Source of the DNA: Roseibium aggregatum
GTDB lineage: Bacteria; Pseudomonadota; Alphaproteobacteria; Rhizobiales; Stappiaceae
Assembly (NCBI RefSeq): GCF_017309185.1
Contig: NZ_JAEKJZ010000002.1
Span: 434,001-498,000 of the forward strand
Length of the DNA: 64,000 nt
Direction: 5' to 3'
Under the pieces are notes generated by a model. That model had not been told where the DNA came from. It ran no database searches and saw only the letters and a program-made list of their open reading frames with translations. A program made the position numbers and the translations under genes. Positions within the stretch are counted from its first letter, which is position 1. Each line of letters begins with the position of its first letter. This document shows positions 1 through 64,000 of this stretch, one piece after another.

Positions 1-61
1 GAAGATAACCCTCCCGCACGATCGGGTGGTCGTCGGCCAAGAGAATACGGATCGCTCCCAT
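1..61 (-). CDS. Response regulator receiver protein, N-terminal fragment (runs off window)
   Basis: Only the first 20 codons are in the window. They read MGAIRILLADDHPIVREGYL, which is the first beta strand, the acidic pair DD and the DHPIVREG signature typical of NarL/FixJ-type two-component response regulators. The paired Asp residues normally bind Mg2+ next to the phosphorylated Asp, which lies outside the window. The start ATG is at 61-59. A LuxR-type HTH at the C-terminus is expected from the family but cannot be seen. Confidence 0.75.
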   Translation of the reverse strand, partial: MGAIRILLADDHPIVREGYL

Positions 62-255
62 GTTGAGATAATACCGCAGCCCCGCCAACGAGCTCAACGC
101 ATCCTTTGGGGTGTAAAATGACGCCGGAACGGTAGCTCGAAAAAATGCTCCGGTCCTGTACTCGCGCTCCGGTCTTTCCCGGGGGCTTGCCACTTGTGTT
201 CAACAGACCGCGTCGCGGTTTGGGACGGCCGCCGCGACGTTTGTGACCCGACCGG

Positions 256-840
256 TTACCGGCAGCCGCTCACGTAAATCGGCTTCCAGACCTTTCGTGC
301 AGGCTGCACCTGAACCTGGCGGCTCACGGTCTTGTAAACGGCCGGTTTGGTGACGACGTATTTGAACGCCTCCTGCAGGAGGACCTTTTCCTTCACGGTC
401 TTGTAAACCGCAGGCTGGCGAACGGCGACCCTGGAGGCGGGCTGCACAAGCACCTGTTCGCCGACGGTGCTGTAGACCGCTGGGATTTTCACCTTGCAGA
501 GGATTTTCCGGCCGTTCACACGGCGGTACTCCCAGCCGATGCTTGCCGGTTGGGACAGAACCTTGCGATAGCGCGTCTGGTAGACCGCAGGCGTCTTCCG
601 ATAGCTGACCCGTTCGGCCTGCACGAGGACCCGGCGGGTTCGATAGCCGTAGACCGCCGGCTTGCTCGCTTCGTAGCTTGACGCCGCCTGAACCAGGACC
701 CGCTCGTTGACGGTCTGGTAGACCGCCGGCACAATCGCCTGTTCGTAGCAGGAGAGCGTCTTGCCTCCGGCGAAAACGGGCGAACTCAACACGGGACCGA
801 CCGCTAACGCGGCGGCCGCGCTCCAGAACCTGCGACGCAT
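256..840 (-). CDS. Secreted protein with six 23-residue PAVY repeats
   Basis: This 194-residue protein begins with a signal peptide (MRRRFW, an Ala/Leu/Val-rich core, likely cleavage after VFA near residue 24). The mature part is almost entirely repeats. The tetrapeptide PAVY occurs at residues 38, 61, 84, 120, 143 and 166, so the period is 23 residues except for a 13-residue insertion after the third copy. Each unit follows roughly PAVYxTVxxxVLVQPAxxxxxx. A Cys near residue 31, one in the insertion (115) and one near the end could form disulfides. A GGGGGAAG ribosome site precedes the ATG. The alternating hydrophobic and basic pattern suggests a beta-rich or cell-wall-associated exported protein. 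I do not recognise a function, and it stands alone without operon partners. Confidence 0.8.
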   Translation of the reverse strand: MRRRFWSAAAALAVGPVLSSPVFAGGKTLSCYEQAIVPAVYQTVNERVLVQAASSYEASKPAVYGYRTRRVLVQAERVSYRKTPAVYQTRYRKVLSQPASIGWEYRRVNGRKILCKVKIPAVYSTVGEQVLVQPASRVAVRQPAVYKTVKEKVLLQEAFKYVVTKPAVYKTVSRQVQVQPARKVWKPIYVSGCR

Positions 841-930
841 GACACTTCCCCCAGTCTGGCGCAGAAAAACACTGCATCCATGACCTTAGGGAAGAAGCCC
901 AACGGGTTAAAGCAAAAAAGTAAATTTCCG

Positions 931-1761
931 TTAAGAATTGGACGTCCGCAGTTCGTCCGCCGCCGCATCGCGGCGCGTGCCCAGTTCGTAGTCGGTGTCT
1001 TCGTTGATGATATGCCGGGCCTCCTCGGGCACCCAGGCCCCCCAGCAGGGTTCAAGCTTGTGGTCCACCGACACCCGGTCGTCGAAGACGAAACACTCGC
1101 CCTTCCAGAGGCTTTCGTCTTCCGGAACCTTTTCCAGATAGTTCAGAATGCCGCCTTCAAGATGATAGACCTCGTCGAAACCGTGCTTCAGCATCCAGCC
1201 GGTCGCCTTCTCGCAGCGGATGCCGCCGGTGCAGAACATCGCCACCTTGGGCTTTTTCTTCAGCTCTTCCTGCCCCTCCACCCAGGCGGGAAACTCCCGG
1301 AAAGCCTGGGTTTCGGGATTGAGCGCCCGCTCGAAGGTGCCGAAGGCGAATTCGTAATCGTTGCGCGTGTCGATCACCACCACATCCGGATCGGAAATCA
1401 GATCGTTCCAGTCTTCCGGTTTAACGTAGGTTCCGACGATCTCGTTCGGATCTATGCCATCGACGGCAAGACGCACGATCTCCTGCTTCAAACGCACCTT
1501 CATGCGCTTGAACACGTGCCGGTGCGTCCAGGCTTCCTTGTGGGTCAGACCGCGCAGTCGCGGGTCGGAGCGCAAATGGGCCAGCACCTGCCTGACCCCT
1601 TCCTCGGGGCCGCAGATCGTGCCGTTGATGCCCTCGCTCGCCAGAAGCAGACTGCCGCGCACGTCCCGCTCCACGCAGAAGGCCTTTAATGGAGCCCGCA
1701 TGGCCTCAAAGTCCTCAAGCGGCGTAAACATGTAAAGGGCGGCAACAAGAAAGTCGTTCAT
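931..1761 (-). CDS. trhO: tRNA uridine(34) hydroxylase, rhodanese-like
   Basis: This 276-residue protein matches the TrhO/YceA family, which hydroxylates U34 of certain tRNAs in a prephenate-independent, oxygen-dependent reaction. The N-terminal acylphosphatase-like part starts [17 protein letters not shown] and contains LASEGINGT, a family hallmark. The rhodanese domain (about residues 115-220) has IDTRNDYEF and the catalytic loop [10 protein letters not shown], with the nucleophile at about Cys177 and a second Cys at 183. Length is usual for alphaproteobacterial members (the E. coli form is longer). It is a single gene, transcribed toward the repeat protein. No regulatory site is evident. 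Confidence 0.93.
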
Positions 1762-2174
1762 CTGCTTGTTCTTTTTCTTCGAAGAGCGCTGGCCGTCCTG
1801 AGGACGCCGGACACGGAAATGTCGGACGCGGTTTCAGGTCTAGCCGGTTGCCGCTTTCTATACAGCGTCCCGCCGGTATCTGCAAAGCCCGTGAATTTTC
1901 GTACTTTGCGGATGCCAGGTCATCTTCCGCCATCTGCTTCCGGTCGATTGGTAAAGAGTTCCGCAGCCGGATGCTTTGCTGAAATTCTTCGCCTCGAGGT
2001 CTTTATTGCCCAAACATTGCGAAAAATACTATCGGAAGTAACGTCATGCAATTTTAAAGTAAGATAATCGAACATCAGAAATGATACGTACAATTTAGCT
2101 TGCCTGATTTCAGGAAAAGACGCTCAAATTAGAAATATATTAAGCAAAATCGCCTCAATCTCGAACATGAACTA
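1762..2174. other. Intergenic region between trhO and the PAS/chemoreceptor operon
   Basis: This 413-base stretch separates the divergently transcribed trhO and the PAS-protein gene. The right half, about 2030-2165, is clearly AT-rich and probably carries the promoter of the PAS/chemoreceptor operon. An open frame at 1819-2067 has no convincing ribosome site or recognisable composition and is not called. No RNA gene was recognised. Confidence 0.5.
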
Positions 2175-2726
2175 ATGACCTTCTATGGTGACTTGAGAAT
2201 GGCTCGAAACAAGGTGATGCCGACGGGCGTCGAGAGGTTCTTTTCGGAACACGACCTGATCGTTTCCAAAACCGATACGCGTGGACGAATAACATATGCC
2301 AACAAGCTGTTTCGAGACATCGCCGGCTTCGACGGAAAAACCCTTCAAGACGCGCCGCACAGCCTCATTCGCCATCCCGACATGCCGCGATGCGTCTTCA
2401 AGCTGTTGTGGGACACCATCGAGGCCGGCCGGGAAATCTTCGGCTATGTAATCAACATGTCCGCGAACGGGGACCACTACTGGGTCCTGGCTCATGTCAC
2501 CCCGAGTTTCGACGCCAAGGGCAGGATTATCGGCTATCACTCGAACCGCCGGGTTCCCAACCGGACGGTCGTCGAAGATGTCTTCATCCCTCTCTATGCC
2601 CAGCTCAATGAAACGGAACGCAAGGCGGCCGACCGGAAAAGTGGCCTGAAGGCCGGCTACGACCAGCTGATGTCCGTCCTCGAATCGAAAGGCGTGAGCT
2701 ATGACGAGCTCATTCACTCTCTATAA
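2175..2726 (+). CDS. PAS-domain sensor protein (Aer-like)
   Basis: This 183-residue soluble protein has one PAS domain at about residues 20-130. The segment [20 protein letters not shown], followed by LIRHPDMP and a W-x-G-type core, is characteristic of the PAS domain of Aer-type redox/aerotaxis receptors, which bind FAD. The C-terminal 50 residues look helical and charged. The stop lies inside the next gene: the two coding regions overlap by 26 bases, so translation is probably coupled and the two products act together. In E. coli Aer the PAS and signalling parts are one protein; here they are separate. An in-frame ATG at 2199 is an alternative start. FAD binding itself is inferred from the family. 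Confidence 0.85.
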
Positions 2727-4038
2727 CGCCTGTCTCGCTGCCGGGGTTTCCCTTCTGGCCAGCCTGGCGGCGGGTCTTGCCTTTGCCGCGGGCTGGCCAT
2801 CGCTTGCGGCCGCCGCGACCCTGCCGGGCCTCGCCGCGACCGTCTTCGTTCTTGTGACCCTTGTCCGCGCGCGCCGGGGGCTGGCCAGGGCGACCGAGGT
2901 CTGCGACAAGGTCGCCCGCGGCGATTTCGAGGCGCGCGCCTGCGATTTCGTCGAGGCCGGCGAGGTCAGCCGGATGATGTCCTCGATGAACAATCTGATC
3001 GACCGGACCGACGCCTTCATGCGCGAGGCAGCCGCCTCCATGATCGCCATTCAAAACAATCACTATTACCGGACGATCCAGCCCGGTGGCCTGAACGGGA
3101 GCTACCTCCAAAACGCCGAGACCATGAATGCCGTCATAGGCACCATCAAGGGACGGGTCGGCGCCTTCCGCCAGTCGACGGACTCCTTTGAAAACCAGAT
3201 CGGACAGATTGCCGACAGCCTGATGTCCTCGGCCGGGAGCATGTCGGGCACCGCGGGCGACATGGAAGCGAGCGCGGTCTCGAACGCGAAGGTGGTCACC
3301 TCGATCGCGAGAGCCGCCGACGAGACCTCGCAAAACGTGAATTCGGCGGCCCTTGCCGTCGAACATCTGAGCGAAAGCACCGAGGAAATCAGCGGCCAGA
3401 TCGAACGCTCCATCGAAATTGCCCGCGAGGCCGTCGACCAGGTGGCCCAGGGTCAGGACAAGGCCAACGGCCTGCGCACATCGACGGAAGCGATCGGCGA
3501 GATCATCACCTTCATTTCCTCCATCGCCAACCAGACCAACCTCCTGGCACTCAACGCGACGATCGAGGCGGCGCGGGCTGGAGAGATGGGCAAGGGGTTC
3601 GCGATCGTCGCCTCTGAAGTGAAGGAGCTCGCCACCCAGACCGCGAAAGCGACGCAGGAAATCACGGCATCCCTGGAGGAGGTCGATACGGCCAGCCGGG
3701 ACACGGCGCGGGCCTTCGACACGGTTTCGCAAACGATCCGGCAAATTGAGGAAATCACCGAGATCATTTCCGCGGCGTCGCGCAAGCAGGCCGATGCCGC
3801 CCGCGATATCCGCGACAACGTCATGAACACGGTGGAATGCACCTCGCACGTCACCTCCATCGTGGAAAGCGTATCGAAAAACGCCGAAACGACCCGCGCG
3901 GCCTCCACGACGGTGCTGAATTCCGCCGAGACCATGAGCTCCAATGCCGGTCAGCTGACCGACGCGGTGACGGCCTTCTTCCAGTCGCTGCGCAAAGGCC
4001 CGATGGACAAGCAGGATCACGAAACCGAGGCAGCCTGA
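2701..4038 (+). CDS. Methyl-accepting chemotaxis protein without periplasmic sensor domain
   Basis: This 445-residue chemoreceptor relays signals to CheA/CheW. Two hydrophobic segments at about residues 9-31 and 35-55 are separated by only a few residues, so there is no periplasmic ligand domain. A HAMP-like segment follows (about 56-108). The rest is a long coiled coil with the near-invariant signalling hairpin [19 protein letters not shown]. Sensing is therefore likely delegated to the PAS protein encoded by the overlapping upstream gene, giving a two-protein energy or oxygen taxis receptor. No obvious CheR/CheB-docking pentapeptide is seen at the C-terminus (HETEAA). Confidence 0.93.
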
Positions 4039-4209
4039 GGCATTCTTGGCCAACCGGTTTCGCTTCGGCTCCAAATCCGCCCGCGTTTTTTCCAGTGTCG
4101 CGAAAGCTCCGGCTGACAGGGTCGCCTTTTGGGCAATTGGGCTCTTGCCCATGCGCCCCTATCTCAAGGAAAGTGCTGCCCGACCGATTGGGACACCCTG
4201 GAGGCCTAC

Positions 4210-5487
4210 ATGACGATTCTCGGTGACTTGCTGTCGACCCTTTTTGAACGCCGGTACCGCAGGGCGGCGCTCGAACGGCCCGATTCGAGGTCCCTGGACG
4301 AACTGATCAATGCGCTGGTCGGTGCAACCGGAGAGATCTCGGGTCAATCCGCCGCGTTCCACATCCTGCAACGCTATCAGGACATGGACGACAGCGCCAA
4401 GCTCGGCTTTTTTCATCATATCGCCGCCGACATGAACATCGACCCGGACAAGGTCCGCGCCGCCCTTGACGCCTACGAGGCCGCTCCCGGTAAGCACACC
4501 TACCGAGCTTTCATGACCGCGGTCGAACCGGATAGGCAGGAGCTGATCCGGCGTCTCAATCAGGTGCCTCGCGCCACCGAGGCCCTGGTGCGCATGCGCG
4601 CCGACCTCATCCGCCTGGGCGGCGGCGACAACGAGCTTCAGGCGCTCGACCAGGACTTCCGCCACCTGTTCGTGTCCTGGTTCAATCGCGGCTTTCTGGT
4701 CCTGCGGCCGATCAACTGGGAAAGCCCGGCGCATATCCTGGAAAAAATCATCGCCTATGAGGCCGTCCACGAAATCGCCAGCTGGGAGGACCTGCGCCGC
4801 CGGCTCGCGCCGGACGACCGCCGCTGCTTCGCCTTCTTCCACCCGTCCATGCCGGACGAACCGCTGATCTTCGTCGAGGTCGCGCTGACAGCCGACGTCC
4901 CCGGCTCGATCCAGGACCTGCTCGCCGAGGACCGGCCGCACGGCAGGGCCGACAGGGCCAGAACCGCCGTGTTCTATTCCATCTCCAACTGCCAGGCCGG
5001 GCTCGCGGGCATTTCCTTCGGCAACTCGCTGATCAAACAGGTCGCCTCCGACCTGGCCGCCGAGCTCCCCGGACTGAAGACCTTCGTCACCCTGTCGCCG
5101 ATCCCCGGCCTGACCAAATGGCTGGACAGTCAGGAGATCGCCTATGCCGGGGCCGACGCGAAACAGCTGCGAACGCTTGCCGCCCATTACCTCCTGTCCG
5201 CCAAGCGCAAGGACGGTCAGCCGCTCGACCCGGTGGCCCGGTTTCATCTGGGCAATGGCGCGCAGGTCCATGCCGTTCATGCGGATGCGGACATCTCCGA
5301 CAAAGGCCGCGCCCAGTCCGCCGGCGTCATGGTCAACTATCTCTACGACCTCGCCAAAGTCACCCAGAACCTCGAACGCTTCGCAGGCTCCCTGGAGATC
5401 GCCGCCTCCTCGGACATCCGCTCTCTGGACACAGCCGCCAAAAAACAGGACCTCAGGCCGCAGGAGAAGGAACTGGCGGTCGAGTGA
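4210..5487 (+). CDS. Malonyl-CoA decarboxylase
   Basis: This 425-residue enzyme converts malonyl-CoA to acetyl-CoA and CO2. The start at 4210 (MTILGDLL) is preferred because GGAGG lies five bases upstream; a longer frame from 4129 lacks such a site. The N-terminal half is helical. The C-terminal catalytic GNAT-fold part includes SISNCQAGLAGISFGN and TLSPIPGLTKWL, both hallmarks of the family. The length is normal for bacterial forms. It has no malonyl-CoA synthetase (MatB) or malonate carrier beside it, so it may remove malonyl-CoA rather than serve malonate use. It is the last gene before the AT-rich island. Confidence 0.93.
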   Translation: MTILGDLLSTLFERRYRRAALERPDSRSLDELINALVGATGEISGQSAAFHILQRYQDMDDSAKLGFFHHIAADMNIDPDKVRAALDAYEAAPGKHTYRAFMTAVEPDRQELIRRLNQVPRATEALVRMRADLIRLGGGDNELQALDQDFRHLFVSWFNRGFLVLRPINWESPAHILEKIIAYEAVHEIASWEDLRRRLAPDDRRCFAFFHPSMPDEPLIFVEVALTADVPGSIQDLLAEDRPHGRADRARTAVFYSISNCQAGLAGISFGNSLIKQVASDLAAELPGLKTFVTLSPIPGLTKWLDSQEIAYAGADAKQLRTLAAHYLLSAKRKDGQPLDPVARFHLGNGAQVHAVHADADISDKGRAQSAGVMVNYLYDLAKVTQNLERFAGSLEIAASSDIRSLDTAAKKQDLRPQEKELAVE

Positions 5488-6327
5488 CGCGCACACGCCC
5501 GGCGCGGCGCCTTAAGTCTCGTTGCAGGGCGGCCCGCCGTGCTCCAGCAGGTCTCCTCACGATTGCCTTCGCAAAAGAAAACCGTCGTGGGTTCCAGACT
5601 ACCGTGAGATCCAAACCCGTCGCCTCCGGCGCGCTCACGGAACCAGCATCGGTTCGACCGCTTCTAGAACTGTGAACGCGTCCCAGATCTCCCTGGGTGT
5701 CATCGTTTCCGTTGCCCCCGATGCGGTGGATCTGCAGAAGAAACCAAGCCAGCATATCCCGCTTTTGGAATAGGCAGAAGCTGGTATGGGATAATGGAAA
5801 AGCAGTTTCTATAAATTTCAAACTTAGGTAGCGTTAAAATCGGCAAATCCACCAAGTTTGAAATTAAAACCTGTTGATGAACACTATATATAATAGACCA
5901 ACGAAGACTATGTTTCATTTTAGGAGATGCCGCGTGCGACGGGGGGCGACATCACTCCCATAGATTGTCGGCCCGCCTTTTGGCCCACGCACTGGCGCTA
6001 TCGGTTACCGATACCTTCGGAGCTTCGTCGTAGGCGTCTTTCCAAACAGAAAATCTGTTGGTACGCCAACTTTGTTGAGTCTAGTTCCGATTGGCAAGGG
6101 CATCAATAGAAATCTCTACACACTTCGTAAAACTACCCAGGAAGCGCGAAACATCTACTTCCACTCTCTAATCCCACTTGCTAGCACACCTAGGACGAGC
6201 GAACTTTACAACCCGGTTGAAATTGAAGGACCAGGATACAACTCGATGAAATTCAAAATTAATAAAGCATTGACTGTGAGCCTCCTAATTTTAAAGATAC
6301 GTCGTTTGCTTGAGGATAAAACCTGTG
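5488..6327. other. Long non-coding left flank of AT-rich island
   Basis: No gene is supported in these 840 bases. The composition changes sharply from GC-rich to AT-rich at about 5750. A TATAAT-like hexamer lies at 5889-5894 but no well-spaced -35 box was seen. Short open frames at 5927-6109 and 6072-6353 lack ribosome sites and overlap the next gene or each other, so they are not called. The left edge of a transferred segment probably lies here. No tRNA, direct repeat or integrase was found by eye. Confidence 0.5.
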
Positions 6328-7020
6328 ATGGAAAATTCTTGGACCCAAGATGAGTTGGCAGAAGCTATCGAAGAGAAAACTAAAGATGTGTGGGAAAAAA
6401 ATCGAAACCCTCTTTTGCTCAGCGAACTAGGAATGGAGCTTTCGAAACAAAAGGGGGACTATCGAAGTGCAATCGCACCATTAAAGCTTAGGCAGTTCAT
6501 TGCCACTCAACTTTCCAGCAGAGTGGTTATAATCACCCACCCGACACAGCAACAAAAGATCGCACTCATACCATCTGGAGAGCAGTTTTCTTTTGACGAT
6601 ACTACCCAGAGGTCAACTAACAAAACCAATGAAAGCGAAAGGATTAAAGCTTCTATTTGGGCCGCCTTTGTAAAACCAATACCAGCAAATTCGACAAGGT
6701 ACTTGGATATAGCCGGGCAGGAATTGCGCTTCCAAGATGTACCAAGCAACTCCCCCCCTCCCAGTCAAACTTCAAAACAGATTCCATCTGGCCTCGTCAT
6801 AGATGGACGCAGCTCAAAGTATGACGCACAAGAAGTCGCAGATACAATCAAGACTTGGGCATCAAAAAACAACTTACCTGAAGAAAAACTTTATATTCGA
6901 GAACTCAAAACCAGGCCCCCTAAAAATAAATTCTTTGAAGTATTCCAAGGGCTGAGCGAAAGCGATTTGCGAAGGATACAAATACCATTTGATATCATAA
7001 TGAAATTGGCTCAAAAATGA
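6328..7020 (+). CDS. Hypothetical protein of AT-rich cassette, possible OST-HTH/LOTUS-like N-terminal region
   Basis: This is about 230 residues from ATG 6328; GTG 6325 or TTG 6310 are alternatives, and GAGG lies at 6312-6315. Residues about 25-85, with LLLSELGMELSKQ, KLRQFIATQL and VVIITHP, resemble the pattern of OST-HTH/LOTUS domains, small winged helices that bind RNA or partner proteins. This is a pattern match by eye, not a database hit. A Ser/Thr/Pro-rich linker (about 95-155) is followed by a C-terminal part with IKTWASKNNLPEEKLYIREL. The gene is AT-rich with codon use unlike its neighbours, suggesting horizontal acquisition. Its stop overlaps the next start (ATGA), so the two products are probably made together. 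Function unknown. Confidence 0.7.
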   Translation: MENSWTQDELAEAIEEKTKDVWEKNRNPLLLSELGMELSKQKGDYRSAIAPLKLRQFIATQLSSRVVIITHPTQQQKIALIPSGEQFSFDDTTQRSTNKTNESERIKASIWAAFVKPIPANSTRYLDIAGQELRFQDVPSNSPPPSQTSKQIPSGLVIDGRSSKYDAQEVADTIKTWASKNNLPEEKLYIRELKTRPPKNKFFEVFQGLSESDLRRIQIPFDIIMKLAQK

Positions 7021-7829
7021 AAATTTCTTTTATTTTACTGACAAATCAGAAAGATTTGAAAAAATATTTTTCCGTTACCGGTATCGGGATGGTTCCGAAG
7101 GAAATTCGTGAAAAGCATGGGGCAGATCATAAGTTTTTCACTAAGCCTCCCCATCTAGACGATTTAACGTATTGCTTAAAGATAAACAGAGAAAATCCAG
7201 ATTCAGCAATTGCAATTTTGTCAGATTCAGAATATCGATCAAATATTTTTGATTTAGAAGTACCAACAAGTATTCTTCAGGCGCGGGAACGTAACATTAA
7301 GACTGAATTGTCTCGCGTAATTACTTTCTGGATCAAAAGATTGAACTCCCTAGAACAGACTTTCAAACCAATGGGCAATCGTAAAGCTCTTTTACTGCCG
7401 TTTCCCAATTTCAAAGACACAACTGCGCAACAATTATGGTCATCCATAAACAAAAATCTGGGCGAAAGAACTTTTTCGTTAATTGTCGAAATAGAGAAAC
7501 TAGTTTCTCATTTAAGAGATAAAGAGTTTCCAAAAAAGAAAGGAGGATATCGCGACAAGTACTTCGTAGACGAACGTGGATATCATTTTCAGTATGGACA
7601 TGAAAGGCATTCTCGTCCCGTAGTTGAGGGAAATGGCCACACTGCGAAGTGCGCCTTCAACTCTCAGCTTCGCTTCGGTTTGCCGTACGACTTTGAGCGG
7701 CACTATAATCTCTCGCTCGAAGACAACAGAAATCTAAAAGGGCGACAATTCGTCAACTGTCACAATCAAACGCATACTGCTGAGAGTTGCGACCATCTAA
7801 ATATTTTTCCAAATAGTTTCATAAATTGA
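7017..7829 (+). CDS. Hypothetical protein with His/Cys-rich C-terminus, second gene of AT-rich cassette
   Basis: This is a 270-residue protein translationally coupled to the upstream gene by a 4-base ATGA overlap. No signal peptide or membrane segment is visible. The N-terminal half includes MKISFILLTNQKDLKKYF and is rich in Lys, Asn and Ile. The last 90 residues carry clustered His, Cys, Asp and Asn: KYFVDERGYHFQYGHERH, GNGHTAKCAFNSQLRFG and KGRQFVNCHNQTHT, ending HLNIFPNSFIN. Such clustering suggests a conserved catalytic or metal-binding core, possibly nuclease-like, but I do not recognise the family. A strong terminator follows six bases after the stop, closing a compact two-gene unit. 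Toxin, effector or defence roles are conjecture. Confidence 0.72.
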   Translation: MKISFILLTNQKDLKKYFSVTGIGMVPKEIREKHGADHKFFTKPPHLDDLTYCLKINRENPDSAIAILSDSEYRSNIFDLEVPTSILQARERNIKTELSRVITFWIKRLNSLEQTFKPMGNRKALLLPFPNFKDTTAQQLWSSINKNLGERTFSLIVEIEKLVSHLRDKEFPKKKGGYRDKYFVDERGYHFQYGHERHSRPVVEGNGHTAKCAFNSQLRFGLPYDFERHYNLSLEDNRNLKGRQFVNCHNQTHTAESCDHLNIFPNSFIN

Positions 7830-7834
7830 AATTG

Positions 7835-7860
7835 AAAATGGGCGCTAAAGCGCCCATTTT
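7835..7860 (+). terminator. Rho-independent terminator of the AT-rich cassette
   Basis: A perfect 11-base inverted repeat, AAAATGGGCGC (7835-7845) and GCGCCCATTTT (7850-7860), flanks a TAAA loop and ends in a T run. It starts six bases after the stop codon of the second cassette gene. Because the arms also supply an A run, it could terminate in both directions. Confidence 0.9.
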
Positions 7861-7882
7861 CGACTCAAATATCTAAGCTTAA

Positions 7883-8011
7883 CTACCTTGCACCGGTTCG
7901 GTAATGCCAGATCACGACGTAGTCGATCTTTCCGTCACCCGTCATCCCTGCAGTAGGCTCCCAAATGCTTACGGGCTGTAAGTTCCACTTGGGCGCATGC
8001 AAAGAGCTTTC
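7883..8011 (-). pseudogene. Possible C-terminal remnant of an unidentified gene
   Basis: On the minus strand a 42-codon open stretch between two stops reads protein-like: KWNLQPVSIWEPTAG, then GDGKIDYVVIWHYRTGAR and a TAG at 7885-7883. It begins directly after an in-frame TAA, has no start codon at its head and no ribosome site. The Trp/Tyr-rich, ordered character suggests the tail of a once longer gene, but I do not recognise the family and chance cannot be excluded. It lies just beyond the cassette terminator, in a 349-base stretch with no other gene. Confidence 0.3.
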
Positions 8012-8209
8012 TTAGATACGAGTTGTTTCAAACTCTGAACTGAAAGAGCCATACTCAGGCTGCGGAGTCAACAGCTACATAGAAGCCTGCTACATTTTTT
8101 AAAACGCGATCGGTTAACATTTAGTTCCGATAAACTTTTAGGCACCAAACAAAAAAGTATTTAGGAATCCTCCTCCTGAACGTCAATAGACGACTCTCGA
8201 GGCTTTCCA

Positions 8210-8558
8210 TCACTTCCCCTTCCCAACCAGCCGGTCATAAGCCGCCAGATCCACCAGCAGACAATGCTTCGGCACGCGTTGAATCTTCACGTTCCGGGCG
8301 TTCAGGCCACGCAGACCAGGTTTTCGGGGGCCCGTTCAGCGCCGTTGACCAGCCGCCTTCGAATAAATCGCTTTCCCGGAAGACCTTGTTCAAGGCCGGA
8401 TGCTTGCCGCTTGGCACGGCCAGGAACGGGCCGTTGCCCGGGCCTTCCGCCTTCAAAAGACCGCGGCCGGCGAGTGCCAGTTTTTCCTTGGTCCATTTCA
8501 GATCGATAAAGTGATCGTTGCTTTCGAATTCGACAGGAACCGCGGACCATAATCCGGC
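8210..8558 (-). pseudogene. Degraded gene fragment with frameshift and missing 5' end
   Basis: The minus strand from about 8558 reads as protein without a start codon (VPVEFESNDHFIDLKWTKEK, then GPFLAVPSGKHPALNKVFRE and DLFEGGWSTALNG). Near 8320 the coherent reading switches frame to GLRGLNARNVKIQRVPKHC and LLVDLAAYDRLVGKGK, then TGA at 8212-8210. The two halves read as one protein of about 115 residues interrupted by a single frameshift, with the N-terminus missing: the frame upstream is directly the stop codon of the LysR gene. The family is not recognised; the style is that of small accessory or phage-type proteins. It marks decay at the right edge of the AT-rich island. Confidence 0.6.
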
Positions 8559-9500
8559 TTATCCCTCTCCCCCCTCCTCCAGCGGCTCCTCCAGCCCCCT
8601 CGACAGGTCCGCGCTGCGGACGAGATCCAGAAACGCGGTCGCGGCCGGTGACAGTACGTGGCCGGCCCGCCAGATCACCCCGATCTGGCGCACCATTTCA
8701 GGAGCGCTCAGGCGGCGGTAGATCAGGCTGCCGGTTCGAAGCACCGGCAGGGTCAGCACCGGCAAGGCGGTAACGCCCAGGCCCTGGGACACGAATGCGC
8801 CGGCGGTGGCAAGATGGGCGACCTCGAAACGCGGCCGGAACAGCAGGTTCTGCTGTGAACAGGCCGCTTCGATCAGGTCGCGCACGCTGGTTCCCCGCGC
8901 CATGGCGACAAATGGCTGGCGGACGAGTTCTTCCCACGTGTAGCTGCGCGGCTCCGAAAGAGCACCTCCGGCGGCCCCCACGGCCACGAAACGGTCCGAC
9001 AGAAGATGGCGGAACGAAATCCTGTCCGATGTCTCCACAGCGCCTGCGGTGAACCCCAGATCCGCTTCCCCCTGCTCCACGCTGCGGATGACCTGATCCG
9101 ACAGGGCGTCGTTGATCTGCACGTCGATATCGGGATGCTCGGACAGGAAACGGGCGACGACGGAGGGCAACAGGCCTGCGGTGACGGACGGCAGGCCCGC
9201 GATGGTCAGCCGTCCCCGGTGCGCCGCCAGATAGGCGTCGAATTCCGCCCCCGCGTTGGCGGCGGTGTTCAACACGCGCTCCGCCAGCCGCAACAGGGTT
9301 TCGCCCTGCGGCGTGAGAGAGACATTACGTGTATCCCGGTTGAAAAGGCGCGTGCCCAGCCTTTCTTCCATCCGCGCGATCTGCCGGCTCAGCGCCGAGG
9401 CGGACAGGCCGATATCCTCGGCCACGGCGCGAAAGCCCGAACCGGAGGCGAGCGCACAGAACACGCGCAAATCATTCAAGTCGAATTTGTTGCGTTCCAT
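8559..9500 (-). CDS. LysR-family transcriptional regulator
   Basis: This 313-residue regulator has an N-terminal winged helix (residues 1-65: FDLNDLRVFCALASGSGFRA, then LSASALSRQIARMEERLGT) and a periplasmic-binding-like effector domain of about 220 residues. It is divergent from the TAXI-TRAP/AtuA operon and separated from it by 165 bases, the standard arrangement for a LysR protein controlling the neighbouring operon. An inverted repeat with a T-N11-A core overlaps its own start codon (9487-9507). The C-terminus ends in an acidic Gly/Glu tail that abuts the degraded gene. The effector is unknown, probably the imported compound or its CoA derivative. Confidence 0.92.
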   Translation of the reverse strand: MERNKFDLNDLRVFCALASGSGFRAVAEDIGLSASALSRQIARMEERLGTRLFNRDTRNVSLTPQGETLLRLAERVLNTAANAGAEFDAYLAAHRGRLTIAGLPSVTAGLLPSVVARFLSEHPDIDVQINDALSDQVIRSVEQGEADLGFTAGAVETSDRISFRHLLSDRFVAVGAAGGALSEPRSYTWEELVRQPFVAMARGTSVRDLIEAACSQQNLLFRPRFEVAHLATAGAFVSQGLGVTALPVLTLPVLRTGSLIYRRLSAPEMVRQIGVIWRAGHVLSPAATAFLDLVRSADLSRGLEEPLEEGGEG

Positions 9501-9537
9501 GCAACAATTATTTCCAATAAATCACTTCACGCAACAA
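9487..9537. promoter_or_regulatory. LysR operator candidate with extra half-site
   Basis: TTGTTGC (9487-9493) and GCAACAA (9501-9507) form a perfect 7-base inverted repeat with a 7-base centre; its inner TGC-N7-GCA fits the LysR T-N11-A box. A third copy, GCAACAA, lies at 9531-9537. The first repeat covers the LysR start codon at 9500-9498, which would suit autorepression, while the spare half-site lies toward the divergent TAXI gene. Confidence 0.65.
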
Positions 9538-9665
9538 AAGTCTTGCGACACTTTGCTTAAAGGCGGGAAAGCCTGTCCGGAGACCTGGGAAAAGGGGGTC
9601 ACCGGGAAAGGCATCCCCGTCCGGACATATCCGCCCGTCTTGCGGGCCTTTGGGAGGAGACATTC

Positions 9666-10631
9666 ATGCGACTTTCACATCTCGCGCTCGCGGGCGCTCT
9701 CGCGCTCGGTCTCGGCTTGCCGGCCTCGGCCCAGGAAAAGCTGCTGATCGGGTCCACTTCCGCCTCTTCGAGCCACTACGGTTATTTCGTCGCCGTCGCC
9801 AAGCTGGTGAACGAAAAGGCGGATGGCCTCGAAGCCTCGGTGGTCGAAACCGGCGCGACACTCGACAATCTCCGCCGTATCCAACGCGGCCAGATCGACC
9901 TCGGTCTTGTAACGACAAACGTCGCCCAGCACGCGGCCGCCGGCACCAACAAGTTCGAAGGCAAGCCGATGGATCTCGGCCTGCTTTGGGTTTACACCGG
10001 CGCCCCGCAAAACGTCATCGTCCGGGCGGATGCCGAAGTCGGCAGCCTTGAGGAACTGAAAGGCGTTCGTTTCAATCCCGGTATCAAGGGGTCGGCAACG
10101 GAAAGCACCACCGAGGCGGTATTCGACGCGCTCGGCCTCAGCGCCGATTACGTACGCGGGTCCACCACGGACGTCGTCGACATGATCAAGGACAATCGCG
10201 TTGCCGGCTATGTGAAATCGGGAGCCGGTCTGAAACTCGATGGGTCGACCCTCGATATCGCCACCTTCACCCCGATCAAGGTGCTCAGCCTGAGCGATGA
10301 GCAGAAGGCGAAGCTGGCGGAGACCATGCCGGATGTGTCGCTTGTGGATATCCCCGCCGGCGCGGCCGAAGGCATCCCCGCCTATTCGACCTGGAGTTTC
10401 GGCGTCGGCGTTGCCGCGGGACCGGAGCTCTCCGAGGAGGCCGCCTACAAGATCGTCAAGGCGATCATGGAGGATGACTCGGTTCAAGGCGCCGCCATGG
10501 CGTCCGTCAAGGGCGTCAACCTCGCTGACCTGACCCTGCAATATGCGACCATTCCGCTGCATCCGGGTGCCGCCAAATGGTATCGCGAGCAGGGAATTGA
10601 CATCCCCGCGCATCTCCAGCCGAAAAACTAA
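9666..10631 (+). CDS. TAXI-family TRAP transporter solute-binding protein
   Basis: This 321-residue periplasmic protein has a signal peptide (MRLSHLALAGALALGLG, cleavage near ASAQ). The mature part follows the TAXI pattern: LLIGSTSASSSHYGYFVAVA at the N-terminus, GATLDNLRRIQRGQIDLGLV, then a variable domain with FNPGIKGSATESTTEAVF. TAXI proteins deliver substrates (often carboxylates) to a fused TRAP permease, which follows 27 bases downstream. A GGGAGGAGA ribosome site precedes the ATG. It is the first gene of an operon with AtuA-type proteins and is opposite the LysR gene. The substrate is unknown; an isoprenoid-like or other branched carboxylate is suggested only by the AtuA neighbours. 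Confidence 0.93.
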   Translation: MRLSHLALAGALALGLGLPASAQEKLLIGSTSASSSHYGYFVAVAKLVNEKADGLEASVVETGATLDNLRRIQRGQIDLGLVTTNVAQHAAAGTNKFEGKPMDLGLLWVYTGAPQNVIVRADAEVGSLEELKGVRFNPGIKGSATESTTEAVFDALGLSADYVRGSTTDVVDMIKDNRVAGYVKSGAGLKLDGSTLDIATFTPIKVLSLSDEQKAKLAETMPDVSLVDIPAGAAEGIPAYSTWSFGVGVAAGPELSEEAAYKIVKAIMEDDSVQGAAMASVKGVNLADLTLQYATIPLHPGAAKWYREQGIDIPAHLQPKN

Positions 10632-10658
10632 GACCGGACCGGGGACAGGGGAAACGCC

Positions 10659-12524
10659 GTGCTGACGCGCATTCGTGACGGACTGGCTCTTCTGACGGGA
10701 GCCTTCGTCTTCTACACCGCGGCGACCGGGCCGTTCGAAAGCCTGATCCAGCGCGCGATTTTTCTGGCCCTGGTGGTCTGCCTCGGCCTTGCGGTCTACC
10801 CGCTCGGCCACGGCAGACGCTGGCGTCCCCTCGGGATCGCCATCGATCTCGCGGCCGCGGGTGTCACACTGGCGGCCTGCTGTTACATCGTCGTCAACTA
10901 CGACGAGATCATGACCAGCCTTCCCTGGGCGACCCGGCTTGACATGATCCTGACGGCCGGGCTTGTCCTGGCCGTACTGGAGGTCGGCCGGCGGGCGGTC
11001 GGGATCATCTTTCCCGCCCTGGTCATCGCCGGGCTCGCTTACGCGCTCCTCGGCGACCGTCTTCCCGGCGCGCTCGCCCACAGGGGCTTCGACCTGGCCT
11101 TCGTCACCGAAACCATCTTTCTGGGCGATCTCGGCATCTGGGGCATGCTGACCGGCGTTGCCGCGACCGTGATCGCCGCCTTCGTCCTCTTCGGCGCCTT
11201 GCTGCTTCACACCGGCGGCGGCCAAAGCTTCATGGACCTCGCCATGCGGCTCGGCGGTCGCCAGCCCGGCGGCGCGGCGAAGATCGCGACCATCGCCAGC
11301 GGCCTGTTCGGCATGATTTCAGGATCCGCAGTCGCGAATGTCGCGACGACGGGCAATTTCACCATTCCGATGATGAAACGGCTCGGCTATCCGCCCGCCT
11401 TTGCCGCCGCCGTTGAAGCCGTGGCCTCGACCGGCGGCCAGATCGCGCCCCCGATCATGGGCGCGGCCGCCTTCGTCATGGCGGAAATCCTCGGCGTTTC
11501 ATATGTCACGATCATCGCTGCCGCCGTGGTTCCGGCGCTTTTGTTCTATCTCTCTGTTTTCGTCACGGTTCACATCGTCTCGGTACGCAAGAACCTGAAA
11601 CTCGTGCCGGAAGACGAACTGCCCGCCTGGTCCACGATCCGGGCGCCGCGCCGGGTCCTCCCCATTCTCGCCGCCCTCGGTGGATTGGGGATCGGTGTTT
11701 TTCTCGGCCGCTCGGTTGCGACCGCCGCCTTCTACGGCATTGTCGGGCTGCTCATCGCGTTTGTCGCCACATCCGCGGGCAAGATGCCTCCTCGCCGCAT
11801 GATCGGGCTGATCCTCGAGGGGATAGGCGATGCCGGCAAAGGCATGGTGATCATCGGCGTACTGCTGGCCGGGGCGCAGATCCTCGTTTCTATGATCAAC
11901 CTCACCGGCATCGGCGTCACCTTGAGCTCCCTGATCGTCGCGCTTGCGGGCGATTCCGTGCCGCTCGTCGCCCTGATCGTCGGCGGTGTCTGCCTGATCA
12001 TGGGCATGGGGCTGCCGACGACGGCGGCCTATGTGCTGGTGGCGGCCGTTCTCGCTCCGGCCATGACGGCCGTGGGCATCGACCCGCTCGCCGCCCATCT
12101 CTTCGTGTTCTACTTCGCAACCATCTCCGTCATCACGCCACCCGTCTGCGTCGCGGTCTTCGTTGGCGCCGGCATCGCACAGACCAACTGGCTCCCGGCT
12201 GCCTTCGAGGCGGTACGCCTGGGAGCGGTCACCTATGTGGTGCCCTTCCTGCTCCTCATATATCCAGGCATGACCGGTCAGGGCGGCGTCATGGAATTCG
12301 CCAATGCGATCCTGTCCGGCCTGGTGCTCGTGATTGCCATCCCCTCCCTCCTGAGCGGCCAGAGGCTGTTCGCGATACGCTCTCTGGACATCCTTGTCCT
12401 TAGCGCCTGTATCGCGCTTGCCATCTGGCCCTTCCCCGCTGCTCCGCTCCTGGCCGGAGTGCTGCTCATGGCCACATGGCATCTCGGGAAACCGCGCCGC
12501 CTCGCACCCGGACAAGCCCAATGA
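10659..12524 (+). CDS. TRAP transporter permease, fused small and large subunits
   Basis: This 621-residue integral membrane protein fuses the small (DctQ-like, N-terminal about 130 residues) and large (DctM-like) TRAP subunits, as is usual for TAXI systems. Large-subunit signatures include SGSAVANVATTGNFTIPMM, AVEAVASTGGQIAPPIMGAA and GMGLPTTAAYVL. It uses the Na+ or proton gradient to move solute delivered by the TAXI protein. The start is GTG at 10659 after AGGGGAA. Its stop overlaps the start of the AtuA gene (ATGA), so transport and enzyme are translationally coupled. Confidence 0.94.
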   Translation: MLTRIRDGLALLTGAFVFYTAATGPFESLIQRAIFLALVVCLGLAVYPLGHGRRWRPLGIAIDLAAAGVTLAACCYIVVNYDEIMTSLPWATRLDMILTAGLVLAVLEVGRRAVGIIFPALVIAGLAYALLGDRLPGALAHRGFDLAFVTETIFLGDLGIWGMLTGVAATVIAAFVLFGALLLHTGGGQSFMDLAMRLGGRQPGGAAKIATIASGLFGMISGSAVANVATTGNFTIPMMKRLGYPPAFAAAVEAVASTGGQIAPPIMGAAAFVMAEILGVSYVTIIAAAVVPALLFYLSVFVTVHIVSVRKNLKLVPEDELPAWSTIRAPRRVLPILAALGGLGIGVFLGRSVATAAFYGIVGLLIAFVATSAGKMPPRRMIGLILEGIGDAGKGMVIIGVLLAGAQILVSMINLTGIGVTLSSLIVALAGDSVPLVALIVGGVCLIMGMGLPTTAAYVLVAAVLAPAMTAVGIDPLAAHLFVFYFATISVITPPVCVAVFVGAGIAQTNWLPAAFEAVRLGAVTYVVPFLLLIYPGMTGQGGVMEFANAILSGLVLVIAIPSLLSGQRLFAIRSLDILVLSACIALAIWPFPAAPLLAGVLLMATWHLGKPRRLAPGQAQ

Positions 12525-13858
12525 AGACACTGAGACTTGGCACCGGCGCCGGCTTTTCCGGCGACCGCATCGAGCCGGCGGTCGACCTCGCCGAGAGGGG
12601 CGATCTCGACTACCTTGTCTTCGAATGTCTTGCCGAGCGAACGATCGCGCTTGCCCAGCAGGCCCGACGTCTGGATCCGGGCGCGGGCTACGACCCCATG
12701 CTTGAGCCCCGCATGCGGGCGATCTTGCCGATCCAGACACGGCGCAGGTTCAAGATCATCTCCAACATGGGGGCGGCCAACCCTGTCGCAGCCGCGCTGA
12801 AAACCCTGGAAATCGCCCGGGACCTTGGCATCAGGGGACTTCGCATCGCCGCCGTCACAGGAGACGACATTCTGGCCGCGGTTTCCGGCACGGATTTCAC
12901 GGTCCTGGAAACCGGCGAAACCCTGCGCGCGTTCGAGAAGCCTTTCCTCTCCGCCAATGCCTATACGGGGGCCGCGCCGATCGTCGCCGCCCTTGAAGCC
13001 GGCGCCGATGTGATCCTGACCGGCCGCGCCTCCGATCCCGCCATGTTCCTTGCTCCGCTTATTCACGAGTTCGGCTGGCGGATGGACGATTGGGAAAAGC
13101 TCGGCCGGGGAACGCTGGTCGGGCACATGATGGAATGCGGCGGCCAGGTGACCGGAGGCTATTTCGCCGATCCCGGCTACAAGGACGTTCCCGATCTCGC
13201 CAATCTCGGCTTTCCCATCGCCGAGGTGGACGCGGACGGCAATTTCACCGTCACAAAGCTCCCCGGCACCGGCGGCAGGGTGAGCGAGGCCACCTGCAAG
13301 GAGCAATTGCTTTACGAGGTCCATGACCCGGCAGCCTACCTGCAGCCGGACGTGGTCGCGGATTTTTCCAACGTTCTGATCGCGCAGGAAGCCCCCGACC
13401 GGGTCCGCCTGCACGGCGCCACAGGCCATCCGAAAACCGGAATGCTCAAGGTCTCGCTCGGCTTTCTGGACGCTTATGTCGGCGAGGGACAGATTTCCTA
13501 TGCCGGGCCAGGCGCCGAAGCGCGCGGGCAGCTGGCGCTGGAAATCCTTCAGCAACGCCTCGCAACCGCGCAGCCCGCCCTTCGCGAGAGCCGGGGGGAA
13601 CTGATCGGCATCGACGCGATCCTTGGCGCCATGCAGCCCGATCGCAGGCCAGCGCGGGAAGTCCGGCTCAGGTTCGCCGCCAGGGCGGAGACGGCCGAAG
13701 CGGCCGGCCGCGTCGGCAACGAAGTCGAAAGCCTGTACCTGAACGGTCCGGCGGCCGGCGGCGGCGTCACCAAATCGGTCCGGGAAATCGTGGCCATCGT
13801 GTCAACGCTCATTCCCGAAAGCCTCATCGTGCCCGGTCTCGAAGTCCTGGAGAGTTAG
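12521..13858 (+). CDS. AtuA-family protein (acyclic terpene utilization type, DUF1446)
   Basis: This 445-residue protein starts at ATG 12521, which overlaps the permease stop by four bases. The N-terminus LRLGTGAGFSGDRIEPAVDL is the family signature; other conserved stretches are ISNMGAANPVAAA, VILTGRASDPAMFL and GTGGRVSEATCKEQLLYEV. AtuA of Pseudomonas belongs to the citronellol/geranyl-CoA pathway but its precise reaction is not settled, and family members occur in many other clusters. The small partner gene follows four bases downstream, and in many genomes the two are fused. A role in processing the compound imported by the TAXI-TRAP system is inferred from the operon. Confidence 0.9.
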   Translation: MKTLRLGTGAGFSGDRIEPAVDLAERGDLDYLVFECLAERTIALAQQARRLDPGAGYDPMLEPRMRAILPIQTRRRFKIISNMGAANPVAAALKTLEIARDLGIRGLRIAAVTGDDILAAVSGTDFTVLETGETLRAFEKPFLSANAYTGAAPIVAALEAGADVILTGRASDPAMFLAPLIHEFGWRMDDWEKLGRGTLVGHMMECGGQVTGGYFADPGYKDVPDLANLGFPIAEVDADGNFTVTKLPGTGGRVSEATCKEQLLYEVHDPAAYLQPDVVADFSNVLIAQEAPDRVRLHGATGHPKTGMLKVSLGFLDAYVGEGQISYAGPGAEARGQLALEILQQRLATAQPALRESRGELIGIDAILGAMQPDRRPAREVRLRFAARAETAEAAGRVGNEVESLYLNGPAAGGGVTKSVREIVAIVSTLIPESLIVPGLEVLES

Positions 13859-13862
13859 CCCC

Positions 13863-14180
13863 ATGCTGTTGCGCGACATCGCTCACTCCCGCACCGGGGA
13901 CAAGGGCAACATTTCCAACGTCTCCGTCATCGTTCACGACATGAAGGACTGGCCGCTCGTTCAGGAAAGACTGACGCCGGAGCGGTTGCGCGCGCATCTT
14001 TCCTGGCTTCCGGTCGAAAAGATCGAACGCTTCTCGCTCCCTCAACTCGGCGCCCTGAACTTCGTTCTTCACGGTGCGCTGAAGGGTGGCGTGACCCGCT
14101 CTCTGGCACTCGACGCCCACGGCAAATGCCTCAGTTCGGCGGTGCTTGAACTGGACTTGAACGCCCCCGCGTGCGATTGA
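13863..14180 (+). CDS. AtuA-associated small protein (ferredoxin-fold-like)
   Basis: This 105-residue protein begins LLRDIAHSRTGDKGNISNVS, the signature of the small domain that accompanies AtuA-family proteins, either fused at their C-terminus or as a separate gene as here. The end FVLHGALKGGVTRSLALDAH is also conserved. It starts four bases after the AtuA stop and is the last gene of the operon. It presumably forms a complex with AtuA; its biochemical role is not established. Confidence 0.88.
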   Translation: MLLRDIAHSRTGDKGNISNVSVIVHDMKDWPLVQERLTPERLRAHLSWLPVEKIERFSLPQLGALNFVLHGALKGGVTRSLALDAHGKCLSSAVLELDLNAPACD

Positions 14181-14261
14181 ACGGGAGTTTGAACCGCGCA
14201 CCGGCCCTTCGAGTGCGATAACCGCCTCATTTCCGGAGGCAGCCTTTTCCCGGACGCCGCC

Positions 14262-14996
14262 ATGCCGCATCTGTTTGTCAACCGGCCACGGGTCTACGAT
14301 CTGATCCGTCAGGACAAGGACCTGAAAAAGCAGTTCCGCTGGGAAACGATCAACGCCGTGTTCTACAAGCTGGGCGGGTTGATCTTCGTCATCGGCAGTA
14401 TTCTGTTCTACCCGTCCCTGTCGGCCTACCAGAACCTGGGCGCCTGGCTGTTCGTCGCCGGCTCGGCCCTCTATCTGACCGTGACGAGCCACGATCTGGT
14501 CGAATGCATTCGCTACCGGCGGATCACCACGGAAAAACTGACGGTCTGGGACCGGCTGGAACTCGGCGCGGCCCTCGCCTACACGGCCGGTACGATCCTG
14601 TTCGTCGCCGGCAGCATCCTGTTTCTGTCCTATGTCGACCGGGCACATCTCGGCGCCTGGTGTTTCGTGCTCGGCAGTCTGCTTTTCGTCGTCGGCGCGA
14701 CCGTCAACGTGCTTCAGATCGTCCAGGCGGAAAACATGGTCACCCTGCAGCTCATGAACCTGACCGCAATCACCTTCGTCACCGGCTCGGTCCTCTTCAC
14801 TGTCGCCTCCGTCCCCTATCTCTGGTCCCTGGCTGACCCCGCCGACGAAACCCGCCTCGATGCCTACCTCGCCTCCCAGTATGTCGCGGGCAGCCTCCTG
14901 TTTCTCCTGGGCGGCGTTTTCAATTACTGGCGGGCGTTCGTCTTTATCCGGGGCAAGGTAAAGCGCGCGGAACCGGTGCGGATGTCGCCAGGCTGA
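14262..14996 (+). CDS. YrhK-type integral membrane protein
   Basis: This 244-residue protein has about seven hydrophobic segments arranged as internal repeats. The motif GSILFYPSLSAYQNLGAWLF recurs in altered form as GSILFLSYVDRAHLGAWCFV and GSVLFTVASVPYLW, and each repeat is followed by a short polar loop. This matches the YrhK domain, a small membrane domain of unknown function. The short distance (81 bases) after the AtuA operon could allow readthrough, but the product does not look related. A GGAGG about 27 bases upstream is too far to fix the start. Function unknown. Confidence 0.8.
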   Translation: MPHLFVNRPRVYDLIRQDKDLKKQFRWETINAVFYKLGGLIFVIGSILFYPSLSAYQNLGAWLFVAGSALYLTVTSHDLVECIRYRRITTEKLTVWDRLELGAALAYTAGTILFVAGSILFLSYVDRAHLGAWCFVLGSLLFVVGATVNVLQIVQAENMVTLQLMNLTAITFVTGSVLFTVASVPYLWSLADPADETRLDAYLASQYVAGSLLFLLGGVFNYWRAFVFIRGKVKRAEPVRMSPG

Positions 14997-15076
14997 GCGT
15001 CGGAAATCCGAGTGAAACCCTCAGCCTTGTCCTGCAACAGGACCGGAAAAACGCCCCCCTTTGCAGACCCAAAGGC

Positions 15077-16051
15077 TCAGCCCTCACAGACCTCCGGATT
15101 GATCATGTTGATCGGCTTGCCGTCCGCATAGGCAACCACCTGGTCGAAAATGTCGGAAAACTGCAGCTCGAATTCATCCTCCGTGACGAAGCCGATGTGA
15201 GGCGTGGCGACCATATTGGGGTGATTGACCAGCGGATCCCCGGGATCGGTCACCGGCTCCTTGTCGAACACGTCGATCGCGGCAAAGCCCGGACGGCCCG
15301 CGTTGAGCCCTTCCAGGAGGGCGCCCTCCCGGATAAGTCCGGCACGCGAGGTATTGACGAAAATCGAACCCGGTTTCATCGCGGCAAGGTCATTCTCGGT
15401 CACGATGCCACGCGTTGTCGGCACGAGACGCAGATGCAGGCTGACAACATCGCACCCGGAGAAAAACGCCTCGCGGCTTTCCGCGACCGTCTCACCGTCC
15501 TGCCGCGCCCGTTCCCGCGAGGTCTCCGAGGCCCAATAGACGACCTTCATGCCCAAAGCCTTCGCGTAACCGGCGACGGCCCCGCCGATACGGCCATAGC
15601 CGTAAAGACCGAGCGTCCTCCCACGCAGCGTCTTGCCGACTCCCATCTGCCACGCTCCCTCCCTCAGGGAAGCCATCTGCGCCGGGATCTGTCTGGCGCT
15701 CGCCAGGATCAACGCGAGGGTATGTTCGGCGGCGGCATAGGACGGTGTGCCGGCATGCATATTTGAACACAGCAGCACGCCATTTGCCGTGCAGGCCTCC
15801 ATATCCACATGGGGATAGCCGCTGCGCTGGCTGATAAGTTTCAGTTTGGGCAACCGGTCCAGAAGCTCCTTGGTCACTTTCGTGCGCTCGCGGAACAACA
15901 CGACCGCGTCGAAGTCCTGGAGCCTTTCGACGAGCTCATCCGTACTCTCGGCTCGATCGTTGAAGACCGTGACCTCCTGGCCTTCAAGCTTCGAAAAACA
16001 CGGTAAGGTTCTCAGCGTATCGAAGTAATCGTCAAGTATCGCAAGTTTCAC
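15077..16051 (-). CDS. D-2-hydroxyacid dehydrogenase family protein
   Basis: This 324-residue NAD(P)-dependent oxidoreductase belongs to the phosphoglycerate/D-lactate dehydrogenase superfamily. The nucleotide fold has GLYGYGRIGGAVAGYAKALG. The catalytic set is visible: Arg in NTSRAGLI, Glu in DVFDKEP and His in TPHIGFVTEDE. The N-terminus MKLAILDDYFDTLRTLPCF is typical of a subgroup often found beside tricarboxylate-type transporters. It diverges from the DUF1932 dehydrogenase gene and the TctC/TctAB genes, sharing a 188-base control region with an inverted repeat. It probably interconverts a 2-oxoacid and its hydroxyacid in that pathway; the substrate is unknown. Confidence 0.9.
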   Translation of the reverse strand: MKLAILDDYFDTLRTLPCFSKLEGQEVTVFNDRAESTDELVERLQDFDAVVLFRERTKVTKELLDRLPKLKLISQRSGYPHVDMEACTANGVLLCSNMHAGTPSYAAAEHTLALILASARQIPAQMASLREGAWQMGVGKTLRGRTLGLYGYGRIGGAVAGYAKALGMKVVYWASETSRERARQDGETVAESREAFFSGCDVVSLHLRLVPTTRGIVTENDLAAMKPGSIFVNTSRAGLIREGALLEGLNAGRPGFAAIDVFDKEPVTDPGDPLVNHPNMVATPHIGFVTEDEFELQFSDIFDQVVAYADGKPINMINPEVCEG

Positions 16052-16085
16052 GCCTGCCCTCCCCGGTTCTGGCGTTTTTCTCTTC

Positions 16086-16119
16086 TGATTTGCCGAAGGC
16101 TAATGACCTCAGCAAATCA
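16086..16119. promoter_or_regulatory. Inverted repeat in divergent promoter region
   Basis: TGATTTGC (16086-16093) and GCAAATCA (16112-16119) are perfect 8-base arms separated by 18 bases. They lie between the divergent hydroxyacid dehydrogenase (start 16051) and DUF1932 dehydrogenase (start 16240) genes. The site could bind a regulator such as the LysR protein at 23281-24174, but nothing in the sequence proves this. Confidence 0.4.
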
Positions 16120-16239
16120 AAGCTATTCAATATTGGTTCGCGCCTATTGATTTTGCGTCCATCACGCTCCTCGACCCAGACAGGCCGGCCTTTTGCTTCC
16201 TATAAACGGACGGGTTCGGAGTGTTCCAGGGGGGAGAAA

Positions 16240-17127
16240 ATGAGCGAAAAAATCACATTCATCGGCTTCGGCGAAGCGGCCAGCGCGATTGTGAGCGGTT
16301 GGGGACCATCACGCCACGAGGTCTTTACCTACGACATCAAGCTGGACGATCCTTCGACGCGCGGCGAAATTGTAGACCGGTGTTCGAAATTCGGCGTCTG
16401 GCCTTGCGATACCCCTCAAGAGGCTCTCCAAGACGCGGATCTGGTTTTATCCACCGTCACTGCGGATCAGGCCACCGAGGCCGCGCGCGCAGCATCACCA
16501 TTCCTGAAGGCGGGCCAGGTGTGGCTGGATCTCAATTCCTGCGCGCCCTCCTCCAAGGTGAAATCCGCCGGTCTGATCGAAGCCGCAGGAGGACAGTATG
16601 TCGATGTGGCGGTCATGGCGCCTGTCTATCCCAAACTGAACAGGGTGCCTTTGCTGGTCGCCGGACCGCATGCCGATGAGATCGCTCCCCGGCTCGCCGG
16701 ACTTCCCATGTCGCCCCGCGTCGTTCCGGGCGACATCGGCGCCGCGTCTTCCATCAAGATGATCAGGTCAATCATGGTGAAGGGGCTCGAGGCGCTGACG
16801 GCCGAGTGCACGCTCGCCGCCGTTGCCGCCGGTGTGCAGGATGAGGTTTTCGCCTCCCTCCTGAAAAGTCATCCCGGTACCGACTGGCCCGCGCAAACGT
16901 TCTACAATTTCGAGCGCTCCATGGTGCATGGCGCCCGGCGCGCCGCCGAGATGGAAGAAGTCGCCAGGACGCTTCAGGACCTTGGCTTGCCGTCGGATAT
17001 GGTCACGTCAACCGTCAAATGGCAGCGCAAGCTCGCCGCAGCCGACGTTCCCGCCCCTGAAAACGCCAGACAGATAAATCCGGAAACGATCGCGCATGCC
17101 TTGCTGCCACACATTCGGTCGAGCTGA
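16240..17127 (+). CDS. NAD(P)-dependent oxidoreductase, DUF1932 type (6-phosphogluconate dehydrogenase-like)
   Basis: This 295-residue protein starts at ATG 16240 behind GGGGGGAG; a longer frame upstream lacks a site. The Rossmann start is KITFIGFGEAASAIVSGWG. LVLSTVTADQATEAARAA and LDLNSCAPSSKVKSA correspond to the beta-hydroxyacid dehydrogenase core, and IGAASSIKMIRSIMVKGLEA contains the catalytic-Lys helix. The C-terminal DUF1932 domain has FYNFERSMVHGARRAAEM. Relatives act on 3-hydroxyacids such as L-threonate or related compounds. It is followed 199 bases later by the TctC gene and probably works on the compound that system imports. Confidence 0.87.
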   Translation: MSEKITFIGFGEAASAIVSGWGPSRHEVFTYDIKLDDPSTRGEIVDRCSKFGVWPCDTPQEALQDADLVLSTVTADQATEAARAASPFLKAGQVWLDLNSCAPSSKVKSAGLIEAAGGQYVDVAVMAPVYPKLNRVPLLVAGPHADEIAPRLAGLPMSPRVVPGDIGAASSIKMIRSIMVKGLEALTAECTLAAVAAGVQDEVFASLLKSHPGTDWPAQTFYNFERSMVHGARRAAEMEEVARTLQDLGLPSDMVTSTVKWQRKLAAADVPAPENARQINPETIAHALLPHIRSS

Positions 17128-17325
17128 TACCGAGGCTTGATGTTCTGCTGCGAATGCCGGGAGGTGTTTCAGTGATGCAGGAAATTCATCAATCGTTCCG
17201 ATAAACGAATTTGTCTAAGTATTTTCCCTATGCCAGCCTGAGGATCCAAGCGCTTTTCCCTGTCTGAACCGAAAAAATTTCCGGGCGGACAAGGAAGCAC
17301 TGAAGCATGACTCTGGGAGGAAATC

Positions 17326-18423
17326 ATGAGCTTCACGAATGCACTTGGCCGCGGTCTCGCGGCCTTGCTCGCCGGCGTGTCACTGGCAGGCATCTCGACT
17401 TCGTCACAGGCGGAAGCCGATTTTTCGGGAAAAACGGTCGAATTCGTAATCCCGTTTGCGGAATCCGGCGGCTCCGCCCGCTGGGCCAACTTCTTCGCAC
17501 CGCTGTTAAGCGAAGCCCTGCCCGGCAAACCGACGGTTGTCGTGCGCTATCGGCCCGGCGCGGGCTCCACGAAGGGCGCAAACTGGTTTCAGCGTCAGAC
17601 GACCGATGACGGCACAGTGATCTTCGGATCGTCCGGCTCGACCCAGTTTCCCTATCTGCTCAACGATCCGCGCGTGAAATATGAATACAACGACTGGCAG
17701 GTCGTGCTGGCCTCGGGCGTTGGCGGCGTTGCCTATCTGCCGCCCGATATCGCCAGGAAGTTCGACGGCGACGCGAACGATCTCAAGGACATAGAGTTCA
17801 TCTGGGGAAGCCAGGGAGCGACTCGCCTCGATCTGGTGGCCAATCTTGCCTGGAAGATGCTGGGCATGAACGTCCAGCCGGTCTTCGGTGTCGAAGGACG
17901 CGGCGCGGGCCGCCTGATGTTCGAGCGGGGCGAAGCCAACATCGACTATCAGACCTCACCGGCCTATCTGAAGAGTGTCGTGCCGATGGTGGAGGCCGGC
18001 AGGGCGGTCCCGATGATGACCTGGGGCGGACTGGACGAGGACGGCAACATCGTGCGGGACCCGACCTTCCCGGACATTCCAACCTTCAAGGAAGTCTGCG
18101 AAGCGACCGAGGGCTGCGAAACCTCAGGCACCGCCTGGGAGGCCTGGAAGGCCTTCTTCATTGCCGGGTTCCCGGCTCAGAAAATGGTATTCTTGCCTCA
18201 AACCGCGTCCGAGGACGTGGTTGCCGCCTACGAGAAGGCTTTCAAGGACATCATCGCACGCCCCGATTTCAAGGAAATCTCGTCCGTAACCCTGGGCGTT
18301 TACCCGCAAATGACGGGCACTGCCGCCGACAAGGCCAAGAAACTGGCGACCAATGTCCCGGCCGAAGCGAAAACCTATGTGGTTGACTGGCTTGAAACCG
18401 ACTACGGCGTTTCGCTGAAATAA
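17326..18423 (+). CDS. Tripartite tricarboxylate transporter solute-binding protein (TctC/Bug)
   Basis: This 365-residue periplasmic protein has a signal peptide (residues 1-31, ending SSQAEA). The mature start, DFSGKTVEFVIPFAESGGSA, and VVRYRPGAGSTKGANWF match TctC/Bug proteins, which bind carboxylates for TctA/TctB permeases. It is longer than typical members (about 325) and contains a Cys pair, VCEATEGC, which could form a disulfide. GGGAGG precedes the ATG. A stem-loop separates it from the permease gene, a common device for keeping binding-protein mRNA abundant. The substrate is unknown. Confidence 0.9.
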   Translation: MSFTNALGRGLAALLAGVSLAGISTSSQAEADFSGKTVEFVIPFAESGGSARWANFFAPLLSEALPGKPTVVVRYRPGAGSTKGANWFQRQTTDDGTVIFGSSGSTQFPYLLNDPRVKYEYNDWQVVLASGVGGVAYLPPDIARKFDGDANDLKDIEFIWGSQGATRLDLVANLAWKMLGMNVQPVFGVEGRGAGRLMFERGEANIDYQTSPAYLKSVVPMVEAGRAVPMMTWGGLDEDGNIVRDPTFPDIPTFKEVCEATEGCETSGTAWEAWKAFFIAGFPAQKMVFLPQTASEDVVAAYEKAFKDIIARPDFKEISSVTLGVYPQMTGTAADKAKKLATNVPAEAKTYVVDWLETDYGVSLK

Positions 18424-18428
18424 GTCCC

Positions 18429-18454
18429 GCGGGTTCCGTCTGGGCGGAACCCGC
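18429..18454 (+). other. Stem-loop between binding-protein and permease genes
   Basis: GCGGGTTCCG (18429-18438) and CGGAACCCGC (18445-18454) form a perfect 10-base stem with a 6-base loop. It lies five bases after the TctC stop and 23 bases before the TctAB start. There is no T run, so it is more likely an mRNA-stabilising or partly attenuating hairpin than a full terminator. Confidence 0.75.
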
Positions 18455-18477
18455 CCCTCATTGACTACAGGATAATT

Positions 18478-20493
18478 ATGGAACTGGTCGCAACCGCGCT
18501 ACCGGCGCTGGGGGAAGCATTGTCGCTCATCTTCCAGCCCGCCCAGTTGGGATTTCTTCTGATCGGCGTGCTGCTCGGGCTATCGGTCGGCGTCTTTCCG
18601 GGTCTCGGAGGCATCGCAGGCCTGAGCCTCGTTCTGCCTTTCATGTTCGGCATGGATCCGGTCTCCGGTCTTGCGCTCATGGTCGGCCTGATCGCCGTCG
18701 TTCCGACTTCGGACACCTTCGCATCCGTTCTGCTTGGAATTCCGGGATCCACGGCAAGCCAGGCCACGGTTCTCGACGGATTTCCCCTCGCCAGGAAGGG
18801 CGAGGCGGCCAGAGCACTTTCCGCCGCCTTCGTGTCGTCTCTTTTCGGCGGCCTGTTGGGCGCCTCCGTCCTGACCTTTTTCATCTTGATCGCGCGACCG
18901 CTGGTGCTGGCCTTCGGCCTGCCGGAAATGCTGATGATCACCCTGCTCGGCCTGTCCATGGTTGCGGTTCTGGCCGGGCGCATTGCGCTGAAAGGGATCG
19001 TCGCGGCCGGCCTCGGCCTGATGGTGGGGACGGTTGGCGAAGCCGGTGCCGGCGGATCCCTGCGCATGTCGACCTATGACGTTCCGTATCTGATCGACGG
19101 TTTCTCTCTGGTCATTGTCGGTCTGGGCATCTTCGCCATTCCCGAAATTGTCGCGCTCTTGCGCCAGGATCGGGCGATTTCCAGGACCGGCGGGCTGGGC
19201 AAGGGCTGGCTTCACGGGCTCAAGGACTGGCTCTCCAATTTCTGGCTGTCCGTGCGGTGTTCCCTGATCGGCGTCACTGTCGGCGTGATCCCCGGGCTCG
19301 GCGGTTCGGTGGTCGACTGGATCGCCTATGGCGCCACTGTCCAGACCTCCAAGGACAAGTCACAGTTCGGCAAGGGCGATATCCGGGGCGTGATCGGTCC
19401 GGAATCGTCAAATAACGCGAAGGAAGGCGGCGGCCTGGTGCCGACGCTGATTTTCGGCATCCCCGGGTCCGGGAGCATGGCCGTCTTTCTCGGCGGGCTC
19501 GCTCTTCTCGGCTACGATGCCGGACCGCACATGGTCCGTTACGAACTTGACCTCACCTACACGATTGTCTGGTCGCTGGCGCTTGCAAATGTCATCGGCG
19601 CCGGATTGTGCATCGTCCTTTCCGGTCAGATTGCCAAGCTGACGACGATACGCTTCACACTCGTCGCCCCTTTCCTGTTCATGGTGATCGCCTTCGCGGC
19701 CTTCCAGTCGCGCCAGTCCCTCGGCGATCTCGTCTCTCTCATGGCGATCGGTGTCATCGGGATTTTCCTGCGCCGTTTCGACTGGTCGCGCCCCGCTTTT
19801 CTGATCGGCTTCGTGCTCTCCCACCAGGCCGAAAACTTCTCGAACATGGCCAATCAGATCGCGGGCGCGAAATTCCGCCAATCGTTCGAGGCAGGCATCC
19901 AGTATATTGCCTCTCCGATCGTTCTCATCATCCTGACCCTGACGGTACTTTCCGTTGTCATCGGTATCCGTCAAAGCAAGCATATTCTCGGCAACGGCCA
20001 TCCAGTTCACGGTGGCAAGAAGGCACCGATCGTCTTTCTCCTGTGCGTTACCGGTTATCTGCTGGCGGCCTTTTTCAACGCGGCCTCCATCAGTCTTGTG
20101 AGCGACAAGATCTTTCCGCTGACGATCGGCGCCGTGTCGCTGGCCGGCTGCCTGGCACTTCTGGTACGCATGATGCTGTCGCCCGAAACCGACCCGGTCT
20201 TCACCGACTACGAACGCGGCGGCGAAGACGGACAAGCTCCCCACGGGCTCTGGGCAACTCTGGCCTGGTTCGGCTTCCTGCTTCTCCTGTCCGCCCTTTT
20301 CGGCTTCATCATCGCCCTGACGGTCTTTTTCCTCGCATTCCTGCGCATCCGCGCCGCGGTCAGCTGGTTGACCACCTTCATTCTAACCACCGCTGCGATC
20401 GCCTTCATCTGCCTGCTCGGCGGACTGCTCGGCCGGGACTTCCCACCCGGGCTTCTGCAATCCTACGTCAACCTGCCATGGCCACTGACATGA
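18478..20493 (+). CDS. TctA-TctB fusion, tripartite tricarboxylate transporter permease
   Basis: This 671-residue membrane protein is longer than the usual TctA of about 500. Residues 1-500 are TctA-like: LGLSVGVFPGLGGIAGLSL and VGVIPGLGGSVVDW are the two internal copies of the family motif, and GPESSNNAKEGGGLVPTL is highly conserved. The extra 170 residues hold four hydrophobic segments, with WATLAWFGFLLLLSALFGFI resembling TctB. Both permease subunits thus appear to be one chain, and no separate tctB is seen. The stop overlaps the PrpF gene start (ATGA), coupling import to metabolism. Confidence 0.9.
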   Translation: MELVATALPALGEALSLIFQPAQLGFLLIGVLLGLSVGVFPGLGGIAGLSLVLPFMFGMDPVSGLALMVGLIAVVPTSDTFASVLLGIPGSTASQATVLDGFPLARKGEAARALSAAFVSSLFGGLLGASVLTFFILIARPLVLAFGLPEMLMITLLGLSMVAVLAGRIALKGIVAAGLGLMVGTVGEAGAGGSLRMSTYDVPYLIDGFSLVIVGLGIFAIPEIVALLRQDRAISRTGGLGKGWLHGLKDWLSNFWLSVRCSLIGVTVGVIPGLGGSVVDWIAYGATVQTSKDKSQFGKGDIRGVIGPESSNNAKEGGGLVPTLIFGIPGSGSMAVFLGGLALLGYDAGPHMVRYELDLTYTIVWSLALANVIGAGLCIVLSGQIAKLTTIRFTLVAPFLFMVIAFAAFQSRQSLGDLVSLMAIGVIGIFLRRFDWSRPAFLIGFVLSHQAENFSNMANQIAGAKFRQSFEAGIQYIASPIVLIILTLTVLSVVIGIRQSKHILGNGHPVHGGKKAPIVFLLCVTGYLLAAFFNAASISLVSDKIFPLTIGAVSLAGCLALLVRMMLSPETDPVFTDYERGGEDGQAPHGLWATLAWFGFLLLLSALFGFIIALTVFFLAFLRIRAAVSWLTTFILTTAAIAFICLLGGLLGRDFPPGLLQSYVNLPWPLT

Positions 20494-21605
20494 CACAGAA
20501 AGCCGTTCCCTTCCTCTTCATGCGCGGCGGAACCTCAAGAGGTCCCTATTTTCAGCGTAAGGATCTCCCGGCAGACCTGGACCGGCTGTCCCAGGTTCTG
20601 ATTTCGGTGGTCGGTTCGGGCTGTTCCACCAACATTGACGGTCTCGGAGGCGGAACGGCGGTGACCACCAAGGTTGCCATGCTCAGTCCGTCGGAACGCC
20701 CGGGCGCGGATGTCGACTATTTCTTCGCTCAGGTCAGCGTCGAGGACCAGTTCGTCGACTATTCGCCGACCTGCGGCAATATCCTTGTCGGCGTCGGCCC
20801 CGCAGCCATTGAGATGGGCATCGTTCCTCCCGCCGGAGACCAGACACCCGTCCGCATTCACTCGGTCAACACCGGTGCCCAGGTCGAAGCGCTGGTACAG
20901 ACGCCCGGCGGCAGGGTCAACTACGAAGGTGACATCGCCATCGCCGGCGTTCCGGGTGGCGCCGCACCGGTGGCATTGAATTTTCTCGACGTGGTCGGCT
21001 CGCGGACGGGCGCGCTTCTGCCGACAACCAAGGCCTGTGAGACCATCGAAGGTTACGAAGTCAGTTGCGTCGACGTGGCAATGCCCATGGTGATCGGCCG
21101 GGCCGGGGATTTCGGCGTCACCGGATATGAGTTGCCCTCCGAACTGGATGCCAACGCCAGCCTTTTGAAGCAGATCGAAACCGTCAGGCTGGAGGCAGGA
21201 CGGAAAATGGGCCTCGGAGATGTCAGCTCTTCGGTAGTTCCGAAATTCGGGCTGATCTCGGAAGCCCGCTCGGGCGGGCATTTCAGCACACGCTATTTCA
21301 TGCCCTGGAAATGTCATCCAACGCTGGCCGTTACCGGCTCGCAATGTCTCGCGGCCTGTTCGCTCATTCCCGGTTCCATTGCGGAGGGGATCGCGCGCCC
21401 CGTGACAGCCTCGCCCGCCCTGCTTTCGATCGAGCATCCCGCCGGGTTGATGGAAGTCACGGTGACCTTTGAGCGAACGGAAAGCGGCGTGAAATTTATC
21501 TCTGCCGGTTTGGTGCGAACGGCACGGCTGATTGCCCGCGGCGAAGTCATGGTTCCGGAGAACGCTCTCGCCGGCTCGAACGACACTCGGGAGATTACGC
21601 AATGA
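20490..21605 (+). CDS. PrpF-family isomerase, 4-oxalomesaconate tautomerase-like
   Basis: This 371-residue protein starts at ATG 20490, overlapping the permease stop; ATG 20478 is an in-frame alternative. FLFMRGGTSRGPYFQ is the PrpF/GalD signature, and GSGCSTNIDGLGGGTAVTTK, YSPTCGNILVGVGP and MPWKCHPTLAVTG follow. The fold is that of diaminopimelate epimerase, with acid-base Cys or Lys residues. Known members move double bonds: PrpF in 2-methylaconitate, GalD in 4-oxalomesaconate of gallate breakdown. There is no 2-methylcitrate gene nearby, so the oxalomesaconate type or a related tricarboxylate fits better. It overlaps the next gene by four bases. Confidence 0.88.
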   Translation: MTQKAVPFLFMRGGTSRGPYFQRKDLPADLDRLSQVLISVVGSGCSTNIDGLGGGTAVTTKVAMLSPSERPGADVDYFFAQVSVEDQFVDYSPTCGNILVGVGPAAIEMGIVPPAGDQTPVRIHSVNTGAQVEALVQTPGGRVNYEGDIAIAGVPGGAAPVALNFLDVVGSRTGALLPTTKACETIEGYEVSCVDVAMPMVIGRAGDFGVTGYELPSELDANASLLKQIETVRLEAGRKMGLGDVSSSVVPKFGLISEARSGGHFSTRYFMPWKCHPTLAVTGSQCLAACSLIPGSIAEGIARPVTASPALLSIEHPAGLMEVTVTFERTESGVKFISAGLVRTARLIARGEVMVPENALAGSNDTREITQ

Positions 21606-23287
21606 ATGATAAAGCGGACCACGGCCACCGGATATACGACATGCTGGCGCGTGTTTTCATCAACGAAGGCGTTTCGACCTGCTTCGCCCTCCTTGGAGAT
21701 GCCAACATGGCCTGGGCAACCCGTCTGGCGGACGCCGGCTGTCGGATGATCTACGTCCGTCACGAACATTGCGCGGCGGCGGCGGCCATGGCCTATGCTC
21801 GCAAGACCGGGGAGACAGGGGTGGCGACGGTGACCTGCGGGCCCGGACTGACCCAGCTCATGACGGCCTTGCCCGCCGCCGTTCGCGCGCGCCTGCCGCT
21901 GGTGATATTCGCCGGCGAGGCCCCCTTGAAGAATGCCTGGTACAATCAGGGTATCGACCACGCCCCCTTCATTACCGCAACCGGCGCCGCCTATCTGCCG
22001 CTTCATCTGCCCGAAAGAATGGCGGAAGCCACCAGAGATTCCTTTCTGCAAGCCCGCAGAGAACGGCGGCCGGTCGTCCTCGGCGTCCCGTTCGATCTCC
22101 AGGCCCGGTCCTGGCCCGGACAGCTGGAACTGCCGGTCCCCGCGCGGCAAATTCAGCCAAGGCTGTCCCCCGTTCCTCCCAATGAAGACGACCTGGAACA
22201 GGCCGCCGAACTGGTGGAGAGCTCCAGACGCATCATCGTGATGGCCGGCATGGGCGCGGCCGAAGCGGGCGCCGCCGCGGCCTGCCGGGCGCTGGCTGCA
22301 CGTTGCGACGGTCTGCTGGCGACCACGCTTCCAGCGCGCGGTCTGTTTCACGATGATCCCTATTCGCTCAATATCGCGGGAGGGTTTTCAAACCGCGTCG
22401 GCAGGGAGTGCTTTTCGGAGGCGGACCTGGTGATCGCCGTCGGCTGCTCCCTGGCCCATCACAATTCGGACGGAGGCAAGCTCTGGCCCAAGGCCAAGGT
22501 GCTGCAGATCGACACCGATCCGGTTTCCGTCAGCCAGGGACGCCTTGCGGCGGAAGCCCATCTGCGCGCGGACGCGAAACTCGGAGCTTCGGCCCTGAGC
22601 GAGTCTCTCAGGCAACGGGTTCCGGACTGGCGGAGCCCCGCTCTGGCGCGGCGCATCGCAACGGCCCCCGCGGACGACACGGAATTCGCCATCGAACCGA
22701 ACGTTCACGATCCCCGGGACGCGGTAACCGCCCTGGAGGCGGCGCTGCCCGCCGACTGGCAAATCGTGAATTCCTCCGGGCACTGTTCCTACTTTTTCGC
22801 GCAGATGCCTTCGCGTCCCTACGAGAAGTTTCTGACGATCCGGGAATTCGGAGCGATCGGAAACGGCATTTCCTTCGCCATGGGCGTCGCGGCGGCTCAC
22901 CCGGACGATACAATTGCGCTCTTTGACGGCGACGGCAGCCTGCTCATGCACATCCAGGAACTGGAAACCATATGGCGCCACAAGATGAAAATTCTGATCA
23001 TCGTCCTGAACGACGGTGCCTACGGATCGGAAATTCACAAGCTGCGTGCCGAGGGCCTCTCGGACGAAGGGGCTGTTTTCGGCCGTACCGATCTCGCCGC
23101 CATCGCCCGCGGCTTCGGTGTGGCGGGGCAAACGGTCGATAACCTGGGATCTCTGCCGGAGCTTGTCCGTGCCTTTCAGTCCGGGGGCGGCGTGGCGGTC
23201 TGGGATATTCCGATCTCCGACAAGGTGGTCTCGCCTGTCATTCAGCGGGCCCATCCGAAACTTCCGGTATCCAGCCCGGTTCAGTGA
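21602..23287 (+). CDS. Thiamine pyrophosphate-dependent enzyme (acetolactate synthase/decarboxylase family)
   Basis: This 561-residue enzyme has the three domains of the family. The N-terminal PYR domain holds the cofactor-activating Glu at about residue 55 (YVRHEHCAAAAAMAYA), the central domain has VIAVGCSLAHHNSDGGKLWP, and the C-terminal domain has the TPP/Mg motif from FDGDGSLLMHIQELE to LNDGAYGSE. Members decarboxylate or ligate 2-oxoacids. The pocket residues do not let me separate decarboxylase from carboligase. It is coupled to the PrpF gene and probably handles the 2-oxoacid formed downstream. Its stop overlaps the end of the convergent LysR gene by seven bases. Confidence 0.88.
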   Translation: MNDKADHGHRIYDMLARVFINEGVSTCFALLGDANMAWATRLADAGCRMIYVRHEHCAAAAAMAYARKTGETGVATVTCGPGLTQLMTALPAAVRARLPLVIFAGEAPLKNAWYNQGIDHAPFITATGAAYLPLHLPERMAEATRDSFLQARRERRPVVLGVPFDLQARSWPGQLELPVPARQIQPRLSPVPPNEDDLEQAAELVESSRRIIVMAGMGAAEAGAAAACRALAARCDGLLATTLPARGLFHDDPYSLNIAGGFSNRVGRECFSEADLVIAVGCSLAHHNSDGGKLWPKAKVLQIDTDPVSVSQGRLAAEAHLRADAKLGASALSESLRQRVPDWRSPALARRIATAPADDTEFAIEPNVHDPRDAVTALEAALPADWQIVNSSGHCSYFFAQMPSRPYEKFLTIREFGAIGNGISFAMGVAAAHPDDTIALFDGDGSLLMHIQELETIWRHKMKILIIVLNDGAYGSEIHKLRAEGLSDEGAVFGRTDLAAIARGFGVAGQTVDNLGSLPELVRAFQSGGGVAVWDIPISDKVVSPVIQRAHPKLPVSSPVQ

Positions 23288-24174
23288 TTGTCCCTGAGGC
23301 AGGCCCGGATGATCTCCAGAAGCCGGGTGGCCGGGCGCGAAAGCGGAAGCCCCTTGCGGGTCACGACCCCAAGCGTTCTCTGCATTTTCACGTCGGAAAA
23401 GGGAAGTGCCTTGAGCTGCGCCCCGAAGAGACCGGACGTCAGCGACGGCAATACGGTCAGCGCCACCCCTTCCGCGACAAGGCGCATGGCCATGGCGGAA
23501 TTCTGAACCTCGTAACGCCAGACGAATTCCGAGCTGTGTTCGCCCAGGGCTTCGTCGATCAGTTTGCGGTTGGTCGACTGGGTCTTGATGCGGACGAAAT
23601 CGAGGCCGGAAAGATCGGCCCGGGTGATGCTGTCTCTGGAGGCGAGCGGATGATCGCAAGGCACCAGGAGAACATAGGGTTCTGTGTAGATCTCCTCTAT
23701 GTCCAGATCCCAATGCCGCGCTCCGACGACGGATATGCCGAACTCGACCTCGCCTTCCTGCACAAGCTCGTAGATCCGCGCCACAGGCTGGTCTTCAAGC
23801 TGAACGCTCACATTCGGACATTCGCAAGAGAATGTTTTCAAGATGGAAGACAGATAACAATAGGCGAAGGTCGGCAGACAGGCGAAGCTGAGCTCTTCCT
23901 GTTTGGCCCGTCCCCGCTGCCGCAGGCCCGAATAGGCATCGGCCAGCTGGCGCAGGTCGCGGCGGACCTGGGGAAGAAGTTTCTGCCCCTCCTTCGTCAG
24001 CGACACTTCCCTGGTGGTCCGCACGATGAGTTGCACGCCAAGATCCGCCTCCAGTTTGCGGATCCGGTGGCTGAGCGCGGTCTGCGACAGGTTCAGATAG
24101 GACGCCGCCTTGCCGAAGCTTCCCAGTTCGGCAACGGCAACAAATGCCTCAAGACCCAGATAGTCTGTTCTCAT
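23281..24174 (-). CDS. LysR-family transcriptional regulator
   Basis: This 297-residue regulator starts at ATG 24174, nine bases after AGGAG; an upstream in-frame TTG is less likely. The HTH region is YLGLEAFVAVAELGSFGKAA, then LSQTALSHRIRKLEADLG, and a full effector domain follows. It is convergent with the TPP-enzyme gene and divergent from the signal-less binding protein (24236). It may regulate the TctC-TctAB-PrpF-TPP set, the divergent gene, or both. Confidence 0.9.
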   Translation of the reverse strand: MRTDYLGLEAFVAVAELGSFGKAASYLNLSQTALSHRIRKLEADLGVQLIVRTTREVSLTKEGQKLLPQVRRDLRQLADAYSGLRQRGRAKQEELSFACLPTFAYCYLSSILKTFSCECPNVSVQLEDQPVARIYELVQEGEVEFGISVVGARHWDLDIEEIYTEPYVLLVPCDHPLASRDSITRADLSGLDFVRIKTQSTNRKLIDEALGEHSSEFVWRYEVQNSAMAMRLVAEGVALTVLPSLTSGLFGAQLKALPFSDVKMQRTLGVVTRKGLPLSRPATRLLEIIRACLRDNH

Positions 24175-24235
24175 GAACGGCTGCTCCTCTCCCAAAAAGC
24201 CGCTTTAATCGTCTCACCCGACGCAGGAGGAACGA

Positions 24236-24961
24236 ATGAACCCAACGTCAGACATCGCGGCCCTGCTCGCGCCTTCCTCTACCCTGCGCGTCGGCATCAA
24301 CATGTCCAACAAGCTGCTGGTCAGCGGGACCGACGAGGAAGGAAATCCGTTCGGCGTGTCGCCTGATGTCGGCAAGGCAATCGCCGACCGCCTTGGCGTT
24401 CCCGTCACCTACGTGCCCTACCCGTCTCCCGGCGCTGTCGCGGATGCCGCGGACAGGAACGAGTGGGATATTGGCAATATCGGTGCGGAACCGGAGCGGG
24501 CCAAGACGATTTCCTTCACAAGTCCCTATTGCGAGATCCAGGCAACCTTTCTGGTCCGCGCGACCGTTTCCCATACCCGCGCAGCCGAACTCGACCGCCC
24601 GGACATCCGCATCGCGGTCAAGGATCGAACGGCCTACGGCCTCTGGCTCCAGCGTAACTTCACGCGGGCCCGTCTCGTTCTCGTCGACCCTGGCAGCGAT
24701 CCGTTTCAGGTGTTTCGCGAACAAGGTCTTGAAGCCCTTGCCGGATTGCGGTCGGGCCTTTCCAGAGACATGGCCGGATGTCCTGACTGCCGCCTGCTGG
24801 AAGATGCATTCACTTCCGTAAGACAGGCGGTTGGAACGCCGACGAGGAACGCGGCAGCCCTGCCCTGGCTTCAGAAAGCGGTCGACGATCTCAAGTCTTC
24901 CGGCAAGATCCGGGAGTTCATCGACCGGCACGGCGCAAACGGGCTTTCCGTGGCGCCCTAG
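24236..24961 (+). CDS. Family 3 solute-binding-type protein lacking a signal peptide
   Basis: This 241-residue protein has the family 3 (amino-acid type) binding-protein pattern: TLRVGINMSNKLLVSG, GVSPDVGKAIADRLGVPVTY, EWDIGNIGAEPERAKTISFT and a C-terminal LKSSGKIREFIDRHG. The N-terminus, MNPTSDIAALLAPSSTLRV, has no hydrophobic core or cleavage site, and a strong AGGAGG sits six bases upstream, so an extended start is unlikely. It should therefore be cytoplasmic. No ABC permease or ATPase of this type lies nearby. It may sense or buffer a ligand, or act as an enzyme on the fold (cyclohexadienyl-dehydratase-like proteins share it). It stands opposite the LysR gene. Confidence 0.82.
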   Translation: MNPTSDIAALLAPSSTLRVGINMSNKLLVSGTDEEGNPFGVSPDVGKAIADRLGVPVTYVPYPSPGAVADAADRNEWDIGNIGAEPERAKTISFTSPYCEIQATFLVRATVSHTRAAELDRPDIRIAVKDRTAYGLWLQRNFTRARLVLVDPGSDPFQVFREQGLEALAGLRSGLSRDMAGCPDCRLLEDAFTSVRQAVGTPTRNAAALPWLQKAVDDLKSSGKIREFIDRHGANGLSVAP

Positions 24962-24983
24962 CATCGGACGTCTGGAACCGAAC

Positions 24984-25637
24984 CTAAAGAACCTTCTCAA
25001 GAAACGCTGCCGTTCTCTCATGCGCGAGATCGGCGGCCTCCGGCACATATGTGGGACGAGCGTCATTGGCGAAGGCATGGCCCGCCTCATACATGTGAAC
25101 TTCAAGCTCCGGCAGATAGGCCTTAACCTCTTCGAGCATTTCCGAAGGCACATGATCGTCCGTGGTACCGAAATGTCCGAGCACCGGCGCCTTCAAGGGA
25201 CTGTCGAGATATTGCGGCAGACGGGTTCCGTAAAAGGACACCGCACCGGCCACATCCAGTTTCTGCGCGCAGCGGATGGCCAGCCCCCCTCCCCAGCAAA
25301 AACCGATCGCAACGACCTTGCCGCCTTTCGATTTCAGATACTCGACCGTAGCTCCGACATCCGTCATCGTCTCCGAGAGATCGGACGCAAGCATCAGGTC
25401 CCGTCCCTTGAGAGCCTGATCGAAAGGAATGACCGCACCGCGTTCCTTGCGGTCGAAGAGGGCGGGGATCGCCACTTCGTAGCCGAGTTTGGCATAGTGC
25501 CCGGCAACGCTCTTCAACTGGTCCGTGACCCCGAAAATTTCCTGGAGGATGACAATACCGCCTTTCCTGGTCCCTTCCGCCGGCTCGATCCAGCATTCGA
25601 ATTGGTGGCCATCGGCCGCGGTTAAAGTCGTCATCAT
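24984..25637 (-). CDS. Dienelactone hydrolase family protein
   Basis: This 217-residue alpha/beta hydrolase is the last gene of the LigI/TRAP operon. The start ATGATGACG at 25637 follows GGGAA. The nucleophile elbow is GFCWGGG with Cys in place of Ser, as in carboxymethylenebutenolidase; Asp in TTDDHVP and His in YEAGHAFAND complete the triad. GGIVILQEIFGVTDQLKSVA is the usual N-terminal region with the family Glu. Known members open dienelactones to maleylacetate. Together with a LigI-like lactonase and an importer, it suggests breakdown of a lactone or pyrone compound. Confidence 0.92.
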   Translation of the reverse strand: MMTTLTAADGHQFECWIEPAEGTRKGGIVILQEIFGVTDQLKSVAGHYAKLGYEVAIPALFDRKERGAVIPFDQALKGRDLMLASDLSETMTDVGATVEYLKSKGGKVVAIGFCWGGGLAIRCAQKLDVAGAVSFYGTRLPQYLDSPLKAPVLGHFGTTDDHVPSEMLEEVKAYLPELEVHMYEAGHAFANDARPTYVPEAADLAHERTAAFLEKVL

Positions 25638-25699
25638 GTGTCGTTTCCCAACTGTTTGAACAATGAAACGGGACACCCTCGAAGGATGCCCCGGCTGTC

Positions 25700-26674
25700 T
25701 TATTGACCGACCGGAATACCGGCTTCCTCGTAATACCTCAGCGCGCCGGGATGGTATTCGACCGCATTGGCCGGAGCCATGGCCTCCGTTTTTGCCCGTG
25801 CAAAGGCACCGAAGGAAGCCTTGAGAGCGTCCTTGTTCTCTGCCACCGCCTTGGTCATCGTGTAGACGAGGTCCTCGTTCACGGACGCATTGGTCAGCAT
25901 CATCCAGGGGATCTGCATGATGGTTGCACCGCTGTCCTGCAGGCCGTTTATGTTTTCGTTTTTCGGCAGGTTCACGAGGTTCCCGGCGGGCAGATATTTC
26001 TTGAATGCAGCAGTCCCTTCCTCGGAAGGGTCCTGCGACACGTAACAAAGGCCACCACGCGACTGGAGTTTCACCGAGGCCTGCTGCCCCGCACCCGAAT
26101 TGAGGCTGACAAGAGCGACATCCACCAGGCCGTCGCCGAGAGCATTGATACCCGCGACAAAGCTGGCGACCGGCACCTTTGTGAAGTCATCGTAGGAAAG
26201 CCCCCCATTTGCGAGACCTCCGGCGATATAGAACGGAATGATGGTCGACGAGGTGTATTCCGACGCAATCCGCAGATCCGATGCCTTGGCCTTCAGGTCG
26301 GCTACCGTCTTAAGACCGAGATCGCATGGCGCCATCAGTCCGGTCGTCAGCGGAAACATCGTCCCGACGAGCCTGAGGTCCGGATGCTTGCGATCGTAGT
26401 TGCCGGTTCCCGTGGCGGCGTATTCCACTTCGACACCGTTTGAAAACCCGAAATCCACTTCACCGCTGTTGATCAGCGGCAGGTATCCGACGAGCGGCTG
26501 CGTCCGCGCGGTGATCCCCGCGTCGTTTGCCACCTTCGCGACCGCCTGTCCGGAATTGTAGGCGAGCGACCCCTGCGCACCCGTGGCGATGGTCACGACC
26601 TGGGCTTTCACGGCCGTTCCGCCCGCAAGCAGGCAGACAAGGCCCGCTGCCATGTATTTCGTCAGATTTCTCAT
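25700..26674 (-). CDS. TAXI-family TRAP transporter solute-binding protein
   Basis: This 324-residue periplasmic protein starts at ATG 26674 (MRNLTKYMAAGLV, signal peptide ending near AVKAQ) behind GGGAGGAA. The mature start VVTIATGAQGSLAYNSGQAV and the region PLINSGEVDFGFSNGVEVEY are TAXI-like. It lies 43 bases downstream of its permease gene. It is clearly diverged from the first TAXI protein in the window (9666-10631), so the two systems likely carry different compounds. The ligand may be an aromatic-ring cleavage product, given the LigI and dienelactone hydrolase genes in the operon. Confidence 0.9.
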   Translation of the reverse strand: MRNLTKYMAAGLVCLLAGGTAVKAQVVTIATGAQGSLAYNSGQAVAKVANDAGITARTQPLVGYLPLINSGEVDFGFSNGVEVEYAATGTGNYDRKHPDLRLVGTMFPLTTGLMAPCDLGLKTVADLKAKASDLRIASEYTSSTIIPFYIAGGLANGGLSYDDFTKVPVASFVAGINALGDGLVDVALVSLNSGAGQQASVKLQSRGGLCYVSQDPSEEGTAAFKKYLPAGNLVNLPKNENINGLQDSGATIMQIPWMMLTNASVNEDLVYTMTKAVAENKDALKASFGAFARAKTEAMAPANAVEYHPGALRYYEEAGIPVGQ

Positions 26675-26717
26675 CTCGGTTCCTCCCTTGAGATTTGATT
26701 TCGGATGACGCGCGGCT

Positions 26718-28652
26718 TCAGGACACCTCCCTGTGCCCGACCGGCGCTGCGTCGAGACCTCGGCCTGACATGATCTTGATCGTGACCGCCATGAGAATGG
26801 CCGCGAGCGCCCCGGCCGCATGAATGTCTTCCAGGGCAGGCAGAAACCCGAGCGGAAGCGCCAGGAATCCGGCGGCGACGAACCCGAGACGCGTGAGGGG
26901 CCCGAGCTTCTTGCTCCAGTAACCGACAATGCCCAGGGTGACGGCCGCGACGCCGACCGCCGTCAGCAAGGCCGCCAGGGCGATTTCCGCCGCAGTGCCA
27001 TCCAGAAGCAGAGCCGGAGAGGCCACGAAGACGAATGGAAGAATGAATGCGGCCCAGCCCACTCGCATGGCCGCCAGTCCCGTTCCCAGAGGATCGGCCT
27101 TGGTGATCGTCGCTGCCGCGAAGGCCGCCAGGGCCACCGGCGGGGTGATCATCGACATCATGCCGAAGTAGAGAATGAACAGATGGGCCGCGACCGGCTG
27201 AATGCCCGCCTCGACAAGCGACGGGGCGACAAGCGCGGCGAGAAGAACGTAGACCCCGGAGGTCGGCATGCCCATGCCAAGGATCACGCAGATCACCGCG
27301 GAAATTCCGAGGAGCAGGATCACGTTGGAGCCCACCGCATCGACAAGAACCAGAGTGAGCGCGAACCCCAGGCCGGTCACGTTCAGTATACCGATCACAA
27401 ATCCCGCTGACGCCACCACGAGAATGAGATCGACCATGCCTGTGCCGGTCTCGACAAACACCTTGCCGAGCGATCGGACAGTGAGGCGTTGCCCCCGGTA
27501 GCCGCGCAAAAATCCGACGAGGACGATCGCGGTGGACGCGAGCAAGGCGGAATCTTCAGGATCCAGCCGCCACCAGAAAAGCGCAGCCAGAAGAACGCCG
27601 AAGGGAATGGCGAAATGCCAGCCGTCCGCCAGCACCTGTCGGGCGCTCAGCACCTCCTCGTCCGTGGCGCTGATCCGGTCGCGCCCGGCGATAAGGTCTA
27701 CCTGCACGAAGACGGCAAGGTAGTAAAGCAGCGCGGGAAGAAGTGCCGCGCCAGCCACAACCATGTAGGAGATATCCAGAAACTCGGCCATCAGAAAGGC
27801 GGCGGCCCCCATGATGGGCGGCGTGAGCTGTCCTCCCGTCGACGCCACCGCTTCGATGGCGCCCGCATCCTTCTTGCTGTAGCCCCCCCGCTCCATCAAC
27901 GGGATCGTGACCACTCCCGTCGTCACCACATTCGACACGGCGCTTCCCGAGATCGAACCGAACAGTGCCGATCCCACCACCGATATCTTGGCGCTCCCGC
28001 CACGGCTTCTCCCGGTTGCCGCCATCGCCAGATCCGTGAAGAACGTTCCGCCCCCGGCTGCGAACAGCAACCGGCCGAAAAAGACGAACAGGAGAACGAT
28101 GATCGTCCCCACCGCCAACGGCATGGAAAACACCGCACTGGGGTCGAAACCGACGTATTGCACCAAACGGACAGGGCTCAATTCCTTGCCGATCAGGCGG
28201 CCTGGAACCTTGTCGGCAAAGAGCGCGTAAACGAGAAAGACCGAGACGATACCGAACAGCATCCATCCGGCGCGACGGCGGATGCCTTCCATGACGGCAA
28301 GTGTCACCACGGCCCCAATGACCGTGATCTGCCATGGGCGATAGGCCTGCTCTTTCAAAAGCCAGCTGAAATCCGCGGCCGCATACATGAGCACGACAAA
28401 AACGGCGATTGCGATCGAACCGTCGATCCAGTCGACTTTCGAGCGTGTCTCGCCCGTTCTGTCGAAGCGCAAATAGGCAATCGTCAGGGCCAGTCCGAGC
28501 TGAAAGGCCATGTATTGTTGTGTGAGAATCGCAACGCCCAGACGGGTCGGTGCTTCCAGGTTCCACAAAATACAGGCAACGCACATGACGCTCGCCAGGA
28601 CGGCGACGATCCAGTCGACCGGGGTGGACCGATGGCCCTCGGCCGCACTCAT
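26718..28652 (-). CDS. TRAP transporter permease, fused small and large subunits
   Basis: This 644-residue membrane protein of the DctMQ-fusion type is paired with the TAXI protein. Signatures include SGSAVSNVVTTGVVTIPLME, AIEAVASTGGQLTPPIMGAA and ILGMGMPTSGVYVLLAA. The start at ATG 28652 overlaps the stop of the LigI-like gene by four bases (ATGA); an in-frame GTG six bases upstream is less likely. About 16 hydrophobic segments are visible. It is energised by an ion gradient. The coupling to LigI indicates that enzyme and importer act on related molecules. Confidence 0.93.
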   Translation of the reverse strand: MSAAEGHRSTPVDWIVAVLASVMCVACILWNLEAPTRLGVAILTQQYMAFQLGLALTIAYLRFDRTGETRSKVDWIDGSIAIAVFVVLMYAAADFSWLLKEQAYRPWQITVIGAVVTLAVMEGIRRRAGWMLFGIVSVFLVYALFADKVPGRLIGKELSPVRLVQYVGFDPSAVFSMPLAVGTIIVLLFVFFGRLLFAAGGGTFFTDLAMAATGRSRGGSAKISVVGSALFGSISGSAVSNVVTTGVVTIPLMERGGYSKKDAGAIEAVASTGGQLTPPIMGAAAFLMAEFLDISYMVVAGAALLPALLYYLAVFVQVDLIAGRDRISATDEEVLSARQVLADGWHFAIPFGVLLAALFWWRLDPEDSALLASTAIVLVGFLRGYRGQRLTVRSLGKVFVETGTGMVDLILVVASAGFVIGILNVTGLGFALTLVLVDAVGSNVILLLGISAVICVILGMGMPTSGVYVLLAALVAPSLVEAGIQPVAAHLFILYFGMMSMITPPVALAAFAAATITKADPLGTGLAAMRVGWAAFILPFVFVASPALLLDGTAAEIALAALLTAVGVAAVTLGIVGYWSKKLGPLTRLGFVAAGFLALPLGFLPALEDIHAAGALAAILMAVTIKIMSGRGLDAAPVGHREVS

Positions 28653-29539
28653 GAACACGTCTCCCGTTCTTCCGGCCAGTAGAGCCGCATGGGATTGTCG
28701 ACGAGAAGCGCGCGCTGCAGCTCCGGTGTCGGGGCAATTCGCGGAATGACGTCAACAAGCGCGCCATCGTCCGGCATATGCGATTTCATGTTCGGGTGCG
28801 GCCAGTCCGTGCCCCATAGAACCCGGTCTGGAAACGCTTCCACCAGCGTGCGCGCGAACGGGACGACATCGTCATACGGCGGACCGGCGACGGTCAGCCG
28901 TTCCGGGCACGAGACCTTGACCCAGATGTTTTCGTTTTCGCTCATCAGCGCCTGAAAACTTTTGAAGGACGCTGCCTGCGTTCCGGCGCCCACATCGGGG
29001 CGCCCCATGTGATCGACGACGAGCGTTCCGGGAAGCGAGAGAAGGAAGGGCTTGAGTTCCTCCAGATCCGGCGCTTCGAAATAGACGACGATATGCCAGC
29101 CATGACGGACAACCCGTTCCGCGATCTCGCGATAGATATCCTTTGGCGTTGCATCCACGAGCCGCTTGACGAAGTTGAAACGCACAGCCCTGACGCCGGC
29201 CCGGTTGAGTTCCTGCAACTCGTCGTTCGAAACGTCCGGACGGACCACGGCAACGCCACGCGCCTTACCGTTCGAGGCGGCAAGAGCATCGACGAGCGCC
29301 CTATTGTCGCTGCCGTGACAGGTCGCCTGAACAATGACGTTCCGGCTGAAGCCCAGATGGTCGCGAAGCGCGAACAGTTTTTCCTTCGGCGCATCCACCG
29401 GCGTATATTTGCGTTCCGGAGCGAACGGGAAAACCGCCTCCGGTCCAAAGACATGACAATGAGCGTCAACCGCCCCCTCCGGCACCGAAAAATCGGGTTT
29501 CCCGGGCGTTGGATGAAACGGCAAATAGTCTGGTGTCAC
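28649..29539 (-). CDS. Amidohydrolase, 2-pyrone-4,6-dicarboxylate lactonase (LigI)-like
   Basis: This 296-residue TIM-barrel hydrolase is the first gene of its operon. DAHCHVFGP, QATCHGSDNRALVDAL, VVDHMGRPDVG and LWGTDWPHPNMKSHMPDD are the signatures of the LigI group, which hydrolyses 2-pyrone-4,6-dicarboxylate to oxalomesaconate in protocatechuate 4,5-cleavage; the Asp of GTDWPH is the catalytic acid/base. The start is GTG at 29539, ten bases after AGGAGG. Other members of this cog hydrolyse different lactones, so the exact substrate is not certain. A PrpF-type tautomerase is encoded at 20490-21605, in another operon. Confidence 0.85.
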   Translation of the reverse strand: MTPDYLPFHPTPGKPDFSVPEGAVDAHCHVFGPEAVFPFAPERKYTPVDAPKEKLFALRDHLGFSRNVIVQATCHGSDNRALVDALAASNGKARGVAVVRPDVSNDELQELNRAGVRAVRFNFVKRLVDATPKDIYREIAERVVRHGWHIVVYFEAPDLEELKPFLLSLPGTLVVDHMGRPDVGAGTQAASFKSFQALMSENENIWVKVSCPERLTVAGPPYDDVVPFARTLVEAFPDRVLWGTDWPHPNMKSHMPDDGALVDVIPRIAPTPELQRALLVDNPMRLYWPEERETCS

Positions 29540-30322
29540 GGTTCGCCCACCTCCTCACGATATGAAAGACAATTGCATCGGCGGGAGCGTCACCGACGGA
29601 GTTCTTGACCGCCGCCCGGATCATTCACCGGTTTCGAACGAGCCCTCCGCGCAACGCGCATGCGCCTGATCCGGCCAGAGGGGGCTCCGAATTGAAGGCC
29701 ATGATGTCTGACCACGACATACGCACGGTCTAGACCGTCCCGGTCGACGTATCCTGGTGATCCGCTAACGCCCGACACGTCCTGACGACCGCCTGGCCGG
29801 CTAAACGCTCTGAACGCAGATGCCTGGCCGAGAGACTGTTTCGGTGCTTTCAATATCGGGTTTCGGGTCATGCACGGCCTCCCCGCCGCGATGCCGAATG
29901 AGGCGAGCACCCGGCCTGCCGGCTGCGCCTTCGGATTTCTCTCCGATCATGGAACCTCCCAGTTCTGAACTGCAAAAGTACTAGGGACATTTCCCTTCGG
30001 GAACCATTTGAAACTCGGAAGTTTCGGATAAGAAAATCCTATAAGCGCGTTGAAAACTCCGTCGGCCGCAGGATAGGCAAAACGGAGAATCCCGATTGTT
30101 TTCAAGCCTTAAGGCATTTCGAAGGTTCGCCAAGTCGCCACATCAGGTGAAGCCAGCTTCTTCGAAGTTCCCCCCGACCGAGCTATAAGCGCCACTTATG
30201 ACCCCCTAGGTATTTGGTATTTTTCCAAATCCGGCCCCTCACCTAGTCTCTCCCAGCCGAAGACCTTCGAGAAGAAGGCACGGACCGGGCGGCTTTCGCC
30301 CCGACTGTCCTGGGAGGATATC
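29540..30322. other. Long intergenic region, mostly without recognisable genes
   Basis: These 783 bases lie between divergent genes (LigI-like, minus; binding protein, plus). A minus frame at 29590-29910 has no ribosome site or protein-like composition. A second minus reading from an ATG near 29950 does have GGGAGG in front but stops after about 49 codons, so it may be a decayed gene start. From about 30000 the composition is more AT-rich and includes the inverted repeat at 30185-30199 near the promoter of the plus-strand gene. Confidence 0.5.
30185..30199. promoter_or_regulatory. Inverted repeat ATAAG-N5-CTTAT, candidate LysR operator (copy 1)
   Basis: ATAAG CGCCA CTTAT lies 124 bases upstream of the sugar-type binding-protein gene. 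The same arrangement occurs at 36461-36475 between a LysR gene and an ABC-transporter gene. Flanks also match: both copies are preceded by GCT and followed, after a CCC and about 11-12 bases, by TATTT-N2-TATTT-type sequence. The shared block suggests one regulator. Confidence 0.65.
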
Positions 30323-31309
30323 ATGTCGAACAACTGGAAGAGAAACTGCCGGATCGCCCTGGCCGGGCTTGGCGTCGTGGCTTTCGCCGCCGTTTTCGCT
30401 GTCGAGGCCAAGGCTGCGAACGCACCGCTGATCGCGGTCTTTACCAAGAACAATACCAACCCGGCCTACGCCGCGGCTCGCAGGGGTGTCGATCTGGTCG
30501 CCAGGGAAAAAGGCGCCACGACGGCGCATTTCGTTCCGGAAAGCCCCGACAATGTCGAACAGCAGAAGGCTCTGGTCGTCGAAGCGCTGGCGCAGAAACC
30601 GGACCTGGTGATTTTCGTGCCCGTCGACGACAAGGCGATGGTCGAGGACGCCGCGAAGTTCACGCAAGCGGGCATTCCCGTCGTCTCCTTCGTCAACCGG
30701 CTCGAAGGGGAGTTCGTCGCGCACGTTGGGTCCGACGATGTCGCCGTCGGCTATAATGGCGCCAAGGCTCTGTTCGAGGGTATGGACGGTGCCGGCAAAG
30801 TTCTGGCGATCGAAGGCAATCCGGCCGCCCCCACCAGCCGGAACCGTGTCGCCGGCATGAAAAAGGCGGCAGACGAGTTTCCGGATATCGAAGTCCTCGA
30901 GATCGTCACCGGCATGTACCAGAAGCCCGCCGCCTACAACGTCACGGTCGAAGCGCTCAGGAAACATCCTGAAATCGACGGGATCTGGGCCGCCAACGAT
31001 GTCATGGTCTACGGGGCACTGGACGCAATGAAGGAAGCGGACCGCTCCGCCAAGCTCGTAGGCGCCAACGGACTCGACGGTGCGATCCGTCTGATCGAGG
31101 AAGGCACGATGCTCGCGACCGTGGAATTCAGCGCCTTCAAGATCGCCTGCACCGCGGCCCGGGCCGGACTGCGCCACCTGAACGGTGAAGACGTCCCGGC
31201 CGATATTACGGTTCCCTCCGTTCTCATCGACAGCCGCAACCTCGAACCATGGAAGGTTCCCTTGGAGGAACGCGACTGCCCGAGCTGGGAAGAGATCGTG
31301 AGACCTTAA
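30323..31309 (+). CDS. Sugar-type (RbsB-like) periplasmic binding protein, no adjacent ABC partners
   Basis: This 328-residue protein has a signal peptide (ending near VEAKA, residue 31). The two-lobed type I binding fold is visible: PLIAVFTKNNTNPAYAAARR, KPDLVIFVPVDDKAMV, IEGNPAAPTSRNRVAGMKKA and IWAANDVMVYGALDAMKEA. These are signatures of ribose/autoinducer-2-type binding proteins. No cognate permease or ATPase of the sugar class is in the window; the neighbouring ABC system is of the branched-chain amino-acid class. GGAGGATATC precedes the ATG. It may serve a remote transporter or act as a sensor. A shared operator ties it to the 36.6-41.4 kb ABC genes. Confidence 0.88.
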   Translation: MSNNWKRNCRIALAGLGVVAFAAVFAVEAKAANAPLIAVFTKNNTNPAYAAARRGVDLVAREKGATTAHFVPESPDNVEQQKALVVEALAQKPDLVIFVPVDDKAMVEDAAKFTQAGIPVVSFVNRLEGEFVAHVGSDDVAVGYNGAKALFEGMDGAGKVLAIEGNPAAPTSRNRVAGMKKAADEFPDIEVLEIVTGMYQKPAAYNVTVEALRKHPEIDGIWAANDVMVYGALDAMKEADRSAKLVGANGLDGAIRLIEEGTMLATVEFSAFKIACTAARAGLRHLNGEDVPADITVPSVLIDSRNLEPWKVPLEERDCPSWEEIVRP

Positions 31310-31465
31310 CGATCCGGGCCGGTTGAGGTTGGAGAAGGACAAGCGTCATTTCTAAAATCAATCGGCCCATCGAAGAATGAATTTGCGCCAGGCCCTCAAA
31401 GCCATAACCCTTTCATCCCGGATCCATGGGAAGGATCCGACCGTCAACGTTGGGAGGCGTTGAGA

Positions 31466-33244
31466 ATGTCCGCATCGGGGACAGACGAGGACAGCTACAG
31501 AGAAGACCGCTTCGACCTGATCGTTCTGGGAAGCGGCGCCGCGGGTCTGACCGCGGCGCTGACCGCCCGGTTTTACGGCCTCTCCCCGGTGGTGCTCGAA
31601 AGCCAGCCCGTCATCGGCGGCACCAGCGCGCGGTCCTCCGGCACTGTCTGGGTGCCCGACAGCAGTTTTCTGCGCCGCGAGGGCGTTACCGATGATCGGG
31701 AAAAGGTGGAACGCTATCTGGCCGGACTGGTCGGCAACAAAGGACCCGACGGCCCCTGGCGCAGGTTCCTGGACGCCGCTCCCGCCATGCTGGACGAGAT
31801 GATCGCCAAAGCGAGGCTGACGTTCAAGCCGTTCATGGCCGCGCCCGATTATCGCCAGGATGTGCCGGGAGCCGCTCCCGGCGGACGCCCGCTCGAACCA
31901 CAGGCCTTCGACGGCCACTTGCTCGGAGAAGATTTCGAGCGTCTCGCGCGCCCTTTGCCTGAACTGATGGTGTTCGGCGGCATGATGGTCACGCGCAGCG
32001 AGGCGGCGAAGCTGTTGAAGGCGGACAGAGACCTGGGGGGTATGTCTCTAGGTGTCAGACTGATGCTTCGATATCTCCGGGACCGGCTCAAGCACGCGCG
32101 GGGCACCCGTCTGGTTCTCGGCAACGCCCTCGTCGGCGCGCTCCTGAAGACCTGCCGGGACAATGCCATCCCGGTGTGGACCAGTGTTCAGGTCGATCGG
32201 CTCACTCTCGATGCCAACCGGGTTGCCGGGGTGGATGGCAAGCATAACGGCAGAACGCTTGCGCTCGTCGCCGAAAAGGGGGTCGTACTTGCGGGCGGCG
32301 GCTTTCCCGCAAGCGCCCGGATGCGTGAAGAGCACCTGCCGTCGCCAACCCCGCCGGATACGCCCGCTGCTCCTGGCTGCGTCGGTTCGACGATCGAGCT
32401 TGCCCGAACGGCCGGCGCGGCCCTTGGACCGTCCGGTCTGGACAACGGTCTGTGGTTCCCGAGTTCGATCTTTCGCCGGGGTGACGGCACCGACGCAGTC
32501 TATCCGCACATCATTCTCGACCGCCCCAAGCCCGGCCTGATCGCCGTCAACGGCGCCGGCAAGCGCTTCACCAACGAGGCGATCTCCTATCACGAATTCG
32601 TCCGGGCCATGTATGCCGAGACGGAGAAAGGCGGCGACGCGGTACCCGCCTGGCTCATCGTGGACAGGAGCTTCATCGCCAAATACGGGCTCGGCGTCAT
32701 CCGGCCGCGGACGCCGTCTTTGCGCAAATATGTCCGGTCCGGATATTTGCTCGAGGCCGAAACGGTCCGGCTACTCGCGATCCTGGCGGGTTTGCCCCCC
32801 GATGACCTGGAAGCAACCGTGGTGCGGTTCAACGCATTTGCCGCGGACGGAACCGATCCGGACTTTCACAAGGGCGAGACGATTTACGACCGGGCCAACG
32901 GCGATCCGGAGGTGGGGCCGAACCCCTGCCTCGGCCCCATCACACATGGGCCGTTCTATGCATTGAAGGTCTGGCCGACGCCCCTTGGCACCAGCCGCGG
33001 GCTCCTGACCGATGGCCACAGCCGGGTGCTTAACGAGAATGGCGAGCCGATTGCCGGGCTCTATGGCTGTGGCAATGACGTTCAATCCGCTTTCGCCGGC
33101 GAATATCCCGGTGCCGGTGCCCAGCTCGGCCAGGCCATGACCTTTGGCTGGCTCGCCGGACGCCACGCCGCGAACCACCCGTTTTCCCCGGCCGGCATCA
33201 AATCGCCGGAAGAAACCGAACAACCCCTGAGACATCCTGCCTAG
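31466..33244 (+). CDS. FAD-dependent oxidoreductase, fumarate reductase/ketosteroid dehydrogenase type
   Basis: This 592-residue flavoprotein starts at ATG 31466, eight bases after GGGAGG. The dinucleotide fold is DLIVLGSGAAGLTAALTA, followed by VLESQPVIGGTSARSSGTVW, and the C-terminal FAD motif is GLYGCGNDVQSAFAGEYPGA. This is the arrangement of 3-ketosteroid dehydrogenase and fumarate/urocanate reductase relatives, which oxidise or reduce an alpha,beta C-C bond. No signal peptide is seen. It lies 12 bases before the TPP enzyme, so both probably act in one pathway. Confidence 0.88.
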   Translation: MSASGTDEDSYREDRFDLIVLGSGAAGLTAALTARFYGLSPVVLESQPVIGGTSARSSGTVWVPDSSFLRREGVTDDREKVERYLAGLVGNKGPDGPWRRFLDAAPAMLDEMIAKARLTFKPFMAAPDYRQDVPGAAPGGRPLEPQAFDGHLLGEDFERLARPLPELMVFGGMMVTRSEAAKLLKADRDLGGMSLGVRLMLRYLRDRLKHARGTRLVLGNALVGALLKTCRDNAIPVWTSVQVDRLTLDANRVAGVDGKHNGRTLALVAEKGVVLAGGGFPASARMREEHLPSPTPPDTPAAPGCVGSTIELARTAGAALGPSGLDNGLWFPSSIFRRGDGTDAVYPHIILDRPKPGLIAVNGAGKRFTNEAISYHEFVRAMYAETEKGGDAVPAWLIVDRSFIAKYGLGVIRPRTPSLRKYVRSGYLLEAETVRLLAILAGLPPDDLEATVVRFNAFAADGTDPDFHKGETIYDRANGDPEVGPNPCLGPITHGPFYALKVWPTPLGTSRGLLTDGHSRVLNENGEPIAGLYGCGNDVQSAFAGEYPGAGAQLGQAMTFGWLAGRHAANHPFSPAGIKSPEETEQPLRHPA

Positions 33245-33256
33245 AATGAGGAATAG

Positions 33257-35041
33257 ATGAGCAAGCGCAAAGGCGGTGACCTGATCGCCGAGTTTCTGGT
33301 CAAGGAGAAGATCCCTTACGTGTTCGGGATCTGCGGCCACGGCAATGTCGGCCTCCTCGACAGCCTTTACGACGTGAAGGACGAGGTCAAGCTGGTCTCG
33401 CCCCGTCACGAACAGACCGCCGTCCACATGGCGGACGGCTTCTTCCGGGTCAGCCACAATCCGGCGGCAACGCTGACCTCCACCGGCCCGGGATCCGCCA
33501 ACCAGATCATGGCGCTCGCCGTGGCGCAGACCGATTCCTCAGCGGTGTTTTCCATCACCGCGAACGTGCCGACCTCGCAGTTCAACCGGGGCCCGTTCCA
33601 GGAACTGAATCAGCACCACCAGGCCGACTTCAACAATGTCATCAAGCCGGTGGTGAAGCGGTCGTTCCAGCCGACCCGCGTGGAGATGCTGCCGCTCGCC
33701 ATGCGCCAGGCGGCCCAGACCATGACCTCCGGCCGTCCGGGCCCGGTCAATCTCGACGTGCCCTATAATCTCTTCGTCGAAGAGGCCGAAGTGAAGGAAG
33801 AACCGGCCTGGGCCGGGTTCAACACGCGCCGAAGCGGCGCCAGCGAGGCGGATGTCGCCCAGACCACCGACTGGCTGCTGAACGCCGAGCGTCCAGTGAT
33901 CTTCATTGGTCACGGCGTCACGCTGTCGGAAGCCGGCGAGGAACTGGTCGCGCTCGCCGAGCGGCTTTCGATTCCCGTCATTTCGTCGCCCAATGGCATG
34001 GGCTGCATCGACATGCGCAACGCGCTGTCGCTCGGGTTCATTGGCCGCAACGGCGCTTATCAGGCCAACCAGGCCGGACGGCATTCGGATCTGGTTCTGG
34101 CCGTCGGCGCGCGTTTCGACGACCGGTCTGCATCGTCCTGGATGCCCGGCTATTCCTGGAACTTCCCGGAAACGAAACTCATCCATGTCGACGTCGATCA
34201 CGCGGAAATCGGCCGGAATTATCCGCCCGACATGGGCATTCTCGCCGACGCGAAAGCCTTCCTGAAACAGATCCTGAGCGAACTGGACCGGCGCAACGTG
34301 GCCGCCGGCGGCCGACTGGAGAGCTGGCGCGCCCAGATCGCTGGCTGGAAAGCCGAATGGGACAAATTCGTCGCGCCCGGTTTCGAGATGCATTCAAGCC
34401 CGATCCGTCCGGAACGCATTGTCGCCGACTGTCGGAAAGTCATGCCGGATGACGCGATCATCACGCTCGACAGCGGTATTCATCACAACTGGTTCATGCA
34501 GTTCTGGGAATCCCGCCAGCCGCAATCCATGCTGAACACCTGGGGATATTCCGGCATGGGTTTCGGCCCGAGTTCGGCTCTTGGCGCGAAACTCGCCGCC
34601 CCGGACCGGCCCGTGGTGTCTGTCTGCGGTGACGGTGGCTTCACCATGGTGCCCCATGTTCTCTGCACGGCCGTGGAATACGAAATCCCCGTTGTCTGGG
34701 TGGTCTGGAACAACTTCGCCTGGGGGGCGATCCGCGACCTGCAATATGCCTATTTCGACGGACGGGAATACGGCACCGCGTTCTATCAGGGCCCGAACCG
34801 GGAACCCTATAACCCGGACTTCGCCGCCTGGGCCCGCGCGTCCGGTGTCGATGGCTACACGGTGACCAAGTCGCAGGATTTCGCCGGCGTTCTGGAACAG
34901 GCGATTGCCGCAAACAGGCCGGCGCTGATCGATGTCCATGTCGACGCGGATGTCCGCCCGCCGGCGACGGGCGCCTGGGAGCTGCCGCCGATCCCCCCCA
35001 AGCAGCCGGTCTTCGGCACGCCCTGGAGCCCCGGAAAATAA
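33257..35041 (+). CDS. Thiamine pyrophosphate-requiring enzyme, acetolactate synthase-like
   Basis: This 594-residue enzyme has the PYR domain with FGICGHGNVGLLDSL and catalytic Glu at about residue 52 (SPRHEQTAVHMADGF), the middle domain with VLAVGARFDDRSASSW, and the PP domain with CGDGGFTMVPHVLCTAVEYE. The GHGNV motif recalls cyclohexanedione hydrolases (IolD), but the rest fits general acetolactate synthase-like enzymes. It shares an operon with a flavoprotein and a cupin, and an aldehyde dehydrogenase lies further along. A 2-oxoacid decarboxylase or carboligase role is likely; the substrate is unknown. It is a distinct paralogue of the 21602-23287 enzyme. Confidence 0.87.
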   Translation: MSKRKGGDLIAEFLVKEKIPYVFGICGHGNVGLLDSLYDVKDEVKLVSPRHEQTAVHMADGFFRVSHNPAATLTSTGPGSANQIMALAVAQTDSSAVFSITANVPTSQFNRGPFQELNQHHQADFNNVIKPVVKRSFQPTRVEMLPLAMRQAAQTMTSGRPGPVNLDVPYNLFVEEAEVKEEPAWAGFNTRRSGASEADVAQTTDWLLNAERPVIFIGHGVTLSEAGEELVALAERLSIPVISSPNGMGCIDMRNALSLGFIGRNGAYQANQAGRHSDLVLAVGARFDDRSASSWMPGYSWNFPETKLIHVDVDHAEIGRNYPPDMGILADAKAFLKQILSELDRRNVAAGGRLESWRAQIAGWKAEWDKFVAPGFEMHSSPIRPERIVADCRKVMPDDAIITLDSGIHHNWFMQFWESRQPQSMLNTWGYSGMGFGPSSALGAKLAAPDRPVVSVCGDGGFTMVPHVLCTAVEYEIPVVWVVWNNFAWGAIRDLQYAYFDGREYGTAFYQGPNREPYNPDFAAWARASGVDGYTVTKSQDFAGVLEQAIAANRPALIDVHVDADVRPPATGAWELPPIPPKQPVFGTPWSPGK

Positions 35042-35065
35042 TCTCAAATCAACTGGAGGAACAAC

Positions 35066-35434
35066 ATGGCGGACAAAGGCGAAGCCTCGATCCGGAATAT
35101 CGCGGAAGAACCCTGGCAGCAGTTTCCCGCCCACTATGGCGGCGCCCTGTCGAAAGCCCTGGTCCATCCGGACACAACGGGCTCGAAGCAACTCGACTAC
35201 AGGATCTCGACATACCAGCCGATGGCCTACGTGGAACGCCACGTTCACAAGGTCCAGGAGCAGGTCTATCACGTTCTCGACGGCGAAGGCCTGATGGAGA
35301 TCGGTGACCAAAAGCGCGTTGTCCGCAAGCACGACGTGATCTTCCTGCCGCCCGGCACCTGGCATTCCATCCAGAACACCGGGCTGGGCGACCTGACCTT
35401 CATCGTCGTGACAACGCCGCTGAAGGACGAGTGA
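35066..35434 (+). CDS. Small single-domain cupin protein
   Basis: This 122-residue cupin starts behind GGAGGAACAAC. The first motif contains ERHVHKVQEQVYHVLDGEG, with two His and a Gln/Glu set for metal binding; the second is FLPPGTWHSIQNTG, with the third His. Such proteins are isomerases, dioxygenases or small-molecule sensors. It is the last gene of the flavoprotein-TPP enzyme-cupin operon and is convergent with the LysR gene 22 bases away. The function cannot be assigned from sequence alone. Confidence 0.88.
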   Translation: MADKGEASIRNIAEEPWQQFPAHYGGALSKALVHPDTTGSKQLDYRISTYQPMAYVERHVHKVQEQVYHVLDGEGLMEIGDQKRVVRKHDVIFLPPGTWHSIQNTGLGDLTFIVVTTPLKDE

Positions 35435-35455
35435 CTTTCAGTTCGAGCGAGGCGG

Positions 35456-36433
35456 TCAGATCATGACGCTGGTCGCCTCGACCGTCTTCAGAACCTCGTA
35501 GTCCTCGAAGCCGTGACAATCTTCATTTTCGACGAGTTCGGCCGCGGTTTCCTTCACCACTGAGGCAACGACCGCGGCCGCCGTAGACAACCGCTCCGAC
35601 GGCAGAGCATACAAGAAGTTCCGGCGACGGAAACGGGCGTCGGAAACCGGCAGACAGCGCCATTCGCGTCCCCGCGCGCCTTCATGCATGATGGCCCCCA
35701 TGGGCTTGATCGTCGCGCCGATATCGTCGTAGACGCAATTCATGAGAAGCGACAGGCTGTCTATCTCCGCGACCACGTTGGTGCCGAGACCCCTGTTCTC
35801 GAATTCGGCGGCAATGCGTTGCCTGAGCCCGTGAGAACCGGTCGGCAGAATCAGAGGCAAATCCGCAGCTTCCGCGATGGTGATCGAGGTCCTGTCGTCA
35901 GGCACCAGCTTGCTGTGCTTCGGCACCAGCACGAACAGCTCCTCCACCAGAAGCGGTTCCACCGTCAGCTCGCTGGACATGTCGGAGGAAAACAGCACCG
36001 AGAGGTCCAGTTGCCCGAGGCGCATGAGATGGCTGATATGTCCGCTCATGCCTTCGACAACGTTGAGCAGGATGCTGGGATAGCGCTGACGGATCTTGCG
36101 CACCAGATTCAGCCCCAGGGCGGAAACGGTCGTTGCCGGAAGTCCGACGGAAACCATGCCGTGCACCGCGCCTGTGTCGCTGCGGGCGATGGAAAGCGCC
36201 TGTTCGAGCTGACGCAGCATGAAACGGGCATGATGGTAAAGCGCGAGACCGTTCTCGGTCGGCGAGACGCCCTTCGAGGAACGGTGCAGCAACGGCTTGC
36301 CGACCTCGTCTTCAAGCTTGGCGATCTGCTGGCTGAGCGCCGGCTGGGCAATGTAGAGCTCGCGGCTGGCTTTCGACAGGCTGCCGCTCTCAACTATCTG
36401 AACGAAATAACGAAGTTGGCGTGTATCAAGCAT
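35456..36433 (-). CDS. LysR-family transcriptional regulator
   Basis: This 325-residue regulator has MLDTRQLRYFVQIVESGSLS and IAQPALSQQIAKLEDEVGKP as its HTH part, similar to the nitrogen assimilation (Nac)/CbI branch of LysR proteins. An effector domain of about 230 residues follows. It is divergent from the Liv-type ABC operon. The inverted repeat at 36461-36475 in the shared region reappears upstream of the binding-protein gene at 30323, so this regulator is the best candidate for control of both halves of the 30-43 kb cluster. Confidence 0.91.
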   Translation of the reverse strand: MLDTRQLRYFVQIVESGSLSKASRELYIAQPALSQQIAKLEDEVGKPLLHRSSKGVSPTENGLALYHHARFMLRQLEQALSIARSDTGAVHGMVSVGLPATTVSALGLNLVRKIRQRYPSILLNVVEGMSGHISHLMRLGQLDLSVLFSSDMSSELTVEPLLVEELFVLVPKHSKLVPDDRTSITIAEAADLPLILPTGSHGLRQRIAAEFENRGLGTNVVAEIDSLSLLMNCVYDDIGATIKPMGAIMHEGARGREWRCLPVSDARFRRRNFLYALPSERLSTAAAVVASVVKETAAELVENEDCHGFEDYEVLKTVEATSVMI

Positions 36434-36460
36434 GGCGGCGATTGAAACTCAATTCAGGCT

Positions 36461-36475
36461 ATAAGTCCACCTTAT
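36461..36475. promoter_or_regulatory. Inverted repeat ATAAG-N5-CTTAT, candidate LysR operator (copy 2)
   Basis: ATAAG TCCAC CTTAT is 28 bases upstream of the LysR start and 142 bases before the Liv binding-protein start. It matches the copy at 30185-30199 in arms, spacing and AT-rich flank. The position between divergent genes is typical for autoregulation plus activation by a LysR protein. Confidence 0.68.
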
Positions 36476-36616
36476 ATCCCGTCTCTATATTTAATATTTC
36501 CGGAAAAAACCGGTATTTTTTAAGATCCTCCCATCATCGGCCAAGCTGACTCGAAGATCAGCGACAAAAACAGACAACTGAATATTTTTCGGGATGTGCA
36601 CAATGGGAGGAAAACC

Positions 36617-37882
36617 GTGACACAGTACCATGATACCAAGGGGCGCAAGAGCGCTCGAATGACCCGGCGGTCCGCGCTCAAGTTCGGCGCCGCAGGTCTC
36701 GCGGCCGGCTCCGTGCTTGGAATGCCGTCCATCCTGCGCGCTCAGGACGTCGTCAAGATCGGCCACCTGACACCGAAGACTGGCTTTCTCGGAGTGCTCG
36801 GGGAATATGCCACGCTCGGCATCCAGCTCGCCGTCGAGCAGATCAATTCCGCCGGTGGCGTCAACGGAAAGACCTTTGAACTGCTCTCGGAAGATTCGAT
36901 CAATCCGGATACCGCGACGACCAAGGCCCAGCGCATGATCGAGCGCGACAATGTCGATTTCCTGATCGGCGAGATCAGCTCCGCATCGGCGCTGGCGATT
37001 TCCCAGGTCGCGGCCCGCAACAAGAAGCTGTTCATCGCGGTCGGACCGCGCTCCGACGTGCTGCGCGGCAAAAGCTGTTCGGAATATATGTTCTGCTGCG
37101 ACATTCCCAACACCGTGATGGTGAACGCGGTCGGTGGAGCGCTGAAGCGGAACGGCATGGTCGACGGCAAGAAGTTCATGACCCTGACCGCCGACTATGT
37201 GTTCGGCCACGATCTTCTGAAAGCGGCGAAGGCCTTTTTCGATGCCAACAACGCGACCCTGGTCACGGACGAACTGGTGGCGACCGACGTCACCGACTTC
37301 AGCCCTTTCCTTCTGAAGGTTCGCCAGACCCAGCCTGATGTTGTCTGCCTCAACCTTGCCGGCAACCAGGTGACCAATTTCGTCAAGCAATATGCCGAGT
37401 TCGGCCTTCCCTATCCGACCGTCGGGTTCAACCTGAACACCGCGGACGCCTGGGCGGCCGGTGTCGGCAATCTTTCCGGAACATGGCCGACCCCTTGGTA
37501 CGACACGCTTCAGACCGACGGCTCCCAGGCCTATGTGGCCGCCTTCAAGGAAGCCAACGGCAAGCTGCCGGAAAACCATTCCTGGATCTCCTATGTCGCC
37601 ATGAACATCATGGCCAAATCCATTGGAGAAACGCAGTCCACCGGCACTCCGGATCTCATCCAGTATCTGGAATCGGGCGCGAAATTCGACCTTCTGAAAA
37701 ACCGGGAGGGCTATTTCCGCAAGGGCGATCACCAGCTCATTCAGGAAGCCTTCGCCTTCTCCGTCGACGGCAGCGCCAGCAATGAGCACGACATGATCGT
37801 TCTCGGCCAGCCGGTTCCCGACCCGGATCAGGAACTGGAATCGATCTTCCCGACTGTCGAGGCAGGCGGCTGCACCCTCTAG
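36617..37882 (+). CDS. Branched-chain amino acid-type ABC transporter binding protein with Tat-like signal
   Basis: This 421-residue periplasmic protein starts at GTG 36617, six bases after GGGAGG. The N-terminus is long and carries RMTRRSALKFGAAGLAAG, a twin-arginine export signal, with cleavage near ILRAQD. The mature domain begins VVKIGHLTPKTGFLGVLGEY and includes INSAGGVNGKTFELLSEDS, the LivK/receptor-family pattern. It feeds the LivH and LivM-G-F proteins encoded downstream. Tat export suggests folding or cofactor loading before export. Liv-class systems often take aromatic or other carboxylates, so an amino acid substrate should not be assumed. Confidence 0.92.
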   Translation: MTQYHDTKGRKSARMTRRSALKFGAAGLAAGSVLGMPSILRAQDVVKIGHLTPKTGFLGVLGEYATLGIQLAVEQINSAGGVNGKTFELLSEDSINPDTATTKAQRMIERDNVDFLIGEISSASALAISQVAARNKKLFIAVGPRSDVLRGKSCSEYMFCCDIPNTVMVNAVGGALKRNGMVDGKKFMTLTADYVFGHDLLKAAKAFFDANNATLVTDELVATDVTDFSPFLLKVRQTQPDVVCLNLAGNQVTNFVKQYAEFGLPYPTVGFNLNTADAWAAGVGNLSGTWPTPWYDTLQTDGSQAYVAAFKEANGKLPENHSWISYVAMNIMAKSIGETQSTGTPDLIQYLESGAKFDLLKNREGYFRKGDHQLIQEAFAFSVDGSASNEHDMIVLGQPVPDPDQELESIFPTVEAGGCTL

Positions 37883-37920
37883 CTTGAGACGCGTCGCTCC
37901 AGACGTGGCCCCATCCCACG

Positions 37921-37943
37921 CGCTGCCGCCTCGGGCGGCAGCG
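37921..37943 (+). other. Stem-loop between Liv binding-protein and permease genes
   Basis: CGCTGCCGCC (37921-37930) and GGCGGCAGCG (37934-37943) form a perfect 10-base stem with a 3-base loop. There is no T run. It lies 38 bases after the binding-protein stop and 22 bases before the LivH start, a position where hairpins usually protect upstream binding-protein mRNA. Confidence 0.78.
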
Positions 37944-37965
37944 CCCTTCGACAACTGGATTTACA

Positions 37966-38841
37966 ATGCAAATCGTCTTCTTGCTCGAGCAAGTGGTCAA
38001 CGGCCTCGTGCTCGGAGGATATTACCTGCTGATTGCTCTGGGTCTGTCGCTGATCTTCAGCGTCGGCGGCATCGTCAATCTTTCGCACGGCGCGTTCTAC
38101 ACGCTGGGCGCCTATGTCTCCGTCACGCTCGGAAAATATCTCGGCTTCACGGCCGCTGCCGCCATTTCGCCCTTTCTCGTCGGTCTCCTCGGTATTCTGT
38201 TCGAGCGCTTTATCCTGCGCCGGTTCTACCGGGAAGACCCCATCCTCAGCCTTCTGGTCACCTTCGGCCTGGCAATGGTCGCCGAACAGGCGATCCGCAT
38301 GATCTGGGGTGCCGCTCCCCTGCCCGCCTCAATGCCGGGCGCGTTGCGCGGTCCCGTCATGGTCGGCGAGTTCCTGTTCTCGAAATACCGGCTTCTGATG
38401 CTTGCCATCGTCGTCGTCATCCTGGCCGGCATCTGGATGCTTTTGAACAAGACATCGTTCGGTCGCGTCGTGCGTGCCGGTATCCAGCAGCCCGACATGG
38501 TCGCAGCCCTCGGCATCAGGCTTCAGCCCTACATGACGACGGTCATCGTGCTCGGCGTCGGGCTTGCCGCCCTGGGAGGGGCTTTGTTCGCGCCGATCAC
38601 CATCGTGCATCCCGCCATGGGCGCGGAAATCCTGACCGTCGCCTTCGTCATCGTCATCATCGGCGGGCTTGGCAGCTTCTGGGGCGTCATCCTGTCGGCC
38701 CTGCTTGTCGGCGTGGTGCGCGGCGTCACGATCCACTTCTATCCGCCCGCCGGCACGGCCTCCATCTACGTCCTCATGTTCCTGGTGCTCATGTTCCGCC
38801 CGCGCGGTCTGTTGGGCGAGCGCATCGAGAAATTTGAATAA
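37966..38841 (+). CDS. Branched-chain amino acid-type ABC transporter permease (LivH)
   Basis: This 291-residue membrane protein is LivH-like: VVNGLVLGGYYLLIALGLSL, GGIVNLSHGAFYTLGAYVSV and GIRLQPYMTTVIVLGVGLAA are conserved, and the C-terminal FRPRGLLGERIEKFE is the standard end. About eight hydrophobic segments are visible. It forms the inner-membrane channel with the LivM part of the next protein. Its TAA stop overlaps the ATG of the next gene by one base, giving tight coupling. Confidence 0.94.
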   Translation: MQIVFLLEQVVNGLVLGGYYLLIALGLSLIFSVGGIVNLSHGAFYTLGAYVSVTLGKYLGFTAAAAISPFLVGLLGILFERFILRRFYREDPILSLLVTFGLAMVAEQAIRMIWGAAPLPASMPGALRGPVMVGEFLFSKYRLLMLAIVVVILAGIWMLLNKTSFGRVVRAGIQQPDMVAALGIRLQPYMTTVIVLGVGLAALGGALFAPITIVHPAMGAEILTVAFVIVIIGGLGSFWGVILSALLVGVVRGVTIHFYPPAGTASIYVLMFLVLMFRPRGLLGERIEKFE

Positions 38842-41375
38842 TGAAAACGACCCTTTTCGAAAAATACAAACCGCTCTGGCTGGGTATCGCCGGGCTTGTC
38901 GTCCTGCCCGTCCTGATGCCGGCAATCGGACTGACGGTAAACACCGCCTCGGTGGTGGTCATACTCGCGATTGCCGCCATCGGCCTCAATCTTCTCGTCG
39001 GCTACACAGGGCTGCACTCCTTCGGCCACTCCATGTGGTTCGGCATCGGCGCCTATGCGGCCGCGCTGGCGCAGCTGAACTGGTTTCCGAACCAGATCTT
39101 CGTGCCGATCCTCTTCTCCATGGCCTTCATCGCGGGCATGGCGTTGGTGGCCGGCTTCCTGATCCTGCGCCGCAAAGGGGTGTATTTCGCTCTCCTGACC
39201 CTGGCGCTGGTCGCCCTCAGCTATACGATTTCGTTCCGCTGGACGGAGGTGACCGGAGGCGAAGACGGCCTTGGCGGCCTGCAGCGCGGATCGCTCGGCC
39301 CGATCGATCTCGACAACGCGGTCAACTACTATTGCCTCGTCGCCGCGGTCGGCGCACTCGTCCTCTTCGCGATGGTCCGCCTGCTGCGCTCCCCCTTCGG
39401 CCATGTGCTTGTGGCCATTCGGGAAAACCAGCAGCGCGCCTCCTTCCAGGGCTACAACATCCAGCTCTACAAGCTGATTTCCTTCGTCCTGTCGGCGGTC
39501 ATCACCGGTCTGGCCGGTGCCTTGTCGGGGTTCGAACACTATATCGTCACCGCCGAAGCGACATCGGTGGCACTCTCGGGCGAACTCCTCGCCATGGTCG
39601 TCATCGGAGGGATGAACAACATTCTCGGCCCGGCGATCGGGGTGATCTTCTACATCGTCTTCCGCGAGATGTTTTCCATCTGGACCGCCAACTGGCTGTT
39701 CTGGTTCGGTCTCGTCTTCGTCGCCTTCGTGCTTTACTCGCCGGGCGGAATCGTCGGCATCTGGAGCCAGATCCGTCACCGGCTGCGTCCGCCCCCCTCC
39801 GTTTCCGCCGCCATGAGCCGCCGCAAGATCTACGAGGGCCTGCCCCTGCCGAAGTTCCTGCAGCCGAAACCGTCCACAGGACCGGTTCTGCAAGTCAGCG
39901 GCATTCACAAGGCCTTCGGCGGCTTCAAGGCGGTCAACGATGTCAATCTGTCCGTAGACAGCGGTCAGATCCATGCCCTGATCGGACCGAACGGTGCCGG
40001 CAAGACCACCACCTTCAACCTGATTTCAGGCATGTTTCCGCCGTCGAGCGGATCGGTCCGACTGAACGGCATCGACATCGCCGGATTGCCGCCAAACCGG
40101 ATCGCGGAGAAGGGACTGGCCCGCTCGTTCCAGATCACCAACCTGTTCGAAGGGGTGTCCATCTACGAGAACCTGCGTCTCTCGGTGCAGGCCAAGCACC
40201 CCAGCCGCTACAATATCTGGCGCGACATCGACAGTTACGGGGACGTGCACGACCACACGGAAGAACTGACGAAGTTCCTCGGCCTGGAAGGCATCGAGGA
40301 CATCGCGGGCGGCGATCTTTCCTACGGCGGTCAGCGGCTGGTCGATCTCGGCATCGCGCTCGCTTCCAAACCCCAGATCATCCTTCTGGACGAACCGCTC
40401 GCCGGTCTGGCCGCGGCCGAACGCGAACGCGTGTCGAGCCTCGTCACCCGAATGGCGGAAAACATTCCGGTTCTGATCGTCGAACACGACCTGGACCGGG
40501 TTCTGTCCCTGTCCCAGGTCGTGACCGTCATGAACCAGGGCGAGGTTCTCATGACCGGCTGCCCGGAAACCGTCCGCGCCGACCGGCATGTGCAGGAGAT
40601 CTATACGGGTACGGGAACACCCCCTGTCACCGGTCGCATGGAGAGCCATGAGACGGACGCGGCGCCGCTTTTGACCATCGACAAGATCAACACCTTCTAT
40701 GGCAAGAGCCACATTCTCAACGATGCCTCGCTCAATATCCGCAAGGGCGAGATCGTGGCTCTGCTCGGGCGAAACGGTGCGGGCAAGTCCACCTTGCTGA
40801 AAAGCCTTGCCGGGCTGGTGCCGCCGAAATCGGGGAGCATCCGTTTCGACGACAAGGAACTGACAGGCCTGTCGGCTCCCGAGATCGCCCGCGCCGGCGT
40901 CGGTTACGTGCCCCAGGGGCGCGGCATCTTCTCCGGCATGACCGTTGGCGAGAACCTCGCTCTCGGGCGCCTGGCGCGAGCCACCGACGGCCGGTCCGGC
41001 GTGGTCTGGAGCGAGGAGAAGATCCTCGAAGTCTTCCCCCGGCTGAAGGAACGCTATCACACGCCGGCCGACTTTCTCTCAGGCGGCGAGCAGCAGATGC
41101 TCGCCGTGGCAAGGGCTCTGTCCGGGAACGTGCAGCTGCTCCTTCTGGATGAACCTTTCGAGGGTCTGGCCCCGGCCATTGTCGAGGAACTGTTCAGGAT
41201 CTTCGACAAGCTGCGCCAGGAGCTGCCCATTCTGATCGTCGAGCACAATCTGGATCTGGTTCTCGCCCTTTCCGACCGGGTTTTCGCCCTGGAACGCGGT
41301 GCCGTGTTCCATGAAGGTCCGGCCGAAGCGCTCCTGACCGATATCGACTACCGCAAAGAAATCCTCTGGCTTTGA
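38841..41375 (+). CDS. LivM-LivG-LivF triple fusion: ABC permease plus two ATPase domains
   Basis: This 844-residue protein joins three normally separate subunits. Residues 1-315 are LivM-like permease, with VGYTGLHSFGHSMWFGIGAY and GEDGLGGLQRG. Residues about 348-600 are LivG: Walker A GPNGAGKTT (382-390), signature LSYGGQ, Walker B ILLDEP. Residues about 608-844 are LivF: Walker A GRNGAGKST (643-651), LSGGEQQMLAVARAL and LLLLDEPFEGLAP. Linkers at about 316-347 and 590-608 are charged and Pro-containing. No stop or frameshift separates the parts. LivM-LivG fusions are known; having both ATPases on one chain with the permease is less usual. It pairs with LivH to form the transporter. Confidence 0.93.
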   Translation: MKTTLFEKYKPLWLGIAGLVVLPVLMPAIGLTVNTASVVVILAIAAIGLNLLVGYTGLHSFGHSMWFGIGAYAAALAQLNWFPNQIFVPILFSMAFIAGMALVAGFLILRRKGVYFALLTLALVALSYTISFRWTEVTGGEDGLGGLQRGSLGPIDLDNAVNYYCLVAAVGALVLFAMVRLLRSPFGHVLVAIRENQQRASFQGYNIQLYKLISFVLSAVITGLAGALSGFEHYIVTAEATSVALSGELLAMVVIGGMNNILGPAIGVIFYIVFREMFSIWTANWLFWFGLVFVAFVLYSPGGIVGIWSQIRHRLRPPPSVSAAMSRRKIYEGLPLPKFLQPKPSTGPVLQVSGIHKAFGGFKAVNDVNLSVDSGQIHALIGPNGAGKTTTFNLISGMFPPSSGSVRLNGIDIAGLPPNRIAEKGLARSFQITNLFEGVSIYENLRLSVQAKHPSRYNIWRDIDSYGDVHDHTEELTKFLGLEGIEDIAGGDLSYGGQRLVDLGIALASKPQIILLDEPLAGLAAAERERVSSLVTRMAENIPVLIVEHDLDRVLSLSQVVTVMNQGEVLMTGCPETVRADRHVQEIYTGTGTPPVTGRMESHETDAAPLLTIDKINTFYGKSHILNDASLNIRKGEIVALLGRNGAGKSTLLKSLAGLVPPKSGSIRFDDKELTGLSAPEIARAGVGYVPQGRGIFSGMTVGENLALGRLARATDGRSGVVWSEEKILEVFPRLKERYHTPADFLSGGEQQMLAVARALSGNVQLLLLDEPFEGLAPAIVEELFRIFDKLRQELPILIVEHNLDLVLALSDRVFALERGAVFHEGPAEALLTDIDYRKEILWL

Positions 41376-41396
41376 CCCTGCAGGAAAGGATTTTTC

Positions 41397-42854
41397 ATGA
41401 CCGAAGCAACAAACATGAAGACACCGGGTCAGATGGATAAATTTCCCCTGCTGATCGATGGATGCTGGGAAGCCGGAGAGGGAACACCCTTCAGCCTTCT
41501 GAACAAATATACGCTCCAGCCGGTGGCCGATATCGCAACCCCAAGCGATGCACAGCTCGCCCGGGCCATTGAAGCCGCCGCCGGAGCGTTTATCACCGGT
41601 GCGCCAACGCCGTACGAACGTGGGACGATCCTTCAGACGGCATCCCGTCTTGTGGCGGAACAGCGGGCGGAATTCGTCCGGATCATGCAGATGGAGGCGG
41701 GCTTCACCGCATCCGACGCGAACGGGGAAATCGGCCGCTGCATCGAAACCCTTCGCCTGTCGGCCGAAGAAGCCCGCAGGCTTGCCGGGGACGTCATACC
41801 GATGGAAGGCGCTCCCAACCAGTCCGGCAGGCTCGCCTTCACCCTGCGCGTTCCTCTGGGCGTCGTGGCTGCGATCACGCCGTTCAACGCGCCGCTCAAC
41901 ACGGTTGCCCACAAGATCGCACCGGCGTTCGCCGCCGGAAACAGCGTTATCCTGAAACCGTCCAGCAACACGCCTCTCACCGCCCTGAAACTGTGTGAGG
42001 TACTGGTGGAAGCCGGCATGCCGACAGGTTTCCTTTCTCTGGTCCAGGGCGGCGCCAGGGTCGCGGAAGCCCTGCTTGCCGATCAGAGAATCCGCTTTTT
42101 CGCCTTCACGGGCAGCACCGAGGTCGGCCGGTCGATTCAGCAGGCTGCCGGACTGCGTCGAACCCAGATGGAACTCGGCTCGATTGCCTTCACACTTCTG
42201 TGCGAAGACGCGGATCTGGAAAAGGCGCTGCCGAAGATCGGCAGCGCCGGCTACCGCAAGGCGGGCCAGGTCTGCACCTCGGTTCAGATCCTGCTGGTGC
42301 AAAGGACCATCTTCAGCGAAGTTCAGGACCGGCTGGCAAAGATCGTCGCCAGCCTTGCCTATGGTGATCCGGCAAACCCGGACACGGTGGTCGGACCTCT
42401 GATCTCCGAAAAGGAGGCGATCCGGATCGAAAACTGGATAGAAGAGGCCATTGCCGGCGGAGCCAGAAAGCTTGCGGGCGGAACGCGCGAAGGCGCGGTC
42501 ATCACACCGACTCTCCTGACCGGCATCGATCCCGCCATGAAGGTGGGGGGCTGCGAGATCTTCGGCCCCGTCGTCTGCCTCGAGCCCTTCGATACCCTGG
42601 AAGAAGCAATCGACCGGGTCAATTCGACCCCGTTCGGGCTTGCGTCGGGTATCTTCACCCAGCGGATCGACAACGCCTTCAAATCGGCCCTCAAGCTGGA
42701 GGTCGGTGGCGTTCACATCAACGAAACCTCCAGTTCGCGCGTCGACATGATGCCCTACGGAGGTTCGAAGGACAGCGGCTTCGGCCGGGAAGGCCCCCGT
42801 TACGCGGTTCATGAAATGACCGAGGAACGGGTCATCACGATCACCCTTGGCTGA
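41397..42854 (+). CDS. Aldehyde dehydrogenase (NAD(P)+-dependent)
   Basis: This 485-residue enzyme oxidises an aldehyde to an acid. PLGVVAAITPFNAPLNTVAH and NSVILKPSSNTPLTALKLCE form the cofactor site, FAFTGSTEVGRSIQQAAG precedes the catalytic Glu region ELGSIAFTLLCEDA, and the nucleophilic Cys is in KAGQVCTSVQ. A Ser replaces the second Gly of the usual ELGG. C-terminal PYGGSKDSGFGREGPRYAV is typical. It belongs to the lactaldehyde/glycolaldehyde/phosphonoacetaldehyde group. It starts 22 bases after the ABC fusion gene and could act on the aldehyde made by the TPP enzyme in the same cluster. Confidence 0.93.
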   Translation: MTEATNMKTPGQMDKFPLLIDGCWEAGEGTPFSLLNKYTLQPVADIATPSDAQLARAIEAAAGAFITGAPTPYERGTILQTASRLVAEQRAEFVRIMQMEAGFTASDANGEIGRCIETLRLSAEEARRLAGDVIPMEGAPNQSGRLAFTLRVPLGVVAAITPFNAPLNTVAHKIAPAFAAGNSVILKPSSNTPLTALKLCEVLVEAGMPTGFLSLVQGGARVAEALLADQRIRFFAFTGSTEVGRSIQQAAGLRRTQMELGSIAFTLLCEDADLEKALPKIGSAGYRKAGQVCTSVQILLVQRTIFSEVQDRLAKIVASLAYGDPANPDTVVGPLISEKEAIRIENWIEEAIAGGARKLAGGTREGAVITPTLLTGIDPAMKVGGCEIFGPVVCLEPFDTLEEAIDRVNSTPFGLASGIFTQRIDNAFKSALKLEVGGVHINETSSSRVDMMPYGGSKDSGFGREGPRYAVHEMTEERVITITLG

Positions 42855-42912
42855 AACCGGCCATGAGACATCGGCCGGGAAACGAAACCCGGCTCACGAA
42901 GAGGACAAAGAC

Positions 42913-43635
42913 ATGAGCAAGAAAATCGCCATCGTATTCGGCGGCTCGAGAGGGATCGGCGCGGCCAGCGTCCGGAAACTGAACCAGGACGGCTTCGATG
43001 TCGCCTACACCTATGTCAGCAGTGCGCCCGAAGCGGTCGCGCCGCAGCCGGGCACCAAAATCGAGGCCTACAAGGTCGACATCGGCAATCCCGGCGAAAT
43101 TGCGAAAGTCTTCGCCGATGTCGCCGATCATTTCGGCGGTGCGCCAACCTGCGTCTTTGCGAATGCGGGCATCAACGTGCCGCCCGCGCCGATGGCCCAG
43201 TTCGATCCGGAGAACTTCCGCAAGCTTGTGGAGGTCAACATCGTCGGCATGTTCAACATTCTGGCCGAAGCCGCCCGTCAGGTGGCGGATAACGGGACGA
43301 TCATCGCGACAACCACGACACTCGTGCGCCACGCGGTTCCGGGTGTCGGGCCCTACAGCGCGACCAAGGCGGCCGTCGAATGCCTGGTCCGGTCCATGGC
43401 GAAGGAACTGGCCGGACGGGGTGTGCGTGTCAACGCGGTGGCGCCGGGACCGGTCGACACGGACCTCTTCCGCGCCGGCAAGGACGAAGCCGCCCTGCAG
43501 CGCTCCGCTTCCATGAGCCCGCTCAACCGGGTCGGCCAGCCGGAGGAAATCGCCGAGGTCGTCTCCTTCCTCGCCTCCGACAAGGCCTCCTGGGTGCTCG
43601 GACAGATCATCCAGCCGAACGGCGGGCTGATCTGA
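42913..43635 (+). CDS. Short-chain dehydrogenase/reductase
   Basis: This 240-residue SDR starts at ATG 42913 (MSKKIAIVFGGSRGIGAASV), chosen because the glycine-rich NAD(P) motif begins there; a longer frame from 42847 adds a charged, unlikely leader. FANAGINVP is the NAG motif, and YSATKAAVECLVRSMAKELA carries the catalytic Tyr and Lys. The C-terminus VLGQIIQPNGGLI is typical. It is the last gene of the Liv cluster and is followed by a palindrome that may end transcription. The substrate is not predicted. Confidence 0.92.
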   Translation: MSKKIAIVFGGSRGIGAASVRKLNQDGFDVAYTYVSSAPEAVAPQPGTKIEAYKVDIGNPGEIAKVFADVADHFGGAPTCVFANAGINVPPAPMAQFDPENFRKLVEVNIVGMFNILAEAARQVADNGTIIATTTTLVRHAVPGVGPYSATKAAVECLVRSMAKELAGRGVRVNAVAPGPVDTDLFRAGKDEAALQRSASMSPLNRVGQPEEIAEVVSFLASDKASWVLGQIIQPNGGLI

Positions 43636-43682
43636 GGGAGACTCAGGCTTCCACACTCGAACTTCCGGCAAAACCTCTGAGA

Positions 43683-43723
43683 TTGTCATCCCGGTCTTGG
43701 CTGACGCCAAACCGGGATGACAA
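43683..43723. repeat. Large palindrome between convergent genes (REP-like or bidirectional terminator)
   Basis: Arms TTGTCATCCCGG (43683-43694) and CCGGGATGACAA (43712-43723) are exact 12-base complements. Inside them TTGGC (43697-43701) pairs with GCCAA (43706-43710) around TGAC. The element lies between the SDR stop and the stop of the convergent isomerase gene. GTCATCCCGG-type palindromes recur in many alphaproteobacterial genomes, so it may be a dispersed repeat that doubles as a terminator. No second copy was noticed in this window. Confidence 0.8.
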
Positions 43724-43731
43724 CGGGATAG

Positions 43732-44544
43732 CTAAAACCCGACCGCCCTTAGCGCAGCAACGGACTTTGCAATCTCCGTCTCCGGCTCAGGACAGATGAT
43801 TTCCAGAATGCAGGCCTGTTCGTAGCCGGCATCTTTCAATGCCCCGGGCAAACGATGAAAATCGATATCCCCCTCGCCGACCGGATCGTGCCGGTAGAGG
43901 CTTGCCGTCGTATCGGAGAGATGCAAGAGCCCGAGCCGGGGCGACACGGTCTGAAGCCCCGCCGCCGGATCTTCGCCGATGAAGTGGGCATTGGCGACGT
44001 CATAGCAGATCTTCAGTCGGTCATCGCCGTAGGCCTTCAGGATGTCCATCAGCCCTTCCGCATCCGGAATGAAGGCAAAGGGCATGTTCTCCAGGAAGAT
44101 CTCGACACCGTTTTTCTCCGCGACCGGCAGCAGCCGGTCAAGCGACCGGAAGAAATGGCCTTCGAGAAGCTCGCGTGGCAAGGGAAACAAAGGATTGGCC
44201 TTGCCCGGCCCCAGGATCAGCGCCCCCGCACCGATCTCGCCGGCGATCTCGATGAAGCGCTCGTTGAGACCGAGGCTGGCCGCGCGCATCTCCTCGCTCG
44301 CCGCCGTGATATTGAGCTCCACGTTGGACGTGTTGACGCTCGTCAGCCCGATACCCGTTTGGGCCAGCACGGACTGGTAGTCCTGGATCTGCCCGATCGT
44401 ATCCGAAACCCAGAAATGGCCCGGAAAAAACATCTGCTCGACTTGGGCAACACCCCGATCCGCCAGAAACCTGAGACAATCCGCTCCCGTCATGGATTGG
44501 GAGAAGGCATAGGTGTTGATGCCGAAAAGATCTCCGAAAGCCAT
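43732..44544 (-). CDS. Sugar phosphate isomerase/epimerase-type TIM-barrel protein
   Basis: This 270-residue protein is of the xylose isomerase-like family (hydroxypyruvate isomerase, IolE/IolI relatives). It starts at ATG 44544, which overlaps the tcuB stop (TGATG). FGINTYAFSQSMTGADCLRF is the N-terminal strand; metal-ligand candidates are Glu in IFLENMPFAFIPD, Asp/His in ICYDVANAHFIGED and LGLLHLSDTTAS, and Glu in CILEIICPEPE. Its place after tcuA-tcuB suggests a hydroxy- or oxoacid isomerase in tricarboxylate use, which is not a standard tcu partner. Confidence 0.86.
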   Translation of the reverse strand: MAFGDLFGINTYAFSQSMTGADCLRFLADRGVAQVEQMFFPGHFWVSDTIGQIQDYQSVLAQTGIGLTSVNTSNVELNITAASEEMRAASLGLNERFIEIAGEIGAGALILGPGKANPLFPLPRELLEGHFFRSLDRLLPVAEKNGVEIFLENMPFAFIPDAEGLMDILKAYGDDRLKICYDVANAHFIGEDPAAGLQTVSPRLGLLHLSDTTASLYRHDPVGEGDIDFHRLPGALKDAGYEQACILEIICPEPETEIAKSVAALRAVGF

Positions 44545-45689
44545 CACGCCGCCTTCCTGATCGCATCCGCGGGACGATCCGCCTTTCGTTCGGCGGCATA
44601 AAGAACCAGCGCCCCGAAGCGATAGATGCCGTGAACGAACTTGCCATAGGGCATGGTCAGGAACAGCGCGAAGACCACGCCCAGATGGAGCGACAGCATC
44701 ACGCCCATCAGCGGCGTTTCCCTCAAGGCCATCAGCAGCAATCCGCTCAAACCTGTTGCGAACAGCATTACGAGGAAAGCGGCTTCCATGCCCTTCGCCG
44801 ACGGGTCCAAAAGGTCCGGGTGCCGTTTCCTCTTGGCATGGGCAAGCCCGACCGGCCCGATCACCAGTCCGACCCCGCCCAGAACGCCGAAGAGTTTCGG
44901 CAGGGAAAAAAGACCGTAGGGCGCTTCCCAGCCGAAGGCGTAGTGGTAGATCGTACCCGTAGAGGTCGCCGCGAAGCACAGGAGAAAGCCGTAGAAGGTC
45001 AGGTGATGATAGAGGCGCCGGTTGTCGGTCGGCTTCTCGTCCTCATTGTAGCAGCCGACCCCGCCGCCATCGAGATAACGCAACTGGCCCGCATCCTTGA
45101 TCGCCTGCCAGACGGACGGGATCCGACCGGCGGAAACGCTCTTGGCGCCGATTTCTTTCCAATAGGTCCGAAAGCCCATCGAGACGGCGGCCAGCATGTA
45201 GAGAAACACCGCCCCGAACAGCAATGCCATGACATTGTGCGGCATCAGCTTGTAAAAGCTGCCGCCGGAAAACAGCACCTGCGGATCGTGCCAGAGCGCA
45301 AACCCGGCGATGAAGGCGGCCACCGACAGCGCGGCAATCGAACTGATGGCCAGACCGTTGCGGTCGAACAACGGCTGGAACGCCTTGGGCCAGGCATAGG
45401 ACCGGTAGCTGTCGGCCCGTACCTTCGCGAGCGTCTGCGGCACGTTGACGTCGAATTCATGCGGCGGCGAAAACTGGCAGTCCTGATAGCAGGCGCCGCA
45501 GGAGTGGCAGAGGTTCGCCAGGTAGTTCAGATCGCCCTCTTCGAAACTCCGGCGCAGTTCCATGGCCGGAAAGACCGCGCACAATCCCTCGCAGTAGCGG
45601 CAGGAATTGCAGACCGTCATCAGGCGCGCGGCTTCGCGCAACGGGTCCGTGGACAGGGTTTCGGAAAACCGCGGATCCTTGTCAAACAT
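44544..45689 (-). CDS. tcuB: Tricarballylate utilization protein TcuB (iron-sulfur/cytochrome b-like membrane protein)
   Basis: This 381-residue protein starts at ATG 45689 (MFDKDPRFSETL), preferred over a longer frame because GGAG precedes it. The N-terminal domain has two 4Fe-4S clusters, CNSCRYCEGLC and CHSCGACYQDC; the rest has about six membrane segments with His pairs fit for haem or quinone contact. In Salmonella TcuB takes electrons from the TcuA flavin and passes them to the quinone pool, allowing tricarballylate oxidation to cis-aconitate. It overlaps tcuA by eight bases. Confidence 0.93.
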   Translation of the reverse strand: MFDKDPRFSETLSTDPLREAARLMTVCNSCRYCEGLCAVFPAMELRRSFEEGDLNYLANLCHSCGACYQDCQFSPPHEFDVNVPQTLAKVRADSYRSYAWPKAFQPLFDRNGLAISSIAALSVAAFIAGFALWHDPQVLFSGGSFYKLMPHNVMALLFGAVFLYMLAAVSMGFRTYWKEIGAKSVSAGRIPSVWQAIKDAGQLRYLDGGGVGCYNEDEKPTDNRRLYHHLTFYGFLLCFAATSTGTIYHYAFGWEAPYGLFSLPKLFGVLGGVGLVIGPVGLAHAKRKRHPDLLDPSAKGMEAAFLVMLFATGLSGLLLMALRETPLMGVMLSLHLGVVFALFLTMPYGKFVHGIYRFGALVLYAAERKADRPADAIRKAA

Positions 45690-47073
45690 GGCTGGCGGCT
45701 CCTTCTCCCGCAATCTTGCCGAACACACTGCCGATGGTCATGCCGATCCCGGCGGCATAGCCCTTGCCGAGCACGTTGCCGGCCATGATCTCGCCCGCCG
45801 CATACATGTTGTCGGCCTGGCCGCCACCCTCGAGCTGCATGCGCGCGTCCTTGTCGACGCGGGTGCCGAGATAGGTGAAGGTGATGCCCGGCCTGACCGG
45901 ATAGGCGTAGTAGGGCGGGTCTTCCAGCTTGCGCGCCCAGTGGGTCTTTTCGATTGCCAACCCTTTGGTGTGACAGTCGTCGAAGACCGTGTGGTCGAAG
46001 GTCCCCGGCTGAACCGCGTCATTGAAGGTTCCGACCGTCTGTTCGAATGCCTCGACAGGCAGCTCCAGTTTTTGCGCGAGCTCCGCGATGCTTTTTCCTT
46101 CAATCGGCGGGAACAGCGACGGCATGAAACTCTTCAGGGATTTGGAATCGAAGACGATATAGGCGATCTGGTCCGGCTGGGCGGCGACGAGCCGGCCCCA
46201 GATGGCATAGCGCTTCGGCCAGAAATCCTCGCCCTCGTCGTAAAAGCGCTCGGCGTTCCTGTTGACCACGATGCCGAAGACGACGCAGTCCAGGCGCGTG
46301 ATGATGCCGCCGTCGAACTTCGGCGCGCGGGCGTCGATGGCCACCGCGTGGCACTGGGTCGGATCGCCGATCGCTTCGACGCCCTTGTCGAGCAGAAGCC
46401 GCAGGACATCGCCCCGGTTATAGGGCGTACCGCGGATCAGGAAATTTTCCGCACAGTCGCCCCAGCCTTCCTTCAGCCAGTCGATATTGGCCTCGAAGCC
46501 GCCGGCCGCGGCGACCAGCGCCTTGGCCTCGATCCGGAGCGGCTTGCCGTCCTTCTCAGCCAGCGCGGAGGAAAAGTGGCCGTTAACCAGCTCGATATCG
46601 GTCACCGGCGTATCGTAAAGCACGAAAACGCCAAGCGCCTCGGCGGTCTTGTAAAGCGCATTGAGCATTGCACGGCCGCCGCCGAGAAAGAAGGAATTGG
46701 TTCGACCCAGGCTGAGCGTCCCGCCCAGCGACGGCTGAAAGCGCACGCCCTGGTCCGCGATCCAGACCAGCATCTCCTTCGATTTGGCGATCATGTGCCG
46801 GGCCAGGTCTTCGTCCGTGTTGCCTTCCGTCACGCGCAGGAGATCGTCGAAGAATTCCTCTTCCGTATAGGGTCCCGTAAGCGTGTCGGTGGCGGTATCG
46901 TGCGCGCAGCGCATGTTGCGCGTGTGCCGCGTGTTGCCGCCCCGATAGAACTTCGGTGCTTTCTCCACGACAAGAACATCCGCGCCCTTGCGCCGGGCGG
47001 CGATGGCCGCGCACAGCGCCGCATTGCCGCCGCCAATGACGAGCACATCGGTCTGTATGCTCTCCTCCACCAT
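45682..47073 (-). CDS. tcuA: FAD-dependent tricarballylate dehydrogenase TcuA
   Basis: This 463-residue flavoprotein oxidises tricarballylate to cis-aconitate in Salmonella. TDVLVIGGGNAALCAAIAAR is the FAD fold, RGGNTRHTRNMRCAHD is a TcuA hallmark with probable carboxylate-binding Arg/His, and the C-terminal MYAAGEIMAGNVLGKGYAAG is conserved. The length matches TcuA. It is the first gene of tcuA-tcuB-isomerase. No TcuC-type carrier lies beside it; the AbrB-type membrane protein at 57981, whose upstream repeats resemble the tcu operator, is a candidate. Related dehydrogenases for other tricarboxylates cannot be ruled out. Confidence 0.92.
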   Translation of the reverse strand: MVEESIQTDVLVIGGGNAALCAAIAARRKGADVLVVEKAPKFYRGGNTRHTRNMRCAHDTATDTLTGPYTEEEFFDDLLRVTEGNTDEDLARHMIAKSKEMLVWIADQGVRFQPSLGGTLSLGRTNSFFLGGGRAMLNALYKTAEALGVFVLYDTPVTDIELVNGHFSSALAEKDGKPLRIEAKALVAAAGGFEANIDWLKEGWGDCAENFLIRGTPYNRGDVLRLLLDKGVEAIGDPTQCHAVAIDARAPKFDGGIITRLDCVVFGIVVNRNAERFYDEGEDFWPKRYAIWGRLVAAQPDQIAYIVFDSKSLKSFMPSLFPPIEGKSIAELAQKLELPVEAFEQTVGTFNDAVQPGTFDHTVFDDCHTKGLAIEKTHWARKLEDPPYYAYPVRPGITFTYLGTRVDKDARMQLEGGGQADNMYAAGEIMAGNVLGKGYAAGIGMTIGSVFGKIAGEGAASHV

Positions 47074-47135
47074 GAATTCCTCTCCCCGGCGTTCCGCACC
47101 CGATGGTCGGAAACACGCCGCCTGCCACGCCTCAA

Positions 47136-47159
47136 TTTAGTATACTCTAGTATACTAAA
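47136..47159. promoter_or_regulatory. GntR operator candidate upstream of tcuA
   Basis: TTTAGTATACT (47136-47146), CT, AGTATACTAAA (47149-47159) is a perfect inverted repeat. Each half also holds the palindrome AGTATACT, placed ten bases apart, one helical turn. It lies between the divergent tcuA and GntR genes. GTATAC cores are typical of FadR/FCD-subfamily GntR sites. Confidence 0.78.
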
Positions 47160-47254
47160 TATCAAAATCAATCAGTTTTGCAGTATCTTGCAAAATTGGC
47201 GTACAAAGGAACCGCGACGAGACAGACCCCTTCCACAGACAGGGTGGCAAACCT

Positions 47255-47944
47255 TTGACAGACGACCAGATTTCCGCACCCGGACAGCGCGCTCGCGGCC
47301 GTGGCGCGAATTCCCGAGGCAGCAAGGTCTACCAGGAGCTGCTTGAGCGCATGCGCAACGGCATGCTGAAGCCGGGTACGCGCCTGCGGGAAGACGAGAT
47401 CGGCATTGAGCTTGATGTCAGCAGGACGCCGGTCAGGGAAGCCTTCAACCGGCTGCATGCAAGGGGTCTCGTGGAAAGTTCTCGCGGCGGCTGGACGGTC
47501 GCCGAACTGAGCCGCGGACAGATCATGGAACTCTATGCGCTGAGGGCCGTGCTGGAAGGTGCCGCGGCCCGTTTCGCCGCCGAAAACGCGCAACCCGCGG
47601 ACCTCGCCGCCCTGCGCATCGCCGCCTCGGGTTTCGAAAAGGCCGCCTCCGGCGAGACCGCCCGGGCGAACGCCAATATCGTCTATCACCGGACAATCTA
47701 CGCGGCCGCCCACAACGCCTATCTGGAGCGCATGCTGGAGGATCTGAACGATTCCCTGGCGCTTCTGCCCAGCACAACCTTTTCCGTTTCCGGACGGTCA
47801 CAAGCCGCGATCGCCGAGCACCAGGCGATTACGGACGCCATACTTGCGCGCGCTCCGGCGCAAGCCGAGACCTCAGCGCGAAATCACATCGAAAACGCCA
47901 TGGATGCGCGACTGCGGATGTTGTTCAGCGACACCGGAAGGTAA
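47255..47944 (+). CDS. GntR-family (FCD) transcriptional regulator, probable tcu regulator
   Basis: This 229-residue regulator has a winged helix at about residues 22-85 (KVYQELLERMRNGML, LDVSRTPVREAFNRLHARGL) and an FCD ligand domain with metal-ligand candidates such as the His in NIVYHRTIYAAAHNAYLERM. The start is TTG at 47255 behind AGGGTGG; no ATG lies upstream of the HTH helix, so a non-ATG start is needed. It is divergent from tcuA, with a strong palindrome between. FCD proteins usually bind small carboxylates, which suits control by tricarballylate or aconitate. Confidence 0.9.
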   Translation: MTDDQISAPGQRARGRGANSRGSKVYQELLERMRNGMLKPGTRLREDEIGIELDVSRTPVREAFNRLHARGLVESSRGGWTVAELSRGQIMELYALRAVLEGAAARFAAENAQPADLAALRIAASGFEKAASGETARANANIVYHRTIYAAAHNAYLERMLEDLNDSLALLPSTTFSVSGRSQAAIAEHQAITDAILARAPAQAETSARNHIENAMDARLRMLFSDTGR

Positions 47945-48027
47945 TTGCAACGAATGCGCCGGTTTGAGGATCTGTTTTGAACGACTGATCCAATGCCAGG
48001 CGTGATTTCGGCATTGCCCTGCCAACC

Positions 48028-48462
48028 TCAGTCCCGCTCCCATTTCCGCAGCGAGCCGGATCGGTCATATTCGGCCTCGAACCACTGCCCGTCCGCGGTT
48101 TTCCCTTCGATCTCGATCTCATCGTCCTTCAGCTCGATTTTTGAGATCAGCGCCCCGTGCGGGTAATCCGGGCTGTCCTTGAAATGGCTTGGCAGAACCG
48201 CTTCGATCAGATCCACCTTGAACAACCCGTGGTGGTCCGCCTCAATTTCTTCCAGCTCGAAACCGTGATGAAAATCGATTTCGACACGGATGCCGCCCGG
48301 CAAGCGGCCCTCCAAATCAGGCTGTTTGCGGCCTGGATGCCAGCTCACCTCTTGCAGACCGATTTCCTGCACGAGGTGCTCTACCGGCTCGGGCAACGGC
48401 TGCGCGAACACGGCTCCCGCCGGCACCGTGAGAAGGAAAAGAGAAAGGAGAGTTTGTTTCAT
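48028..48462 (-). CDS. Secreted small protein, PepSY-like
   Basis: This 144-residue protein starts at ATG 48462 (MKQTLLSLFLLTVPAGAVFA, signal peptide cleaved near FAQ), behind GAGGACACC. The mature part is acidic with alternating beta-like segments: GIRVEIDFHHGFELEEIEAD and ISKIELKDDEIEIEGKTADG, ending WFEAEYDRSGSLRKWERD. Two related halves are suggested, as in periplasmic PepSY-type domains, but the match is weak. The gene is convergent with the GntR gene and has no clear functional neighbours. Confidence 0.75.
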   Translation of the reverse strand: MKQTLLSLFLLTVPAGAVFAQPLPEPVEHLVQEIGLQEVSWHPGRKQPDLEGRLPGGIRVEIDFHHGFELEEIEADHHGLFKVDLIEAVLPSHFKDSPDYPHGALISKIELKDDEIEIEGKTADGQWFEAEYDRSGSLRKWERD

Positions 48463-48912
48463 GGTGTCCTCTGAGGGGGTTTGGTCTGGAGTTGATCGGC
48501 CGGGCCCCTCCCCGCACCGTCCGGCCGGTGGCCGGAGGCGGTTTCGCGGTTCAACCAACCGGTCGGCAGCTTGCGCGGCTCCAGAATACGGCTGTCACAG
48601 AGAAGAGCGGTAAGTCCCGGCAGAAGTGCACTTTCAGGCGCAAGCATATTCAAAAGCGCCCCGCCGCGTCGGTGATCCACCGCCGCGGGTCAGCGGCGGT
48701 TTTCGCTCTGGTACGTCCGCAAGGGCGTGTCTCGCCTGAAAATGATCGGCTCTGATCGTTCATGGATCCCGCACTCGTTTGTCGGCACCGATAAAGGACC
48801 GTCAAATGCAGCGCAAACCGGGAAATGTATCAAACTATCGCAGAACCGCGGCGAAGGCTGGAAGGGACGGCCCTATTGCCACTACCCTCCCGAAAGACCG
48901 GAATTCAAGTCC
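48463..48912. other. Intergenic region with hairpin
   Basis: These 450 bases hold no gene I can support. Short minus and plus frames at 48459-48755 lack ribosome sites. The one structured element is the hairpin with T run at 48679-48703 on the plus strand. A + strand transcript ending there would be a small non-coding RNA of unknown start. Confidence 0.45.
48679..48703 (+). terminator. Orphan rho-independent terminator-like hairpin
   Basis: ACCGCCGC (48679-48686) and GCGGCGGT (48693-48700) form an 8-base GC-rich stem with loop GGGTCA, followed by TTT. No plus-strand gene ends just upstream; the nearest is 735 bases away, across a minus-strand gene. It may end an unannotated small RNA or read-through from the GntR gene. 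Confidence 0.55.
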
Positions 48913-49440
48913 TCATCTGAGGAACTGATCCACATAGTCTTCACCAAGACCGACAGATTTATAGTGCTCGCGGCACATGTCGATCTTCGTAAAGACATCC
49001 TCGTACCCAAGGTGCTTTCCATAGGGATCGACGTAATACATGATGCCGTTCACCTGAAACAACGTGATCATTTCCTCGACATCGTCGGGCACCACGAGTG
49101 TGTGCGTTTCGCCGGGCGGCTCATAGACATATCCCCCGGCTTCCGCGATCCAGTCGTGTTCCAGATAGTGCCAGCGTCCCTTGAGAACGAAACCGTGAAC
49201 CGGGTTGGGATGCCGGTGCCGGGACAGCACGCCTGATTTCCGGACACGGAGAAGATTGACCCAATATCCCTGGCTTCTGTTGAGGCACAACGGACGGAAC
49301 CAGACATTTTCCGCCTGGGGAACCCAGACCCTTTCGTCGTCCGGTATCGCGGCCGGAACGACGATTTCGGCTTGTGCATCCCTCGGAAAAGGCAACTGGT
49401 AGGGGATGCGCGGGTTCTCGTCTTTTTCGGTTACAGGCAT
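48913..49440 (-). CDS. Cupin of the 2,4'-dihydroxyacetophenone dioxygenase family
   Basis: This 175-residue cupin has RHRHPNPVHGFVLKGRWHYL as its first metal motif (three His) and EPPGETHTLVVPDD as its second, with SQGYWVNLLRVRKSGVLS before them. This arrangement fits the 2,4'-dihydroxyacetophenone dioxygenase family, many of whose members are of unknown substrate. It is the last gene of the long minus operon with KDG kinase and RraA-like aldolase. In that setting a sugar-acid isomerase or sensor role is as likely as ring cleavage. Confidence 0.83.
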   Translation of the reverse strand: MPVTEKDENPRIPYQLPFPRDAQAEIVVPAAIPDDERVWVPQAENVWFRPLCLNRSQGYWVNLLRVRKSGVLSRHRHPNPVHGFVLKGRWHYLEHDWIAEAGGYVYEPPGETHTLVVPDDVEEMITLFQVNGIMYYVDPYGKHLGYEDVFTKIDMCREHYKSVGLGEDYVDQFLR

Positions 49441-49470
49441 GGTCGCTCCTCTCCGGTATACCTCGGCTGT

Positions 49471-50172
49471 TCAGACAGCGGAGTATCCTCCGTCCACGGG
49501 ATAGACCGCCCCCGTGACGAAACGTGCTTTTTCACTCAACAGCCAGGCGGCCAGGGCACCGACCTCCTCCGGCTGTCCCCAGCGTCCCAATGGCGTCCGG
49601 CCGAGAATTGCGCTTTCGCGCTGACTGTCGCGGCGCAAGCCCGCGGTCATTTCCGTCTCGATCCAGCCGGGCGCAACCGCGTTGACACGAATGCCGTCCG
49701 AAGCCCAGTTCGCAGCCAACGATTTCGTCAACTGGGCAACACCGCCCTTCGACGCCGAATAGGCAGGAACCAGCGCCCCGCCGAAATAACTGAGCATCGA
49801 CGCCGTGTTGACGATTGCTCCCCCTGAACGCTCCAGAAACGGGTGAGCCGCGAGGCACATCCTCATCGTTCCCGTCAGATTGACGTCGATGACCTTGCAG
49901 AACTTGCCGATATCGTATTCCTCGCCCCGCAACAGGATACCGGCGCAGTTCACCAGGCCGTCAAGCTGGCCCAATCCGGTGAAGAGCTCGGCAATGCGGT
50001 CTTCATCGGTGACATCGAGCCTGACCGCTGTGAGACCGTCGTCGTCAGGACAGGCCGCAACCTCGTCATCGTTGACACCTGTCGCGGTAACCGCCCAGCC
50101 CTCCGCAAGCAAGGTTCGTGTCACACCCAGTCCGATCCCGCGGGTTCCCCCCGTCACTAGGGCGTGTTTCAT
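49471..50172 (-). CDS. Short-chain dehydrogenase/reductase
   Basis: This 233-residue SDR has MKHALVTGGTRGIGLGVTRT as the cofactor motif, LVNCAGILLRGEEYD as the NAG-type motif, and YSASKGGVAQLTKSLAANWA with catalytic Tyr and Lys. VNAVAPGWIETEMTAGLR is typical. Its ATG overlaps the KDG kinase stop by four bases (ATGA). In this operon it may interconvert hydroxy and keto sugar acids, similar in role to KduD, but no substrate-specific residue was identified. Confidence 0.92.
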   Translation of the reverse strand: MKHALVTGGTRGIGLGVTRTLLAEGWAVTATGVNDDEVAACPDDDGLTAVRLDVTDEDRIAELFTGLGQLDGLVNCAGILLRGEEYDIGKFCKVIDVNLTGTMRMCLAAHPFLERSGGAIVNTASMLSYFGGALVPAYSASKGGVAQLTKSLAANWASDGIRVNAVAPGWIETEMTAGLRRDSQRESAILGRTPLGRWGQPEEVGALAAWLLSEKARFVTGAVYPVDGGYSAV

Positions 50173-51092
50173 GCCGCACGGCCTGTTTTCAGGAACTGCT
50201 CCACGTCGTCCCGCCGTGGCATCGGCGCCACCGCGCCGTAGCCCTGGGTGGAAAGCGCCGCCGCGGCGTTGGCGTACCGCGCGGCATCGTAAGGGTCACG
50301 CCCCGCAGCCATTTCCGCAAGGAAGGCACCGTCGAAGGTGTCCCCCGCCGCCGTCGCGTCCACGGGTGTTACCGGCAACCCCGGCACCCGCCGGCGCTCG
50401 TCCCGAAGAGCGATGAGAGTGCCATCCTTGCCCAGGGTCAAGGCAACGATTTCGCAGCCCAGCGCCAGATAGAAATCGGCTATTTCGTCGGGATCGGTCA
50501 GTCCGGTAAGCTGAACTGCATCCTCCAGACCGGGCAGCGCGATATGCGCTTTTGCCATGGCCGCATGCGTGACCGCCCTGGCCCGCTCCAGCGGCCAGAG
50601 GTTGAGCCGCAGATTGGTGTCGTAGGAAACCCAGCCCCCGGCGTTGCGGCAAACCTCGATTGCCTTGAACACGGTGTCGGCCGCGGTTTCGGATATCGCC
50701 TGACTTATGCCGGAGACATGCAGGATACGAGCGCCCGCGATGTAGTCCGCCGACAGGTCCGCCGGCGTGATCAGACTGGCCGCCGACCCTTTACGCCGAT
50801 AGGTAAAGGAATGACCGCTGGCGTCGTGACTGACAAAGTAAACCCCGGTTGGAGCGTCCGAATCCACCGGGATTTGAGAAGTGTCGACCTGTTCCGACTG
50901 CCAGAGCCTGAGAAAATCCTCGCCAAAGGCGTCGCTCCCGACGCGTGTCAGATATCCGACGGAGGCCCCCTGCCGGGCGGCCGCGATGGCGGCGTTGGAG
51001 GTGTCGCCGCCATGCCCCTTGAGAAAGCGTCCGTCCCCCTGCTCGTTGAATTCGAGCATCGGCTCGCCGAGACAAACGATATCGGGTTGCAT
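50169..51092 (-). CDS. kdgK: 2-keto-3-deoxygluconate kinase (PfkB family)
   Basis: This 307-residue sugar kinase starts at ATG 51092. It shows the PfkB pattern: IVCLGEPMLEFNEQGDGRF, GGDTSNAAIAAARQGASVGY and the C-terminal DATAAGDTFDGAFLAEMAAG with the catalytic Asp. GVYFVSHDASGHSFTYRRKG, with YRR, is characteristic of KDG kinases, which make 2-keto-3-deoxy-6-phosphogluconate. It indicates that the operon funnels a uronate, aldonate or related sugar acid into the Entner-Doudoroff route. The aldolase (Eda) is not in the window. Confidence 0.87.
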   Translation of the reverse strand: MQPDIVCLGEPMLEFNEQGDGRFLKGHGGDTSNAAIAAARQGASVGYLTRVGSDAFGEDFLRLWQSEQVDTSQIPVDSDAPTGVYFVSHDASGHSFTYRRKGSAASLITPADLSADYIAGARILHVSGISQAISETAADTVFKAIEVCRNAGGWVSYDTNLRLNLWPLERARAVTHAAMAKAHIALPGLEDAVQLTGLTDPDEIADFYLALGCEIVALTLGKDGTLIALRDERRRVPGLPVTPVDATAAGDTFDGAFLAEMAAGRDPYDAARYANAAAALSTQGYGAVAPMPRRDDVEQFLKTGRAA

Positions 51093-51151
51093 GTTGAAAT
51101 CCTTTTTACCTGGGAAACCGGCCACGTTCCGAAAAACGCGGCCGGAATTTT

Positions 51152-52363
51152 TTACTCGGCGGTGTAGGCCTGACCGACATCGCGAATGCGCCAGATCCGG
51201 AAATTGGGGATCTCGGGATCGTCGAAATTCATGTCCCCGTCGACCCACACATGCAGGTGGTTGGACACGACATAGAGCGACCCGTCCGACCCCCACGCCA
51301 AAGTGTCGGGCCAGTTCATCTCCGGGTGATGGGCAAAACGGCTCAGCTGTCCGGTCTTGCCGTCCAGCTTCATCAAGCCGTCCAGCGAGAGCGCGGTCAT
51401 ATAGACGTTGCCATCCCTGTCGGCGGTCATTCCGTCGGTGTTGGAAGGCAGGGACGTCTCGACACGAACCGCGTTTTCAATGACCGTCTCGCTTGTGTCG
51501 AAGTCACGCAGCAGATCCGTGTTCAGGCTGTAAAGCGTGTTGCCCGTCAGATTGGTCCAGTAAAGCGTGCCTTTGTCTCCGGACAGGGCGATACCGTCCG
51601 CCCCGGTCTTCATGCCGCCGCCTTTCAGCACCTGCCGGTCGTCGATATTGAAGAAGAAATGCGGCTCGTCATTTGTGAATTTGTGCTGATCCAGGATGCG
51701 CCGTGCCTTTCCGGCATTGCTGTCGTAGACGATCAGCCCGCCGTGCAGCGGATTGCAGAAGATACCGCTGTCGGTGATGTAGGCGAAGCCCGTGTCGTTA
51801 TCGACGGCAATGTCGTTCAGGAAAGAGCATTTCGGATCGGCTTCGCTGGCGGAGAAGACATGACGCCCGATCTCCTTGCCTGCCTTGATGTCCCACAGAA
51901 CGAGCTTGGCGTCGCCTTCGTTCATCTTGCCGGCGACATGCCCCTGATCCAGGATCCACATGACGTCGTTGCGGTCGATTTCAAAGCCCAGGACCGCCTT
52001 TAGCCCGTTCGCATTGGAAACAGCGTTCATCTCCTCCGACGGAAAGGCCTCCAGCACCCATTCGTCGCCATCCTTCACCAGCTTCGACAAGGTGGCGGGG
52101 ATGTCCGGCCCTCCCCAGCGCGCGGTCGAAACATAGATGGTGCCGTCGCTGTCGACCTTGGCTCCCTGAACCAGCGCCTTGCCGTGGAGATCGCTTTTCT
52201 CCCAGACCGATTGAAGGTCTTCCGAAACGATCCGGTATGGCAGACTGTTCCATTCGGCAACCACCTCCGGCCGGGGCACGTCCTGCGCGCCGGCACTCCA
52301 GGACGCCAGAACGGCGCCTGCAAAGGCCGCCGTGGCGGCCTTTTTCATCTGTTTCATTCCCAT
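51152..52363 (-). CDS. Secreted royal jelly/yellow-type beta-propeller protein
   Basis: This 403-residue exported protein starts at ATG 52363 behind GGGAGGAAGGAA. A signal peptide (MKQMKKAATAAFAGAVLA..., cleavage near AGAQ) is followed by a propeller of the major royal jelly protein/yellow family: VMWILDQGHVAG, CSFLNDIAVDNDTGFAYITD, GADGIALSGDKGTLYWTNLT and SLPSNTDGMTADRDGNVYMT. Family propellers resemble gluconolactonases. In a sugar-acid operon a periplasmic lactonase role is plausible but is not shown. Two Cys residues could form a disulfide. Confidence 0.88.
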   Translation of the reverse strand: MGMKQMKKAATAAFAGAVLASWSAGAQDVPRPEVVAEWNSLPYRIVSEDLQSVWEKSDLHGKALVQGAKVDSDGTIYVSTARWGGPDIPATLSKLVKDGDEWVLEAFPSEEMNAVSNANGLKAVLGFEIDRNDVMWILDQGHVAGKMNEGDAKLVLWDIKAGKEIGRHVFSASEADPKCSFLNDIAVDNDTGFAYITDSGIFCNPLHGGLIVYDSNAGKARRILDQHKFTNDEPHFFFNIDDRQVLKGGGMKTGADGIALSGDKGTLYWTNLTGNTLYSLNTDLLRDFDTSETVIENAVRVETSLPSNTDGMTADRDGNVYMTALSLDGLMKLDGKTGQLSRFAHHPEMNWPDTLAWGSDGSLYVVSNHLHVWVDGDMNFDDPEIPNFRIWRIRDVGQAYTAE

Positions 52364-52385
52364 TTCCTTCCTCCCGTTTGCAGGT

Positions 52386-53036
52386 TCAGATCCGGCCGTA
52401 TTTTGCAAGCCCTTCGCGCAGGGAACCCGCCTGCATGATCAGCTTGGCCTGCTCGGCTTCCCGGACGTCGATTTCCCGCGCCATTTCAAGGATCTCTTCC
52501 GCCTTGCCGATCGGAACCACGACAACGCCGTCGATATCGCCGACAATGATGTCGCCCGGATGCACGATCACGTCTCCGATCGGCACCGACACGTTGGCGT
52601 CCAGCGTCTTGTGCCGCCCGAGGGTCGTTCCGGGTGACGAGGAACGCGCGAAAACGGGAAAATCGTAGTCGCGGCGGATTTCCGTGATGTCGCGCACCGC
52701 CCCGTCGAGGACCGCGCCCTCATGCTTGTTGGCAACCGCTCCGGCGGTCATCAGTCCGCCCCAGACCGCGACGTTCGCGTCTCCCGCGATCGAGATGACG
52801 ATGACCGATCCCGGCTCGGACTCGTCGATCGCGTCCAGCGCATGTTGCGGCGGCACGAATTCGTCGGTCGGTCCTTCAAGCACGGTAACCGCGGGACCGA
52901 CGATCTTCTTGTCGTTGATACGCGGCTTAATGGCCTGATCGAGATAGCCTTTTCTGCCTGTGATTTTGTCGACCGCGTCCGCGACCGACGCCGTGGCGGT
53001 TTCCCTGAAACCCGCGATCAAATCCTTCATTTCCAT
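52386..53036 (-). CDS. RraA-family protein, 4-hydroxy-4-methyl-2-oxoglutarate/oxaloacetate aldolase-like
   Basis: This 216-residue protein starts at ATG 53036, eight bases after AGGAG. TATASVADAVDKITGRKGYL is the N-terminal helix; VWGGLMTAGAVANKHEGAVL and DGAVRDITEIRRDYDFPVFA hold the RraA active-site residues (Arg and Asp of GAVRD); GDIIVGDIDGVVVVPIGKAE ends the fold. Enzymatic members split HMG or 4-carboxy-4-hydroxy-2-oxoadipate to pyruvate plus a second oxoacid. Others act on sugar acids. Here it sits among sugar-acid genes, so a pyruvate-forming aldol cleavage or a decarboxylation is likely. Confidence 0.88.
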   Translation of the reverse strand: MEMKDLIAGFRETATASVADAVDKITGRKGYLDQAIKPRINDKKIVGPAVTVLEGPTDEFVPPQHALDAIDESEPGSVIVISIAGDANVAVWGGLMTAGAVANKHEGAVLDGAVRDITEIRRDYDFPVFARSSSPGTTLGRHKTLDANVSVPIGDVIVHPGDIIVGDIDGVVVVPIGKAEEILEMAREIDVREAEQAKLIMQAGSLREGLAKYGRI

Positions 53037-53097
53037 CCTTGACACTCCTGTAGAGGCGCCGTTTGAGAACGGCTGCCGGATTTGGTGGGCCTTCGCC

Positions 53098-54090
53098 TCA
53101 CCACTGGTTGACCCAATTTTGTGGAGGACTTCCCGCCAGAACCCGAGCCAGCTCGGCTCCGGCGCGCCGCTGCAGCTCGCCGACAGACGCCTCGGAATAC
53201 CAGCCGCAGTGATCGCTGAGCACCGTGTTCGGCGAACTCAAAAGCGGGTTGTCGGAAGCCGGTGGCTCGGTTTCGAAGACATCGATCCCGGCACCGAAAA
53301 TTCGTTTTTCGCGCAAAGCCGCCGCCAGCGCGGTTTCGTCGACGAGACCGCCGCGCGAAACATTCACCAGGATGGCGCTTTTCTTCATCAGGGCGATGCG
53401 GCGCGCGTCGATGATGTTGCGTGTTTGCGCGGTGAGAGGCGCGTGCAGACTGACGACATCCGCCGTTCTGCAAAGATCGTCGATCGCCGCGGCTTCAACC
53501 CCAAACGTCTCCGTGGTGCGTCCGTCGAGGTTCGGATCGCTCACCAGGACCCTGGAAAACCCGAGCGCTCTGAACCTCTCGCAGGCAGCGCGCGCGATGC
53601 GCCCGAAACCGATCAGGCCAAGCGTCGCGTTTCTGTGACCCGGGATCGGGCTGAGTTGCCCTATTCCCCATTTGCCCTGCCGGACCTCTCCGTCGCGCGC
53701 GACCACGCGCCGGGCAACCGCGAGGTAAAGCGCGACAGCGTGATCGCTGACTTCGTTTTCCGCGCCGTAGTCGGGAATGTTGGCGACATAGATTCCGCGT
53801 TCCCGTGCCTTGTCGAGATCGACATTGTCGACCCCGACGCCGTAGCGCAGGATGAGTTTCAACCCGGGAAACCGGTCATAAAGCGCGGCATCGACGCGGC
53901 GCTCACGAATGAGCACCGCGAAGACATTCTTGTCGGCAAGAGCGGAGACCGCGTCTTCTTCCGCCGGGACCGCGAGCACGCGGGCGCCGAAAGGCCTGAT
54001 CGCCTCCTGCTCCGGCATATAGTCCGCATATCCGGGCTCGAGAACGGCCACAAGCGGGGTCTCCATGGAACTGGCAGTCTCCGCCCGCAT
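53098..54090 (-). CDS. D-2-hydroxyacid dehydrogenase (phosphoglycerate dehydrogenase-like)
   Basis: This is about 330 residues from ATG 54090, which directly follows the dctP stop; ATG 54066 (METPLVAV) is an equally reasonable start. The NAD fold is TLGLIGFGRIARAACERFRA, the catalytic Arg lies in NVSRGGLV, Glu in DVFETEPP and His in LSDHCGWYSEA. The subgroup is close to C-terminal-binding-protein/phosphoglycerate dehydrogenase-like enzymes. It is the first enzyme gene after the TRAP transporter genes and probably oxidises or reduces the imported hydroxy/keto acid. Confidence 0.91.
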   Translation of the reverse strand: MRAETASSMETPLVAVLEPGYADYMPEQEAIRPFGARVLAVPAEEDAVSALADKNVFAVLIRERRVDAALYDRFPGLKLILRYGVGVDNVDLDKARERGIYVANIPDYGAENEVSDHAVALYLAVARRVVARDGEVRQGKWGIGQLSPIPGHRNATLGLIGFGRIARAACERFRALGFSRVLVSDPNLDGRTTETFGVEAAAIDDLCRTADVVSLHAPLTAQTRNIIDARRIALMKKSAILVNVSRGGLVDETALAAALREKRIFGAGIDVFETEPPASDNPLLSSPNTVLSDHCGWYSEASVGELQRRAGAELARVLAGSPPQNWVNQW

Positions 54091-54091
54091 G

Positions 54092-55105
54092 TTACTGGTT
54101 CCGGTACTTTGCAACCGCGTCGTCGAGCTTGCCCGGCCATTCCTCGCCGATCTCGCCGACGATGTATTCCCGAACCGCGGGCTGCGCCAATTCGCGGAAC
54201 TTGGCCTTCTGTTCCGGGCTGACCGGAACGACCTCGAGACCCTTTTCGGCCAGGATGGTGGCGGCGTTCGCGTCCTGGGCGGCCGTCATGCCCCGGTGAA
54301 TGACCTTGGCGATCTCGACACACTGGTCGACGGCGGTTTTCTCGGCGTCGGTGAGGCCCTCATAAAAGCTGTCGCTGATCATGTAGGCGTGCCACGAGAA
54401 CACGTGCCCATCCAGCGAGACATACTTCTGATGCTGGTAAAGGGAAGCATCGACGATGTTGGTCACGCCGTTTTCCTGACCATCCACGACGCCCTGCTGC
54501 AAGGCGCCCGGGAGCTCCGGCCAGGGAACCGGTGTCGCCGATGCGCCCAGAGATTCCACCAGCCGCGTCCAGACAGGTGCCGTCATGACGCGCATCTTGA
54601 GCCCCTTCATGTCCTCCGGCTCGTCGACAGCGACCTTGGAGTTTGTGAAGTTGCGCACACCGTTGTCCGCCAGGCCCAGGACCCGGATGCCGGTCTTGGC
54701 GCGCATGTCGTCGAACATCTCCTTGCCGAACTCGCCGTCGACGATGGACCACGCCATGGCCTGGTCGTCGAACAGATAGGGCATGGCAAAGACGGCGAAC
54801 GGCTTGTAGACGGCGGAAATCGGACCGTCGTGCACGACACCCATCTGGATCGTGCCCAGTTGCAGGCCTTCGATGATCTGGCTCCCGTCGCCCAACTGGG
54901 ACGCGGGGAAAACCTGGACGTCGATCGAGCCGGAGGTTTTGCCCTCGACGCAGCTCTCGAACGCGAGGGCGGCGGCATGCTTGGGCGCCGAAAGATCCGC
55001 GGCCTGGAAATGCGCGTATTTCAGGTCCTTCGCCTCGACGGCTGTTACCGCCGTCGTAATCGCCAGAGCGGCGGTGGCACTCAGTAGCCGTGATGTCAGT
55101 TTCAT
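54092..55105 (-). CDS. TRAP transporter solute-binding protein, DctP type
   Basis: This 337-residue periplasmic protein has a signal peptide ending near VEAKD. The mature start LKYAHFQAADLSAPKHAAAL, FPASQLGDGSQIIEGLQLGT and KMRVMTAPVWTRLVESLGA, including the carboxylate-binding Arg region, match DctP. QQGVVDGQENGVTNI is the family signature. It is 16 bases downstream of dctM. With KDG kinase in the same operon, a uronate or aldonate ligand is likely, since many DctP proteins of this class bind such sugar acids. Confidence 0.93.
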   Translation of the reverse strand: MKLTSRLLSATAALAITTAVTAVEAKDLKYAHFQAADLSAPKHAAALAFESCVEGKTSGSIDVQVFPASQLGDGSQIIEGLQLGTIQMGVVHDGPISAVYKPFAVFAMPYLFDDQAMAWSIVDGEFGKEMFDDMRAKTGIRVLGLADNGVRNFTNSKVAVDEPEDMKGLKMRVMTAPVWTRLVESLGASATPVPWPELPGALQQGVVDGQENGVTNIVDASLYQHQKYVSLDGHVFSWHAYMISDSFYEGLTDAEKTAVDQCVEIAKVIHRGMTAAQDANAATILAEKGLEVVPVSPEQKAKFRELAQPAVREYIVGEIGEEWPGKLDDAVAKYRNQ

Positions 55106-55121
55106 AAGTTTCCTCCCATTG

Positions 55122-56411
55122 TTAACTTGAAAAACCCAGAAGACGAGGTAGCGCGGTGCTGATTGCGGGGATCAGGATGACCAGCAACAGAACCGCCATT
55201 TCCGCAGCAAGAAGCGGCAGAACGGCGCGCGACAGGCCTTCAATTCTGAGACGGCCGACGGTCGCGATAACGAAGAGAACCGGCCCCACCGGAGGGGTGA
55301 TCATGCCGATGGTCAGATTGAGCACGAGCATCATTGCAAACTGCAGCGGATCGATGCCGAACTGCGCGGCAATCGGCCCGAGCACGGGCGTAAGAATGAT
55401 CAGGGCAGGCAAAGTGTCGATGAACAGCCCGCACACAAGGGCAAACCCGGCCAGCAGGAACATGACGGCAAGCTTGTTGCTCGTCAGCGCGGCGATCGAG
55501 GCCGCCAGGGACTGAGGTATCTGCAGAAACGTCAGCAGCCAGCCAAAGACCGATGCCATAGCGACAATCAGCAGAACCGAAGAGGTCGTGACACTGGCGC
55601 GGACCAGCACGGTGTAGAGTTTCTCGAGCGAAAGGGTGCGCAGCACAAATCCGAGCAGCAGCGCGTAGGCGGTCGCGATCGCACCTGCCTCGGTCGGCGT
55701 AAATACGCCACCCAGAATGCCGCCCAGAATGATTGCCGGCATCAGCATCGCCGGACACGCACGCAAGGCGCTGCGGGTCAGCTCGCCGGAACCGGCGCGC
55801 GTTTCGCGCCCTCGGTAACCTTTCTTCACCGAAATGAGATGGTTGGTTGCGGCAAGGGCGCCGCCAAGGAGCAAACCGGGCACGATCCCGGCCATGAACA
55901 ATCCCGCGACGGTAACCCTGCTGTCGGAAATGGCGTAAACCACCATGAGGATCGAAGGCGGGATAATCGGCCCGATGGTCGCGGTCGCGGCCGATAGCGC
56001 ACCTGCGTAATTGGCCTCGTAACCTGCCTTGCGCATCATGCGCATCACGATCGCGGAGGGTCCAGCCGCGTCCGCAAGAGCCGAACCCGAAATTCCGGCA
56101 AACAGCATCGACACGAGAACGTTCACGTGACCGAGACCGCCCCGGATATGCCCGACGAGATCGTTGGCGAACCGCAGCAGAGCGGCGGTCAGTCCGCACG
56201 CCGTCATCAGTTCCGACGCCAGAATGAAGAATGGCACCGCCATCAGGGGAAAGGAATTGATCCCGCCGAACATCCTCTGGGGAATGAGCAGCGGGCTGAG
56301 CGCACCGTCCACCAGGATGGCGGCGGTCGACGCGATCCCCATGGTAAAAACCACGGGCAGGCCCAGAGCGAGGGTCGCGAAAAACAGCACGATCAGGATA
56401 GAGCCCATCAT
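55122..56411 (-). CDS. TRAP transporter large permease, DctM type
   Basis: This 429-residue membrane protein starts at ATG 56411, overlapping the dctQ stop (ATGA). It shows about 12 hydrophobic segments with FGGINSFPLMAVPFFILASE, FAGISGSALADAAGPSAIVM and TIGPIIPPSILMVVYAISDS, all DctM signatures. It carries the ion-coupled translocation path and works with DctQ and DctP. The order Q-M-P followed by enzymes is a common sugar-acid layout. Confidence 0.95.
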   Translation of the reverse strand: MMGSILIVLFFATLALGLPVVFTMGIASTAAILVDGALSPLLIPQRMFGGINSFPLMAVPFFILASELMTACGLTAALLRFANDLVGHIRGGLGHVNVLVSMLFAGISGSALADAAGPSAIVMRMMRKAGYEANYAGALSAATATIGPIIPPSILMVVYAISDSRVTVAGLFMAGIVPGLLLGGALAATNHLISVKKGYRGRETRAGSGELTRSALRACPAMLMPAIILGGILGGVFTPTEAGAIATAYALLLGFVLRTLSLEKLYTVLVRASVTTSSVLLIVAMASVFGWLLTFLQIPQSLAASIAALTSNKLAVMFLLAGFALVCGLFIDTLPALIILTPVLGPIAAQFGIDPLQFAMMLVLNLTIGMITPPVGPVLFVIATVGRLRIEGLSRAVLPLLAAEMAVLLLVILIPAISTALPRLLGFSS

Positions 56412-56914
56412 AACGGGGTGTCCTGCTCGTCCAAAACCGCATCCGCCTCGAACTCGTCGGCCACGAAAGCCCGGCAAACAAGGGCCAGATGGCAGAGAAA
56501 CAGGGCCGCCCCCAGGGGAACGGCGAGATAGGGAATTCCGCGCGAAATACCGGTCGCCATCGTTTCCTTGTTCCACCCGAATGCAACGAAACGGACGCCG
56601 TAATAGAAGATGAGCGCCATGAAGCCGGCCATGAGCGCAACCGCGCCCCAGCGAACGATCCGTCTCAGGCGGTCCGGCAGAAAGGCGGTAACAATGTCGA
56701 TCTCGACCAGGCGACCGCTTCTCAGCGCGAGACCCGCGCCGGCGAACACGCCGAAAATCATCAGGAACCTGGCAACTTCCTCTCCCCATGACAGGGAGAC
56801 ACCGAAGACGTAACGACCGATGACATTGGCGAAAACAATCACGAACATCGCGGCCAATGCCCCGGCCACAAGCAATCTGTTGACGGCAATCAGCAAGCGC
56901 TCGAATTGCGCCAT
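56408..56914 (-). CDS. TRAP transporter small permease, DctQ type
   Basis: This 168-residue membrane protein has four hydrophobic segments. VFANVIGRYVFGVSLSWGEE is the DctQ motif, followed by RLVEIDIVTAFLP. The C-terminus is acidic. It is the first gene of the nine-gene minus operon running to 48913, and its start faces the GntR gene across a region holding an inverted repeat. The start is ATG 56914 behind a GGGAGGAA ribosome site. Confidence 0.94.
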   Translation of the reverse strand: MAQFERLLIAVNRLLVAGALAAMFVIVFANVIGRYVFGVSLSWGEEVARFLMIFGVFAGAGLALRSGRLVEIDIVTAFLPDRLRRIVRWGAVALMAGFMALIFYYGVRFVAFGWNKETMATGISRGIPYLAVPLGAALFLCHLALVCRAFVADEFEADAVLDEQDTPL

Positions 56915-56981
56915 TCATTCCTCCCGGAGCGCGTGCCGCCGGTTTTTTCCGGGCGGTCTCGTTTGACTATCATGAAACTGG

Positions 56982-57000
56982 CATACTGGCATACAGTATG
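56982..57000. promoter_or_regulatory. GntR operator candidate in dctQ/gntR promoter region
   Basis: CATACTG (56982-56988), GCATA, CAGTATG (56994-57000) is a perfect 7-base inverted repeat with a 5-base centre. An overlapping near-palindrome, TGGCATAC-A-GTATGTCA, fits the GntR/FadR style better. It lies between the divergent dctQ (start 56914) and GntR (start 57075) genes. Confidence 0.72.
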
Positions 57001-57074
57001 TCAATATCCAAAACACTGTGCACAAGATGCAATTGGGTCTATAAGCGCCAACGAGGACAGAGAACGAGAGATGC

Positions 57075-57719
57075 ATGCTGAAAATCCAAAGACCTAAATC
57101 CTTCGCGGAACAGGTGTCGGACGTGCTGCGAAGCCAGATCATCAGTGGCGAACGCGACATGGGCGAAGCGCTGTCGGAATCAAAAATCGCCAAAGAACTC
57201 GGCGTCAGCAGAACGCCGGTCAGGGAAGCATTCGCCCGGCTGGAACTGGAAGGGCTGGTGCACACTGAGCCTCAAAGAGGCACGTTCGTTTTCACGCTCG
57301 GACGCTGTGCCCTCGTCGATATCTGCGACGTTCGCGTTTGCCTGGAGACCACGGCCCTTCACAAGGCCATGGAACGCGACCCGGCCGGTTTGGCGAAGAG
57401 CCTGAAGGACATCACCCGCAAAATGACGAAAGCCCGGAAAAAGGGCGATGACCGGGACTATCTCAACCTGGACACGGAGTTTCATCAGAAGTTCTTCGAT
57501 CACGCCAAGAACGACTTCCTGAATGATGCCTATCAAACCATCGCCGCAAAGATGGCCTGTCTCCGCAACAAGCTGGGAAATCATCCCGAACACATGGAAA
57601 AATCCTACGGCGAACACCTGGAAATCGCGGATCTTCTGGCCGAGAGCGAAACCGACCGGGCCATCGAGGTCATGATCAGGCACATCGGCCGAAAAGACGG
57701 GTCGTACTGGAACATCTAA
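57075..57719 (+). CDS. GntR-family (FCD) transcriptional regulator
   Basis: This 214-residue regulator has the wHTH at residues 5-75 (SFAEQVSDVLRSQIISGERD, LGVSRTPVREAFARLELEGL) and an FCD domain with probable metal ligands Asp and His in NLDTEFHQKFFDHAKNDFLN and in MIRHIGRKDG. It is divergent from the DctQMP-sugar-acid operon and likely represses it in the absence of a sugar-acid inducer. It differs clearly from the tcu-linked GntR protein (47255-47944). Confidence 0.92.
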   Translation: MLKIQRPKSFAEQVSDVLRSQIISGERDMGEALSESKIAKELGVSRTPVREAFARLELEGLVHTEPQRGTFVFTLGRCALVDICDVRVCLETTALHKAMERDPAGLAKSLKDITRKMTKARKKGDDRDYLNLDTEFHQKFFDHAKNDFLNDAYQTIAAKMACLRNKLGNHPEHMEKSYGEHLEIADLLAESETDRAIEVMIRHIGRKDGSYWNI

Positions 57720-57945
57720 CAGTTCACGGCCCCGCTCCCCAAGCAAACGGCGGCAACGGCCGGGTGCTCCGCCCTGGCAAGCGAATCGAGTCCGCGAGAA
57801 AGCAACGTTTCCCTACCTGTTGACGTCCATGGTGAGACCCGGCTCACGGCTGAGAGGAAACGGCAGCGATCCGCAAGCCGCCGGAAGCCGCCGCCCGGGC
57901 GCGCCAACGGCCCGGAACGGCGGGCTTCCCAATCGACCCCAAAAT

Positions 57946-57962
57946 AGTATACAATAGTATGC
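57946..57962. promoter_or_regulatory. Tandem AGTATAC/AGTATGC repeats upstream of AbrB-type gene
   Basis: AGTATAC (57946-57952) and AGTATGC (57956-57962) are spaced ten bases apart, the same period as the two AGTATACT units upstream of tcuA (47139 and 47149). They lie 19 bases before the GTG start of the membrane-protein gene, where a bound repressor would block transcription or translation. Confidence 0.6.
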
Positions 57963-57980
57963 AAAATACAGTTCACGCAT

Positions 57981-59090
57981 GTGGGTCACTTGACATTTCA
58001 ATCCTCGCATTGGCAGCAATGCCTGACCACGCTCCTCATCGCGGCGGCGGGCGCCGCCGTCTTCCGGTATCTGGACTTCCCCCTTCCCTTTTTGTTCGGC
58101 CCGATGTTCGCCAGCCTTGTCGCGGCCCTGGCCGGTGTCCGCCTGCGCACTGTCGCACCCGTTTCGAAGGCCGCGCGCACGGTTCTGGGCGTCGCGGTCG
58201 GGGCATCGATCACCCCCGCAGTCTTCATGCAATTGCCGAACATGGCGCTTTCGGTCGCTCTGGTGCCGCTCTACCTGCTGGTCATCGCAGGTATCGGCGT
58301 GCCTTTTTTTCACAAGGTATGCGGCCTCGACCGGGTGACGGCCTACTATTCCGCCATGCCCGGCGGACTTCAGGACATGGTTCTTTTCGGGGAGGAGGCC
58401 GGCGGGGACGTCCGGGCCTTGTCGCTTATTCATGCGACACGGGTGCTCCTGATCGTGAGTCTTGCACCGCTCATCCTGACCGGCATCATGGAAGCCTCGC
58501 TCGCAAATCCGGTCGGCGCACGCGCCGCGACCCTGCCCTGGCAGGAACTTCTCATCATGGCGGCGGCAGCTCTCTTCGGCTGGAAGCTGGCGGAACGGGC
58601 CGGCATGTTCGGAGCGGCCATTATCGGACCGCTGATAGCCGCCGCCGCCTGTTCACTGGCGGGATTGATCCACTCGCGCCCGCCCGCGGAGGCGATTCTG
58701 TTCGCCCAGTTTTTCATCGGGACCGGCATTGGCGTCGGCTATGTCGGCGTAACGCTCAGGGAACTGCGCAATTACGTCGCTACCGGTGTGCTCTATGTCG
58801 TTCTCCTCGCGATTCTCGCCGTCATCTTCTCCGAAATCGTTGTCCTGAGCGGCCTGGCTGAGCCGCTCGAAGGCTTCCTGGCCTTTGCACCGGGCGGGCA
58901 GGCTGAAATGACCGTGCTCGCCATCATTGCCGGCGCCGATCTGGGTTACGTGGTCGTCCACCACCTGACCCGTCTGGTTCTGGTCATCCTTTGCGCGCCG
59001 GTCTTCGCCGGCTACCTTTTCACGCAGAAAAACGGAAGCGGGTCCACTGTAGCTCCGCCGGAGAAACCCGAAGACCGACGCCAAGACTGA
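57981..59090 (+). CDS. AbrB-family membrane protein (duplicated AbrB domain), putative transporter
   Basis: This 369-residue protein has about ten hydrophobic segments in two similar halves. PLPFLFGPMFASLVAALAGV pairs with GMFGAAIIGPLIAAAACSLA, and AYYSAMPGGLQDMVLFGEEA pairs with LAFAPGGQAEMTVLAIIAGA. This is the AbrB duplication family, often misnamed ammonia monooxygenase; it is not the AbrB transcription factor. Members are thought to export or import small organic compounds. The start is GTG 57981. Operator-like AGTATAC repeats just upstream resemble those of the tcuA region, hinting at common control. Confidence 0.86.
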   Translation: MGHLTFQSSHWQQCLTTLLIAAAGAAVFRYLDFPLPFLFGPMFASLVAALAGVRLRTVAPVSKAARTVLGVAVGASITPAVFMQLPNMALSVALVPLYLLVIAGIGVPFFHKVCGLDRVTAYYSAMPGGLQDMVLFGEEAGGDVRALSLIHATRVLLIVSLAPLILTGIMEASLANPVGARAATLPWQELLIMAAAALFGWKLAERAGMFGAAIIGPLIAAAACSLAGLIHSRPPAEAILFAQFFIGTGIGVGYVGVTLRELRNYVATGVLYVVLLAILAVIFSEIVVLSGLAEPLEGFLAFAPGGQAEMTVLAIIAGADLGYVVVHHLTRLVLVILCAPVFAGYLFTQKNGSGSTVAPPEKPEDRRQD

Positions 59091-59206
59091 AGCCGAAGCC
59101 ATAACCTTTCCCGGCGGTAAACCGGCCGAGAATCCGGAAACGGCTCCGAACGCCGGATAGTCTCTTTGCGCTCTTGCGCGGCGTTGCTCGCGGGCTCCTT
59201 CGAAAC

Positions 59207-59236
59207 AAACGCCCCCGAGAGGTCCCGGGGGCGTTT
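59207..59236. terminator. Bidirectional terminator between AbrB-type and RTX genes
   Basis: AAACGCCCCCG (59207-59217) and CGGGGGCGTTT (59226-59236) form a perfect 11-base stem with an 8-base loop. It lies between two convergent genes, and each strand ends the stem with a short T tract, so it can serve both. Confidence 0.88.
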
Positions 59237-59269
59237 GGTTTCAGCAGTCACAACGGTTTCGTAGACGCG

Positions 59270-60505
59270 TCAAACCAGGAAGAAATCGTCCTGAAAGACG
59301 ATATTGTCGACGATGCCCGCATCTGCATCGCGCACAACGATCCGGTCTCCGTCGCCTTCAAGATGGATGATCGCATTGCCGTTGCGTTCGACCACCCGAA
59401 GGATTTCAGCCCCGGCTTCAAGAACAATGGTGTCCTCGCCGGCATCGAAATCGGTGATCACGTCCCGGTCCCTGACACCGCTTTGACTGTCGGCACCAAA
59501 GATGAACGTGTCGGCGCCCTCTCCTCCGGTCAGACGGTCATTTCCGCCGCCGCCGAAAAGGAACTCATCGGCATCCGTTCCGACGAGCCGGTCGTTTCGT
59601 CCCGTACCCTCGATGGTAATGGGATCAATCTCCGGCTCGGGCTCCGGTTCGGGCTCGGGATCAGGCACGGGAGCCGGATCGCCGTTCCCGTCGGCAAGCG
59701 AAAAGCCGAGATCCTGGAACGTCAGGTCATGGGACTGCGCGGTGAAGTCGGTGACCCGGGCAACGTCCTCGATGGTTTTGCCGAGCGCCTCCAGGGCCTC
59801 GGTTTCGAAGACGTATTGGCGCGAAGAGGAACCGAAGTTGAATGTCGAAACCTCCCTGAGCGCGAGCGCCTCACCGGTGGTTCCGTCATTGAACAATATG
59901 GTCGCCAGCCCTTCCGTTGGAGTGTCGGTGAAGTCACCGCTATCCGCGCCATTGTCACGGACACCGTCGGCATCGAAGAGTTCCGCCCCGGTTACCGAGG
60001 TCGCGCGCAACTCGGTTCCGAGGAAACTCTCGACAAACTGCTGGCCCACGAACTGCTGCGAGGATTGCGGCAGAAGACCGTACTCCAGGGTTTGCAGAGG
60101 CGTGGTCAGCGGTTGTCCGATGAACAATGTGTCTTCGGTGACCCGGGTTGCACCTGCCGTCACCGTATCCAGGGTCCGCGACATGAAATAGGTCGCCCCG
60201 TCGACTTCAAAGACAACGCCGGCGAACCTGCCCTGGTCCGTGGTCAGACCCACGGCGCGGACCTCCGGCATCTCTGTCGCCACGACGGTCCCGTCGATGG
60301 TGAAGGTCACCGCCTCGGCCGGGGTCGAAAAATCCTGTCCCTGGATGATGAGAGGCCTTGCCGGGGCAAGAAACTCCGCGTCCGCTTCGGAGGATTCCGT
60401 TACCTCGAGCGTCACCGATGTCAGGCTGGTCCCCGCGGTAACATTTCCATCCGCGAGGCTGTATCCGTCGAGGCGGAAGATTTGACGTTCTAGTACAATG
60501 GCCAT
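59270..60505 (-). CDS. RTX-type calcium-binding secreted protein
   Basis: This 411-residue protein starts at ATG 60505 (MAIVLERQIFRLDGYSLADG) behind GGGAG. It has no N-terminal signal peptide, as expected for a type I secretion substrate. Residues 1-285 are acidic, Thr-rich and beta-like. A linker, PVPDPEPEPEPEPEIDP, joins this to a short RTX block: GTGRNDRLVGTDADEFLFGG and GGNDRLTGGEGADTFIFG. A C-terminal serralysin-type domain ends in hydrophobic FFLV, the usual secretion end. No T1SS genes are in the window. The function of the N-terminal part is unknown. Confidence 0.85.
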   Translation of the reverse strand: MAIVLERQIFRLDGYSLADGNVTAGTSLTSVTLEVTESSEADAEFLAPARPLIIQGQDFSTPAEAVTFTIDGTVVATEMPEVRAVGLTTDQGRFAGVVFEVDGATYFMSRTLDTVTAGATRVTEDTLFIGQPLTTPLQTLEYGLLPQSSQQFVGQQFVESFLGTELRATSVTGAELFDADGVRDNGADSGDFTDTPTEGLATILFNDGTTGEALALREVSTFNFGSSSRQYVFETEALEALGKTIEDVARVTDFTAQSHDLTFQDLGFSLADGNGDPAPVPDPEPEPEPEPEIDPITIEGTGRNDRLVGTDADEFLFGGGGNDRLTGGEGADTFIFGADSQSGVRDRDVITDFDAGEDTIVLEAGAEILRVVERNGNAIIHLEGDGDRIVVRDADAGIVDNIVFQDDFFLV

Positions 60506-60786
60506 GATGGCTCCCGATTGTGATGCACCCCCGGGGACATGCTCTTCAGAGGCCCTCGAAAAGCAATTCAAACAAGATAACGATGGGATAACGACAGCGT
60601 TGGCGTCTTCAGCCTGCCGGCTTGGAAATGGCCCTGCGCCTCGGTCCGGGGCAGTCTCGCCGGCGGTTTCAGCCCTGCAGTCAAGAGAAACTGTGGCTGG
60701 ACTTGGGGGAAACCGGTTTTGGTGTCGATTTTAGAAAGAAGCTTTGCTAATTTGGAAATCTGAAATGAAGATGGGAGGGTCTGACG

Positions 60787-61233
60787 GTGTCGATAGAGGC
60801 ATTCCCCGAAGATACTGAAAGCGGACGGCTAGATCACGAACAGATCGTTCATGAGTGGTTTCTCGATTTGTTGAGAGATCGTCCGGAAAAGCAGATCGCC
60901 GATATTCTCGGCGTTTCCAGTTCGAAGCTCTGGAAACTGAAGAAGGGGCAGCAACGGCTCAAGGCAACCGAGCTGGTAATCCTGCACCAGAGGCTCGACG
61001 CGCCGCTGCCGGATCTTGTTTCAGGCGGCAGGAAGAGCACCGGCGCCGCCTCGTCTACCAAAAAGACCGACACCAAGAGCCTGTTCGACTTCGCCTATGA
61101 CCGCGTCTGTGACCTTGAAAGACGGAAACCGGAAGAGCAGAGAGTTGATGAATTTGAACGCCTGGAACAAGTCTTTCACATTTTGAAAACGATCCAGGAA
61201 ACACCGGAAGCGTTGGAACTGAAGGACCGTTAA
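60787..61233 (+). CDS. Small HTH (XRE-like) protein, first gene of a three-gene operon
   Basis: This 148-residue protein starts at GTG 60787 behind GGGAGGGT. Residues about 27-70 (LRDRPEKQIADILGVSSSKL, WKLKKGQQRLKATELVIL) form a helix-turn-helix like Cro/CI proteins. The C-terminal half, FDFAYDRVCDLERRKPEEQR and onward, is helical. The stop TAA overlaps the ATG of the next gene. It may regulate its own operon; the target is unknown. Confidence 0.78.
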   Translation: MSIEAFPEDTESGRLDHEQIVHEWFLDLLRDRPEKQIADILGVSSSKLWKLKKGQQRLKATELVILHQRLDAPLPDLVSGGRKSTGAASSTKKTDTKSLFDFAYDRVCDLERRKPEEQRVDEFERLEQVFHILKTIQETPEALELKDR

Positions 61234-61496
61234 TGAGCGAAGACCATACCTTTTCCGAGAAGCAACTGACGTTTCTGCAGTTGTTTCATATTGCCGCCCG
61301 GTACGATTGCCTGTGCATCCTGGACTATTATTGCATGAACGAGTTCGACCACGACAGGGTGACCAGCCTGACGGACGACGAACGCGTGCGCCTGGTTGAG
61401 CTCGCCGAACGGGAAATCTTCGCGGAAGCGATAGAAAAGGGCTATCGGCCGAACAGGGTCTCAAGCGAGGTTCAGTACAATGGCCTTCTTTGTTGA
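61233..61496 (+). CDS. Small hypothetical protein
   Basis: This 87-residue cytoplasmic protein starts at an ATG that overlaps the previous stop (TAATG). It has KQLTFLQLFHIAARYDCLCI at the N-terminus, several Cys and Tyr residues and an acidic, helical C-terminal half, LTDDERVRLVELAEREIF. No family was recognised. It overlaps the following gene by 17 bases, so all three products are likely co-translated. Confidence 0.68.
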   Translation: MSEDHTFSEKQLTFLQLFHIAARYDCLCILDYYCMNEFDHDRVTSLTDDERVRLVELAEREIFAEAIEKGYRPNRVSSEVQYNGLLC

Positions 61497-62058
61497 GAAG
61501 CTCGACCTGTCGCGGATAGAAAGTGGCGAGGCAGGCGACGGGGCGCAGTTCATGTACCGTTTCTGGCTCCGCAACGAGGGCCACATGAACCGCGACAGCG
61601 GCATGACCCATCTGTCGAGGCAACTCATGCTGTTTCGGCCGGAATACATTCCAGGCGACGTCCCGCCGGTCGGGCTGATCGGCAAGGACACGACCTTCCG
61701 ACGCTACATACCCACAACCAACGAACCGACCAGTCTGCCGCTCGAATACCGGTCCATGATGGCCCCGGGCTACCATGCCGCGATTGCCGGCGAGCCCTGG
61801 TTCGATATCCAGCGCACCGGCCAGATGATGGGCGAAGGCACTCCGGATCTCATTCTCGAGCGGCTGATTTTGCCTTTCCGGACAGCTGCCGGGTTTGAGC
61901 GGCTCTTCTGCCTGTTAACCCTCAGGGAGGAGGTTTCGCGATCCGGTCGATCAGATCCAGAAGATCGTCGCGGCGGTTTCCGGCCAGGAACAGATCGTTG
62001 TCGATCGGGATGGGTCCACCGGCCTGCCATCGCACCGCGTTTTCAACCAGAAGCGTGA
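61480..62058 (+). CDS. PAS-like (PAS_5-type) hypothetical protein, with tail overlapping an antisense gene
   Basis: This 192-residue protein is the third gene of the small operon. Residues about 60-145 have the feel of alphaproteobacterial PAS_5 proteins: LPLEYRSMMAPGYHAAIAGE, WFDIQRTGQMMGEG and LERLILPFRTAAGFERLFCL. Reading is natural up to about residue 147 (LLTL). From there on it becomes Arg/Ser/Pro-rich and runs antisense through the end of the minus-strand gene by 137 bases. The last 45 residues may therefore result from a lost stop or frameshift. Ligand and partner are unknown. Confidence 0.68.
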   Translation: MAFFVEKLDLSRIESGEAGDGAQFMYRFWLRNEGHMNRDSGMTHLSRQLMLFRPEYIPGDVPPVGLIGKDTTFRRYIPTTNEPTSLPLEYRSMMAPGYHAAIAGEPWFDIQRTGQMMGEGTPDLILERLILPFRTAAGFERLFCLLTLREEVSRSGRSDPEDRRGGFRPGTDRCRSGWVHRPAIAPRFQPEA

Positions 62059-62629
62059 AGCCGCAGGAACGGAAAAAGCCGTCCTTGAAGACACGCTTTT
62101 CCATCCAGCCATAGTAGAAATCGGCATCCCACTCGTCCAGGGCCTCGATCTGCGCGATCCGGTTCAGGAGCCCGCCCAAATGGCAGTTCTGCCATTCGGG
62201 GCGCACCTCCGTGCCGCCGAGGTAGACCGTGTCGCCGGTGATCGACTGGGCGAACCTAGGCTGGTCAGCCGCCAGCACGACCTGGCCACCCGTCTCGGCC
62301 GGAAAGCAGCGGTGAAAATGCTTGCGCCAGTAGTCTGCAAGCGACTGCGGCGGCCGGATCGGATCCAGCCGGGCGCACACGCGGCCAACCATGCGCCCCC
62401 GGTCATCGGTCAAGGCAAGCCAGAAGGCCCTTCCGCTCGAAAAGGTCTGCATTCTTGGCGTGAAATGCGCCTCCAGAACCTTCAGCCCGGCCGCCTCGGC
62501 CATGGCGTCTACCATCTCGAAATCGTGACCGCGCTGAAGTGTCAGCCCGTAGCCGATAAAAACCGAATCAATCGCGCCCCATGCTCTCTTTAACAGGATC
62601 GGGTCCACCCCTGATCTCAGTTTGCCCAT
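61922..62629 (-). CDS. Conserved hypothetical protein, possible GNAT-like fold
   Basis: This 235-residue protein starts at ATG 62629 (MGKLRSGVDPILLKRAWGAI); the open frame continues to 62722 but the added leader looks unnatural. Stretches such as FWLALTDDRGRMVGRVCARL, and VYLGGTEVRPEWQNCHLGGL followed by helix LNRIAQIEAL, are arranged like the core strands and acetyl-CoA-binding helix of GNAT enzymes, though the usual Arg/Gln-x-x-Gly-x-Gly/Ala is not clear. It converges on and overlaps the PAS-like gene. No function is assigned. Confidence 0.72.
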   Translation of the reverse strand: MGKLRSGVDPILLKRAWGAIDSVFIGYGLTLQRGHDFEMVDAMAEAAGLKVLEAHFTPRMQTFSSGRAFWLALTDDRGRMVGRVCARLDPIRPPQSLADYWRKHFHRCFPAETGGQVVLAADQPRFAQSITGDTVYLGGTEVRPEWQNCHLGGLLNRIAQIEALDEWDADFYYGWMEKRVFKDGFFRSCGFTLLVENAVRWQAGGPIPIDNDLFLAGNRRDDLLDLIDRIAKPPP

Positions 62630-63335
62630 GCCTATGTGTCCTGTTTCTTTTTTTGAAAGTATTATTTCTGTTTCCGAACAAACCGATCGCGATCCACGAC
62701 ACACCTCATATAATCGCAACACTTACGGGTCGGTTGACAGAAATAACTGAGCAGGCAACAGGTTAAGTGCTTCGTTCCTCCCGCCAAAGAGGAGTGTATC
62801 AAGGGAATTGCATGCATATACCGAATGCTCCTGCACCCGTCGCCAACCGGCCTCTGGAAATAACGCAGGCGCTCATGAAGATTCCACTTGGAAGGGCAGA
62901 TCGCTCCGAAGATTCCGATTGGCAAGACGCGCAGTTGAGCATCCTACTGCTTTCCGGACAGATTAAAACCAACCTGCCGGACACTCGCGAGACAAAAAAC
63001 AAGCTTTGATGGTCTTCGAACCCAGCAGAACGTGCAGCGCCGAAGGAATACCCTTCGGAAAGGCAAGATCTCTCGTCGTTCATACCGCGGCAGTCGAGCG
63101 ATGAAGCCAGTCGCTTCTGCCTTTCTAAGGGACGTTGGTGGTGGGTGAATGGGGGGCGAACCCCGGGCCCGCTGATTGCAAACTATAAAATAGTGTTATT
63201 ATTCAATAATTTATATCCTTGCTCGCACTGTTTCCGAGCAATCAAAAACTAAACCTGACAGGCATGAGTTTGACTGGCACAAAACGTCCGCCTCGAGCCT
63301 AAGTTGATCGACGCTGCGCGCTGCAAGATAGTCGG
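62630..63335. other. Intergenic region without supported genes
   Basis: These 706 bases are less GC-rich than the neighbours, especially around 63180-63250. Overlapping small frames at 62767-63009 (plus) and 62799-63083 (minus) have no decisive ribosome site or recognisable composition. No RNA gene, repeat or mobile element was seen. Confidence 0.5.
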
Positions 63336-64000
63336 CTAGCGACTCTCTGCAAAGTCCTTGACCCAGTCGGAAATTGTATCCAGTGCACCGGGTGCAAAGG
63401 CGTAACGCCCCTCCAAAAGGTATCTGGCGACGGCGTAGTAGGACCAGTCTTCGGACAGTTGGCAGTTGTAGACAGATGCCTTCAAGAGCCCATGCGTCGC
63501 ATCAGGCAAGATCGTGATACGGGTGGCCGAGTCTTTCCGGCCGAGCATTTCTTCAAAGATTGCGGCGTTTCGAGTTGGATCGACGTTGAGGTCCTCCGCT
63601 CCCCAGAGCGCCAAAAGAGGAAGCCCCAGCGAAGACAAAGCCTGCCGCGAATCCACGCCTCGATTCTGGCGGACAAATCTCCAACGTTCGGGGGACATGC
63701 CAACCGGAGCGTCGTCTGCAGTAGCTTTTCTCCCAAATGCGCGGTCGTCCTCAAGGTCTTGCTCTGCAAGAGCGGTGTCAATCTCCTGCTCGCCAAGCCC
63801 CTCTCGGCGCAACCGCACCCGGGTGAAATACTCTCCCTGATCCTGCCAGGAAACCGCCGCGCCAATCAGGATCAGAAAATCAGCATCGGCGTTTGTCAGG
63901 GATGGCAAAACCCATCCGGCTTGTGAAAAACCAAGTGCACCGATTGCTGCTCCTTCAAAACGCTCTTCCAGGAACTGAAGAACACTTCGAGTTTCGTCGG
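63336..64000 (-). CDS. Alpha/beta hydrolase, C-terminal part (gene runs off window)
   Basis: The minus frame is open from the window edge to the TAG at 63338-63336, giving at least 221 residues. The nucleophile elbow GFSQAG (encoded near 63918-63935) shows a Ser hydrolase; the acid candidate is Asp in LWGAEDLNVDPTR and the His lies in LPDATHGLLKAS. A helical insertion, GEYFTRVRLRREGLGEQEID, lies between, as in many dipeptidyl/acyl hydrolases of the dienelactone-hydrolase-like clan. The N-terminus with the oxyanion loop is missing. The substrate is unknown. Confidence 0.85.
   Translation of the reverse strand, partial: DETRSVLQFLEERFEGAAIGALGFSQAGWVLPSLTNADADFLILIGAAVSWQDQGEYFTRVRLRREGLGEQEIDTALAEQDLEDDRAFGRKATADDAPVGMSPERWRFVRQNRGVDSRQALSSLGLPLLALWGAEDLNVDPTRNAAIFEEMLGRKDSATRITILPDATHGLLKASVYNCQLSEDWSYYAVARYLLEGRYAFAPGALDTISDWVKDFAESR

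Follow-up and report, generated by a model that had tools for sequence, protein, structure and literature searches.

A mobile two-gene operon with a predicted LOTUS-like gene in Roseibium aggregatum, a candidate anti-phage defence module

Within the window, the 64,000-nucleotide stretch of Roseibium aggregatum DNA analysed here, two adjacent genes, A and B, lie in an AT-rich segment that differs abruptly from its surroundings (Table 1). Together the two genes (6328-7829) have a GC content of 40.3% (A, 42.4%; B, 38.4%) against a window mean of 60.6%, and none of 1480 background segments of 1502 bases, cut from 20-kb stretches sampled at 20 places (400 kb out of 6.1 Mb of genome), was as AT-rich (mean 60.5%, sd 2.9%, minimum 46.9%; z about -7). 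GC3 is 0.40 in A and 0.37 in B, compared with 0.83 and 0.80 in the two flanking genes measured. The shift in composition and codon use put forward in the original prediction is therefore borne out, as is a foreign AT-rich stretch at 5750..7860, but the AT-rich DNA does not stop at the hairpin that closes the operon and continues to about 8200.

Table 1. Features of the A/B locus, in coordinates of the window.
Feature	Position	Strand	Basis
AT-rich foreign segment with cassette	5755..8205	.	composition and similarity breaks against genus relatives
Malonyl-CoA-decarboxylase-like gene, upstream flank	end 5487		identity read from ORF
34-36 bp near-copy of sequence upstream of the genome's own ribonucleotide reductase gene	5867..5902	+	similarity search
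Gene A, 230 aa	6328..7020	+	ORF, relatives, AlphaFold2 model
Predicted LOTUS-like domain of A, residues 6-84	6343..6579	+	structure comparison of model
Extra middle 'WAAF' domain of A (IW.AF.KP...R...)	6640..6900	+	alignment
Gene B, 270 aa, ATGA overlap with A	7017..7829	+	ORF, relatives, AlphaFold2 model
N-terminal receiver/Rossmann-like domain of B, residues 1-115	7017..7361	+	model and alignment
C-terminal His/Cys domain of B, putative effector, residues 170-270	7524..7826	+	alignments
Perfect hairpin, likely terminator	7832..7861	+	folding energy and terminator scan
LysR-type gene, downstream flank	8559-9500		identity read from ORF

We set the start of A at the ATG at 6328 because its closest relative (L023) aligns from there; the mechanical ORF opens at a TTG at 6310. 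The expected ATGA overlap is present on the plus strand, with the ATG of B at 7017 and the TGA of A ending at 7020. The hairpin behind B, AAAATGGGCGC-TAAA-GCGCCCATTTT, had been described as a perfect terminator. Its stem is indeed without mismatch and very stable (-24.2 kcal/mol, z -7.8; none of 200 shuffles was equally stable), but the T-run past the stem is short on the plus strand, and a consensus terminator scan made its call on the minus strand only.

Similarity to relatives in the genus ends at about 5471-5478, where the upstream gene finishes, and returns at about 8210. In five relatives the DNA beyond the decarboxylase-like gene was examined (about 11-14 kb each), and in none do the LysR and TRAP-type genes of the window come next; in one relative the LysR and TRAP-type genes are on a different contig. 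As the flanking gene order differs in relatives and similarity breaks at about 5478 and 8210, we place the cassette at a breakpoint. Between the cassette and the LysR gene, 8210-8480 contains a fragment 76% identical to a relative's DNA (G862:C61), which is possibly a gene remnant at the breakpoint. The short element at 5867-5902 is 94% identical over 34 bp to another site in the same genome (G000:C1:2485091-2485124, L048) and ends 426 bp before A; we take the gene behind the L048 copy to be a B12-type ribonucleotide reductase and the element to be NrdR-box-like. Of 31 genomes of the genus, the one studied here included, 9 have matches to it. We set this element aside as an attachment site: in the five genomes inspected it is found upstream of a gene that we read as the B12-type ribonucleotide reductase, without a tRNA.

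The AlphaFold2 model of A has a pLDDT of 86.6 and a pTM of only 0.46. Its N-terminus is modelled as a winged-helix fold that is nearest to LOTUS/OST-HTH domains by VIA-align, in rows that mostly cover residues 1-86, and we predict this domain to be a LOTUS/OST-HTH-like winged helix. Foldseek returned no PDB match to the A model at E 0.001. An OST-HTH Pfam match was found neither among eight A proteins searched up to E 1 nor in six further A proteins, and since the fold comes without this profile match, we name A LOTUS-like and not an OST-HTH member. The window A matched no Pfam family up to E 10; the eight A proteins, like the six further ones, gave isolated sub-threshold Pfam matches, none of which recurred in a second member or was related to another. 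The middle domain is missing in the short form of A, to which 20 of the 22 proteins in the A alignment belong; it is common to L023, L035 and one piece of L056 and, by eye, to L092, L097 and L098. The C-terminal helical tail of A (DL..I.IP..VL.KL) is conserved.

Gene B encodes a protein whose model (pLDDT 87.7, pTM 0.85) has an N-terminal fold like that of response-regulator receiver domains, including an Asp predicted at the end of strand 3. This residue, D70, is D in 24 of 25 proteins and E in the other. An acidic pair after strand 1 is part of the definition of the phosphorylatable Asp pocket of receivers; inspection of the window protein found no such pair in its receiver-like domain. In the C-terminal domain, H198, R219, H229 and N262 are kept in 25/25 proteins. 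H208-x3-C212 together with C248-H249 may form a metal site, and this His/Cys set is partial, with differing losses, in the two most distant proteins. The C-terminal domain is unnamed by any profile searched here, and a sequence search of the PDB up to E 10 gave no relative. With the full B model, Foldseek gave no match at E 0.001 in the PDB or BFVD. The VIA-align rows for B mostly cover residues 1-152 and barely reach the C-terminal fold; given this coverage, and that of residues 1-86 for A, we make no claim of a novel fold for the remainder of either protein. Structures of NYN/LK-nucleases were absent from the rows listed for B, again mostly residues 1-152, and Pfam gave no NYN/DUF88 match for the window B or eight B proteins. 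Indeed, the window B matched nothing in Pfam up to E 10, and the eight B proteins gave only sub-threshold matches in Pfam and NCBIfam, in one member each and mutually unrelated. For the window B, a weak match (E 0.0014) to the chain of an RxLR effector was discarded, as a profile of the eight B proteins does not reproduce it.

Neither window protein matched PHROGs, and PADLOC (2023 release) assigned no family to the window A and B, the eight B proteins, A and B of L055 and L035, or A of L023. We found no description of the pair, nor of accession WP_000581111, which with WP_001280081 makes up the E. coli plasmid pair, in open-licence papers, and in the annotated records that we viewed both proteins are called 'hypothetical protein'. 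The pair thus has no name in the databases searched, and the initial view that neither product is recognised holds for Pfam (to E 10), PADLOC and PHROGs.

To assess the linkage of the two genes, we considered loci L001-L028 and the window, in which 29 places match B at E below 1e-7; a thirtieth place (E 0.065) was dropped. A adjoins B in 28 of these 29 places, 27 of them on the same strand by ORF scan and the last, L009, on recheck. The one place without A, L002, has only a fragment of B where the contig ends. L009 is a circular record opened inside A, which is consequently read in two parts, and the L022 contig opens inside B. When duplicate DNA is removed (L001 is the window itself and L026 equals L014), the count is 26 of 27. 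Both genes are also present at loci identified later (L034, L035, L055, L092 and L097). In L056 (CP101710.1, a 'Synechocystis sp. B12' record; 4198-4984), A is in pieces across frames and the B frame is open. A search with the A domain found 5 of 398 genomes, of which three carry B (the genome studied here, G559 and G305) and one has A at a contig end; in the other, G363, A ends early and no B follows, although the contig extends for only some 430 bases more.

The order is A then B in all 25 tabulated pairs. The gap ranges from -4 to +14 bp in 24 pairs, the 25th being L035, where the start of B is an arbitrary cut, and 9 of the 25 share the 4-bp overlap. Distances among A proteins correlate with those among B proteins (r 0.87, n 24; r 0.72, n 20 with close copies dropped; 0/5000 permutations each), part of which reflects shared descent of the whole locus. 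Six comparisons, drawn from three locus pairs, gave dN/dS values between 0.10 and 0.29. An Escherichia albertii plasmid (L007) and Klebsiella-type plasmids (L008, L009 and L022) have unrelated backbones, and the main stretch that they share runs from 37 bp before A to 5 bp after B. A further common block of 390-400 bp, with no gene in the annotations viewed, immediately follows B in L022 and is set off from it by about 330 bp in L007; an additional 130-bp match lies elsewhere. As the main shared stretch approximates the bounds of A and B, there is no evident need for anything besides these two genes, although the downstream block is not accounted for by this. We also considered an RNA antitoxin upstream of A and set it aside: the main homology of L007 with L008 extends just 37 bp upstream of A, an Rfam scan gave nothing at gathering scores, and the repeats detected around the window pair were all short and in two copies. 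Collectively, the data establish A and B as a real two-gene module.

The family is rare, patchy and mobile. At E 0.01, a tblastn search with B identified 12 of 72,556 plasmid records, which come from Aeromonas, Komagataeibacter, Acinetobacter, Escherichia and Klebsiella, and none of 50,697 phage records. A profile of the eight B proteins, scanned by one C-terminal motif and hence giving a lower bound, found at least 12 loci in genome contigs, and the profile also found six in viral contigs; single-protein scans of the viral contigs had no match, and later alignment scans returned only contigs already seen. Among whole genomes, the one studied here included, B is present in 2 of 289 from the class, where the copy outside this genome is a C-terminal fragment, in 2 of 398 from the phylum and in 2 of 397 from the order. 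The more distant variant L035, obtained from whole-genome scans, led to 18 plasmid records (12 from Klebsiella and three from Enterobacter), of which one was already known, and near-identity searches of 5426 E. coli genomes placed the two variants in 5 and 2 genomes, on plasmids only. Plasmid hosts include Escherichia, Klebsiella, Enterobacter, Acinetobacter and Aeromonas, while the titles of contigs with B name Rhizobium, Paracoccus, Granulicella, Pseudomonas and others. Copies are found on small and conjugative plasmids, on prophage-type contigs and in integrase-bearing regions, with integrases in L011, L012 and L014.

The genomic neighbourhoods of the pair vary. Five of 14 hand-picked neighbour genes matched PADLOC models below E 1e-100, at three loci. 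In L055, the pair is followed downstream by Gabija GajA (1037.8 bits) and GajB (834.4 bits), and L057 and L058 have the same gene order and protein accessions as this Gabija region. L006 has a neighbour encoding a ThsB-type TIR protein (E 5e-110), and in L018 the pair is flanked on either side by PDC-S06 (3e-120) and PDC-S37/Hhe (E 0). A neighbour in L011 has a partial match to a Ppl-like ATPase (1e-30), and neighbours in L025 (two, 9e-8 and 0.008) and L027 (4e-10) have weak ones. There was no PADLOC match for one neighbour gene each in L012, L014, L020, L023 and L027, and reading by eye alone recognised no defence gene in L013, L016, L017, L021 or the window. L092 and L093 have a gene annotated as nucleotidyltransferase-HEPN upstream of the pair, which it adjoins in Novosphingobium. 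About 1 kb downstream of the pair in L023 (3847-4631) are two small ORFs that by eye are HicA/HicB-like.

Some copies occupy phage-type regions. On the viral contig L028, genes that Pfam identifies as V (spike/baseplate) and S (tail completion) flank the pair, which is antisense. A comparison of P2-like phages places Orf30 between V and S and lists Z/fun, orf30 and the TO-region as sites of horizontally acquired genes (PMC3091744). In L025 and L027, the pair is beside tail tube and sheath genes; we rejected the P2 Z/fun site for this position because the ORF order puts the pair beyond the tail-tube gene. These two related prophage-type contigs (L025:5234-7247 and L027:5107-7036) differ just upstream of the pair, with a PLD-like gene in one and a gene with a weak metallo-beta-lactamase-fold match in the other, and the region is an apparent cargo-exchange site. 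Some copies of the pair thus lie in defence neighbourhoods or mobile-element cargo sites, and in others no defence gene was recognised nearby.

Because the two genes stay together on plasmids and prophages, sometimes beside anti-virus systems, the cassette is probably a bacterial immunity or addiction module. This agrees with the toxin/antitoxin- or defence-like pair originally suggested: the genes are found together, and their relatives do not resemble housekeeping proteins, giving only isolated sub-threshold profile matches and hypothetical annotations. We consider the pair to be an undescribed, horizontally mobile two-gene operon, most likely an anti-phage defence module, a reading to which we give an even chance. 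In such a module, A would be a small nucleic-acid-binding protein whose signal is RNA or another nucleic acid, and which, through contact with B, would hold, guide or license it. B would be the effector, in which a receiver-like Rossmann domain is joined by a helical linker to a C-terminal domain with the H-R-H-N residues and the partly kept His/Cys set. Its activity is best read as nuclease-type or otherwise nucleic-acid-modifying, and infection would release or direct it. According to PMC12247748, which cites Ding 2020, LOTUS domains of animal, plant and bacterial origin are reported to bind G-quadruplex RNA. A more specific version, in which A is a free-standing LOTUS-like reader that detects foreign or structured RNA and unleashes B, whose C-terminal domain would be an unrecognised nucleic-acid-cutting fold, is speculative, and we rate it as rather unlikely.

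The main competitor, which we judge possible but clearly less probable than defence, is a toxin-antitoxin (addiction) pair in which B would be a toxin, probably acting on RNA, and A an antitoxin and autorepressor that acts through its winged helix and masks B with its tail. As in type II systems, a small upstream gene with a nucleic-acid-binding-like product overlaps or abuts a putative effector on the same strand, and the conserved A tail fits a masking role. A 4.6-kb mobilizable plasmid lists B, one hypothetical gene and three mobilisation genes, with A across the record start, and genes close to the pair include BrnT/BrnA in L005 and the nucleotidyltransferase-HEPN gene in L092. However, B, with 269-297 aa and two domains, is in our judgement large for a classical toxin and unlike those of type II systems, and the strong defence neighbours fit immunity better. 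The two readings overlap, since a toxin-antitoxin architecture is common among defence systems, and sequence alone cannot separate them. Nor are defence and addiction mutually exclusive; the neighbours and cargo sites favour defence, and the tiny plasmid favours addiction.

Two further explanations appear improbable. One is a pair that maintains or regulates a plasmid or prophage, for instance in copy control or as a partition accessory, with neither toxicity nor immunity, as would suit the replication or partition genes within a few kb of the pair in three plasmid loci (L003, L005 and L007); against this, the copies on large contigs (the window, L013, L016 and L018) have no such neighbours among ORFs read by eye, and the L028 copy is among phage tail genes. 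The other, of similarly low probability, is an RNA-decay module acting on host RNA, equivalent to a bacterial OST-HTH/LK-nuclease protein split in two genes. The LOTUS-like A is consistent with this, as is the proposal that OST-HTH recruits RNA to a nuclease (PMC2848206), but B has no NYN/DUF88 profile match and the distribution is sporadic and not that of a housekeeping function.

Returning to the defence reading, the pair can be set beside two known arrangements. Like the OST-HTH/LK-nuclease (DUF88) proteins, which are sporadic in bacteria and are described as accounting for almost all bacterial OST-HTH domains (PMC2848206), it combines a LOTUS-like winged helix with a putative nucleic-acid-acting partner. 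It is unlike them in that the LOTUS-like domain is a separate upstream gene with no Pfam DUF88/LK-nuclease domain in A, and in that B carries a different His/Cys C-terminal domain in place of an NYN/DUF88 match. Like PARIS, a two-gene system of P2/P4 hotspots (PMC9122126), it is a compact cassette carried as cargo by temperate phages and mobile elements. In contrast to PARIS, A and B have no ATPase, TOPRIM or PADLOC match, and the copy in the P2-like contig occupies the V-S (orf30) site and not the gpA-gpQ hotspot described in that paper.

The pair is absent from the 2023 defence catalogue represented by PADLOC. If it does confer immunity, the known repertoire would gain a sensor of LOTUS-like type together with an effector domain that has no name, and if the more specific RNA-sensing version were true, LOTUS-based RNA control in the animal germ line would be linked to a prokaryotic immune module.
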